Origin: a candidate division WOR-3 bacterium
GTDB lineage: Bacteria; Hydrothermota; Tepidihabitantia; SM23-42
DNA: 44,238 nucleotides
Assembly (NCBI GenBank): GCA_011052815.1
Contig: DRIG01000014.1
Location: forward strand, 1 to 44,238
Reading direction: 5' to 3'
Part shown: in pieces, positions 1-44,238 of the stretch
Position numbering within the stretch: position 1 is the stretch's first letter
Layout of the letters: every line of letters starts with the position of its first letter
Notes under the pieces: generated by a model
The model's database searches: none
Told to the model about the DNA's origin: nothing
Seen by the model: the letters and a program-made list of their open reading frames with translations, nothing else
Position numbers and translations under genes: made by a program

Positions 1-225
1 CGACGGTCAACGGCGGCTGGAGCAATAGTACAGCTGGAACTTCCTCGATTGTGGGCGGTGGATATATGAACAAGGCGAATGGTTATACATCGGTTGTTGC
101 AGGCGGAAGGGTTAATACTGCCAATAATTACTATACCGCGATTTGCGGCGGTTACGCCGATACGGTTAACGGTCATTACAGCGGTGCCCTTTCCGGATAC
201 AGTAATCTCGCCGGTGACGCCTCTG
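1..225 (+). repeat. 225-bp direct repeat, copy 1
   Basis: Bases 1-225 are identical to 481-705, an offset of 480 bases or exactly 160 codons. The identity ends at base 226 (c versus t). The left limit is unknown because the window begins inside the repeat. Confidence 0.97.
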
Positions 226-1580
226 CCGATACCGCAGTAGTTATCTGCGGCGGTTGGGACAATTCGGCGACTGCGAGATATAGTTTTGTCGGTGGTGGTA
301 AGAACAATAATGCCCGTGGTTTATACTCAGTGGTCAGTGGTGGTGGAGGTTCGACTGCCGCTGATTCCAATTCTGCCCGTGGTGATTATTCTGTGGTCGC
401 AGGTGGCAGTGGAAACATTGCGACTAATTCTTATTCAACAGTAAGTGGAGGAGGTGATAACACTGCCGGCGGTTCTTATTCGACGGTCAACGGCGGCTGG
501 AGCAATAGTACAGCTGGAACTTCCTCGATTGTGGGCGGTGGATATATGAACAAGGCGAATGGTTATACATCGGTTGTTGCAGGCGGAAGGGTTAATACTG
601 CCAATAATTACTATACCGCGATTTGCGGCGGTTACGCCGATACGGTTAACGGTCATTACAGCGGTGCCCTTTCCGGATACAGTAATCTCGCCGGTGACGC
701 CTCTGTTGATACCGCGGTGGTTGTTTGTGGTGGTTGGAACAACTCGGCAACCGAGAAATATGATTTTATCGGTGGTGGTTCCAGCAACATCACCAGTGGT
801 AATTATGCCGTAGTGGTCGGGGGAGTCGGCAACACCGCCGGTAATAATTATTCTACCGTGACAGGAGGAAGTAGTAACAGTGCCACTGGTTATGGTAGTA
901 TGGTTGCTGGTGGGTTTGACAACAGTGCATCTGGAACGCGTGCCGCAGTAGGTGGTGGAGACAGCAACACCGCCAGTGGTAGTTACAGCTTAGTATGCGG
1001 CGGTAGTAGCAACACGGCCAGTGGTAGTTATGCCGCGGTTGCAGGCGGATTTAACAACACCGCTGATGGTGATTATTCATTTGCATTCGGGCGGTATGCG
1101 AGTACGGCAGGTCATGACAGTGTTGCGGTTTTTGATTGGGGAGCTGGTCTTGGTCATTTCTTCATTGGTACTGATGCGACGAATACGGCTTATCGCCTTT
1201 ATGTGAGTGGTTCGGCATATTGCACCGGTTCCTGGCAGAGCTCTGACCAGGATTTCAAGTTCAATGTCAGACCGCTTGTTCAACCTCTGGAGATTGTTAA
1301 AAATATGAAACCGGTTCGATTCACCTGGAAGCAAGGTTATGAAAAATACGGTATCAGCGGCGGCAAAGATGATATCGGATTCATCGCTCAGGCTCTGCAA
1401 AAAGCTTTACCTGAACTGGTGGCTGAAGGTGCTGATGAGAACCATCTGGCAATTAACTATGATCATATCACGGCGGTTAATACTGCGGCGATCAAGGAAT
1501 TAATCGAAATCGTAGAGAATCAAAAAGCGGAAATCGAGCAACTCCGTGCTGAAGTGGAAAGGTTGAAAAAGGGAAAGTAA
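1..1580 (+). CDS. YadA-head repeat surface protein with C-terminal S74 chaperone domain (5' end missing)
   Basis: The reading frame is open from base 3 with no start codon, so the gene continues beyond the left edge. About 390 visible residues are glycine-rich repeats of roughly 15 residues (GG..N.A.G.YS.V.), the pattern of YadA-like trimeric adhesin heads, which fold as left-handed beta-rolls. Then comes a peptidase S74 intramolecular chaperone domain. Numbered from the GTG at base 51, the SDQDFK motif supplies the expected Ser398/Lys403 self-cleavage dyad, followed by PVRFTW and IGFIAQ. The last 30 residues are a heptad-rich coiled coil (IKELIEIVENQKAEIEQL). By analogy with the family, the protein should trimerise and release its chaperone tail by self-cleavage. 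A 480-base internal duplication is present. It is paralogous to the gene at 5028, sharing the SGYSNLAGDA segment. Surface location is inferred. A phage tail fibre is less likely, because no phage genes are nearby. Confidence 0.85.
   Translation, partial: TVNGGWSNSTAGTSSIVGGGYMNKANGYTSVVAGGRVNTANNYYTAICGGYADTVNGHYSGALSGYSNLAGDASADTAVVICGGWDNSATARYSFVGGGKNNNARGLYSVVSGGGGSTAADSNSARGDYSVVAGGSGNIATNSYSTVSGGGDNTAGGSYSTVNGGWSNSTAGTSSIVGGGYMNKANGYTSVVAGGRVNTANNYYTAICGGYADTVNGHYSGALSGYSNLAGDASVDTAVVVCGGWNNSATEKYDFIGGGSSNITSGNYAVVVGGVGNTAGNNYSTVTGGSSNSATGYGSMVAGGFDNSASGTRAAVGGGDSNTASGSYSLVCGGSSNTASGSYAAVAGGFNNTADGDYSFAFGRYASTAGHDSVAVFDWGAGLGHFFIGTDATNTAYRLYVSGSAYCTGSWQSSDQDFKFNVRPLVQPLEIVKNMKPVRFTWKQGYEKYGISGGKDDIGFIAQALQKALPELVAEGADENHLAINYDHITAVNTAAIKELIEIVENQKAEIEQLRAEVERLKKGK
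481..705 (+). repeat. 225-bp direct repeat, copy 2
   Basis: Perfect copy of bases 1-225, in frame within the YadA-head region. The lack of even synonymous changes points to a recent duplication or gene conversion. Confidence 0.97.
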
Positions 1581-1584
1581 ATAG

Positions 1585-1613
1585 TTGACAGAGGTATGAA
1601 AAATAATTATAAT
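1585..1613 (+). promoter_or_regulatory. Promoter of the 1660 gene
   Basis: TTGACA at 1585-1590 and TATAAT at 1608-1613, spacer 17 bp, just after the S74 gene stop. The transcript would carry a leader of about 40 bases containing the GGAGG at 1651-1655. It probably drives 1660, 3848 and 5028, since no comparable promoter is visible between those genes. Confidence 0.75.
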
Positions 1614-1659
1614 ATATAATTAGAGTTATTAAAATGGGAACAGAACACGAGGAGGAAAT

Positions 1660-3801
1660 GTGAAAAAAATGATAATGCTTTTGTTCCCGTTATTATTGGC
1701 GGCACAGAGTTATGTATTGAAAAGAGATGTTCTTTCCGCTGGTGGGAGAAAGAGTACTTCAACAAACTATGTGTTGCAGGGAACAATCAGCCAGACTGCA
1801 GTCGGCAGAGTGGAGGATACGGATTACGAAGGAGTGATTGGTTTCTGGCATCCCCCAGAAGGAACTCCGCCTTCTGCACCTTATATATATGTCGCAAAAT
1901 CAAGTCATGACGCGGTGTTGACCTGGAATAAGATAACGACTGATACGCTCGGTAATCCTGAAACGATGTATTATTATGTTGTATACAGAAGTACATCGCC
2001 TTCTTTTATTCCAGGTCCGTCAGATTCGGTCGGTGCAACGATCCAGCCGGATACCACATTTACCGACACAGGAGTTCTTGATTCCACATCCAGTTACTAC
2101 TATCTCGTAAAGGCGGTCGATGTCGCAGGCAACCGCAGTAAAAAATCGAATATGGGGTATGTTTTTCATAAAGCGTTTGTTGAGAATCCATCTGCTACTG
2201 ATAAAAACTGGACAAGCATACCATGGCACAGCGAATACTCCACGGTTTCGGATTTAACAACAGACTTGAGCCCTTCTGGAGATCCACTGACCAAGATCAC
2301 GAACTTACGTGATGATCAGTTGTATGAGAGTTATACCTGGACCACAGTGCCGTTTCCTCATTGGTCAGGTACTGATTTTGCAATTACTTCTGGCCGTGGT
2401 TATGAGATGGTGACGGCGAAGGATACTTCTTTGATACTGGTTGGTTCAAACAATCCCGACGGTTCGATTACTTTGAATGAGAATCCGTCGGCTACTGATA
2501 AAAATTGGGTTTCGATACCGTACAATGCAGTTTATAATACAGTGAGCGATATTACAGATGAATACAGTCCTTCTGGAGATCCGCTGACCAAGATAACGAA
2601 TTTACGTGATGATCAGTTGTATGAGAGTTATACCTGGACCACAGTGCCGTTTCCTCATTGGTCAGGTACTGATTTTGCAATTACTTCTGGCCGTGGTTAT
2701 GAGATGGTGACGATAAATGATACGTCGTGGAATCCCACAGAGTACACAAATTCATCAAAGGAAGCATATATTTTGAGTAAGAGAGAGTATCCGGATGTAG
2801 AGGTTTGTTTGGGGACATCTGCTGAATCTGACCGTGCTCCTCTCTGGAGAGTAGATGTTTCAAATACAGATCTTTTATCTCTTGAAGGAACCCGTCGGAT
2901 AAACTATGATGATGCCGAGAAATATAGGCCGTTAAGCACGGAAGCAAGCTTCGAACACAACTACCGTGAGGTGGGCATTTCTCATGTTGTACATGCATAT
3001 TTCGAGTTGGAAGGGTGCAGCGACATTGTCTTTACGGCATATCGGTTGAATAATCCTAATGATGTACTGACTGATTGTCTTATCGGCTGTGGCGTTGAAC
3101 GTTGGAAGTCATTTGGGGCGCTCTGGTTTGATACGGGGAATTTCAAACAACCGTGGAAAGATGGTGAAGAGGTTATTCTTATTGTAGAGGCGGTGAAAGA
3201 CGGCCAGGCATACTTCAGTGTTTCGGAATTCAAATTGAATTCACTGGTCGACATTCAGGAATTGGGAGAGATTGTATTAACACCTTTTCCTCAACCTGCT
3301 TTACTGGAATCATCGAATAAGATAACCTGGCAGAGAACGGATGAAAATGCTGTTATCGGCTACAGCCTGTATCAAGGCAATGAAAGGTTGAATAATAGAA
3401 TTCTGGTAGAAAATGATTATCCGACAGGCAGTGAACTTACTTTGAAACCTGTGATTAAAGGCGGTTATGAAACTGTTTATGATTCCCGGAAAGTTCAAAC
3501 TATATCAGGAAAACACTATACACCATTGTGTTATTCTTTTAGTGTCTATCCAAGCCTCTTCAGTAAAAATACGGAGATTACTTATGTTATTCCGCATCAA
3601 ACAGAAATCAGCATCAAGATTTATGATATCACGGGCAGAGAAGTCAAAACCCTGTTTTCAGGGAAGAGTGATTCTGGTTATTACCAATTAAATTGGAACG
3701 GTATTGATGATGTGGGAAGAATTGTTGCTGCAGGGGTTTATTTTATTCGGTTTAGTGCGGAAAAATACAGAAGCTGCCGTAAAATTGTTTTCGTCCGCTA
3801 A
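1660..3801 (+). CDS. Secreted protein with FN3 domain, two ~99-residue repeats and type-IX-like sorting domain
   Basis: The GTG start lies 4 bases after GGAGG; an ATG at 1669 is an alternative. An N-terminal signal peptide (MKKMIMLLFPLLLAAQS) is followed by a segment of the 'S.GG..ST.NY.L.GTI.Q' type seen in secreted proteins of candidate phyla. A fibronectin-III-like domain covers about residues 70-165. Then come two copies of a module beginning ENPSATDKNW, offset by 99 residues. The final 90 residues form a FlgD-like/type A sorting domain (IYDITGREVKTL, GVYFIRF) ending KIVFVR, the usual basic end for type IX secretion cargo. I do not recognise a catalytic domain. It is the first gene after a clear promoter and is followed at 46 bases by another sorting-domain gene. 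Export to the surface is inferred from the C-terminal domain. Confidence 0.85.
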   Translation: MKKMIMLLFPLLLAAQSYVLKRDVLSAGGRKSTSTNYVLQGTISQTAVGRVEDTDYEGVIGFWHPPEGTPPSAPYIYVAKSSHDAVLTWNKITTDTLGNPETMYYYVVYRSTSPSFIPGPSDSVGATIQPDTTFTDTGVLDSTSSYYYLVKAVDVAGNRSKKSNMGYVFHKAFVENPSATDKNWTSIPWHSEYSTVSDLTTDLSPSGDPLTKITNLRDDQLYESYTWTTVPFPHWSGTDFAITSGRGYEMVTAKDTSLILVGSNNPDGSITLNENPSATDKNWVSIPYNAVYNTVSDITDEYSPSGDPLTKITNLRDDQLYESYTWTTVPFPHWSGTDFAITSGRGYEMVTINDTSWNPTEYTNSSKEAYILSKREYPDVEVCLGTSAESDRAPLWRVDVSNTDLLSLEGTRRINYDDAEKYRPLSTEASFEHNYREVGISHVVHAYFELEGCSDIVFTAYRLNNPNDVLTDCLIGCGVERWKSFGALWFDTGNFKQPWKDGEEVILIVEAVKDGQAYFSVSEFKLNSLVDIQELGEIVLTPFPQPALLESSNKITWQRTDENAVIGYSLYQGNERLNNRILVENDYPTGSELTLKPVIKGGYETVYDSRKVQTISGKHYTPLCYSFSVYPSLFSKNTEITYVIPHQTEISIKIYDITGREVKTLFSGKSDSGYYQLNWNGIDDVGRIVAAGVYFIRFSAEKYRSCRKIVFVR
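2305..2712 (+). repeat. 111-bp perfect direct repeat inside the 1660 gene (2305-2415 and 2602-2712)
   Basis: The two copies are identical base for base at an offset of 297 bases (99 codons). They encode the segment from about RDDQLYESYTW to GRGYEMVT. The flanking parts of the 99-residue module have diverged, so the core has been duplicated recently or homogenised by gene conversion. Confidence 0.95.
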
Positions 3802-3847
3802 AATCAGAGGGCATGATTCTGGTTGAGAAAATGATAGGAGGATTTGT

Positions 3848-4984
3848 ATGAGAATCTTGGGCAGGATGTTATTTTTGTTGTTTGTAGGAATTGGGTTGGT
3901 CTTCAGTCAGTCTCACGAGGTGATTCAGGCTGTTTATATCTGGCCTGATGGCGTTGATACAACGGGGAAGCATTTTGTATTCTATGATTTATATCATCCT
4001 GAAACTCATTGCCTTGATTTATCTGATCCAGCAACCTATGTTGAAGATTGGACCGCCAGTTGGGATTGTATTGTGTGGCATAGTGATGCAGGTAACTTCC
4101 CGGATTGGCAGGGTGGTGATACCTGTATTGCGTTTGGTTCTTTTGATAGTGCTTATGCTGCGGACCCTTCTGGTTATGGGAACAATCCTAATCATCGAGG
4201 ATATTACTGGTTGTTTTCTGATACACTGGATCCGACTCAAGATCCGCAGTATTGGGATCCCAGCGATACCCTTCGCGTTATGCCAAAGCCGATAGTGTCT
4301 CAGACAGGGGCAGGTGCTGGAGCCAATGATACAATCTGGGTGAAAATTCCCAATCCGAATGAAACCCGTCGTGCAGATCAGACTGAATACGATGTTATGG
4401 GATTCTATCTTGTGGCGGACAGCACAGGTACCGGTACGCCGAATGCCCTTGATGCCGGTAATGTGGTGGATATCGGGTTTGTGGCTGTGCAGGGCGACAC
4501 CGCCGATACTACAGTATTTTATTGTCTGGAAGGTGATTATTTCCTGCCCTGGACACACTGGACCACATATTTCGCATACAAGATCGTAGCCCGACCAGAT
4601 ACAGTCGATGCTTCGGCTGATACAATGGGTTATACAACATACTACTGGTCGCAAAATTCTGATGCGATTGATGTTTACCAGAATGTCGTTGGTTCAAGAG
4701 AGGGAATGATTTTGAAGCCAAAGCCTGGAGTTCTTCGGAGTTTTCCGAATCCTTTTAAAGACAGGATTGAGTTTTTATTGGCTTCTTCGGATGTCGGTGA
4801 CGTAGAATTTAGGGTCTATAATATTAGTGGAGAATTAGTAGCACAGTTTGTAAACGAATCATCCTGTAACCTGGTCTGGTACGGTACGGATAATTCAGGT
4901 AAGAAACTCAGTCCGGGAGTCTATTTTGTCCGGATAACCGGGACAGATATAGATTTGACAGAAAAGGTGATTATTGAGAGATAG
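3848..4984 (+). CDS. Secreted protein of unknown function with type-IX-like sorting domain
   Basis: 378 residues. The start is supported by AGGAGG at 3836-3841. A signal peptide (LGRMLFLLFVGIGLVFSQS) precedes about 270 residues rich in Asp, Thr, Tyr and Trp with no motif I recognise. The last 80 residues are a sorting-type beta domain (SFPNPFKDRIEF, VYNISGELV, SPGVYFVRI) ending KVIIER. Composition and the C-terminal domain indicate a mature protein outside the cytoplasm. It sits between another sorting-domain protein and a YadA-head protein, all on the same strand and close together, so it probably belongs to the same surface-protein transcription unit. I cannot suggest a specific function. 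Confidence 0.8.
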   Translation: MRILGRMLFLLFVGIGLVFSQSHEVIQAVYIWPDGVDTTGKHFVFYDLYHPETHCLDLSDPATYVEDWTASWDCIVWHSDAGNFPDWQGGDTCIAFGSFDSAYAADPSGYGNNPNHRGYYWLFSDTLDPTQDPQYWDPSDTLRVMPKPIVSQTGAGAGANDTIWVKIPNPNETRRADQTEYDVMGFYLVADSTGTGTPNALDAGNVVDIGFVAVQGDTADTTVFYCLEGDYFLPWTHWTTYFAYKIVARPDTVDASADTMGYTTYYWSQNSDAIDVYQNVVGSREGMILKPKPGVLRSFPNPFKDRIEFLLASSDVGDVEFRVYNISGELVAQFVNESSCNLVWYGTDNSGKKLSPGVYFVRITGTDIDLTEKVIIER

Positions 4985-5027
4985 TCCGAACCAAAATTAA
5001 TTTTTTGTATATGTAGAGGGAGGAAAA

Positions 5028-7385
5028 ATGAGGGAGAAAAGAATTTGTTTATCTATGATTATTGCTGCCTTTATATTTTGTTTAAAGGCGGATACAGGTT
5101 TTTCCTTTCAGGTATCAAAGAATGAGGTGCGTTCAGTACCACAATTACTCAATTATCAGGGATATCTGACCGATAGCCTGCAGATTCCGCTTGATGACAC
5201 GCTGGATATGGTCTTCAAGATTTATGATGCGTCAAGCGGCGGCAATGAGTTGTGGAATGAGACCCAGACCGGCGTGATCATCGAACGTGGAGTATTCAGT
5301 GTGTTGTTGGGGAGTGTGAATGCGATACCGGATTCAGTCTTCACCGCCGGTACGGCGCGCTGGCTGGAGTTGACTGTGGGAGGAGAGGTGTTATCACCGC
5401 GCACGCGGATTACATCAGTGGGGTACGCATATACAGCTACCTATTCAGATACTGCGGAGTATGCGCGCAATGCAGTAGCAGATAATGACTGGCAGGTTTC
5501 CGGGAATGATATGTGGTCAATTCCATGGGGGAGCGTCGGGATCGGAACATCCACGCCGGTTTACAAACTTTCAATAGACGGCAAACTCAATGTCTACGGT
5601 GGGGATATCTCGCTTGACGATCACAAAGTGGATCACTGGCAGGATTACAATATCGCCGTCAATACCGGTGGTGTTCTGGGTATCCATTGTGATGGAGGTG
5701 CTCCGGGTCAGGAGTTGAGCCTAAGGACCGACGGTAACCTCTATGTTGACGGAAGTATCGGGGTCGGCACCACCACCCCTGCGGAGAAAATAGATGTCAA
5801 CGGAACGGTTCAGATGATCGGATTCAAGATGCCGACCGGAGCAGCGGATGGTTATGTGCTTACTTCAGACAGCTCTGGAGTTGGAACCTGGCAGCCGAGT
5901 TCCGGGGGTAGTGATAACGATTGGGTTCGGGGAACACCGGACAGCGTTTTATTTACTGCCAATTATCTCAGCATTGCCCGTGGTGGAGCCGGAAATGTGT
6001 TTTATGGAAACAATGTTCACACCCATGTCAATTTCGGGGTTGCATGTACCACAGGTCACAGCGACATCGGCAATGATCCTTACACCACCATCAGCGGCGG
6101 CTACGGTCACAGAGTTCGGGCTGAGTACACGACGATCAGTGGAGGACGCAGGAATTATATTTCCAACCTTGGATATTATGGGTTCATCGGGGGTGGCTCC
6201 AACAATAGTGTCGGAGATGGGTATGCTATGGTTGGAGGAGGTACTAATAACACTGCCGGTGGAAGGAGCTCAGTTGTGTGCGGGGGCTCGAGCAACAGTG
6301 TTAATGAATTATTCTCGACAATAGTCGGTGGGATATCCAATACTGTTGATGGCTATCGTTCTGGTATTCTCGGCGGGCAAGATAATTATGTCAGTGGCAA
6401 CTTCGCTTCGCTGGTTGGGGGGTGTTTCGACACGGTAAGAGCCTGGTATGGAGGCGTCCTCTCCGGTTACAGCAACCTGGCCGGCGATGCGGAGGGCGAT
6501 ACTGCGGCAATCGTTGTTGGAGGTCGGGATAATGCTGCAACCGGTTACTACTGTTTCGTAGGGGGTGGTAAAAATAACCGGGCTGCTTTTGGCTACTCTA
6601 TTACTCTTGGAGGATTTGCTAACGTTGCCGATTCCTACTATGCGGCCGTAATGGCAGGGGAAGGTAACAAAGCCGATGGTTCTTACTCTTTTGTCGGCGG
6701 GGGATTCAATAATGCGGCCCGAGCACTACATTCTACCGTAGCTGGAGGTAATGCGGATACCGTGAATAGCATCGATGGATTTGCTACCAACTATAGCACC
6801 TATGTTTTAAGCAGTCACAGCCGCTCCGCTGCGTTCACTACCAGTCACACTACTTCCTCAAACCAGGTCCGTGCCGCAAATTTTTCGACCGGCACCTTGG
6901 TCTTCACGATGGACCATCCATTTGACCCGATGAATAAGATTCTCAATCAGTATGCGGTCGGTTCTTCTGAGCCGGTATTTGTCTATAACGGCACTGCCTA
7001 TATCAAAGATAACGGTCGGGTCGAGGTGAAACTTCCTGATTACTTTGATGAGATAAACAAGAATCCGAGAATCCAGTTGACCGGAGTCGGGACCTATGAG
7101 ATTTATGTGGCTGAGAAGATTAAAAACAACAGATTCGTTATCGGTGGTAAACCCGGTACAGAAGTCTACTGGACAGTGACTGCGGAACGCAAGGATGTCC
7201 ACGCCCGGATTGCAAAGATTCTTACTCCTGTGGAACAACCCAAGACCGGCCATTTAATCGGCCATTCCTTAGATGACGACGCAATGATCGGCATCTATGA
7301 CCGCATTAAGACCAAGGGTGATTTCCACTGGCTCACTGAAGAAGGCAGACGGGTGCATCAGGAGTCGAAGAAAATACTGAAATAA
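5028..7385 (+). CDS. YadA-head repeat surface protein, full length, non-S74 C-terminus
   Basis: 785 residues. The start follows GGGAGG at 5018-5023. The signal peptide (about 1-26) is followed by a conserved N-terminal module (LLNYQGYLTDS.., ending ..SPRTRITSVGYAYTA) found at the front of many such surface proteins. Residues about 140-290 contain two 'GIGT.TP..KL/KI.V.G' segments typical of S74-type fibres. About 345-580 are YadA-head repeats (GGG..N...G.YS). The C-terminus (about 585-785) is not an S74 domain. It contains a segment GRVEVKLPDYFDEIN...NRFVIGGKPGTEVYWTV that I recall from other FCB-type secreted proteins but cannot name. It shares the SGYSNLAGDA..DTA insertion with the truncated gene at the left edge, so the two are paralogues with exchanged C-termini. 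Attachment to the cell surface is inferred. Confidence 0.85.
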   Translation: MREKRICLSMIIAAFIFCLKADTGFSFQVSKNEVRSVPQLLNYQGYLTDSLQIPLDDTLDMVFKIYDASSGGNELWNETQTGVIIERGVFSVLLGSVNAIPDSVFTAGTARWLELTVGGEVLSPRTRITSVGYAYTATYSDTAEYARNAVADNDWQVSGNDMWSIPWGSVGIGTSTPVYKLSIDGKLNVYGGDISLDDHKVDHWQDYNIAVNTGGVLGIHCDGGAPGQELSLRTDGNLYVDGSIGVGTTTPAEKIDVNGTVQMIGFKMPTGAADGYVLTSDSSGVGTWQPSSGGSDNDWVRGTPDSVLFTANYLSIARGGAGNVFYGNNVHTHVNFGVACTTGHSDIGNDPYTTISGGYGHRVRAEYTTISGGRRNYISNLGYYGFIGGGSNNSVGDGYAMVGGGTNNTAGGRSSVVCGGSSNSVNELFSTIVGGISNTVDGYRSGILGGQDNYVSGNFASLVGGCFDTVRAWYGGVLSGYSNLAGDAEGDTAAIVVGGRDNAATGYYCFVGGGKNNRAAFGYSITLGGFANVADSYYAAVMAGEGNKADGSYSFVGGGFNNAARALHSTVAGGNADTVNSIDGFATNYSTYVLSSHSRSAAFTTSHTTSSNQVRAANFSTGTLVFTMDHPFDPMNKILNQYAVGSSEPVFVYNGTAYIKDNGRVEVKLPDYFDEINKNPRIQLTGVGTYEIYVAEKIKNNRFVIGGKPGTEVYWTVTAERKDVHARIAKILTPVEQPKTGHLIGHSLDDDAMIGIYDRIKTKGDFHWLTEEGRRVHQESKKILK

Positions 7386-7504
7386 GTGAGTAGGTCAGGG
7401 AGAAGGGGTTGGAATAGGCGAGAAGAAATAGACACGATCTTGTTGTGATTAGTTGAATACTTGCCGAGCCGTTTAAAAGTCGATAAACAGGAATATTAAA
7501 TTAC

Positions 7505-7669
7505 TTAATCGTCTTCTTTTTTTCTGGTTTCCAGGTAGGTGCCGATCAGATAACCAAGTACTATCAGAAAGATAATCATCAAGGTACGCCAGAAACCTAC
7601 GGTGGCGAAAAATATTCCGATAACACCCGCGATAACCGCACCCACGAGGGCTTTATTAAAGTTGAACAT
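7505..7669 (-). CDS. DUF2273-type small integral membrane protein, 54 residues
   Basis: This short gene runs from an ATG at 7669 to a TAA at 7505. It encodes two hydrophobic segments, AVIAGVIGIFFATVGFW and MIIFLIVLGYLIGTYL, joined by a short RT turn, with a charged tail (ETRKKEDD). Length, the two-helix hairpin and the 'GFW+TL.I.......GY.IG' pattern fit DUF2273, small membrane proteins often encoded beside Asp23/AmaP envelope-stress genes. No such neighbour is present here. There is no Shine-Dalgarno sequence. A good promoter ends 5 bases before the ATG, so the mRNA is predicted to be leaderless. The assignment to DUF2273 is by pattern only. Confidence 0.75.
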   Translation of the reverse strand: MFNFNKALVGAVIAGVIGIFFATVGFWRTLMIIFLIVLGYLIGTYLETRKKEDD

Positions 7670-7674
7670 ATTCT

Positions 7675-7702
7675 ATTTTATTCAATATTCGTTTTTTGTC
7701 AA
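7675..7702 (-). promoter_or_regulatory. Promoter of the DUF2273-type gene, predicted leaderless
   Basis: On the minus strand TTGACA (7697-7702) and TAAAAT (7675-7680) are 16 bp apart. The -10 element ends 5 bases before the ATG at 7669, so transcription should begin at or within a base or two of the start codon. Confidence 0.7.
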
Positions 7703-7724
7703 TTATTTTATTGAACAGAACTTG

Positions 7725-8432
7725 TCAACCTGTAGAAGAATTATTCTCTTTATTTTGTTGATTCAACCTTTCTCTGCTCTGTAGCTCCGCTTTTTTCAGG
7801 TCTTCCCTTACAAAGAACCCAAGCGTGATTATTAATGCTATTATCAATAAAGCGAACGCCGTTTTAGTGAAAATAAGAAAATCATAGGTGCCGTGTAGCA
7901 CTATAGCAAGGAGAAGACCTTTTATAAGCAGCTGATTTTCCTTCTCTCCCGCGAATCTGGCGCGCCCGATATAGTATCCCATCAGGGCACCGAAAAAGGC
8001 GTGTCCCGGAACAGCAAGGAACGCCCGGGTAATACCGACACTGAGCCCGTGTTGTAGAACATAGAAAATGTTCTCAACGGTTGCAAATCCTAAAGATGCA
8101 GCGACCGTATAGACGATTCCATCCATCACTTCATCAAATTCGGTTGAATGATATATCCACCGTTTTACCGCCATAAACTTCAAGAACTCCTCAGTCGGGG
8201 CGATAATCACGAACGACGATATGAAGATATTGAGCAAGCCTGAACTGATTCTGTTGAGTCCCTGTATCAGGATTATTTCAATAATACCCGCCGGTATCAC
8301 CATCAATGCGCCGATCAAAAATATCTTGATTATCTTCTTTTTGGGTTCTGGCTCATATTTATCCCGATGGTAAAAATACCAGAGGAGAAAAAAACAGGGA
8401 GCAAGGGCGATTGCAAGTAGTATCAATACCAT
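7725..8432 (-). CDS. PrsW-type intramembrane metalloprotease
   Basis: 235 residues, about eight hydrophobic segments. It carries the PrsW family signatures in order: PTEEFLKF (EExxK), GFATVENIFYVL (FxxxE), PGHAFFGALMGYYIG (metal-ligand His) and HGTYDF (HxxxD). Family members cleave membrane proteins within the bilayer. Bacillus PrsW cleaves an anti-sigma factor at site 1, but the substrate here is unknown and no anti-sigma factor lies nearby. The C-terminal 30 residues are polar and probably cytoplasmic. No Shine-Dalgarno sequence precedes the ATG. A promoter with its -10 element 5 bases before the start suggests a leaderless transcript. It is divergent from the gene at 8535 and may be co-transcribed with the small DUF2273-type gene, which also has its own promoter. 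Confidence 0.9.
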   Translation of the reverse strand: MVLILLAIALAPCFFLLWYFYHRDKYEPEPKKKIIKIFLIGALMVIPAGIIEIILIQGLNRISSGLLNIFISSFVIIAPTEEFLKFMAVKRWIYHSTEFDEVMDGIVYTVAASLGFATVENIFYVLQHGLSVGITRAFLAVPGHAFFGALMGYYIGRARFAGEKENQLLIKGLLLAIVLHGTYDFLIFTKTAFALLIIALIITLGFFVREDLKKAELQSRERLNQQNKENNSSTG

Positions 8433-8437
8433 ATAAT

Positions 8438-8465
8438 AATTTAATCATATTTCCGCCGGCGTCAA
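8438..8465 (-). promoter_or_regulatory. Promoter of the PrsW-type gene, predicted leaderless
   Basis: On the minus strand TTGACG (8460-8465) and TAAATT (8438-8443) are 16 bp apart. Only 5 bases separate the -10 element from the ATG at 8432. It lies back to back with the promoter at 8477-8504; the two -35 elements are 11 bases apart. Confidence 0.65.
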
Positions 8466-8476
8466 GTGTGCTTCTA

Positions 8477-8504
8477 TTGACAAGTTTTAAATCCTAATTA
8501 TAAT
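8477..8504 (+). promoter_or_regulatory. Promoter of the 8535 gene
   Basis: TTGACA at 8477-8482 and TATAAT at 8499-8504, spacer 16 bp, both perfect consensus. The leader is about 24 bases and contains AAAGGAG at 8523-8529, so unlike its divergent partner this gene uses a normal ribosome binding site. Confidence 0.85.
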
Positions 8505-8534
8505 AAGAAAAATAAGATCAAGAAAGGAGAAAAA

Positions 8535-9878
8535 GTGTATTTTTTTACTTTACTATGCCTTATTTGTATAGAGACAAATCTTGATTTTGATAATGTACAG
8601 ATCCCTTTTGACGCCGAAGGTCAGATATACGAGATAGATAGTTTAATGGCGCAACAAATTAGTTTTTTTGAAGATTATTCTAAGATAAGAAGGGCGTTTT
8701 TATTTCTTGAACCAGATTCTTCTTATGTTATTGAAATATATACTCAAAAAGATAAAGTTTTTTTAAGAAAACGGATAGGTGTTTCAGAAGAGACGGTCTT
8801 AGAGATTCAAAAAGAAATTGCAGCACTTCAAACACAAAAAAAGACGAAAGTGGTATATGACCGCTCTGGTTATGGCAGGTTTCTTCGTAATTCATTTCTT
8901 TTCGCCTATGGGGTTCAGGCACCACTTACCGCCATAGCTTTTACTGCTGATGACTATGATTTCCGAAGCAGTACTGCCGTATATATGCTTTCAAGCGCCG
9001 CCAGTTTTTTTATTCCGCTTATGTTGACGAAAAAGTGTGATGTTTCAAAAGCCCACGCTGATTTGTATCTTTGGGGTGGAATTCACGGTCTCTATATTGC
9101 TGGAGCATTGAGTAGTATTGTCGATATTAAATTTTATGAAAGAGGTGGTGCTTTGATTACTGTGAGTGGCAGTGTTATTGGTGAGTATATAGGTTTCCAG
9201 TCAGTCAATAAATTCAGTCTAAGCCTGGGACGGGGGAGTATGATTTATATTATTAGTGATTTTACTGGACTGAGTGCCGCCGGTATACTCGGGTTGATTG
9301 ATAATTGGCAAGATCCGCTGTTCAATTATAAACATTATCTCGGTGCTTCTCTGATCGGTTTTGGTGGCGGTATTGCAACTGGTGCTTTACTCACAAAGAA
9401 TATAGACCTGGCTGATGGTGACCCGGCAATCTTTGCCAATTGTGGAATAGTCGGCGCTTTGAGTTTACCGATCATCCTGACCTGGTTTGATGGTCCGGGT
9501 GATAACATATCTGAAAAGATTTATATTTCAGCCGGACTTACGGGACTGGGTTTGGGTTCTTACGTGGGTCATAGGATTGTCAAAAATAAGAATTTTACTG
9601 AAAACGCAGGCGATAATATAGTTTTAGGCGGTTTGGCTGGTGCCCTAACTGGTGCGGGTTGTGTTTTTTTGATGAAATCTGACGATTCTAAGGTCTATTA
9701 TACCGCTGCCTTGGCAGGTGATATTATTGGTGCATTAGTTACTGCCCGGCTCATTAATCCTGGTGATTCCGAGAAACACAGTAGGCTTCGTTTTTATCCT
9801 GAAACAATGATTTCTCTTGCTTTGTCTTCAGTCTGCGATACACCGACCAGGGGTCCACTCGTGTCATTCAGTTTTTGA
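8535..9878 (+). CDS. Unknown membrane protein with repeated glycine-rich hydrophobic modules
   Basis: 447 residues from a GTG start with AAAGGAG 5 bases upstream. A hydrophobic N-terminus (MYFFTLLCLICIE) may be a short signal peptide. Residues about 15-110 are soluble and charged. From about 145 to the end the chain is a series of glycine-rich hydrophobic stretches forming about four imperfect modules near 60 residues each (about 148, 208, 269 and 331). They share a G...G.......K(N/K)......D........G..GA pattern, clearest in GIATGALLTKNIDLADGD and GSYVGHRIVKNKNFTENAGD. I do not recognise the family. It could be a multi-pass inner-membrane protein or a glycine-zipper protein. It has its own consensus promoter and is followed by tsaD at 55 bases. 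Confidence 0.75.
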   Translation: MYFFTLLCLICIETNLDFDNVQIPFDAEGQIYEIDSLMAQQISFFEDYSKIRRAFLFLEPDSSYVIEIYTQKDKVFLRKRIGVSEETVLEIQKEIAALQTQKKTKVVYDRSGYGRFLRNSFLFAYGVQAPLTAIAFTADDYDFRSSTAVYMLSSAASFFIPLMLTKKCDVSKAHADLYLWGGIHGLYIAGALSSIVDIKFYERGGALITVSGSVIGEYIGFQSVNKFSLSLGRGSMIYIISDFTGLSAAGILGLIDNWQDPLFNYKHYLGASLIGFGGGIATGALLTKNIDLADGDPAIFANCGIVGALSLPIILTWFDGPGDNISEKIYISAGLTGLGLGSYVGHRIVKNKNFTENAGDNIVLGGLAGALTGAGCVFLMKSDDSKVYYTAALAGDIIGALVTARLINPGDSEKHSRLRFYPETMISLALSSVCDTPTRGPLVSFSF

Positions 9879-9933
9879 ACAGATTGGTTTAAATAGATGA
9901 ATAATTTGCTTGTTTGATTACAATAGGATAACT

Positions 9934-10938
9934 ATGATTACACTCGGTATCGAGACCTCCTGTGATGAAACGGCAGTCGGGATAATAGACGAGAATAGGA
10001 TTCTGGCGAATGTGGTTTCTTCACAGATCATCCATTCAAAATTCGGCGGAGTTGTACCGGAATTAGCCGCCCGAAACCATATCAAGGTTATTGTTCCTTT
10101 ATTAAAGGTCGCCCTTGAAACCGCTCAGATAAAACTTGAAAATGTTGAGTTGTTCAGTGTAACCTATGGTCCGGGTTTAATCGGTGCTTTGCTTGTCGGA
10201 TTGTCATTTACCAAATCCCTCGCCATCGCCCTCGAAAAGCCATTCATCGGGATAAATCATCTGGAGGGACATATCTATGCCCTGCATATTCAACAGCAGA
10301 TGCATTATCCTTATCTTGTTCTGCTGGTTTCCGGCGGGCATACCGAAGTTATTCTTGTAAAGGATGAATTCGACTATAAAACCATAGGAAAGACAGTTGA
10401 TGATGCCTGTGGTGAGGCGTTTGACAAAGTCGCCAAGTTGATGAAATTACCATATCCCGGTGGTCCGTATATTGAAAAGGCGGCGAAGAAAGGCAGGATA
10501 GGAACGGTGAAGTTTCCCGTGCCGAAACCCGGCGCCTATAATTTCAGCTATGCCGGTTTAAAGACCGCAGTGTTGTATTATGTGAGGGATAATCCCGGGT
10601 ATGACCGTGGTGATGTTGCGGCGGGTTTTCAGGAGGCGGCGATCGAACATCTGATTCAGGTGGTGGACAGGGCACTCACTGCAACCGGCACAGAGAGGCT
10701 TGGGATAGTAGGGGGGGTGTCGGCGAATAAAAGGCTCCGTGAAAGGTTCACTCAACTGGCTGAAAAGAGGAAAGTAAAGTTACATATCCCGCAGTTCCAA
10801 CATTGCACTGATAACGGTGTGATGATCGCCCTTGCCGGAGCTGCACGCTTTAAGAAATTCGGTCCCTCAGAGCTGTCACTTGATGCTCTCGCCCGACAGA
10901 GACTGGATAAGATCAGTGTCGGTCAGCCTTGCTGTTGA
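9934..10938 (+). CDS. tsaD: tRNA N6-adenosine threonylcarbamoyltransferase TsaD
   Basis: 334 residues. I chose the ATG at 9934 because the family begins M..LGIETSCDETA; an in-frame TTG at 9910 would add eight unrelated residues. TsaD transfers the threonylcarbamoyl group to A37 of ANN-decoding tRNAs in the cytoplasm, with TsaB and TsaE. Visible signatures are GIETSCDETA (residues 5-14), the metal ligands His109 and His113 in NHLEGH, the nucleotide-binding SGGHTE and DDACGEAFDK segments, and the late metal-binding TDNGVMIALAG. Length is normal. There is no clear Shine-Dalgarno sequence; a TACAAT 9 bases before the ATG could be a -10 element, but its -35 is poor. The TGA stop lies within the -35 element of the parA promoter. 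Confidence 0.97.
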   Translation: MITLGIETSCDETAVGIIDENRILANVVSSQIIHSKFGGVVPELAARNHIKVIVPLLKVALETAQIKLENVELFSVTYGPGLIGALLVGLSFTKSLAIALEKPFIGINHLEGHIYALHIQQQMHYPYLVLLVSGGHTEVILVKDEFDYKTIGKTVDDACGEAFDKVAKLMKLPYPGGPYIEKAAKKGRIGTVKFPVPKPGAYNFSYAGLKTAVLYYVRDNPGYDRGDVAAGFQEAAIEHLIQVVDRALTATGTERLGIVGGVSANKRLRERFTQLAEKRKVKLHIPQFQHCTDNGVMIALAGAARFKKFGPSELSLDALARQRLDKISVGQPCC

Positions 10939-10962
10939 CTTTTAACCGATTTTTACTAAAAT
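10935..10962 (+). promoter_or_regulatory. Promoter of parA, predicted leaderless
   Basis: TTGACT at 10935-10940 overlaps the tsaD stop codon. TAAAAT at 10957-10962 follows after 16 bp, and the parA ATG is 6 bases further on. No Shine-Dalgarno sequence fits between, so the transcript should start at about the A of the ATG. Confidence 0.7.
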
Positions 10963-10968
10963 AACTAA

Positions 10969-11727
10969 ATGAAGAAGATTGCACTCTGCAACCAGAAGGG
11001 CGGCGTGGGAAAGACCGCAACCGCTGTGAATCTGGCTGTCGGGCTCTCTCTTGCCGAGAAGAACGTTCTTCTGGTTGATATTGACCCTCAGGCAAATGCG
11101 ACGAGCGGACTCGGGATTGATTACCGTTCTCTTGATCTATCGATCTATGATTGTCTTTATAAATCGGAATTGGTGCAAAAGACAATCATAAAAACCAAAT
11201 GGCCGAGACTTTCTGTCCTGCCTTCCACGCCGGATTTAGCTGGTGCCGAGATTGAATTTGTCGACCAGGAATCCCGGGAGGAGAGATTGAAAAAATTGTT
11301 GAATACGATTAACGACACCTATGATTTCGGAATTATTGATTGCCCGCCGTCGTTGGGAATTTTGACGGTCAACGCCCTTGTGGCTTCAGACAGTGTGATT
11401 ATTCCGATTCAGTGTGAATACTATGCACTTGAAGGGCTTGAAAAGCTGCTCAAAACACTGAAGGCGATAAAGAACAATTTAAACAGAAATCTTGTTATTG
11501 AAGGTATTCTATTGACGATGTTCGACGCCCGATTGAATTTAGCCAAAGATGTAGTTGAAGATATCCGCGCACATTTCCCCAACATTGTTTTTGAGACCGT
11601 TATACCACGGTCCGTACGTATTGCGGAGTCGCCTTCTTACGGCAAATCTGTAATTCACTACCGAATATCCTCACCCGGTGCTCAGGCTTATTTAAATTTA
11701 ACGAGGGAGTTGTTGAATCATGCGTAA
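10969..11727 (+). CDS. parA: Chromosome-partitioning ATPase ParA/Soj
   Basis: 252 residues, the normal length for chromosomal Soj. The deviant Walker A motif KGGVGKTATA starts at about residue 10. The Walker A-prime segment LLVDIDPQANAT and the IIDCPPSLG Walker B region follow. It binds DNA non-specifically as an ATP dimer and works with ParB bound at parS to segregate the origin region. The last eight bases overlap the start of parB (ATGCGTAA), so the two are translationally coupled. The gene heads a parA-parB-dapA-dapB run with minimal spacing. The start codon lacks a Shine-Dalgarno sequence and sits 6 bases after a -10 element. Confidence 0.97.
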   Translation: MKKIALCNQKGGVGKTATAVNLAVGLSLAEKNVLLVDIDPQANATSGLGIDYRSLDLSIYDCLYKSELVQKTIIKTKWPRLSVLPSTPDLAGAEIEFVDQESREERLKKLLNTINDTYDFGIIDCPPSLGILTVNALVASDSVIIPIQCEYYALEGLEKLLKTLKAIKNNLNRNLVIEGILLTMFDARLNLAKDVVEDIRAHFPNIVFETVIPRSVRIAESPSYGKSVIHYRISSPGAQAYLNLTRELLNHA

Positions 11728-12571
11728 AAGAGCCTTAGGTAAAGGAATTGAAGCATTAATCCCTGTTAAAGAAGAAGAGTCGCTTCAGCAGGGCTATAGG
11801 ATGATACCGATAGCCGACATCAGTCCTAATCCCTATCAGCCGCGTGCCGGGATAGATGAGGCTGATATCAAAGAGCTGGCGGCTTCCATTAAAGAAAAGG
11901 GGATTATCGAACCGGTGATCGTCAAGAAAGCAGGAAAAAAATATATTCTGGCTGCCGGTGAAAGACGGCTCAGGGCTGCGCGGGTCGCCGGATTGAAAGA
12001 AATCCCGGCGGTCATCCGTGATTTAACCGACCAGGATCTGCTGGAGATCGGATTGATTGAGAATCTGCATCGTAAAGATTTGAATCCTGTTGAAGAAGCA
12101 ATCGCCTATGATGAACTTAATAAAAAATTCGGTATGACTCATGAACGGATCGCTCAACTGGTTGGTAAGGATCGTTCTACAATCACCAATACTTTGAGAA
12201 TACTCGGTCTTCCAGAAAAGGTGAAAAGATATCTGAAAGAGGGCAAGTTGACCTCTGGCCATGCGAGGGCTTTACTGGGTGTCCAGGATGAGATAAGATT
12301 GCTGCAGTTGGCGGACCGTATCGTCAAAGAAGAGTTATCAGTGCGGGCAGCCGAAATTTTAATCAAGAGGGTTCAGAAAAGGCCGACAATCATACCCGGC
12401 CCGCAAAAAGAGCCGAATCTCTTGATTCTGGAAGATGAACTGTCGAAGTTGCTCCATACCAAGGTCACGATCGAATGGAAGAGAAATAAAGGAACAATAA
12501 CGATTTATTATTACAGTCTGGAGGATTTTACACGAATTCATGAAATATTAAAGAAGGGAAAAAAATCATAG
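11720..12571 (+). CDS. parB: Chromosome-partitioning protein ParB/Spo0J
   Basis: 283 residues. It has the N-terminal ParB/Srx domain with the CTP-binding GERRLRAAR motif at about residues 78-86 and the preceding NPYQPR box. Next is the central helix-turn-helix region (MTHERIAQLVGKDRSTITNTLRI) that reads parS, the GHARALLG segment, and a short C-terminal dimerisation domain. It loads onto DNA at parS as a CTP-dependent clamp and stimulates ParA. I found no convincing parS site in the window. The start overlaps the parA stop by eight bases. dapA follows after 12 bases, so lysine biosynthesis is probably transcribed with partitioning genes here. Confidence 0.96.
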   Translation: MRKRALGKGIEALIPVKEEESLQQGYRMIPIADISPNPYQPRAGIDEADIKELAASIKEKGIIEPVIVKKAGKKYILAAGERRLRAARVAGLKEIPAVIRDLTDQDLLEIGLIENLHRKDLNPVEEAIAYDELNKKFGMTHERIAQLVGKDRSTITNTLRILGLPEKVKRYLKEGKLTSGHARALLGVQDEIRLLQLADRIVKEELSVRAAEILIKRVQKRPTIIPGPQKEPNLLILEDELSKLLHTKVTIEWKRNKGTITIYYYSLEDFTRIHEILKKGKKS

Positions 12572-12583
12572 AAGGAGGTGTGG

Positions 12584-13462
12584 ATGTACAAAGGGTCTTT
12601 TGTAGCGATTGTCACCCCGTTTAAAGATAATGGACTTGATGAAGAGGGTTTGAGGAAAAATATCAGATTTTTGGTGGATAAAGGTTCGAACGGCATCGTC
12701 GCCTGCGCGACAACCGGAGAGAGCCCGAGTTTGAGTGAGGATGAATTTGAGAGAGTCATTAAGATAGCACTGGAAGAGGTTGATAACAGGGTGCCGGTGA
12801 TCGCCGGAGCAGGTACCAATTCTACGGCAAAGACGATAAAACTTGTTCAGAAGGTCGAAAAATTCGGTGCTCAGGGAGCACTGGTCGTGGCTCCTTATTA
12901 TAACAAGCCGACACAGGAAGGGCTCTATCAACATTTCCGTCGTGTGAGTGAAGCGAGCGGTATTCCGATAATCGTCTATAATGTACCGAGCAGAACAGGA
13001 TGCAATATTTCACCCGATACTGTTGTGAGATTGGCTAACGATTGCAAGAACATCGTCGGTTTGAAGGCGGCAAGCGGTAATTTAGACCAGGTCTCGGATG
13101 TGATAAGGCAGTGCAGTGAGGAGTTTGATGTGTTATCCGGAGATGATTCTTTGACATTCCCTATGCTTGCGATCGGTGCGAAAGGGGTTATTTCGGTAAT
13201 AGCGAATATCCTTCCCAATGAAGTGGCATTGATGTGCCGACTCTTCTTTGAAGGGAATATCAAGGAGGCGAGAAAGATACATCTCAAGTTGTTCCCGCTG
13301 GTTAAGGCATTGTTCATCGAGACCAATCCGGTTCCGGTCAAAAAGGCGATGGAATTGATGGGTATGCCGTCCGGAAAACCCCGTTTGCCGCTCGTTGAGA
13401 TGAGTCAGGTTAATGTTCCGATTTTGAAAAAGAAGCTGATAGAATTTGGTGTTGAACTATGA
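12584..13462 (+). CDS. dapA: 4-hydroxy-tetrahydrodipicolinate synthase DapA
   Basis: 292 residues. The ATG at 12584 is chosen over the GTG at 12578 because GGAGG (12574-12578) is then 5 bases away. DapA condenses pyruvate with aspartate semialdehyde, the first step committed to lysine and diaminopimelate. Visible residues are the ATTGES phosphate loop, APYYNKPTQ, the catalytic Tyr and Arg of IVYNVPSRTG, and the Schiff-base Lys in GLKAASGN. The usual Glu after that Lys (GIKEA/GLKEA) is Ala here, a mild deviation. Length is normal. The stop overlaps the dapB start (ATGA). No lysine riboswitch is visible upstream. A related pyruvate aldolase cannot be fully excluded, but the dapB neighbour argues for DapA. 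Confidence 0.94.
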   Translation: MYKGSFVAIVTPFKDNGLDEEGLRKNIRFLVDKGSNGIVACATTGESPSLSEDEFERVIKIALEEVDNRVPVIAGAGTNSTAKTIKLVQKVEKFGAQGALVVAPYYNKPTQEGLYQHFRRVSEASGIPIIVYNVPSRTGCNISPDTVVRLANDCKNIVGLKAASGNLDQVSDVIRQCSEEFDVLSGDDSLTFPMLAIGAKGVISVIANILPNEVALMCRLFFEGNIKEARKIHLKLFPLVKALFIETNPVPVKKAMELMGMPSGKPRLPLVEMSQVNVPILKKKLIEFGVEL

Positions 13463-14223
13463 TTAAGATAATAATTTGCGGTGCGGCAGGCAGGATGGGG
13501 AGGGAGATTATCTCCGCTGCTCAGGAATCCCATGACTTCAATATTATCGCCGGAGTCGAAGCTCCTGACAACCCCAATATAGGTAAGACGATAGCGGGAA
13601 TAACAATCATAGATGATTTGATTTCTGTAGTACCGGAGAGTGATTGTGTGATTGACTTCACGAATCATCAGGCAGCGCTTGAGAATCTTCAGAAGGTTAA
13701 AGATTTCAAAAAACCGTTTGTCACCGGCACGACCGGATTCAGTGATTCCGAGATGCAGACCTTTGTAGAATTTTCAAAGCAATTTCCGATATTCCTCGCT
13801 CCCAATATGTCTGTGGGTGTAAATCATTTGTACAAACTGGTCGAAGATTCTGCAAAGGTTCTTTCGGACTTCGACGTGGAGATCGTCGAAACTCATCACC
13901 GGGCGAAAAAAGATGCTCCTTCAGGAACAGCCAGGGCGATCGCCCGGGTCATAAAGGGAGTGAGACCTGATGTCGGTTTTATCTACGGCAGGGAAGGGCT
14001 GGTCGGAGAACGAAAAAAGGATGAGGTATGCGTTAATTCAGTGCGCGGCGGTGATGTGGTAGGAGAACACCGTGTTTTGTTCCTGGGGAACGGTGAATTC
14101 ATTGAATTGAGGCACTATGCCACTTCAAGACGTTGTTTTGCTGCGGGAACACTTGAAGCGGTTCGTTTTATCATAAAAAAAACCGCCGGCCTTTACGGCA
14201 TGCAAGATCTGCTGGTTGTCTGA
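13459..14223 (+). CDS. dapB: 4-hydroxy-tetrahydrodipicolinate reductase DapB
   Basis: 254 residues. It reduces the DapA product with NAD(P)H. The N-terminal nucleotide-binding motif is CGAAGRMGRE. The VTGTTGF segment follows at mid-length, and the substrate-binding signature ETHHRAKKDAPSGTA carries the catalytic His pair and Lys. It overlaps dapA by four bases and completes a parA-parB-dapA-dapB unit. The next gene has its own promoter 18 bases after this stop. Other lysine-pathway genes are not in the window. Confidence 0.96.
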   Translation: MIKIIICGAAGRMGREIISAAQESHDFNIIAGVEAPDNPNIGKTIAGITIIDDLISVVPESDCVIDFTNHQAALENLQKVKDFKKPFVTGTTGFSDSEMQTFVEFSKQFPIFLAPNMSVGVNHLYKLVEDSAKVLSDFDVEIVETHHRAKKDAPSGTARAIARVIKGVRPDVGFIYGREGLVGERKKDEVCVNSVRGGDVVGEHRVLFLGNGEFIELRHYATSRRCFAAGTLEAVRFIIKKTAGLYGMQDLLVV

Positions 14224-14240
14224 TATTCCGGGTTTTTGAC

Positions 14241-14268
14241 TTGACTAAGGGGTTCTAATTTGTATAAT
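14241..14268 (+). promoter_or_regulatory. Promoter of the envelope-sugar operon, predicted leaderless or nearly so
   Basis: TTGACT at 14241-14246 and TATAAT at 14263-14268, spacer 16 bp. The ATG at 14277 is 8 bases after the -10 element and has no Shine-Dalgarno sequence, so any leader would be 0-3 bases. Confidence 0.7.
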
Positions 14269-14276
14269 ACTTAGAT

Positions 14277-15161
14277 ATGAAGGTTTCCATTGTGGTCCCT
14301 GCATATAACGAAGCGGTGAATATTCCTTTTCTGATAGAGGAATTCGATAAATTCATCAAGAAACATAGAAATTACGAAGTGATTCTTGTGGATGACGGTT
14401 CTGAAGACGGAACATCTTCGATTGCTGAAGAACATAAGAGGGGTTATTTGAAGGTTGTAAGACACAAAAGGAATATGGGAAAGACCCAGGCGATTATATC
14501 CGGCACAAAAGCGGCTCGGGGTGATGTGATTGTAATTTTTGATGCTGACCTTCAATACGACCCTGATGATATTCCCAGATTGGTCGAACTCATCGAAAAC
14601 GGGGCGGATGTAGCCACAGGATGGAAGCAGGGGGATTACGACAAGAAATTTGTTTCCCGAATATACAATTCTTGGGCACGGCGTCTGTTTGATCTTGAAA
14701 TCCATGATATGAATTCCGTCAAGGCTTTTAAGAAAGAATTGCTCAACGATATTCCGTTGAGAAAAGACTGGCATCGCTATATTGTACCTCTCGCCAAAGA
14801 CGCCGGTTATAAAATTCAGGAAGTGAAGGTTACTCTCCGTCCTCGTAAATACGGCTCTCCAAAATACCAGAGTAAATTCAGAATATTGATAGGGCTTTTC
14901 GATCTGCTCGCCGTTAAATTCCAATTGACATTTATGCAGAAACCGCTTCTGTACTTCGGGACGATAGGACTTTTCTCCATAGGACTGGGGATCTTGACCG
15001 GTATTGTGACGATCATCCTTCGGCTGCTGGGGCATGGTTTCAGGCCGCTTCTGTATCTTGTTATTCTTTTGATTATTTCCGGCATTCTCTTTTTTTCTCT
15101 TGCACTTATCGGTGAATCAATACGGGCAATTCTCGATCGACTTGAAAAAAGAGAACTTTAA
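14277..15161 (+). CDS. GT2 polyprenyl-phosphate glycosyltransferase (DPM1/GtrB-like)
   Basis: 294 residues. The N-terminal GT-A domain has the family 2 opening VSIVVPAYNEAVNI, the LVDDGSEDGT nucleotide-binding loop and the DADLQYDP metal-binding motif. The YNSWARRLFDLEIHDMNS segment resembles polyprenyl-phosphate mannosyl/glucosyl transferases. The C-terminal 75 residues hold two transmembrane helices. The likely reaction moves a sugar from a nucleotide donor to a lipid phosphate on the cytoplasmic face of the inner membrane; the donor cannot be read from sequence. The downstream flippase-like protein and the UDP-glucuronate/UDP-xylose genes suggest that its donor might be made by this operon, which is inference. 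The start lies 8 bases after a -10 element. Confidence 0.9.
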   Translation: MKVSIVVPAYNEAVNIPFLIEEFDKFIKKHRNYEVILVDDGSEDGTSSIAEEHKRGYLKVVRHKRNMGKTQAIISGTKAARGDVIVIFDADLQYDPDDIPRLVELIENGADVATGWKQGDYDKKFVSRIYNSWARRLFDLEIHDMNSVKAFKKELLNDIPLRKDWHRYIVPLAKDAGYKIQEVKVTLRPRKYGSPKYQSKFRILIGLFDLLAVKFQLTFMQKPLLYFGTIGLFSIGLGILTGIVTIILRLLGHGFRPLLYLVILLIISGILFFSLALIGESIRAILDRLEKREL

Positions 15162-16095
15162 GAAATTATCGACGTTCTTCCGTGTCGCTGTCGGTGCCGC
15201 TCTCATCATTTTACTTTTGTGGCGTCTTGATGTCAATAGAATCGTTTCAAATATCAAAGGTATCTCGGGCGAATATTTACTGTTGGGCTTGTTTTGCTAC
15301 CTTTTATTTATTGTCATCTCAACATGGCGCTGGCAGATTCTTCTCGATTTCAAGAATTTTAAAATTCCTTTCTGGAAGACGCTGATGATCTATTTCATCG
15401 CTACTTTTTTCAATAATTTTCTGCCGACCACGATCGGAGGAGATGTAATGAGGGTTCTATATTCGATGAGGTCTCGAAGAGCGGATGCCCTGGCTACGGT
15501 GCTCGTTGATAGAATTTTGGGTTTTGTCGGTTTGTTCATCTTTGCCTTTTTCGCGGTGCTGTATCTTTTGATCGTTCAAAAACAGACTGAGTTTTTACCT
15601 TTAATAGTCATCGGTCTGGCTGTAATACTTATTATCACTTATGTTTTTTTCTCGGAACGTGTTTTTGCAAAAATATCACCGTTGGTTGAGAAGATAAAAG
15701 TTTTGAAATTGGGGAGAAGATTGAATCATCTGCATGAAGCGGCGACGGATTTCGGGGGCGCCTGGGGACCGATTACTTTGTGTATCGTGCATTCAATAAT
15801 AATCCAGATTCTTCTTGCGCTCGGTCCTTTCGTGGTAATGAAGGGAATGGATAATAGCGCTGTCGGGCTGCTGCCTTTTTTTATTTATATCCCGATAATT
15901 AATGTTGTTTCAATGATCCCCATATCATTCAACGCCCTCGGCGTAAGAGAATATTTTTATATTCTGTTATTCGCGCGTGTCGGTGTCAGCGGAGAGACAG
16001 CAGTCGCTGTATCACTGGTCTCTTTTTTCCTGTATTTTTTACTTTCTATGTTCGGAGGCGTTTTATTCATCTTCTATAAAAGAGATAAAATATGA
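15142..16095 (+). CDS. YbhN/UPF0104 (LPG-synthase transmembrane-type) flippase-like membrane protein
   Basis: 317 residues from the TTG at 15142 (KKENFKKLSTFF..); an in-frame TTG at 15100 would add 14 residues deeper inside the upstream gene. Both starts overlap the glycosyltransferase gene, so coupling is likely. About eight transmembrane helices match the UPF0104 domain, with the family motifs FFNNFLPTTIGGDVMR and the later ISFNALGVREYFYI. Relatives include the membrane half of lysylphosphatidylglycerol synthase (AglD/MprF type), thought to move lipid-linked molecules across the membrane. Placement directly after a polyprenyl-phosphate glycosyltransferase is typical and supports a role in lipid-linked sugar transport. 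The start codon choice is uncertain. Confidence 0.85.
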   Translation: MKKENFKKLSTFFRVAVGAALIILLLWRLDVNRIVSNIKGISGEYLLLGLFCYLLFIVISTWRWQILLDFKNFKIPFWKTLMIYFIATFFNNFLPTTIGGDVMRVLYSMRSRRADALATVLVDRILGFVGLFIFAFFAVLYLLIVQKQTEFLPLIVIGLAVILIITYVFFSERVFAKISPLVEKIKVLKLGRRLNHLHEAATDFGGAWGPITLCIVHSIIIQILLALGPFVVMKGMDNSAVGLLPFFIYIPIINVVSMIPISFNALGVREYFYILLFARVGVSGETAVAVSLVSFFLYFLLSMFGGVLFIFYKRDKI

Positions 16096-16108
16096 AAGGA
16101 GTTCAATT

Positions 16109-17398
16109 ATGAAGGTTTGTATGATAGGAACAGGATACGTAGGACTTGTTTCGGGCACCTGTTTTGCAGAGATCGGACACGATGTCATATGTGTGGACAA
16201 TGATCAGAAAAAGATTGATATTTTGAAAAAGGGAGGAGTTCCGATATACGAACCCGGCCTCAAAGAGATGATCAACAGAAACGTTGCGGCAGGAAGATTG
16301 CGTTTTACCACTTCAATCAGGGAAGGTGTTGAGAATTCCCTGTTTCTGTTCATCGCCGTCGGAACGCCGCCGAAAGAGGATGGAGAACCGGATCTTACGA
16401 GTGTTGAAAAAGTTGCAGAAGAAATCGGGGCGGCGATGACCGAGTATAAAATCATAATCGAAAAGAGCACGGTTCCGGTGCGTACCGGTGAGTGGGTGAG
16501 AACCGTGATTGAAAGATTCAGCCGAAAGGTCAAGAAGTTTGATGTGGCTTCGAACCCCGAATTTTTGAGAGAAGGATCTGCAATCAATGATTTTCTATCG
16601 CCGGACCGCATTGTTCTGGGGGTGGAGAGTAAAGAGGCGGAAGAGAAACTTCTCGAACTGTATAAGCCGATCGATGCCCCGAAAATCGTCACTGATCTTG
16701 CCAGTGCAGAATTGATAAAACACGCTTCAAACGCCTTCCTCTCGACCAAAATTTCTTTCATAAATGCGATTTCCATAATATGTGAGAAATCCGGTGCCGA
16801 TGTTTTGAAGGTGGCAGAAGGCGTGGGATTGGATAAGAGAATCGGCAGGGCGTTTCTTAATGCCGGAGTGGGATTCGGCGGTTTTTGCTTTCCCAAGGAC
16901 TTAAAAGCGTTCATCAGTATTGCGGCGAAACTCGGATACGATTTCAACCTCTTGAAAGAGGTTGATAGAATCAACAACGAACAGATGCTCAGGGTCGTGA
17001 CAAAGCTGGAAGAGGTTTTATGGAATTTGAAAGACAAGGAGATAGGAGTTCTCGGTCTTGCGTTTAAACCGAATACCGATGATATGCGGTTCGCTCCTTC
17101 AATAACCATTATAAGAGAATTACAGAAGCACGGAGCAAAGATAAGGGGGTATGATCCAGTGGCAATGGAACGGGCACGGACGGTTATGCCGGATATCAGA
17201 TACTGCTCTGATGCTTATGAAGTTGCAAAAGACGCTGATGCAATCGTACTTGTTACTGAGTGGGATGAATTCCGTAAACTCGATCTGGAAAGGGTTAAAA
17301 ATGCGATGCGCCAACCGGTGTTCTTGGATGGAAGAAACGTTTTTGAACCGGAAGAGATGAAGAAAAGAGGATTCATTTACACAGGGATAGGTAGATGA
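16109..17398 (+). CDS. ugd: UDP-glucose 6-dehydrogenase
   Basis: 429 residues. The ATG at 16109 has AAAGGAG 7 bases upstream and gives the family start MKVCMIGTGYVGLVSG. It oxidises UDP-glucose to UDP-glucuronate with two NAD+. The N-terminal Rossmann domain has GTGYVG and VGTPPKEDG. STVPVRTG, NPEFLREGSA, the catalytic-lysine region KISFINA and the catalytic cysteine loop GFGGFCFPKDL follow (Phe replaces the usual Ser before the Cys). The C-terminal domain begins near GVLGLAFKPNTDDMR. Its stop overlaps the next gene (ATGA), whose product uses UDP-glucuronate, so the two form a pathway pair. Confidence 0.96.
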   Translation: MKVCMIGTGYVGLVSGTCFAEIGHDVICVDNDQKKIDILKKGGVPIYEPGLKEMINRNVAAGRLRFTTSIREGVENSLFLFIAVGTPPKEDGEPDLTSVEKVAEEIGAAMTEYKIIIEKSTVPVRTGEWVRTVIERFSRKVKKFDVASNPEFLREGSAINDFLSPDRIVLGVESKEAEEKLLELYKPIDAPKIVTDLASAELIKHASNAFLSTKISFINAISIICEKSGADVLKVAEGVGLDKRIGRAFLNAGVGFGGFCFPKDLKAFISIAAKLGYDFNLLKEVDRINNEQMLRVVTKLEEVLWNLKDKEIGVLGLAFKPNTDDMRFAPSITIIRELQKHGAKIRGYDPVAMERARTVMPDIRYCSDAYEVAKDADAIVLVTEWDEFRKLDLERVKNAMRQPVFLDGRNVFEPEEMKKRGFIYTGIGR

Positions 17399-18330
17399 GG
17401 ATCATTATCACCGGTGGCGCCGGTTTCATCGGTTCTCACCTTGTCGACTATTATATAGAAAAAGGGAATGAAGTGGTGGTTGTCGATAACCTGATCAGCG
17501 GACAGAAGAAGAATCTTGTTCAGCACTTCGGGAACAAAAAATTCACTTTTATGGAAACAGATGTCTGTACGGTCACCGCGCTCGACGGAGATGTTGATTT
17601 GATTCTACATTTTGCCTGCCCGGCGAGTCCTTTTGACTATCTGAAATATCCTATTGAAACTTTGATGGTTATGTCTGCAGGTACCGCCAATATGCTCAAG
17701 CTCGCTCTTTCGAAAAAAGCCAAGTTTCTTCTCGCTTCCACGAGTGAGGTTTATGGAGACCCGGAAGAGCATCCACAGAAAGAGGACTACTTCGGTAATG
17801 TGAACCTGTTCAGCCCCCGGGCGGTTTATGATGAAGGAAAACGTTTCGCCGAAACATTGACTCTTGCCTTTCACAGAAAATACAGACTTCAGGTCGGCAT
17901 TGTGCGGATATTCAACACCTATGGTGAAAGGATGCGCGCCGGAGACGGTCGGGTTATTCCGACATTCATTAATGAGGCGTTGAAGAATCAACCTCTGTCG
18001 ATCTTCGGTGACGGTAAGCAGACAAGAAGTTTTTGTTATATCACTGATATGGTGAAAGCCATTGTGAAAGCGGTTCAAATCGACTATCCTTTGCCGATAA
18101 ATGTCGGGAACCCCGCCGAGTACACGGTGCTTCAATTGGCAGAGGTGATAAAACGTCTTTGCAACAGCAAGAGCAGTTACCGTTTTTTACCTCTGCCTGA
18201 CAGTGATCCGAAAAAGCGTAAACCAGATATTACTAAGGCGAGAGAATTGCTCTGCTGGGAACCCAAGGTTGATCTGGAAGATGGGTTGAAAAGGGTGATT
18301 GAATGGTTCAGGAGGGAAGAAAATGGGTGA
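17395..18330 (+). CDS. uxs: UDP-glucuronate decarboxylase (UDP-xylose synthase)
   Basis: 311 residues, an extended short-chain dehydrogenase. TGGAGFIGSHL at the N-terminus binds NAD+. The signatures of UDP-xylose synthase are clear: FACPASPFDY, STSEVYGDPEEHPQ, the catalytic YDEGK (Tyr-xxx-Lys) and RIFNTYGERM. The reaction decarboxylates UDP-glucuronate to UDP-xylose. The usual Cys in CYDEGKR is Val here. The start overlaps ugd by four bases and the stop overlaps the MscS-type gene by eight. Ugd plus this enzyme convert UDP-glucose to UDP-xylose in two steps, probably for a cell-surface glycan. Confidence 0.92.
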   Translation: MRIIITGGAGFIGSHLVDYYIEKGNEVVVVDNLISGQKKNLVQHFGNKKFTFMETDVCTVTALDGDVDLILHFACPASPFDYLKYPIETLMVMSAGTANMLKLALSKKAKFLLASTSEVYGDPEEHPQKEDYFGNVNLFSPRAVYDEGKRFAETLTLAFHRKYRLQVGIVRIFNTYGERMRAGDGRVIPTFINEALKNQPLSIFGDGKQTRSFCYITDMVKAIVKAVQIDYPLPINVGNPAEYTVLQLAEVIKRLCNSKSSYRFLPLPDSDPKKRKPDITKARELLCWEPKVDLEDGLKRVIEWFRREENG

Positions 18331-19165
18331 ATGGCTTAAACTACATGCCCTTAAGATTATAATAACCGTTGTCATCGGACTTGTTGTTTATCTGATTCTC
18401 CAGAATATCATTCCCCGCTTTGTCCACAGGACAATCAGTTTAAGGATGAAGAATAAAGAGAAGATTGAGATAGAAAAGCGAAGTCGGACGCTTTCGCGGG
18501 TGCTGACAGGGACCGCGGGTCTGTTGATTTGTCTGGTTGTTCTTTTTACCATCCTTGCGGAGATAGGAATCAATATAGCTCCCGCCCTGGCGAGTCTCGG
18601 AATCATCGGTGTTGCGGTGGGATTCGGTGCCCAGAGTTTGATAAAGGATTTCATAAACGGACTCTTCATCCTTATGGAAAACCAATATGGTATAGGTGAT
18701 GTCGTGAAGATTGCGGGAATCAGCGGACTTGTGGAAGAGGTAAATCTGCGGCGGACGATTTTGAGGGATCTGGATGGCGTGGTTCATTATATTCCCAACG
18801 GTGTGATCAATACGGTGAGTAATATGACCAAGGAATTTTCCCGGGTTAATATGAATATTTCCGTGGCGTATCGGGAGGATTTAGACCATGTTATAGAAGT
18901 CATCAATCGGGTCTGCGCTGAAATGGCTGAGGAACCGATATGGAAAGGACGTATCAAGAAACCGCCGCAGGTCTTAAGGGTCGATGCTCTCGGTGATTCG
19001 GGCATTGAAATCAAGATCCTCGGTGAGACCGCTCCTTCCGCACAGTGGGATATTATGGGAGAACTTCGTAAGAGGATAAAGAGAGAGTTTGACAGGGAAG
19101 GGATTGAAATTCCCTGGCCGCATATGAAAGTGATTGTGACGGGTACACCGATTAAGGGCGCTTGA
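18323..19165 (+). CDS. MscS-family mechanosensitive channel
   Basis: 280 residues. The ATG at 18323 is preceded by CAGGAGGGA. Three transmembrane helices occupy about residues 8-120. The pore helix region (ASLGIIGVAVGFGAQSLIKD) carries the Gly/Ala packing pattern of MscS TM3. The beta domain follows with GIGDVVKIAGISGLVEEVNLR and HYIPNGVI, and then the C-terminal alpha/beta domain. These channels open under membrane tension and relieve osmotic stress. It is the last gene of the envelope-sugar unit, overlapping the UDP-xylose gene by eight bases. Its TGA stop lies inside the -35 element of the next promoter. Confidence 0.94.
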   Translation: MGEWLKLHALKIIITVVIGLVVYLILQNIIPRFVHRTISLRMKNKEKIEIEKRSRTLSRVLTGTAGLLICLVVLFTILAEIGINIAPALASLGIIGVAVGFGAQSLIKDFINGLFILMENQYGIGDVVKIAGISGLVEEVNLRRTILRDLDGVVHYIPNGVINTVSNMTKEFSRVNMNISVAYREDLDHVIEVINRVCAEMAEEPIWKGRIKKPPQVLRVDALGDSGIEIKILGETAPSAQWDIMGELRKRIKREFDREGIEIPWPHMKVIVTGTPIKGA

Positions 19166-19189
19166 CAGGAATAAATTTCCAATTATAAT
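19162..19189 (+). promoter_or_regulatory. Promoter of the SBP-TonB fusion gene
   Basis: TTGACA at 19162-19167, containing the upstream stop codon, and TATAAT at 19184-19189, spacer 16 bp; both hexamers are perfect consensus. A leader of about 18 bases carries AGGAGG at 19203-19208, so this gene has a normal ribosome binding site. Confidence 0.85.
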
Positions 19190-19213
19190 GTATATATATA
19201 TCAGGAGGCTAAT

Positions 19214-21301
19214 ATGAAGAAGTTTTTTTCAGTATTACCTATTTTGCTGCTGTTGACGGCAGTATGCGCCAAAAAAGAGGAGAAGCTGGTTGGAGAACAG
19301 GGTGGTAAAATGGTTATCGGTACTACAGAACTTCTCACCACCATATCACCGCTTTCTCCGTCTGTTTTTGGTTCTAATGAGATTCTTGATTTATTATTTA
19401 TGCACCTGCACCGTATCGACCCGGAGACCGGGAAGATGAAACCCGAGCTCGCTTCTTCCTGGGAGTTTTCTGAAGACCTTACTTCAATCACCTACTATTT
19501 ACGCGATGACGTCACCTGGTGGGATGGTGAACCGGTTACGGCTGAAGATGTTCTTTATACCTATGAAAAGATGAAGGACCCCAAGACGAATTACCCCAAT
19601 ATTGCAAGGCTTCGGTTCATTAAAAACGTTGAGGTGGTCGGACCGCATGCGATTAAATTCACCTTTGATAAGGTCTACGCCGATCTCCTGACAGATTCTG
19701 ATATTATGCCGGTACCGAAACATGTCTATGAAAAGAAAGGTGATAAATTCGGTCAGGCTCCCGTGGGTAATGGGCCATATAAGATAAAAGAATGGATTCC
19801 AGGCTCAGGCCTTGTTCTATATGCCAATGATAGTTATTATCGCGGTAAACCGCCGCTTGATACGATATTTATTGAATATTATTCAGATGTCACCAAGATG
19901 TATGAAGATTTCAAGAACGGTAATCTCGATATGGTGTTGAATCTTACTCCGGAAGCGGCGAAGGAATTGGAGAAGAACAAAAATATCAAGGTTGATTCAA
20001 GGCCGGGTAATACTTTTACCTATGTCGGATGGAATTTGAAGCATCCTTATCTAAAAGACAAGGAGATTCGTAAGGCACTGACGATGGCGATAAACACCAA
20101 AAAGATATTGAACGACGTATTTTCAGGAATGGGTACTATTTCACTCGGACCGCTGCCGCCTTCATCCTGGGGTTATAATGAAGAGATCACGCCGATTCAG
20201 TATAATCTCATCGGCGCAAAAAAGATCCTGGAAAAGAAAGGTTTTACTGATTGGAACCGCAATAAGATATATGATAAGAACCGTAAGGATTTCACTCTCA
20301 CCATTATCACGAATGTGGAGAGTCCTGAGCGGGTGAAGATCCTCGAGAGCGTCGCCAATGATTTAAAGGCTCTCGGCGTCAGGGTTAAAGCGAAGGCACT
20401 GGATACCAAATCGTTCATCACCGCACTTGTTCAACGAGACTTTGACGGTTTTATCATGGGGTGGAGCATGGGTGAGAAGATAGACCCGACCGTCTACTGG
20501 CATTCAGATCCGAAAAAGGGGCGGTTTAATTTTGTCTCCTATAAGAACAGTGTGGTTGATTCACTTATTGAGATCGGTGTCGCTATGCTCAATCGTAAGA
20601 AGGCTAAAGAGATCTGGCACGAATTTCAGAAAATTGTTTATGGAGAAATGCCTTATACGTTTTTGGTCGTTGCGAACAAGATCTCCGCTACCTATAAAAG
20701 GGTGAGGGGTGTTGAACAGGGAATCAGTATTGCTGACGCCTACACCTACTGGATCCCCGAGGCGGAACGGAGGGTTGTGGTCGCTTCACTAGCTCCAGCA
20801 CCGGTGGATACCACTCCCGAGGTGACGACGCCGACGGCTACCGAAGAGAAACCGACCAGACCGACATCTAAAAAAGTGGAGGAGTTGACTCCGACAAAGC
20901 CTCCTGAAGTTGTCAAACCAGAAGCCCTTCTTGAGGCTGCGGTGAAGAAAGAGACCACTTCTGTTGCACCTACCCCTCCGGATACCGGCGAGGCGCCGGC
21001 AATCACTCCGCCTGAGCCTCCGAAACCTTCGATTATCACCCGTGCCACGCCGATAAAACAGGTGATGCCCAAGTACCCGGATGCGGCGCGAGCGGTCGGT
21101 GCAACCGGTAGGGTAGTGGTGAGAGTCGTTGTCGGTACAGATGGTAAGGTGAAGAGCGCTACTATTTTATCGAGTTTTGGAAATCCGGCTTGCGAAGCCG
21201 AAGCACTGGCAGCTGCCAAGAAATGGGTGTTCAAACCGGCAACAAAAGACGGTGAGCCGTTTGAACAGAAAATTTCAATACCGTTTAACTTTAAACCCTA
21301 A
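19214..21301 (+). CDS. Peptide/oligopeptide-binding protein (SBP family 5) fused to a TonB C-terminal domain
   Basis: 695 residues, preceded by AGGAGG. The signal peptide ends at LLLTAVCAKK, lipoprotein-like, though Val just before Cys is not the usual lipobox residue. Residues about 35-515 are a complete family 5 extracellular solute-binding domain: LTSITYYLRDDVTWWDGEPVTAEDV is split by typical spacing, with VGNGPYKIKEWI and an IRKALTMAIN segment. Residues 516-608 are a Pro/Thr/Glu/Lys-rich linker. Residues 609-695 are a TonB C-terminal domain (PKYPDAARAVGATGRVVV, DGKVKSATILSS, AKKWVFKPA). SBP5 proteins normally deliver peptides to an ABC permease, and TonB domains normally contact outer-membrane receptors from an inner-membrane anchor. 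Here neither a permease nor an ExbBD gene is adjacent. The fusion is continuous with no frameshift. Function is open. Confidence 0.9.
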   Translation: MKKFFSVLPILLLLTAVCAKKEEKLVGEQGGKMVIGTTELLTTISPLSPSVFGSNEILDLLFMHLHRIDPETGKMKPELASSWEFSEDLTSITYYLRDDVTWWDGEPVTAEDVLYTYEKMKDPKTNYPNIARLRFIKNVEVVGPHAIKFTFDKVYADLLTDSDIMPVPKHVYEKKGDKFGQAPVGNGPYKIKEWIPGSGLVLYANDSYYRGKPPLDTIFIEYYSDVTKMYEDFKNGNLDMVLNLTPEAAKELEKNKNIKVDSRPGNTFTYVGWNLKHPYLKDKEIRKALTMAINTKKILNDVFSGMGTISLGPLPPSSWGYNEEITPIQYNLIGAKKILEKKGFTDWNRNKIYDKNRKDFTLTIITNVESPERVKILESVANDLKALGVRVKAKALDTKSFITALVQRDFDGFIMGWSMGEKIDPTVYWHSDPKKGRFNFVSYKNSVVDSLIEIGVAMLNRKKAKEIWHEFQKIVYGEMPYTFLVVANKISATYKRVRGVEQGISIADAYTYWIPEAERRVVVASLAPAPVDTTPEVTTPTATEEKPTRPTSKKVEELTPTKPPEVVKPEALLEAAVKKETTSVAPTPPDTGEAPAITPPEPPKPSIITRATPIKQVMPKYPDAARAVGATGRVVVRVVVGTDGKVKSATILSSFGNPACEAEALAAAKKWVFKPATKDGEPFEQKISIPFNFKP

Positions 21302-21359
21302 GCGCAGTCAGAAGAAAGTCGAGAAGTCAGATTTGGGGCCTCTGCTTTATATAATCTTC

Positions 21360-21388
21360 GCCCTCCGGTGGGGGCCCCCCATTTTTTT
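21360..21388 (+). terminator. Probable terminator of the SBP-TonB gene
   Basis: A GC-rich hairpin (21360-21375, GCCCTC/CGGT loop/GGGGGC with one G-T pair) is followed by CCCCCA and then seven T at 21382-21388. The T run is displaced by six bases from the stem, so strength is uncertain. Confidence 0.55.
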
Positions 21389-21393
21389 AAAAA

Positions 21394-21424
21394 ATCAGTC
21401 CGTCTTTTAAAAAGACGGACTGAT
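21394..21424 (-). terminator. Perfect 14-bp inverted repeat, terminator for the convergent minus-strand operon
   Basis: Bases 21394-21407 pair perfectly with 21411-21424, leaving a 3-base loop. Read on the minus strand, the stem is followed by TTTTT, fitting an intrinsic terminator for the operon ending at 21447. Confidence 0.75.
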
Positions 21425-21446
21425 CCGTAGAAGATAGCTATCCGGT

Positions 21447-22427
21447 TTATTTCAGATAGATAACCTTTCTGATCTTTATCTGTGTCCCTTCTTTATAACG
21501 GATGAAATATATGCCGCTGGAACCGGGATTCGTGATGCGACGGCCTGATTTATCATAGAGTTGCTCTCCTTTTTTCAGAGGGAACCATTCTGAGATGAAT
21601 GTCGCTTTTTCTTTTTTGAAGGCGGGCGGTGAAAGAATATTTTCATTGACGTTGATTATTTCGGTATTGCCGTAGATGTCATAGTCGGTGGAGTTGTTTT
21701 TACTGTAGGTGAGAAGGAAATTACCGTTTACCCAGCATAAAGCAGGAGTTGAGATGCCGTTGGTTGAGCTGGCGATGGTGAAACTCGAACCGACCAGTTG
21801 CCCTGAAGGAGATATATACTGCCCTTTGAGACTGGTTCCGTTGCTGTATACGAGAAAATAGTTTGTTCCCGTGAAACAGAGATCAAAGGATGCTGATTGA
21901 TAGGAAATGCCTGAGACGATTGTAATTTCACCGCCGGGTATGTTCCCTTGTGGGGTTACGATACGGCAGAGAATACGACTTGTAAAGTATGTTTCGCGTT
22001 CGATCCAGGCGACCAGATAATTGTTGCCGTCAAAACTTATTCTGAGGTCGTCTTTTCTATTCGTTGAACTGGAGACAGTGAAACTGCTCCCTATCTTTTC
22101 AAGACTTGTGGAAAGACGTTGTCCGTAGATATATCCTGTAGTGAGGACGTTATTTTTATAAACCAGCATCAAATTTGTGCCGTCTGAACTTATTTTGGGC
22201 AGACTGTAGCCTTCTGAACCGCTTATAAGAAGTTTTCCGTTCGGGTCAAGGACATTACCCGCAGGAGTGACGCGGGCTCCGCATATCGCCTGGTTTGTAT
22301 AACCTTCGTCTGCATATACAATGATGAAGTTTGTTCCGTCGAATAACACATCAGGGTGCGCCTGACGGTCGGTATTATTGGATATTACAAAAGGCGCGCC
22401 CGGGTTTCCGCTGGGAGTGACACGCAC
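21447..22427 (-). pseudogene. 3' part of a split secreted repeat protein with sorting domain
   Basis: 326 codons from a GTG at 22427, but the frame is continuous with the upstream fragment (22449-22739): only an in-frame TGA at 22451-22449 separates them. The product has repeated beta-type blades of about 45-50 residues (FDGTNFIIVY...ARVTPAGNVLDPNG; SSDGTNLMLVYKNN; FDGNNYLVAW), like bacterial beta-propeller surface proteins. The C-terminal 60 residues (GEQLYDKSGRRI, GSSGIYFIRYKEG, ending KVIYLK) are a short type-IX-like sorting domain. It would have no signal peptide if translated alone from 22427, and no Shine-Dalgarno sequence supports that start. It is therefore probably one broken gene, unless the TGA is a sequence error. 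Confidence 0.7.
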
Positions 22428-22448
22428 TCCGAGAAGGTCTGCATCGTG

Positions 22449-22739
22449 TCAGCAGTGATCACGGTACGCAATGAGATATGTGCCGCCGCCCCAGGCAATG
22501 CTTTGATCCATCACCGTATCATTTTGAGCCGCATAGCGGTCACCGTTCGGATCGAGTACACTGCCGGACGACGTGACCCGCGAACCGTAGAGATGATAGA
22601 GTGCAGTGCCTGAACGGTGGTCTTCCCAGATTACAAGGAAGTTCGTTCCGTCAAAGGCGACATCTCTGTTATATTGTGCCCCGTTTGTGGTGCATATTGA
22701 GAACTCGGTGGATAATAGAAAGAAGAGTAAAAACATCAT
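22449..22739 (-). pseudogene. 5' part of the split secreted repeat protein (signal peptide and first blades)
   Basis: 96 codons starting at an ATG with AAGGAGG just upstream. A signal peptide (MMFLLFFLLSTEFSICT) precedes two blade-like repeats (FDGTNFLVIWEDHRSG.. and WGGGTYLIAYRDHC). It stops at TGA (22451-22449). The next seven codons (HDADLLG) lead in frame into VRVTPSGNPG of the downstream part, exactly where a repeat should continue (compare YGSRVTSSGSVLDPNG). The intact protein would be about 430 residues. It is the last gene of the C25-protease operon. Confidence 0.7.
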
Positions 22740-22750
22740 TTTCCTCCTTG

Positions 22751-24574
22751 TTATTTGACTAAAATTATTTTTTGTGCCATATTCTGTTCATCGTCTTTAA
22801 TTAACAGAAAATATACGCCATCGGCATGCCCGGCAGGAAAGGTAATGGTGGTTTCCGCCTGGTCGGTTGTGCTGCTGAAGATGACCTTACCGCTGACGTC
22901 CACTATCTGGAGATGTGCGTGATCTTCTCCGGGGACCAGATCAGGTATTTCCACGCTGATCTTTCCTCTAAAGGGATTGGGATATATGCGGATATATTGA
23001 ATATAAGTGTTATCATATTCTTCAGCAGAGGTCTGCTCGAACTCGTAGGCGCCGATGTCGATATACTGGCCTCCGTTCGGTGGTACTGGATATGTCGGGT
23101 CTCCGGCGTCGATGCAGGGACTTGAATCCGTAAGGAAAAAATTTGATTCCGGATGTCCCGGACCAGGGTATGCTGAAATAACATAGGGCTCAGTACATAT
23201 CGAATGTAAATCCTGACCGCTGAATGACTGCCACTCACTGAGTGTCATCTTGGTCGATGTCGGTTTGCCGACCGCGATGAATCTGCTCGGGTACTCGGGG
23301 TTATATACGCAGTTATAGTCCATATCATATTCGTTTACGTAGAAGAATTCTCCGATCCATATATTCATATTTCTGTGATCAGGCGGATAAGTGTGGGTGA
23401 AGAGTGTATTTCTGACTTTTATATTCGTCGAGTGATAGGAAGAATCTTCTCCGTATGTATGATTGAGGAATGTCAGGTCACAATTTTCTATAAGTACATT
23501 GTCGTTATACCAGAACTTGATCGCCTCCTGGCACTGCTGGCCTGCCTCACATCGTCGGAAGATTATGTTGTTCGGACGGCCCGTAGCGCCGTTGCCGTCG
23601 AGTTTGAACCCGTGGTTCGGACAGCCGTACCACCTTGAATCTTCAATGACAACGCTCTCGCAGTCGCCGCTTAATGCCGCCGCATCGGTCTGCCACCATA
23701 TCTCGACGCCCTTTATCAAGACCGTATCACATGCTGCCAGGGATAATCCTGATATACCGTGCGGCAGCATGTGATAATTGAACGGCGTGGAAAGACGCCA
23801 GAGCCGATTGATAGAACAATTTTCGATATGGAGATTGTTTGATTGGTATCCTCTGAGGACTGCACCGATGATGGTATCGGCGACGAGTTCGATATTTCTG
23901 CAGTTGTAGATATATACACCGAAACCGGCGGAGCCCCGGGCTGATTGGCTCCTGATGATGAAACCTTTTATCTGAATGTGATCTTTGGAATCAAGATAAA
24001 GACCATATTGACGTTTTACCACTTCAATGTTGTGGATAAGTGAATCAGGCGGTTGCCCGTCGGCGGTATGGACATATAGTATATTACTGTTGTCATCATA
24101 CCAGAATGAACCGGGATTGGCTTCTACCGAAGATATTGAACTTGTCGTATCCAGATATGGCCGCAGTACAACAGAATCCGAACCGGCGAGTTGAACAACA
24201 CCCTTCACTTCGAAATCCGGGAAGGGCGTCTGAAACACGTGGTTGTAACCGCTGACCAGTGTGAATTGTGATTCGTCTATTATTTCACTGCCGGCTATTT
24301 CAGCTTTTTCATCGGTATAGTAGACGATAGGTGCACTGCTGCTGCCGCTGTTTAGGGGCTGAATTCTTTCACGATAGACCGCATTGGCGACGATGACTGA
24401 ATCACCGGCGGTGAGCACCTGCGCGGCTTTTGTTATCGTCGCCCAGGGATCGTTCCAGGAGAGACCGCTGTTGTTGTCATCACCGACAGTGCCGTGCACT
24501 CCGTCTTTATCGACATAATAGGTGGCCGCAGAGAGAATGTTTATGATGATGAAAAGAAAAGTAAATATTTTCAC
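22751..24574 (-). CDS. Secreted right-handed beta-helix protein with type-IX-like sorting domain
   Basis: 607 residues from a GTG with GGAGGG directly upstream. A signal peptide (about 1-17) leads into YYVDKDGVHGTVGDDNNSG and PWATITKAAQVLTAGDSVIV, the usual opening of secreted parallel beta-helix proteins (pectate-lyase fold). Residues about 180-400 contain repeated short strands with Asn ladders (NNLHIENCSI, DTVLIKGVEI, NNIIFRRCEA, DNVLIENCDL). PCIDAGDPT and DIGAYEFE near residue 500 are standard in this class. The last 85 residues are a sorting domain (IRIYPNPFRGKI, DGVYFLLI) ending KIILVK. Such proteins often bind or cleave polysaccharide; no catalytic residues can be assigned. It lies between the C25 peptidase and the split gene, 12 and 11 bases away. 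Confidence 0.88.
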   Translation of the reverse strand: MKIFTFLFIIINILSAATYYVDKDGVHGTVGDDNNSGLSWNDPWATITKAAQVLTAGDSVIVANAVYRERIQPLNSGSSSAPIVYYTDEKAEIAGSEIIDESQFTLVSGYNHVFQTPFPDFEVKGVVQLAGSDSVVLRPYLDTTSSISSVEANPGSFWYDDNSNILYVHTADGQPPDSLIHNIEVVKRQYGLYLDSKDHIQIKGFIIRSQSARGSAGFGVYIYNCRNIELVADTIIGAVLRGYQSNNLHIENCSINRLWRLSTPFNYHMLPHGISGLSLAACDTVLIKGVEIWWQTDAAALSGDCESVVIEDSRWYGCPNHGFKLDGNGATGRPNNIIFRRCEAGQQCQEAIKFWYNDNVLIENCDLTFLNHTYGEDSSYHSTNIKVRNTLFTHTYPPDHRNMNIWIGEFFYVNEYDMDYNCVYNPEYPSRFIAVGKPTSTKMTLSEWQSFSGQDLHSICTEPYVISAYPGPGHPESNFFLTDSSPCIDAGDPTYPVPPNGGQYIDIGAYEFEQTSAEEYDNTYIQYIRIYPNPFRGKISVEIPDLVPGEDHAHLQIVDVSGKVIFSSTTDQAETTITFPAGHADGVYFLLIKDDEQNMAQKIILVK

Positions 24575-24586
24575 TTTCCCTCCTTT

Positions 24587-27049
24587 TTATAAAATAATAA
24601 TTTTCTTCACTGCGGTTCTGCAGCCGCACCTCAATTTCAAGAAGTAAATCCCCGCCGATAATTTTCCCGTGTTGATCGTTCCGTCCCAGACCAGGATATG
24701 CCGTCCTTTCTTCTGTCTGCAGTTTACAAGTGTTCCGAGATTTCTGCCTGTTACGTCCAGAACCGTGATACAGACGTCGTTTCTTTCAGGAATGCTGTAG
24801 TTGATTATAACCGATTTATCTATGATACTGGGGCAGGGTGTCGTGAGGGTGAAAACGCCGCTGCTGCTTTCTTCTTCCACTCCAGGATTACCTTCGTAGA
24901 TTATTGAATAACCTTCGTATGGAAGATGGTTCTTCGCCGTGGTTGTAACCCACAGGGTGTCGGGTATGGTCGGATTTATAGTGAAAAGCACCTGTCCGTT
25001 TGCATCGGTATAGTCGTATTCATATATTTCCCCCTGTTTGCTCATCAAACAGACCAGGGCATTCGGTACCGGCGCCCGTGAATCGGTTACCGTAATAAGT
25101 ATTTCGTTTTGAGTGGTGGTGATTGAATCAGGATGGTCGACAAAGAGCTCCAGCGGAGTATCGAGCCACATCGGCATCGCCGGATCTCCGAAGAGATTCA
25201 ACTCGAGAATGCAGAAAAGGTAGTGCTCCGCAGTATCGGATGCCGGGACATATACATCCTTTGAGGTTGAGTGGGCGTCACCTATAATGTATGTTCCTTC
25301 ACGGAACACCTTTCTGTAGAACTCAAGGTCGAGTTTTTCCGAAGGTCCCATGCTGGGAGGTGTGCCCAGACCCACCCGTGAGTTCATTATTACTGCAACC
25401 GGGCCACCGGTCGGGCAGTTCATCAAATTCTCCGCAAGGCAATCGTCATTAAGAACTGATGTATCGGTGTCGAAACCACCGGGAAAACAGGCAATGGAAT
25501 TATAGACCCCCAGTTTATCACCGTTGTTCAGCAGAGGTACATCGGTATTATAGAGAAATGTATCCACTCCTTCATCCCAGTAGATTCCGTTTAAATTTCC
25601 GTGACCACCGAAGTGCACGAATCCGAAACCGACATTGAGGGAGTCAAGAGTGATTTGATGATTTACATTTCCCAACATTTCGTAAAGTTTTGAGTCCTGC
25701 CAGTCTGCCGGTGTGCAGTTTGCAATCGAGTCATTGACCTGATCTGCTCCGTATGGAGGCCAGAGATAAGAAGCAGGTAATAAACATTTCTTCAAATACC
25801 CTGAAGGCGGATTCTTCTCATAAGTGAATATCTTCCAGAGGAAGGTGTTGATGTGTTCTTCAGTTGAGGTGGCTAATCGGCCTACAAAGACATCAGAAAA
25901 CCAGTCGCATGCAGAACTGTCTTCTTCCTCTGCATAGATATGGTCACCGTCGGCATCCCATGTGCTGTCGAGGTCGGAGAAGTAGAGATCAGTGGCTACA
26001 GTCGAGCCGAGTTGGTTGATGAGGATCCGCGTGGGCACCGCTCCTGTATCGCCCGCCAGGGTGAAATACAAGGTTCCCCATGTTGTATCGGCATCTTTTA
26101 TGAAATTCCTTATTTTCTCCGGAGCGTCCCATCCCGGATAGGTACTTATAATGTTTGAAACGGTGACAGTGGTACAGGGGATGCCCTGTTTTGTCCGCCA
26201 GTCTACGATCGGATCCAGCAGCGGAGCGAGGGATGTGCTCGTTATGTAAACTTCTTTATAATCACCTTCATTAAGATATGGGGAGCCTTTTCCTCCGTGG
26301 TATTCCAGAGGGAGACATTTATCGACGTCTTCAGGATTTATAACCATTTTCTTTATTGAATTGGCGATGCTTTTGATCTGAAAATGGGTGCGTGGTTTAC
26401 AAGAAGCAGTGGTTTTATATGTAATCCTTAAAGTCACCTGTTCAACGAAATTGAGCTTCTTTGTTTTAGGAAAGTACTGAAACGGACAGAGTAATACCTT
26501 TACGAGTTTGAATTCGGCACGGTTTCCGATGCCCCTGTAACTCACGATTTCCGCAGGATAGGGGAGATCTTTTTCGTAGATGTTGATATCCGGCGGTACG
26601 AATTTTGATTCGACCTGTATGTCCGACAGAGGAAGGGGTGGTTGGATCGGATAGATATTGAATTCACCGGGGATATTCCGCCATTCTATATTTTTGATTT
26701 CTATATCGGCGTCCGCTGTATTGAAAGGGGCTGCTATCAAAATGGAGAGCACCGGCAGAGAAGGGTATCCTTGTTTTCCGATGTTATTCAAACCGTTGTC
26801 GTACAGAATAATATCGAAATCACCGTATTTTTGAATCCGTATTTTGTTTTCGGAGAAACGAAGATTCAAATTCGTCTCTGATGCGGAGACCAAACAGAAC
26901 CAGATTGTGAACATAACAATCATCTCTTTTGTCAGTCTGTCGTTGAATACCCTGTTTCTTTTCTGTTTTCTATGATCCGCCTTTCTGTTTTTCGACTTTT
27001 TTGATTTTTTGGTCGAATTTTTGTTATTTCTTTTTTTAGCCTGCTGCAT
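24587..27049 (-). CDS. Gingipain-like C25 cysteine peptidase with type-IX-like sorting domain
   Basis: 820 residues. The gingipain-type propeptide region runs to about residue 245. The C25 catalytic domain starts near YKEVYITSTS and contains LAGDTGAVPTR and SDVFVGRLAT. The catalytic His483 lies in VHFGGHG and the catalytic Cys521 in YNSIACFPGGF. An Ig-like region and an 80-residue sorting domain (GTINTGKLSAGIYFLKL, ending KKIIIL) follow. The enzyme should act outside the cell after export and removal of its propeptide. The ATG at 27049 has AAAGGAG upstream, which places 42 very basic residues before the signal peptide (MIVMFTIWFCLVSASE). An internal start near 26923 would remove this tail but has a weaker binding site. 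It heads a three-gene operon of secreted proteins. Confidence 0.9.
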   Translation of the reverse strand: MQQAKKRNNKNSTKKSKKSKNRKADHRKQKRNRVFNDRLTKEMIVMFTIWFCLVSASETNLNLRFSENKIRIQKYGDFDIILYDNGLNNIGKQGYPSLPVLSILIAAPFNTADADIEIKNIEWRNIPGEFNIYPIQPPLPLSDIQVESKFVPPDINIYEKDLPYPAEIVSYRGIGNRAEFKLVKVLLCPFQYFPKTKKLNFVEQVTLRITYKTTASCKPRTHFQIKSIANSIKKMVINPEDVDKCLPLEYHGGKGSPYLNEGDYKEVYITSTSLAPLLDPIVDWRTKQGIPCTTVTVSNIISTYPGWDAPEKIRNFIKDADTTWGTLYFTLAGDTGAVPTRILINQLGSTVATDLYFSDLDSTWDADGDHIYAEEEDSSACDWFSDVFVGRLATSTEEHINTFLWKIFTYEKNPPSGYLKKCLLPASYLWPPYGADQVNDSIANCTPADWQDSKLYEMLGNVNHQITLDSLNVGFGFVHFGGHGNLNGIYWDEGVDTFLYNTDVPLLNNGDKLGVYNSIACFPGGFDTDTSVLNDDCLAENLMNCPTGGPVAVIMNSRVGLGTPPSMGPSEKLDLEFYRKVFREGTYIIGDAHSTSKDVYVPASDTAEHYLFCILELNLFGDPAMPMWLDTPLELFVDHPDSITTTQNEILITVTDSRAPVPNALVCLMSKQGEIYEYDYTDANGQVLFTINPTIPDTLWVTTTAKNHLPYEGYSIIYEGNPGVEEESSSGVFTLTTPCPSIIDKSVIINYSIPERNDVCITVLDVTGRNLGTLVNCRQKKGRHILVWDGTINTGKLSAGIYFLKLRCGCRTAVKKIIIL

Positions 27050-27078
27050 TTCTCACTCCTTTCTGATTTGACACTGAC

Positions 27079-27106
27079 ATAGTATAAAAAACGACTTCAC
27101 CGTAAA
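27079..27106 (-). promoter_or_regulatory. Possible promoter of the C25 peptidase operon
   Basis: On the minus strand TTTACG (27101-27106) and TACTAT (27079-27084) are 16 bp apart, the spacing of the other promoters here, but both hexamers are weak matches. Such a promoter would suit activator control. No better candidate lies in the 108 bases between the two genes. Confidence 0.35.
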
Positions 27107-27157
27107 CTTCACCAGAAAGAGGAGATGGAGATGTGTTTTTTGCAGGTGTGGTTTACT

Positions 27158-30100
27158 CTATGCAGTTAAATTCTGATATGCCTTTTGCAATTCCGGAGAC
27201 GGCTCCACAGCCAGTTCGGCTTTTAGTTTTTTCGCATACTTTTTATATCTTTTAACCGCTTCGGCTTTTAACTGGGGTTTTTGTCCTGCTTTCAACAGTC
27301 CGATAACCGCTTCTTCGGATAATGGATCGGACTCCAGGATCTCGGTATACACGTCAAACGCTTTTCTAAATTTTCCCCCTTCCAGGTACAGTTTCGCCAA
27401 TTTCAGTGCGGCTTCCTCTTTCAGTGATTTGTAATAAGCCCTTTTCTGTTCAATCCAATTCTCATAATATGGTTCAAGGAGGTCGCTACTGTAGAGAATC
27501 AAGGCTTTTTCGAATTCCGCAGTTGCTCTGTCGACGTCGTTGTTCTGAAGGTGGTAATTGGCTCTATTCACCAGATGCTGAAATTGCTCGATATCCGTGA
27601 ATATCTTTAAAGAGGGTTCTATTATGATTCTGTTATTGCGACGTGTGATGATCTTTCGAGTACCGTTTCCCTGTTCCAGTGTCTTGCGCAGGTAATAGAG
27701 TGTATTCCAGAAATTTCTGTCGGCATTCGGACGATTTGATTTCGGCCAGAAAAGTGCCTGGAGTTTGTCTTTGGTAATCCCTTCTTTGTATAAAAGCAAC
27801 AGGCAGAGGAGTTGTTTGACTTTCTTCCTCAGCCAGTATTCCCCGCTCAGTGGTCTGTTACCCATATATACCCGTGGTTCACCGAAGAGATACGCGGTGA
27901 GATGATACTCTTTGATCGTCGGCTGACCGAGCGACAGGATTTCTTCTTTTTGTTCCGGAGACAATTGATTCATAACAGCCTCAGATACCTCTTCGGAGCT
28001 GAGAATGAAGTTATTGATGAAAGAAATCAGATATGATTTTTTATCGGAAAACTCGAGGGCGTCGATGAGCAACTCCGGTGTAAGGAGAACCTGGTGGAGG
28101 AACAGCCCGTTACATTCCGTCCTTTCGATGATATCGAGCATCTTTTTAAGGTAATGGTGTGCTTCTTTTGTGCGGTCATATTCTTTTTCGAATTGATATC
28201 TTAAAAGATTTCCCTGTATTATGTAATCCAGTATTTTCATTCTTTTTGCGAGTCGGGATATCCGTTCTATTCTTTTTTTCACCTTCCGTAAATTATGCTG
28301 CATCAGTTCACAGCGTGCTTTGATGATTAAATACTGGATAAACTCACGGGAATCGGTCTTCTGGGATATCAATTTTTCGATACTGTCGAGATGCCGCTTT
28401 ATTTCGTCAGGATCCTTCAAAATACTGTATAGGCTGGCTATTTTGAGATTACAGATGGTTATCAGATATTTATTTTTGTACTCTTCTGCGATTTCAAGGG
28501 CCCGGCTGTGATATCTCAGTGCTTTTTCATATCTACCTTGTAGAATGGAAAGGAGTGCTCTACTGTTTAGATTTTGAATTTCCAGATTGGCGAATTTATA
28601 TTTTTTGGAAAATCCCAGAGCCTCTTCGTTCATCTTCTCGGCGTTGCTGAAATCACCTAAATGTATCAGTACCTTGGTGTAGTTTCCGAGCGCCACAATA
28701 TACTGATATGTTCTGTTCAATTGTTTGGCTTCATTGATACACCGATTGAGGTAGGTCTGCGCTTTATTAAGCTCGCCATTGTGAAGAAAGATCGTTCCCA
28801 GGTTATTCAAGAAATATTGGCTTGCACGGGACATAATACTGTCGGCTATCTGTAGTCCCTGTTCTCCTGTTTTGATCGCTTCTTTGAAATTATATTTGTG
28901 GAAATAACACAATGACATAATTACGAAGGCGAAGATCTTCGTCTCCTGGTTTCTGGAACTGTCATAGGCGAGTTTCGCCATTCTTAAAGCGGGGTTCAAC
29001 TTACCCTGATGCTTAAGGATTGTTGCTTTTGCGACGAAGAGATGTGCGTACAAACCGCGGTTCTTTTTAAGCCCTTTGAGAACTTTCTCAGCTCTGGTTA
29101 TAAGCTCCTTGGAGATCTTGAAGTTCCCCCTTCGTTCTTCGGTCAGCGCCCATAATATCAACAGTTTGGGAGTTGTCTCGGTGAGCTTCTTCGGTATCCT
29201 GTCGAGCCAGGAAGTGAGTTTACTGATATTGCCGGCGTCGGCGATATCTGTTCCTATAATATTGATGTTCTTTATCGCTTTTCGATAATTACCAGCTTCA
29301 ATAAAGAGTTCGATGGCGTTATCATAGTCTCCGTTCTTTTCGTAATATTCAGCAACCTTTTCTTTGCATTTTTTTATTTCATAATCACTCATATCATTTT
29401 TTGCACGCATCATAAGATAATTTTTAAATAAGGGGTGGAAGGTATAATTGATTATTTCGCCGGAGGTTACTTCAAGAAACGGCAGATTCAGTAATTCCTG
29501 CTCTGTTCTTTCGTCAAAATTCTCCGCGAGCGATTTTTTAAGTATCTGGGTGTTGAAAAAAGGAAAGAAAGCCAGAGACAGAAGGAGATGTTTCATTCTT
29601 CTGCTGAACCTGTTGTATATTTCCTCACTGATATAATCGAAGATATCTTCAGTGGTTCTGTTTGTTTCTATCTTGAGGGCGAGCATCGATTTTATTGCAA
29701 ACGCCCACCCGCGTGTTTCTTCCCATATTTTCTTTATCTTTTGAGGAGTGATTGGAACTTTTAAAATTTCCGCCATTTTCTTTGTTTCGGCGAGGTCCAA
29801 TCGCAGGTCCTTTTCCGTCAGGAGCAGTGCTTCATCATCGACGACGAATTTGTGGAGAAATTTCGGGATTCTTTTTCGTGATGTGATGATGAGATGGAGG
29901 TTATTCGGGCAACAGTCAATGATTTTGTATATAATGTCGACGGTCTGCTGGTTCTGTTCTATCTGTTGGAAATCATCCAGTATGTAGATCATCCGTCCGT
30001 CTCTGAAGGTGTTTATTTCCTGAATAAGACTGTTGATGAGGTATTCAATTTCCATATCCCCCTGGAGTAGAGCTCTGGTTTTCCTGCCGAAATTTTTATA

Positions 30101-30898
30101 GTGGAGGTTGATGCCGGTGAGAAAATCAGACAGAAAGACGAGAGGATTTCTGTCTGATTCATCCAACTTCAACCATACCGTTTTCTTCTTCACCCTCTTT
30201 GTATATTCATAAAGGATGGTTGTTTTGCCGAAACCGGGACCTGACGATATGAACGTGAATCTTTTCTTTTCAGCATTTTTTATTCTTTTCAAAATTCCGC
30301 TCCGCATCAGTATTTTTTGCGGCATGACCGGCGGAGTGAATTTTGAGATATTTCTGAAGTAAGTTATCGAAGAATCTATTTTACTTACCGACTTTGTGTA
30401 AAGCTGTTTTGTCTGTTTTTTCAGCCTCGACTCCGCCGCTTTCAACAGGTCGGGGATGGTGACGGCATCCTGGGGAAAAGATGCAGAACCAATGGCGATT
30501 TTAATCACCGACGGTTTTTCCGGATTGTGGTGGAATATTCCTTTGCTTACTTCTTCAGAAATAAGTTTTCTGACGATCGTTGTGTCATCGCGATCCGCTC
30601 CTACAATAATGAGACCGACTCGATTGGAACCAAGGAATTCATAGGTGTCATTTGCACGTAGTATTCGATGCAGAATTTTTTTGAAGTCTTTGACGGTCCT
30701 TTCCGGAATCTTTTCGGTAACTCTATTTGAGTCAAGAAAGCATTTATAGAGTTCAATAAGGATGATTGAGAGACATCGTGTATTTTTCTTGGCGAGATTT
30801 ATTTCTTCAGTCAGTTTTTTTCTGAAATTTCGGGTGATCGGTTTCTCAGATGATTTTTTATTCTCTTCTGCGGCACGACTCATTTGTATAAGCGTCAA
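27158..30898 (-). CDS. Giant STAND/TPR/SARP transcriptional regulator with degenerate GGDEF domain
   Basis: 1246 residues in one frame. Residues about 25-165 resemble a GGDEF domain (IKIAIGSASFPQDA, LLKAAESRLKK), but the signature is GSNRV instead of GGDEF, so it should not make c-di-GMP. Residues about 190-480 are a MalT-type STAND NTPase with Walker A (SSGPGFGKTT, 218-227) and Walker B (MIYILDDFQ, Asp308/309). Residues about 520-990 are TPR-like helical repeats. The C-terminus from about 994 is a SARP-type winged helix (YLFGEPRVYMGNRPL, KQLLCLLLLY) plus bacterial transcriptional activator domain. Such proteins use NTP-driven assembly to activate transcription in response to a ligand bound by the repeats. 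It overlaps porX by four bases and ends 109 bases before the C25 operon, a natural candidate target. Confidence 0.88.
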   Translation of the reverse strand: MTLIQMSRAAEENKKSSEKPITRNFRKKLTEEINLAKKNTRCLSIILIELYKCFLDSNRVTEKIPERTVKDFKKILHRILRANDTYEFLGSNRVGLIIVGADRDDTTIVRKLISEEVSKGIFHHNPEKPSVIKIAIGSASFPQDAVTIPDLLKAAESRLKKQTKQLYTKSVSKIDSSITYFRNISKFTPPVMPQKILMRSGILKRIKNAEKKRFTFISSGPGFGKTTILYEYTKRVKKKTVWLKLDESDRNPLVFLSDFLTGINLHYKNFGRKTRALLQGDMEIEYLINSLIQEINTFRDGRMIYILDDFQQIEQNQQTVDIIYKIIDCCPNNLHLIITSRKRIPKFLHKFVVDDEALLLTEKDLRLDLAETKKMAEILKVPITPQKIKKIWEETRGWAFAIKSMLALKIETNRTTEDIFDYISEEIYNRFSRRMKHLLLSLAFFPFFNTQILKKSLAENFDERTEQELLNLPFLEVTSGEIINYTFHPLFKNYLMMRAKNDMSDYEIKKCKEKVAEYYEKNGDYDNAIELFIEAGNYRKAIKNINIIGTDIADAGNISKLTSWLDRIPKKLTETTPKLLILWALTEERRGNFKISKELITRAEKVLKGLKKNRGLYAHLFVAKATILKHQGKLNPALRMAKLAYDSSRNQETKIFAFVIMSLCYFHKYNFKEAIKTGEQGLQIADSIMSRASQYFLNNLGTIFLHNGELNKAQTYLNRCINEAKQLNRTYQYIVALGNYTKVLIHLGDFSNAEKMNEEALGFSKKYKFANLEIQNLNSRALLSILQGRYEKALRYHSRALEIAEEYKNKYLITICNLKIASLYSILKDPDEIKRHLDSIEKLISQKTDSREFIQYLIIKARCELMQHNLRKVKKRIERISRLAKRMKILDYIIQGNLLRYQFEKEYDRTKEAHHYLKKMLDIIERTECNGLFLHQVLLTPELLIDALEFSDKKSYLISFINNFILSSEEVSEAVMNQLSPEQKEEILSLGQPTIKEYHLTAYLFGEPRVYMGNRPLSGEYWLRKKVKQLLCLLLLYKEGITKDKLQALFWPKSNRPNADRNFWNTLYYLRKTLEQGNGTRKIITRRNNRIIIEPSLKIFTDIEQFQHLVNRANYHLQNNDVDRATAEFEKALILYSSDLLEPYYENWIEQKRAYYKSLKEEAALKLAKLYLEGGKFRKAFDVYTEILESDPLSEEAVIGLLKAGQKPQLKAEAVKRYKKYAKKLKAELAVEPSPELQKAYQNLTA

Positions 30899-32403
30899 CG
30901 TGGATTCATAATCGCATAAGGCAGAATCATTTCCTCCATGGAGATTCCTCCGTGCTGAAACGTGAACTTGAATTCTTTTTCATATTCGGTCGGTTTCGTG
31001 GGGTAGATGAAGTAATAGTCTTCTTTTGCGATTGCAAAACGCACCGACGGGTCTTCATAGGGTAAAGAGATATCTCCGGGGTTGTTGAGTAAGAGGGCGG
31101 TTTTATTATCCACCCTCAACGCCGGACCGTATTTATATCTGAGATTGGGCGATATCGAGCGTCCACCGTATATAATGGTCGGTTTGCGGACTCTGATGAA
31201 GCCGTGGTCGGTCGTTAAGATGATGCGTCTTTGTTTTTTTGAGAGTCTTTTGAAGATTTCAAAGATCGGCGAGAGAGGGAACCAATATCCCAGAAGATTC
31301 AGTAATACCCTTTCGTCGTCGAGGACTCCCTTCATATCACCTCGACCGGGTATTGAGTGGAGAAGGAGATCAAAGAAGTTTATTACAGTGATTACGATAT
31401 CCGCTTTGTCGTTGACGATGCTGTTGATACTTCGTTCTATATCCTGAATCGACGATAGTTTGTAATAGGAATATTTTATTCTTAAGTTGTGTTTTTTCAA
31501 CAATTCAGCGAATAATTCCTTTTCGAATCTGTTCTGTCCTTTTTCTTCGAAAGACCAATACTGGGGGAATTTTTGCAGAATTTCCAGAGGGAGGAGTCCG
31601 GAAAAGAGGGAATTTCTTGAATAGGGGGTCGCCGTGGGAAGGATTGAGTAGTAGAATTCCGTATTTATTTCGAAAAATTCTCTGAGGCTGTTGGACAGTT
31701 TATAATACTGGTCGAGGCGCATCGAATCGAACAGCACGAAATGAACCGGTCCTTCTTTTAGAACCGGAAGGACCGCATATGCAAACAGATTGTTTGAAAG
31801 GGTCGGTCCTTTTCCATTCAAGAAATCTCTGTAATTGTTCTCGATATATTTAGCGAAACCAGCGTTGGCTTCATGTTTTTTCTCTTTCTGGAGTACTTTC
31901 AAGTCATTGCTTCCATAATCGAGCAGCCGTAAATCCCACGATACAATGCTTTTGTAATAATCAACCCATTCAAGATAGTCCGCCGGTTCAGAAAATGTTC
32001 TGAATTGGGTGGCGTATTCTTCCGCCATCTGTTCACTTATGATCGAACGCCTTTTCAGGGTCCTGTTCAAGACCGACAGCAATTGATTGAAACTGAATGG
32101 TTTTGTAATGTAGTCGTCCACCCAGCTGCCGTAGGCTTTCTTCATCAAATCCTCTTCTTCACTCTTGGTGACCATCACCACTATCTGTTGAGAATTTTCG
32201 TTCTTTATCTTTCTTAATACCTCAAGACCGTCGACGCCCGGCATAATTTCGTCGAGAAAGATGAGGTCAAAGACCTCTCTACGTGCCAATTCAACGCCGT
32301 CTTCTCCAGATGTCGCGGTTTCCACTTCATACCCTTCCTGCTGGAGAAGATAGATAAATGGTTTCAATAAATCTATTTCATCATCAATCCATAAAATTTT
32401 CAT
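30895..32403 (-). CDS. porX: PorX-like response regulator with PglZ phosphatase domain
   Basis: 502 residues. The receiver domain starts MKILWIDDEIDLLKP and has acidic Asp7/Asp8, phospho-acceptor Asp51 (FLDEIMPG), Thr79 in VTKSEEED and Lys101. This layout is close to Porphyromonas PorX. A helical linker follows, then an alkaline-phosphatase-superfamily PglZ domain: FDSMRLDQ (Asp226), YYSILPTATPYSRN, TTDHGFIRVRKP and HGGISMEEMILP, all matching known PorX metal-site regions. In Bacteroidetes PorX with PorY controls type IX secretion, and its PglZ domain has been reported as a zinc phosphodiesterase acting on oligonucleotides. It overlaps the kinase gene and the SARP-type regulator by four bases each, implying one signalling cassette. 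It has no DNA-binding domain, so any transcriptional output must use a partner. Confidence 0.93.
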   Translation of the reverse strand: MKILWIDDEIDLLKPFIYLLQQEGYEVETATSGEDGVELARREVFDLIFLDEIMPGVDGLEVLRKIKNENSQQIVVMVTKSEEEDLMKKAYGSWVDDYITKPFSFNQLLSVLNRTLKRRSIISEQMAEEYATQFRTFSEPADYLEWVDYYKSIVSWDLRLLDYGSNDLKVLQKEKKHEANAGFAKYIENNYRDFLNGKGPTLSNNLFAYAVLPVLKEGPVHFVLFDSMRLDQYYKLSNSLREFFEINTEFYYSILPTATPYSRNSLFSGLLPLEILQKFPQYWSFEEKGQNRFEKELFAELLKKHNLRIKYSYYKLSSIQDIERSINSIVNDKADIVITVINFFDLLLHSIPGRGDMKGVLDDERVLLNLLGYWFPLSPIFEIFKRLSKKQRRIILTTDHGFIRVRKPTIIYGGRSISPNLRYKYGPALRVDNKTALLLNNPGDISLPYEDPSVRFAIAKEDYYFIYPTKPTEYEKEFKFTFQHGGISMEEMILPYAIMNPR

Positions 32404-33536
32404 CTTTCCACCTTTGGAATATAAATTTGGAATGTGGTCCCTTTCGGACCGGTTTCTTTCAAGATTAATCTTCCTTTATGATACTCTTCGACAATTCGTT
32501 TGGTAAGAACAAGTCCTAAACCCCACCCGTATTTCTTCGTGGTGTAGCCGGGTTTGAAGATTTTGTTTCCTTTTTTGATTCCTTTACCGTCATCGGATAT
32601 TTCGATAACCGCACCGTTCGATTCAAAAGTCTTAATGCTGATTTTTCCTTTTCTGGCACCGATGGCATCCAGTCCGTTCTTTACGATATTCTCCACCGCC
32701 CATCCCAGCAGGATATCGTCGAATTTTATCGGAGGCAGTGGTTTATAATCTTCATAAAATTTTATGTTGTTATGTGCCCTGCGTTTCATGTAATCGACGG
32801 ATTTCTTTATGGTATCTATCGGTTCTTTGATAGCCAGCCGCGGCGGTAATCCGATTCTCGAAAATTTTTCCAGAACTTCCTTCATTCTTTTGGTATCTTC
32901 TTCTATCCCCTGGTAGATGTCTTTTGAAACATCTCTTTTTATTGCTTCAAGCCATCCGATGAGCGATGAAAGAGGTGTTGCTAATTGGTGTGCGGTTTCA
33001 CGCGCCAACGAGTTCCATATTTTTTCTTCTTCACTCTTCCGGTAGATGAGATAACCCCAGAAGCCCAGAAAGAGAAACGCAATCAGAAACACTGTTTCGA
33101 CAAACGGCAGAATCTGAAGTGATTTTGTGAAAGGGGAGAGGCCCCAGTGTACATAACCGACGAGGGTTGAATCGCTTCCGTGCCGTATGATCATCGGTAT
33201 AGGTTTTTGCACCCTGTCCAGTTTTTCGACAGCCGCCTTAAGGTCTTTTTCTTTGATGTTTTTCGCGGAGTAGGGATTGCCTTTTTCATCGGTCAGGATT
33301 ACGGGGAAGTCGATTTTTTTGATGATTTCATTGTAGAATAATTCAACGAGCCTTTCTTCATCTACACTGGAACCCCTGGCGAACTCCGCAAAGATCCTTG
33401 ATGTTGTTTCCGTCTCTTTCTTTATTTTTTGAATAAGATAATTTGAGTAGATGAAGGTTACGATTCCGATCAACCCTATACCTATGAGAAAATATATCAC
33501 CAGAGCACGTGAACTAAATTTCTCTTTAATGTTCAT
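32400..33536 (-). CDS. porY: PorY-like sensor histidine kinase
   Basis: 378 residues. Two transmembrane helices (about 12-34 and 141-165) flank a periplasmic sensor region of about 105 residues. The H-box is ARETAHQLATPLSSLIGWLE with His183, the form typical of FCB-group kinases of the PorY type. The ATPase domain has the N box (ENIVKNGLDAI), G1 (DDGKGI) and G2 (GWGLGL). It should phosphorylate the PorX-like product encoded next, with which it overlaps by four bases. It overlaps the upstream GGDEF gene by 11 bases. Assignment as PorY rests on the H-box and the porX neighbour; the sensor domain alone is not diagnostic. Confidence 0.88.
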   Translation of the reverse strand: MNIKEKFSSRALVIYFLIGIGLIGIVTFIYSNYLIQKIKKETETTSRIFAEFARGSSVDEERLVELFYNEIIKKIDFPVILTDEKGNPYSAKNIKEKDLKAAVEKLDRVQKPIPMIIRHGSDSTLVGYVHWGLSPFTKSLQILPFVETVFLIAFLFLGFWGYLIYRKSEEEKIWNSLARETAHQLATPLSSLIGWLEAIKRDVSKDIYQGIEEDTKRMKEVLEKFSRIGLPPRLAIKEPIDTIKKSVDYMKRRAHNNIKFYEDYKPLPPIKFDDILLGWAVENIVKNGLDAIGARKGKISIKTFESNGAVIEISDDGKGIKKGNKIFKPGYTTKKYGWGLGLVLTKRIVEEYHKGRLILKETGPKGTTFQIYIPKVER

Positions 33537-35397
33537 TGTGTTTCTTCGCTTTTTGTCGGTAGAGAAGCCTGTCGGCGTAATCTATGAGCCTTCCGAGGCT
33601 CTTCCCGTGTTTGGGGTAGACTGCAATACCGTAAGAAAATTTGATGGATTCTTCGCCGCCTATTATTTTCTGACTGTTTATATGTTTGATTACATTTTTG
33701 ATGAAAACTTTTCCTCTTTCCAGATTTGTCTTCGGTAGAAGTATGATGAATTCATCCCCACCGTATCTGATAACCTTTCCCCGTTTCCCAACTATTTCAA
33801 CCAGATTTTTTGAGAATATCTTCAGAAGTTCGTCACCGTAGAGATGGCCGAATTCATCATTATAATGTTTGAAATTATCCAGGTCAATCATAATTAATGC
33901 GATAGGGGAGACTTTTTCGTTTATGAGTGTTACTATTCTATCCCTTAAGAAACGATAATTGTACACCCCGGTCATTTCATCTTTATTCGACAGTTTTTCA
34001 ATCTTTTCAAACAGCTGGGCGTTTTCTATCGCCATCCCCAGGAAATCGCCGAATGTTTCCAGGAGCTGTACCTGTTCAAGTGTGGGAATGAGATGGTTTA
34101 CCGGCCTGTCCAGGGATAATAAAGCTACAAGCTCCCGATTTTTTGAGTAGACGGGTGAAATGAAGATATCACCGGGATTCCAAAGATTGGCGAGTCTTTT
34201 TCGCTGGGAAGGTGAAGGAAAGACTTCATATTTTCTTATTTTCCGCTCTATCTTGTTAACGGCTTTTGAAGGGATGTAATACGAGTTTGAAATGCGATAG
34301 CGATTATTGAATAATTTTTCGACAACCACCAGAGGAGGTTGGATCGATTGTGCCTGTTTCAGCCTTGAGTTTGAAATTCCTACGCCGGTGATCCGCCGGA
34401 ATGATTTTGTCTGCGGGTCATAGAGTGAAAAGAGAATCCTTTTGAACCCCAGTAATTTATGCGCCCGCTGTAGTATTTCATTGAAAAGCGAGGAGAGATC
34501 TAAGGATGAAAGCATGATTTTTACGAGTTCCTGGATTCCCTGACTCTGCTTGAGTGCTCGATTCAAAGCGCGGAAGAGGTCGATACGTTCAAGGGCCAAC
34601 GCCGCCTGATTGGTCAGAAATTTCAATCTTGTGATGGCGAATATTTTGTCTTTTTTCATAATATCATCGAATATTATGAAAAATCCACGCAGTTCATTTT
34701 TTATCGTAAAAGGTACAAAACTTATCTTTTTCCGAATCCGCTGCGCAGACAGGAGTTTTGAAAAGAATTGATATTTTTTGGTGACGGTGAATATCTGCTG
34801 TATATAGAATAGTTTATTGTAAATATTGGAGGGGATTTGAGTTATCTTCATTGTTTTTTTGCTGCCGATGATATTATCATCTTTGATGTAAAAGAGGAAG
34901 ATATCTCGGTTGGAAAGCATCCTGCGGGCTGCTGATTCGAGATCTTTGATTACTTTTATCTCGTCGAGGGCGGTGGTGATATTGAGATTGAGCTGATTGA
35001 TTATCTGCGTTTCAATAATTCTGTTCTTTGAGATTTGTCTGATTTCAAGGGCCTTGGCGATTATTGACAAAAGATATTGGATGTCGTTGTACTGGAGTTT
35101 TGATATTTCGTCTTTCTTTTTGCCGAGGATGTAGATTTTGTATGTGATATTTCCTGATACAACACGGAACCACAGCAATTTCTTCGATTCTTTTTCTATA
35201 CGAAGTAATTGTCTTCTGGTTGCACCTTCGCAGTATTCAAGTTTGGTTTTCTTGCCGTATCTGGAGAAGACGGCGTAACCGTCGGCGTTCAATCCCTGAC
35301 TCAATGCCTTTCCTATTTTCTGTAGGCTGATATTCCAGAGGTCGACTTTGTTCAACTGAGTCAGGATATTACAAACTGCGGTTTCCGATGCTTTCAT
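33526..35397 (-). CDS. GAF-domain diguanylate cyclase
   Basis: 623 residues with no transmembrane helix. Three GAF-like segments (about 1-125, 135-290, 300-465) precede a GGDEF domain (about 470-620). The active site is intact: MIDLDNFKHYNDEFGH and RYGGDEF (GGDEF at 546-550), followed by SYGIAVYP and YADRLLYRQK. The RxxD inhibitory site expected a few residues before GGDEF is absent (KRGKVIRYGGDEF), so product feedback through that site is unlikely. It should make c-di-GMP in response to a ligand or redox signal in the cytoplasm. It overlaps the upstream gene by four bases and the kinase gene by 11, so a shared transcript with porY and porX is very likely. Confidence 0.9.
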   Translation of the reverse strand: MKASETAVCNILTQLNKVDLWNISLQKIGKALSQGLNADGYAVFSRYGKKTKLEYCEGATRRQLLRIEKESKKLLWFRVVSGNITYKIYILGKKKDEISKLQYNDIQYLLSIIAKALEIRQISKNRIIETQIINQLNLNITTALDEIKVIKDLESAARRMLSNRDIFLFYIKDDNIIGSKKTMKITQIPSNIYNKLFYIQQIFTVTKKYQFFSKLLSAQRIRKKISFVPFTIKNELRGFFIIFDDIMKKDKIFAITRLKFLTNQAALALERIDLFRALNRALKQSQGIQELVKIMLSSLDLSSLFNEILQRAHKLLGFKRILFSLYDPQTKSFRRITGVGISNSRLKQAQSIQPPLVVVEKLFNNRYRISNSYYIPSKAVNKIERKIRKYEVFPSPSQRKRLANLWNPGDIFISPVYSKNRELVALLSLDRPVNHLIPTLEQVQLLETFGDFLGMAIENAQLFEKIEKLSNKDEMTGVYNYRFLRDRIVTLINEKVSPIALIMIDLDNFKHYNDEFGHLYGDELLKIFSKNLVEIVGKRGKVIRYGGDEFIILLPKTNLERGKVFIKNVIKHINSQKIIGGEESIKFSYGIAVYPKHGKSLGRLIDYADRLLYRQKAKKHNEH

Positions 35398-36137
35398 TCT
35401 TCGATGATCTTTTTATTGAACAATTTTGCACATTTATAGAGTTCATCACGTCGACCGCAGTATGCATCGGAAAAATAGAGGATTCTGTAAAGTTCCGGGT
35501 CGGAAAGAGAGATCTCTTCATCGACCGCTATTCTGTCGCCGTTCCATACCTCCGTATCCTTGTCGTTTATAAAAAGCAGCGGTTTCTTCTTATTGAATTT
35601 TTGCAGCACTTCTTTTTTCTCTTTTAGGTTGAAAGCAAAGAAATTTTTTAATTTATATTGTTTGATATTGAAAAATTCGGCAAGTGTCTGTAGGTTGTCT
35701 TTTATGAGGATATTATAATAGGGATATATCTTTTCCGTATAAAAGGATATTCTCCTTTCCACCGGCACGAGATAGGGAATGGCGATATTCGGCGGCTCAT
35801 TCAATTCGATGAGATAATCGAATTTCTTTGTACTCAATATCTCTTTCAGCGATTTATACTCTTTACTGAACAGTTTAAGGGGTGTTTTATAGTAGATTGT
35901 TTCATATTTTTGCAGTTTAAGAAAACGACAGATATTCGTAAGCACTTCGGGTAAGAGAAGCACGATTCTTCCCTTTTTGTGTAAGCCACCGACAATCGCC
36001 AACGCCTCAAGGGCAGAACCTACTTGATGCGGCATTGAAATCAGGAAATCCGCTTTCCCTTTGAATCCGAGAGGGGTGAAGTTCTTGGTAAATCTTCTTT
36101 TGCTCGAATTCAGATAGATTCTGGTTAAGATACTCAT
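35394..36137 (-). CDS. Unknown protein, weakly similar to family 9 glycosyltransferases
   Basis: 247 residues, soluble, Lys-rich. [18 protein letters not shown] near the N-terminus, followed by a hydrophobic strand IVLLLPE and later [11 protein letters not shown] and VERRISFY, recalls the layout of heptosyltransferase-type GT9 enzymes (GD.....PA...L, then D..I.L, then R.GF). The diagnostic residues are mostly missing and the protein is shorter than usual, so it may be a degenerate or regulatory relative. I would not assign activity. It sits between clpX and the GGDEF gene with four-base overlaps on both sides, so it belongs to the same transcript and is presumably functional. Confidence 0.6.
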
Positions 36138-37348
36138 TGGGCGCGTTTTCTCTTGCGTTTTATGTAGATAGGTTCGGCGTTTTCCGTTATTACCTCTTTA
36201 TTTATTATACAGCGGTCGATACCTTTGAGGCTGGGCAGTTTGAACATAATGTCGAGCATAAAGTTTTCCATTATAGAACGGAGGGCACGTGCTCCGGTAT
36301 TATACTTTATCGCCTTTGATGCGAGTGCCTCCAGTGCTTCGTCACTGAATTCCAGCTTAACCCCTTCCATTCTGAAATATCTGGAGTATTGTTTGAGTAA
36401 CGCATTCTTCGGTTTCGTCAGGATTTCAATAAGCGCACTCTTTGATAGTTTATTGAGAGGCGCGATGATCGGCACCCTCCCTACAAATTCAGGTATTAAA
36501 CCGTACTTCACCAGGTCATCAGGTTCTATCTCTGTAAGAATGTTCTTTTCTTCGGTCGTTCTGTTTTCCCGCTGTTTTTTAAAGCCGATTCTCTTACGGT
36601 TTAGTCTTTTTGATATTATCTCTTCTATGCCGGTGAATGTACCCCCGAGTATGAAGAGTATATTTTTGGTGTTGATCTTGATGAATTCCTGCTCAGGATG
36701 TTTACGGCCGCCGTGCGGTGGTACACTGGCTTCAGTTCCTTCGATGATTTTAAGAAGTGCCTGTTGTACCCCTTCACCGGAAACATCACGGGTAATGGAG
36801 GGAGAATCCGATTTACGGGCTATCTTGTCGATCTCATCAATATATATTATTCCGATCTGGGCGGCTTGGATATTGAAATTCGCCGCCTGAATCAATCTCA
36901 GAAGGATATTTTCGACGTCTTCCCCGACATATCCCGCTTCAGTGAGGGGGGTGGCGTCGGAGATGGAAAACGGAACATGCAGCAGGCGTGCCAGTGTTTC
37001 CGCTATGAGCGTTTTGCCGGTCCCGGTCGGTCCGATCAAAAGTATGTTGCTTTTTTCAATTTCCACATCCTTGTGTTTCGCCATTATCCTTTTGTAGTGA
37101 TTATATACCGCCACCGAAATCACGATCTTCGCCCTTTCCTGATCGATTACATAGTGGTCAAGGAATGATTTTATTTCTGCAGGCTTGGGAAGGGTGAAGT
37201 TGTCAAGTTGCGAAAATTCTTCTTCCTCGTTGAGTATTTCATCCAGCAGCCGCACGCATTCATTACAGATATAAGCTTTATATCCTTTGAACAGTCGCTT
37301 CACTGATGGTTTTGAACGCTGACAGAAATGGCAGACTATTTTCGGCAT
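36134..37348 (-). CDS. clpX: ClpX, ATP-dependent unfoldase of ClpXP
   Basis: 404 residues, normal length. The N-terminal zinc-binding domain has Cys6, Cys9, Cys28 and Cys31. The AAA+ domain has Walker A GPTGTGKT (106-113), pore loop GYVG (139-142), Walker B IIYIDEID (Asp171/Glu172), the RKH pore segment in [10 protein letters not shown] and an IGF tripeptide (RKRIGFKK) that docks on ClpP. The sensor-2 region NTGARALRS is near the C-terminus. It recognises and unfolds substrates for ClpP in the cytoplasm. It starts 2 bases after clpP with GAGGA upstream, and ends in a four-base overlap with the next gene. Confidence 0.98.
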
Positions 37349-37350
37349 CC

Positions 37351-37935
37351 TTATTTCCTCTTTTCCATTATCTCATCGATTATTCCGTATTCTTTCGCCT
37401 CTTTTGAAGACATAAAATAATTTCTGTCGGTGTCTTTGGCAATCTTCTCTTCAGGTTGACCGGTATGTTTGGCGAAAATTTTATTGAGGACTTCTCTGAT
37501 CGTCAGGACTTCTTTTGCATGGATTGCGATGTCAGACGCCTGCCCCGAGAATGCTCCCTCTGGTTGGTGAATCATAACCCGGGCATGGGGAAGGGCAAAT
37601 CTTTTTCCTTTTTCTCCGGCGGCGAGCAGCAGGGCGGCCATACTTGCCGCCATGCCGATGCAGATGGTGGAGACAGAGGGCTCGATGAACTGCATGGTGT
37701 CATAAATGGCGAGTCCTGATGAGACCACGCCGCCCGGTGAATTGATGTAGAGGTAGATATCCTTGGATGAGTCTTCTGCTTCCAGAAAGAGCAGTTGAGC
37801 CATTACCAGATTTGCTACGGTGTCATCGATCGGCGTACCGATGAATATGATCCTTTCTTTAAGCAGGCGTGAATAGATGTCATACGCCCTTTCACCCCTT
37901 CCTGTTTGCTCAATGACGTACGGTACGGGTATCAT
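37351..37935 (-). CDS. clpP: ClpP protease subunit with Asn in place of the catalytic Asp
   Basis: 194 residues. The ATG at 37935 has AAAGGAGG upstream and gives the family start [20 protein letters not shown]. An earlier in-frame ATG at 37986 would add 17 residues inside tig. Catalytic Ser98 (GMAASMAA) and His123 (MIHQPEG) are present. The position of the third triad residue (DRD in Bacillus, Asp172) is Asn172 here, in DTDRNYFMS; the codon is AAT. Listeria ClpP1 is known to have Asn at this site and to be weak on its own. The start overlaps the tig stop by 26 bases and clpX follows at 2 bases. The protein should form the ClpXP chamber, but its intrinsic activity is in doubt. Confidence 0.96.
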
Positions 37936-39124
37936 CACGTGCCTCCTTTGGTGATATGATACGGCTTCTTTCATTGATCTTTGCATGCTTGAAGAGAAAA
38001 TCGATGGTCTTTTCTCTTGTCAAAATATCAGTGAAATAATTTAACAGATTAATGCGGTTCTCTTCGGTCACCTTGATGCCCAATGCAGAGATGAGATTTT
38101 TCACTTCTCCTTCTTTTATCGTGATTTTTTCCTTTTCAGCGATTCTGTCGAGGATTATGTTCAAACGCGCTCTCTTCTCTGCGGTCTCCATAAATCTCTC
38201 TTTATTGGCATCAGAATCCTTTAATTCCATTCTACTGAGTATTTTATTATATTCATTCTCAATGAGTATTTTTGGTACTTTGAAGTTTATCCTTTCCAGA
38301 AGGATTCTCGATAATGAGTCCTTTAATTCTTCTTCCTGTCTTTTCTCTTCCAGCGCCTTTGCATTTTCGAGCAGTTTTTTCTTCAATTGTTCAAGATTTT
38401 CATAATTCTGTTTCCTGGCGAATTGCTCATCGATCTGTGGAAGTATTCTTTCTTCAATCTTCTTGATTTTGATCTTGTAAATTTTCTCACCGGCTTTCAC
38501 CTCTTTGGTTTCCGATTTTTTAACACCGACGAGCGCCCGGTTGAGTTCGTCAGGCAGACTGCGGTTTCCGATCTTTACCGCGATGTTCTTCTGGTTGTTC
38601 TCGATCTTGCCGTCCTTCAAGATAGTGAGGTTCATCGTTACGATGTCATCCACCACTGCAGGGCGTGAAACTTCTTTGACGACGGCATATTGTTCCTGCA
38701 GTTCCTGCAACGCCTGATTCAATAGATAATCTTCGGGCAGAGCTTCTTCTTTAAACAGTTCCAGTCCCAGGTAGTTTTCAACTTCAAAATCAGGGATTAC
38801 TTCAACACGCAGCTGAAATTTGATATCTTCACCCTCTTCCAGGTTGAGCAGTTCTGCCTGGGATACAGGACGCCAGTTTTTTTCTCTGACGACTTTAAGG
38901 AACGAATCGGTGATAAGACTGTGCATCGCCTGTGATTTCAGGGTGTCGCGATATCTGCTTTTTATGATTTCCTTCGGCACCTTTCCTTTTCGGAAACCCT
39001 TGAGTGTCAATTCCTTCTGTAATTTTTTTATTTCCCTGTCGATAAAGCGTTCCAGCTCGGCACAGGGCACAGAGATATTCAATTCCTTTTCTATCTCTTT
39101 ATCATTCGTGATTATATATTCCAA
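37910..39124 (-). CDS. tig: Trigger factor
   Basis: 404 residues. The N-terminal ribosome-binding domain has the signature [13 protein letters not shown]. The FKBP-like domain (about 150-235) includes [18 protein letters not shown]. The helical C-terminal chaperone arms fill the rest. It binds near the ribosome exit tunnel and folds nascent chains. The start is a TTG at 39124, chosen because GGAGG lies 6 bases upstream and the sequence MEYIITNDK then matches the family opening; no in-frame ATG is better. The gene begins only 17 bases after the tRNA-Leu 3' end and overlaps clpP, keeping the common tig-clpP-clpX order. Confidence 0.96.
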
Positions 39125-39141
39125 ACATCGCCTCCATCATA

Positions 39142-39223
39142 TGCGAGGAGGGGGAATTGAACCCCCATCCCATACGGGACTGGATCCTAAATCCAGCGCG
39201 TCTGCCAGTTCCGCCATCCTCGC
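39142..39223 (-). tRNA. tRNA-Leu (anticodon TAG)
   Basis: On the minus strand the 5' half GCGAGGA pairs with TCCTCGC at the 3' end. The anticodon stem CTGGA/TCCAG holds the loop TTTAGGA, giving TAG. A long variable arm (TCCC GTAT GGGA) marks a class II tRNA, and the T arm is GGGGGTTCAATTCCCCC. The discriminator is A, as expected for Leu. CCA is not encoded (TATG follows), so it must be added enzymatically. It reads CUA and other CUN codons. It lies between a consensus promoter and tig and appears to be cut from the tig-clpP-clpX transcript. Confidence 0.97.
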
Positions 39224-39256
39224 GAAAATCGCTTCAGAATCGGCTTCTTTTTAGTT

Positions 39257-39284
39257 ATTATATACCAAAAAGAAAGTTTGTCAA
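39257..39284 (-). promoter_or_regulatory. Promoter of the tRNA-Leu-tig-clpP-clpX unit
   Basis: On the minus strand TTGACA (39279-39284) and TATAAT (39257-39262) are perfect consensus with a 16 bp spacer. The start point would be near 39250, about 27 bases before the tRNA. No other clear promoter is visible before 30895, so it may serve the whole operon. Confidence 0.85.
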
Positions 39285-39289
39285 GTTCA

Positions 39290-40753
39290 CTACTTCCAGG
39301 GAACTTCAGGTTCTGTTTTTTTAAAGCAATACTTTAAGATGTTCATTAAAATTATATAAATAAAAGGTAAAAGCAAAAAGCGAAATCTCATATTTTCGCT
39401 CATCTCGATTAAGTTGCCGACAGTGGTGACATAAATGATATTGTAGCAGATAAAGACAGGGAGGGGTTTGTATTTTCCCGGCGGGGTGAGTGCTCTGTCG
39501 CCGCGTACTGCAAGCAATATACTCCATAAATAGATGAACGGTATGAAAAGGTAAAGATAATTCAAATGTACTTTCCGCGCCTGACCTGCTCTGTTTATAA
39601 AGTCGGCGGACCAGACTTTACTCAGAATATCACCAATGAGGTATTTTTCATAGAAATCGACCCATCCTTTAATTGCTTTTCTATTGTGACCACTGATGAT
39701 GACACTGTCGGAACACGGCCTTAAATAAGTATAGAGTGCCTTGATTATCGAAAGTCCGTAACAGCCGGGATACCTCGTTATGAGATACTTTGCCGCATCA
39801 AGATAGTGGTCTGAAATCGAGATATATGCGATATGGTTGAAATTTATATAACCGGTCGATTTATATTTCTCATCGAGTACTGGGATGCCGGTTACAGTAT
39901 CAAAGTTTGCATAGTTGCTGTAAACTTCAGGAGGACGGAAAGGCATTATTCCTGCGATTTCAGACACTTCTTCGTTTTCTACTGAACTCCTTAATTCATC
40001 AACAGGAACCGTCCAGGTCATCTTTATTAGATTCATCCCGAACCAGGATGACAGGGAGATTTGGTGGAATATCAGGTAATTTTTGATATGGACGGCGAAG
40101 ATGATCAACAGCGGCAGGGCGGCGCACAGGATGATTTTTTTGATTTCTTTCTTTTGAAAGAGGATCAACCCGGCGATGGCTGCCATCATCCAGATCGTGT
40201 GGAATAATGTTCTGGTGAGTACTATCGAGCCGATGGTGCAGAAGAAGAGAAAAAGATACAGCCGGCGGTTCTTTTCAAGGTATTTATACAGAAAAAAACA
40301 CGAGACGAGGAGCAGGAAGGTTACCGGATATGTATAGAAAAGCCAGTTTTCCAGAAGAAGGATCGGCGGACTTATGCTGAAAAAGATCGTCACCGGTAAA
40401 GCGATCATAGGGGGAATCTTCAGTTTTCTTGACATCAGATAGAGTAAGATGGTCATAGACAGACCGATCAACAGATATATTGTTTTGAAGACCAGCAGTT
40501 CATGACCGCTGAATAATTTCAGGACAATGCCCAGAAAGAGATTGAAACCGGGCGGCTGGCTGTGGAGATATAAGAGGCTGCGGAAAAGGTCGGATTTCAG
40601 ATACAGCGGGTCGAGGAATTGAAAGAACCAGTAGAGCGGAGTTATGTTAAAATGCACGCCGCTCCAGGTGAGAACCGCCCGTGAGACCGCGAAGACAAAG
40701 AAGAGAATGGTAAAATCTGCTTTATACGCGGATTTTTTGAATAAGGCGGCCAT
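39290..40753 (-). CDS. Polytopic membrane glycosyltransferase-like protein (GT-C type)
   Basis: 487 residues with about ten transmembrane helices and a loop of about 120 residues (about 245-365). LHSQPPGFNLFLG after the first helices resembles the PPG-type loop of GT-C enzymes (GT39/ArnT-like). The late ENMRFRFLLLPFIYII resembles their final 'E..R' helix. Such enzymes transfer sugars from lipid carriers on the outer face of the inner membrane. The substrate and the exact family are not readable. The ATG has AGAGG upstream. It starts 22 bases after the YbbR gene, so the two share a promoter. Confidence 0.7.
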   Translation of the reverse strand: MAALFKKSAYKADFTILFFVFAVSRAVLTWSGVHFNITPLYWFFQFLDPLYLKSDLFRSLLYLHSQPPGFNLFLGIVLKLFSGHELLVFKTIYLLIGLSMTILLYLMSRKLKIPPMIALPVTIFFSISPPILLLENWLFYTYPVTFLLLVSCFFLYKYLEKNRRLYLFLFFCTIGSIVLTRTLFHTIWMMAAIAGLILFQKKEIKKIILCAALPLLIIFAVHIKNYLIFHQISLSSWFGMNLIKMTWTVPVDELRSSVENEEVSEIAGIMPFRPPEVYSNYANFDTVTGIPVLDEKYKSTGYINFNHIAYISISDHYLDAAKYLITRYPGCYGLSIIKALYTYLRPCSDSVIISGHNRKAIKGWVDFYEKYLIGDILSKVWSADFINRAGQARKVHLNYLYLFIPFIYLWSILLAVRGDRALTPPGKYKPLPVFICYNIIYVTTVGNLIEMSENMRFRFLLLPFIYIILMNILKYCFKKTEPEVPWK

Positions 40754-40775
40754 GATTAAAACCTCTTTGTTGTCT

Positions 40776-41696
40776 TTAATAAATTTTTATCCGGAATTTT
40801 TTTGGATTTGAATAGATCGGTTTTATGTATTCCGGCAATAGGATCGCCGCCGGCAGGGCGTAATCTCCGGGAGAAAGTTTTGTCAATGTTATCTTGACGA
40901 TGATATCTCTCTTCTTCAATCTGTTGATTCTTTTTTCCGGCCCCTGGACGATCAATGTGTCGAGGCTGATTTTTTCGGAAGTCACCCGTTGATTCGGTGT
41001 AAAGATCAATTTCAGTGGTATATTAGTAAACAGTTTTTCAACAGTCTTTTCAATCCTCACTTCCAGACGGACCTCTTCTTTTGAAACCTGGATATTGGAC
41101 GCTGTTTTTTCTATTTTCAACTTTGTCAGAAACGGGGAGCTTGTATTTCTCACGGAAAGGGTTTCAGTAGGGATCGCCGTGATGTTCTTCAAGATATTCG
41201 CCGGCCCTGTTATTTCCACTGTGTCGAGCACTATAATATCACTGACCGAGTGTCCTTTTTTCGGAGAGCCTTTAAATGGCACATTTATCTTTACGACTTT
41301 TGTTTTTTTTCGATCCACGGTGACTTTTATTGAAGCGGTGTTGTAATAGAGTGTAATGTCATCGAATGCGACCGGAATGAGCAGTTTTTTCACGGGGATG
41401 GTGTTTTCACCCAGTTTGGGTTTGTTCAGATCGCAACGTGCTTTCGGCGGTGCCGCCCAGGTCGTCAGTAAAGCGCCTCCCCGGCCGCTGAACACCACAC
41501 GCAGTGACGGGACTGAATCGACGAGGATCAGGGAGTCCGGGAGATTGGTATAGATGATTTGAATGTCTTTTTCATACTGGTAATTATTATCTATCGCCAC
41601 AAAGAACCAGAGTCCGAAACTGAAGATGATGGCGACGATCTTCCGAATAGGGTCATAGACGATGAATTCCACGATCGGTTTTACATTTATCTTCAT
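40776..41696 (-). CDS. YbbR-domain (CdaR-like) protein
   Basis: 306 residues. One transmembrane helix (about 19-36, KIVAIIFSFGLWFFVAI) is followed by repeated YbbR-type beta domains outside the cytoplasm, for example VEITGPANILKNITAIPTE and LIVQGPEKRINRL. In other bacteria CdaR binds and controls the diadenylate cyclase CdaA, whose gene usually lies just upstream. Here no cyclase is adjacent, since the next gene upstream is a permease, so a c-di-AMP role is only inferred. The ATG lies 6 bases after a -10 element and has no Shine-Dalgarno sequence, so a leaderless mRNA is predicted. Confidence 0.88.
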   Translation of the reverse strand: MKINVKPIVEFIVYDPIRKIVAIIFSFGLWFFVAIDNNYQYEKDIQIIYTNLPDSLILVDSVPSLRVVFSGRGGALLTTWAAPPKARCDLNKPKLGENTIPVKKLLIPVAFDDITLYYNTASIKVTVDRKKTKVVKINVPFKGSPKKGHSVSDIIVLDTVEITGPANILKNITAIPTETLSVRNTSSPFLTKLKIEKTASNIQVSKEEVRLEVRIEKTVEKLFTNIPLKLIFTPNQRVTSEKISLDTLIVQGPEKRINRLKKRDIIVKITLTKLSPGDYALPAAILLPEYIKPIYSNPKKFRIKIY

Positions 41697-41702
41697 TTTG
41701 AT

Positions 41703-41730
41703 ATTATACTTATTACAAATAAATAATCAA
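41703..41730 (-). promoter_or_regulatory. Promoter of the YbbR gene, predicted leaderless
   Basis: On the minus strand TTGATT (41725-41730) and TATAAT (41703-41708) are 16 bp apart. Six bases separate the -10 element from the ATG at 41696, so the mRNA should begin at the start codon. Confidence 0.7.
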
Positions 41731-41754
41731 GAATAAAATAGTTCAGGGCGGCTG

Positions 41755-43026
41755 TTATGACCAGAAGGCCCAGAGGAAAAGCGCTGCTCCGGTCACCGCC
41801 GCGAGCGTGAACGGCAACCCGACTTTGATGAAATCGAGGAAATTTATTTTTATACCGTTTTTCTTCAGTAGTCCCACTCCCACGATATTCGCTGCGGCTC
41901 CGATCGGTGTGATATTCCCGCCTATTGTGGTACCGATGATCGTTCCGAAAAGGAGGAGATAGAGGGGATAGCCATGCTGGTTCGAGAGGGTGGTTACCAC
42001 CCCGACCATTGCGGCGAAATAGGGGACATTATCGACAAATGCGGAGATGAAGACGGAAAAGACGACGAGTACGATATATGTAAGGAGGAGGTTCCCTGAT
42101 GTTATTCTACCGACCAATTCCGCCAAGACCATGGTTGTTCCGGTCTCGGTCAATGCGCCGATAAGGGCGAAGATCGCCGCCAGAAAAAAGAATGTTTCCC
42201 AATCCGTGTCTTTCAGGATGTTGAACGACTTGATGCGTTTTGAAAAGAAACTCCAGATTATTCCGATAAAGGCGAGCACAACACAGATGATTCCTCCGAG
42301 ATAATCCATAAAACCATGGATGAAAGAACCGACGGCGAGACCGGCGATGAGTGCGATGAGCAGTATACCCGGAAACAGACTGGTGATCTTTTCGGTTTTG
42401 ATCGCTTTTATCGTTTCCTTATGCCGACGGTTGATGAAATAGATGACCACAAGGGATATGACGGCGGCGAATTCGACGGTAAAGAAAAGGCCGGGTCTGC
42501 CGTGGAAGAAGAAGAAATCATTGAACGTCATACGTGTGGCGCTTGCAAGAATCATACTGGGAGGATCGCCCACCAGGGTCGCTGTACCCTGTAAATTTGA
42601 GGAAAGACAGATTCCCAGGATAAACGGGACAGGAGATACCTTCAGTTTGCGTGATACTTCAAATGCTATCGGTGCGACAATGAGAACCGTGGCGACGTTT
42701 TCAACAAAGGCGGATATGATACCACTGAACGCCGAAAGCCAGATGATCGCCCAGACGAGATTCTTTGACTTGTCGATTATCGCCTCGGCGATATAGGCGG
42801 GGATTTTGGAATATATAAACAACTCGGCGATCACCAGACTTCCCCAGAAAATTCCCAGGATGTTCCAGTTTATGTAATAGAGGATCTTGACGCCGGGCAG
42901 AAGCCCGATGACAAAGAGCAGAGCGACTCCTGCCCATGCCATGATGGATTTATAATTATGAAATATGATTATCGCAATGTAGATACAGATGAAGATAATA
43001 AGACAGACAATCTGCTCGGATGTCAT
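41755..43026 (-). CDS. ArsB/NhaD-type (ion transporter superfamily) permease
   Basis: 423 residues with about 11-12 transmembrane helices. It has two inverted-repeat-like halves, each with the family pattern. The first contains SAFVENVATVLIVAPIAF then LQGTATLVGDPPSMI. The second contains SAFVDNVPYFAAMVGV then GGNITPIGAAANIVGVG. These are the discontinuous-helix motifs of the ArsB/NhaD/CitT superfamily. The D/N and GDPPS signatures are closest to NhaD/ArsB-like anion or Na+/H+ permeases; the transported ion cannot be decided. Its ATG shares one base with the argF stop (TGATG), so translation is coupled to argF, an odd partner for which I see no obvious reason. Confidence 0.85.
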   Translation of the reverse strand: MTSEQIVCLIIFICIYIAIIIFHNYKSIMAWAGVALLFVIGLLPGVKILYYINWNILGIFWGSLVIAELFIYSKIPAYIAEAIIDKSKNLVWAIIWLSAFSGIISAFVENVATVLIVAPIAFEVSRKLKVSPVPFILGICLSSNLQGTATLVGDPPSMILASATRMTFNDFFFFHGRPGLFFTVEFAAVISLVVIYFINRRHKETIKAIKTEKITSLFPGILLIALIAGLAVGSFIHGFMDYLGGIICVVLAFIGIIWSFFSKRIKSFNILKDTDWETFFFLAAIFALIGALTETGTTMVLAELVGRITSGNLLLTYIVLVVFSVFISAFVDNVPYFAAMVGVVTTLSNQHGYPLYLLLFGTIIGTTIGGNITPIGAAANIVGVGLLKKNGIKINFLDFIKVGLPFTLAAVTGAALFLWAFWS

Positions 43027-43928
43027 CAGCGCTGTAAAAGCCAGAGCATGATTGCTTTTTGAATATGGAGTCGATTCTCAGCCTGGTCAAAGACGATGGA
43101 ATGCGGTCCGTCGATGACTTCATCGGTGATTTCTTCGCCGCGGTGGGCAGGAAGACAGTGCATCACCAGATATTCTTTCCGCGCCGCTTTCAGAAGTTGA
43201 CTGTTGAGTTGATACGGTTTAAAGAGTTTTTTCCTCTGCTCGGCTTCATCTTCTTGTCCCATTGACGCCCAGACATCAGTATATACTATATCGGCATCCT
43301 TCACTGCTTCTTCAGGATCAGTGGTCAACTCGGTCGTCTTCGCCTTTTCCAGATATTCTCTATTCGGTTCATACCCTTGGGGAGTCGCGGCGATGAATCT
43401 GAATCCCAGGATAGCAGAGGCGGCGACAAAGGAATTACAGACATTATTGCCGTCGCCGATATAAGCGATCGTTATATGCTCTAAACCTCCTTTTTTTTCG
43501 ATAACCGTAAAGAGATCGCACATAATCTGGCAGGGATGTTCCAGGTCACTTAAGCCGTTAATCACCGGTATTGCGGAATTTTCCGCTAATTCTTCAACTG
43601 TTTTATGAGCAAAAACGCGGGCCATGATTATGTCGACCCAGCGTGATAGGTTGCGGCCGACGTCTGGCACCGACTCTCTTTTTCCGAGTTTTATGTCTGC
43701 CGGTGCCAGATATATGGCGTGTCCTCCTAATTGGGTCATTCCGGTTTCAAAGGTTACTCTTGTACGCAGGGATGGTTTCTCGAATATCATCGCCAGGGTT
43801 CTGTCCTTTAATCTTTTTTCCTCAAGTCCCTTTTTCTGCGCGTCTTTTACCTTCTCTGCCATTTTAAAAATTTCATAGATCTCTTCTTTATTCAAATCAA
43901 AGATTGAAACAAGGTCTCTTTTGGGCAT
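43026..43928 (-). CDS. argF: Ornithine carbamoyltransferase
   Basis: 300 residues, normal length. The carbamoyl-phosphate loop FEKPSLRTRVTFE lies near residue 50. DLEHPCQ, the DVWASMGQE loop and HCLPAHRGEE follow. The last two motifs distinguish ornithine from aspartate transcarbamylases. It makes citrulline from ornithine and carbamoyl phosphate in arginine synthesis. GGAGG at 43936-43940 lies 7 bases before the ATG. A promoter with consensus -35 is just upstream. No other arginine genes are in the window. A catabolic role is possible but no arginine deiminase genes are adjacent. Confidence 0.95.
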   Translation of the reverse strand: MPKRDLVSIFDLNKEEIYEIFKMAEKVKDAQKKGLEEKRLKDRTLAMIFEKPSLRTRVTFETGMTQLGGHAIYLAPADIKLGKRESVPDVGRNLSRWVDIIMARVFAHKTVEELAENSAIPVINGLSDLEHPCQIMCDLFTVIEKKGGLEHITIAYIGDGNNVCNSFVAASAILGFRFIAATPQGYEPNREYLEKAKTTELTTDPEEAVKDADIVYTDVWASMGQEDEAEQRKKLFKPYQLNSQLLKAARKEYLVMHCLPAHRGEEITDEVIDGPHSIVFDQAENRLHIQKAIMLWLLQR

Positions 43929-43948
43929 TATAGTACCTCCGTATAGGA

Positions 43949-43976
43949 ATAATAGCTATTTTCCTTGATATGTCAA
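43949..43976 (-). promoter_or_regulatory. Promoter of argF and the permease
   Basis: On the minus strand TTGACA (43971-43976) and TATTAT (43949-43954) are 16 bp apart. The leader of about 14 bases contains the GGAGG. The palindrome AATAGCTATT (43951-43960) covers part of the -10 element and spacer and might be an operator, but it is short enough to be chance. Confidence 0.75.
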
Positions 43977-44238
43977 TTATTTTCTCGTTTGAGTGCTCAG
44001 CGCGGAATTCTTTATGAGATTGATGACTTCCAGAATCATCCACAGTACAAAGAGTATGATCACCCCGTTTATTGCAAAGAGAAGCCAGTTGTTTGTCCGA
44101 TAAAAATTGATTATATTCAAGACCATTCCCCAGCCGGTCATTATTATCATAAAGAGCATGGGCAGCCCCGTGAAAAGTATGGACTTCCCCTTTTTATAGA
44201 GATATACTGTTATGACCATCAAGGCGAGTCCCGCCAGA
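43977..44238 (-). CDS. cstA: CstA-like carbon starvation/peptide transporter, C-terminal fragment
   Basis: The frame is open through the right edge, so only the last 86 codons are seen. Three hydrophobic segments are present: LAGLALMVITVYL, ILFTGLPMLFMIIMTGWGMV and LLFAINGVIILFVLWMILEV. The LPMLFM..MT..GMV..I segment and the final W.I.E helix match the C-terminus of CstA family proteins, which import peptides or pyruvate on carbon limitation. Only a few residues support the call, so the family assignment is probable rather than certain. It ends just upstream of the argF promoter on the same strand; no terminator is visible between them. Confidence 0.65.
   Translation of the reverse strand, partial: LAGLALMVITVYLYKKGKSILFTGLPMLFMIIMTGWGMVLNIINFYRTNNWLLFAINGVIILFVLWMILEVINLIKNSALSTQTRK

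Follow-up and report, generated by a model that had tools for sequence, protein, structure and literature searches.

A family 5 solute-binding domain and a TonB C-terminal domain joined in one putative lipoprotein of the phylum WOR-3 (Candidatus Stahlbacteria)

A single gene in a 44,238-nucleotide stretch of contig DRIG01000014.1 from a candidate division WOR-3 bacterium (hereafter the window) encodes a complete family 5 solute-binding domain (SBP_bac_5) joined by a long linker to a complete TonB C-terminal domain (TonB_C). Each half is ordinary; for the combination, an SBP_bac_5-TonB_C architecture, we found no description in the open-access literature. The absence of its permease sets the fusion apart from standard ABC binding proteins, and the absence of the motor segment sets it apart from TonB. 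We propose, with a probability of roughly 45%, that it is a lipid-anchored binding protein whose TonB_C domain docks on TonB-dependent receptors, so that the ligand would be captured at the pore.

The open reading frame is intact and runs from ATG to TAA over 695 residues on the plus strand. The gene and its surroundings comprise the following features (positions are those of the window):

18299 to 19165, plus strand: MscS-type mechanosensitive channel, the upstream neighbour (Pfam; neighbourhood comparison)
19162 to 19189, plus strand: sigma-70 type promoter, TTGACA-16-TATAAT (12/12 matches to the consensus)
19203 to 19208, plus strand: Shine-Dalgarno sequence AGGAGG, with the ATG 5 bases downstream (sequence reading)
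19214 to 21301, plus strand: SBP_bac_5-linker-TonB_C fusion, a putative lipoprotein of 695 aa (Pfam; one-frame, full-length relatives in 46 genomes)
19214 to 19267, plus strand: signal peptide (17 aa) and Cys18, the predicted lipid-attachment site (conservation of the Cys)
19292 to 20773, plus strand: solute-binding domain, family 5, residues about 27-520 (Pfam; AlphaFold2; best Foldseek matches AppA 1xoc and NikZ 4oet)
20774 to 21028, plus strand: disordered linker rich in Pro, Thr and Glu, residues about 521-605 (pLDDT below 50 at 521-566 and 578-605)
20918 to 20953, plus strand: conserved short helix PExLLEAA, residues 569-580, a candidate docking motif (alignment; AlphaFold2 helix)
21029 to 21298, plus strand: TonB C-terminal domain, residues about 606-695 (PF03544; PDB profile search; Foldseek)
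21367 to 21392, plus strand: terminator-like hairpin (21367-21383) and T tail, 3' of the gene (pattern scan, in which such hairpins are no more frequent here than expected by chance)

The promoter overlaps the stop codon of the MscS-type gene, a neighbour that is conserved in the family and is not tied to ligand transport. A search of the protein against Pfam placed SBP_bac_5 at residues 74-429 (E 5.6e-84, profile positions 1-358 of 368) and a complete TonB_C (PF03544) in the same frame at residues 619-694 (E 8.5e-22), and NCBIfam returned TIGR01352, 'TonB family protein', above its cut-off. The AlphaFold2 model, for which 38 homologues served as input, has a mean pLDDT of 82.6; the solute-binding part is folded to about residue 520, and a second folded domain spans about residues 606-695. 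The first-pass annotation of this DNA had described one frame behind one promoter, a complete family 5 domain, a 93-residue linker and an 87-residue TonB domain. All of this holds: there is a single frame with one sigma-70 promoter, the Pfam match is joined by an AppA-like fold, and both lengths are right to within a few residues of the AlphaFold2 boundaries.

Structure comparison with Foldseek matched the solute-binding part to AppA (1xoc) and NikZ (4oet, 8efz). For the C-terminal domain, residues 566-695 were modelled separately, and the top match was 6i97_D, a FoxA-bound TonB, with a TM-score by target of 0.85. Further TonB structures followed (1u07 and others including 2gsk), with TolA much weaker, and a profile search of PDB sequences agreed in returning TonB chains (E 3e-13); 2gsk and 2grx, like 6i97, are receptor-bound forms. 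The fused domains also retain YP, G and IPF.F, which belong to the TonB fold. The C-terminal domain keeps the receptor-binding fold of TonB. The ligand of the other domain may be something other than a peptide: the domain is about equally close to AppA and to nickel binders of the NikZ type, and the substrate-specific models for oligopeptide, nickel, glutathione and dipeptide binding proteins all score well below their NCBIfam cut-offs.

At the N-terminus, an equivalent of Cys18 is present in 37/37 homologues with a readable start; in most cases the next residue is small and the one after it is K or R. The position before it is mostly Ser but often falls outside G, A or S; in the window copy it is V, and this lipobox (TAV-C) is weak by the E. 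coli rule. The conservation of Cys18 argues for lipidation despite the weak lipobox. The genome encodes LolA, so sorting of the protein to the outer membrane is possible. TonB itself starts with an inner-membrane helix that carries an SHLS-type motif (PMC12204202). No His precedes the Cys in any of the 37 readable homologues, and no further segment of the protein exceeds a mean hydropathy of 1.1; the motor helix with its SHLS-type motif, the part of TonB that binds ExbB/ExbD, is therefore missing.

The linker contains 19 Pro, 15 Thr and 11 Glu in 85 residues, and its length and sequence vary among homologues except for the PExLLEAA segment. We detected this motif in 31 of the 38 linkers, compared with 5% of linkers after shuffling, and E570 and L573 are conserved in at least 90% of the 38 sequences. 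The helix is probably bound by some partner. It may be similar to the ExbD-binding stretch of TonB.

We surveyed 147 genomes of the phylum WOR-3 / Candidatus Stahlbacteria and found relatives of the fusion in 52 of them, at 33-74% identity over the full length. In 46 of the 52 the gene is one open frame with both ends and no stops, present as a single copy per genome, and the other six are cut at contig ends or interrupted. In the interrupted relative (G026:C81:8409-10395; L026, L053), a stop and a frameshift break the reading near residue 460, which may reflect real decay or a sequencing error. The first-pass annotation had named relatives with the two parts as separate genes as a sign that the fusion is spurious; none was found among the 147 genomes. 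The source genome of the window is a draft in 111 contigs, and together with the broken relative this is what could suggest that assembly or annotation had joined two genes. The same one-frame fusion nevertheless recurs in 46 genomes, which represent several families and several assemblies and include single-contig chromosomes, which refutes such an artefact and leaves it next to no probability.

Pairwise identities of the SBP part and of the TonB_C part are correlated (r 0.88). Among the fused TonB_C domains, 35/38 cluster apart from the phylum's true TonBs and the other three sit on long branches, in a domain that is too short for a firm tree. To judge from these sequences, the fusion is old and has been inherited as a unit. 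A scan of 85,000 species, which detects close relatives only, recovered both parts solely in WOR-3/Stahlbacteria records, one of them labelled TA06. A match to the TonB part alone in Kryptoniota (L028) proved to be an ordinary TonB.

The source genome (2.39 Mb, 97.6% complete) encodes eight TonB-dependent receptors, so that a lack of receptors, which had been put forward as grounds for rejecting a receptor-linked role, is not what is seen here. Receptors are in fact present in 147/147 genomes of the phylum, and their co-occurrence with the fusion is uninformative because the 95 genomes without it carry them too. The genome also has an ExbB-ExbD-ExbD-TonB set that adjoins a receptor (contig C39), an ExbB-ExbD-TonB set (C43) and a TolQRA-like set (C103). 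With TonB, ExbB and ExbD encoded in operons of their own, the fusion does not serve as the TonB of the cell. The first-pass annotation was correct that neither permease nor ExbBD genes lie near the fusion; ExbBD and TonB sets occur elsewhere in the genome, and an Opp/Dpp-type peptide permease occurs nowhere in it, a point that the annotation had missed.

The absence of this permease bears on the most conventional reading, that of an ordinary ABC-importer binding protein with an incidental TonB_C domain, serving a distant or divergent permease. Proteins with SBP_bac_5 usually serve Opp/Dpp/Nik importers, and the fold is that of AppA and NikZ. Yet the seven permeases of the genome that match BPD_transp_1 (PF00528) resemble, by neighbours and sequence, two PstCA pairs, one MalFG-like sugar-type pair and one TauC-like protein; all are thus assigned to other importers, and none is a cognate Opp/Dpp/Nik-type permease. 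The OppB/DppB marker BPD_transp_1_N (PF19300) is absent from the genome and was matched in 8/147 genomes of the phylum versus 11/14 controls. Two of these eight carry the fusion, one with a match that passes the cut-off (G128) and one with a weak, broken match below it (G011). The lack of Opp/Dpp permeases is therefore nearly phylum-wide, closed genomes included, and we regard the ABC-importer reading as quite improbable. POT peptide carriers were considered as an onward route for the ligand, and the genome has none. Few ABC transporters were also reported for the cultured WOR-3 strain sy37 (PMC12285271).

Neighbourhoods of the fusion differ between families. Across 31 fusion loci, no transporter or receptor gene is consistently linked, and as a rule no receptor, TonB or ExbBD gene lies beside the fusion. 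Depending on the family, the neighbours, as named from their sequences, are sugar-nucleotide genes, MscS, and pyrimidine or peptidase genes. A conserved membrane-protein neighbour (c9) was rejected as a candidate partner, since 136/147 genomes have it whether or not they carry the fusion. In 136/147 genomes there is a polytopic membrane protein (L092:498-1790 and relatives; G000:C47:4906-6105), mostly in single copy, that is about 400 aa long and has a repetitive, charged tail; it often adjoins the fusion in distant families, and the two copies searched had no Pfam match. Elsewhere in the window, a gene on the minus strand (22751-24574) encodes a Por_Secre_tail domain and a right-handed beta-helix, which suggests type 9-like secretion in the phylum.

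In the mechanism that we favour, Cys18 would be lipidated after export and the protein would be seated in a membrane, probably on the side of the outer membrane that faces the periplasm. The family 5 binding domain would be tethered there by the flexible linker of about 85 residues. The TonB_C domain would add to the TonB box of a receptor by beta-strand pairing, as the free C-terminal domain of TonB does, and would keep the binding cup beside the pore, so that a ligand leaving the receptor could be caught immediately. The docked domain may itself aid ligand release. As the protein has no membrane helix for coupling to the motor, the force would come from true TonB-ExbBD complexes, or release would be force-free. 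As there is no Opp/Dpp-type permease, the captured ligand would pass to another carrier, or would serve in periplasmic breakdown, storage or sensing. The data show the fusion and its conservation, both folds, the receptors and the missing permease; the lipid anchor and its membrane, docking, hand-over, the ligand and its onward route are inferences. Two observations speak against the docking model: the fusion gene is not regularly found next to receptor, TonB or ExbBD genes, and the lipobox of the window copy is poor.

It is plausible that the receptor would hand its ligand over to the binding protein, and there is precedent in E. coli. TonB is reported to interact there with the binding proteins FhuD and BtuF, according to work cited in PMC3813593, and a TonB without its membrane helix suffices for cobalamin to be released from BtuB and taken by BtuF (PMC9853854). 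A bolder version of the proposal is import across the outer membrane with no motor at all: the lipid-anchored TonB domain would engage TonB-dependent receptors and set the ligand free independently of proton motive force, and the SBP fused to it would trap that ligand locally, in a phylum that has given up peptide ABC importers. This version is speculative, and we hold it to be rather doubtful.

The TonB_C domain might instead act as an envelope tether, holding the lipid-anchored SBP to peptidoglycan or another wall partner and making it a diffuse periplasmic scavenger or sensor independent of receptors. TonB C-terminal-like domains may bind partners other than receptors. The lack of a consistent receptor neighbour is in line with a tether, as are stand-alone TonB_C lipoproteins without a motor in related families, which make the membrane-anchored TonB_C a theme. 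We observed three such small lipoprotein-type proteins, with one or two TonB_C domains and no motor helix (L127, L128 and L129, in G030, G056 and G053), all in families without the SBP fusion. The fold and sequence of the fused domain are nevertheless nearest to receptor-binding TonB, above TolA, and the retention of the TonB-fold residues also speaks against a tether, which we consider unlikely but not negligible.

Alternatively, the fusion could regulate import rather than assist it: TonB_C would compete for receptors with true TonB, and the SBP, on binding its ligand, would switch this competition to give uptake feedback. A TonB_C domain without a motor would be a natural competitor of TonB, an SBP without a permease suits sensing, and other SBP_bac_5 domains in the phylum are fused to chemoreceptor signalling domains. 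The conserved linker helix, however, hints at an additional partner that would be superfluous in a regulator, and this reading appears distinctly unlikely to us. One chemoreceptor fusion of 1049 aa (L077:6131-9280, on contig C105 of G000, with L078 on C83 as a second copy) combines an MCP signalling domain (E 2.5e-27) with a C-terminal SBP_bac_5 (E 3.1e-80), has no evident signal peptide, and is followed by CheY-like, CheA-like and CheC-like genes. Many genomes of the phylum contain frames of about 1050-1090 aa that include an SBP of this kind. The protein appears to bind its ligand in the cytosol and to be connected to a chemotaxis-like system.

The idea that TonB joins receptors and periplasmic binding proteins has so far rested on contacts reported between individual proteins of E. 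coli. Nature's own covalent link between the two, retained by many families of one phylum, supports this arrangement independently and offers a convenient means of testing it. The retention of a family 5 SBP in cells without its supposed permease also implies that some 'peptide transporter' annotations may be wrong.

Compared with known systems, the fusion shares with the cluster C proteins AppA, OppA-DppA and NikA (SBP_bac_5) the whole binding domain, the fold (1xoc, 4oet) and a lipoprotein-type start, but it differs from them in the added linker and TonB_C domain, in a genome without an Opp/Dpp permease, and in reaching no NCBIfam equivalog cut-off. With TonB (PF03544; TIGR01352) it shares the complete C-terminal receptor-binding fold after a proline-rich linker, whereas in place of the N-terminal motor helix and its SHLS-type motif it has a lipid-type Cys and a binding domain about 500 residues long. 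FusB of Pectobacterium, a homologue of TonB, makes contact with its receptor as well as its substrate; unlike the fusion, it is still anchored in the inner membrane, and its TonB domain itself binds the substrate, which is a protein. A parallel to the proposed logic is the hand-over by BtuB-TonB-BtuF and FhuA-TonB-FhuD in E. coli, where a TonB domain, a receptor and a binding protein meet at the pore. The E. coli hand-over takes place between three separate proteins and its SBP feeds an ABC permease, whereas the fusion, with no permease known, carries two of the three in one chain.
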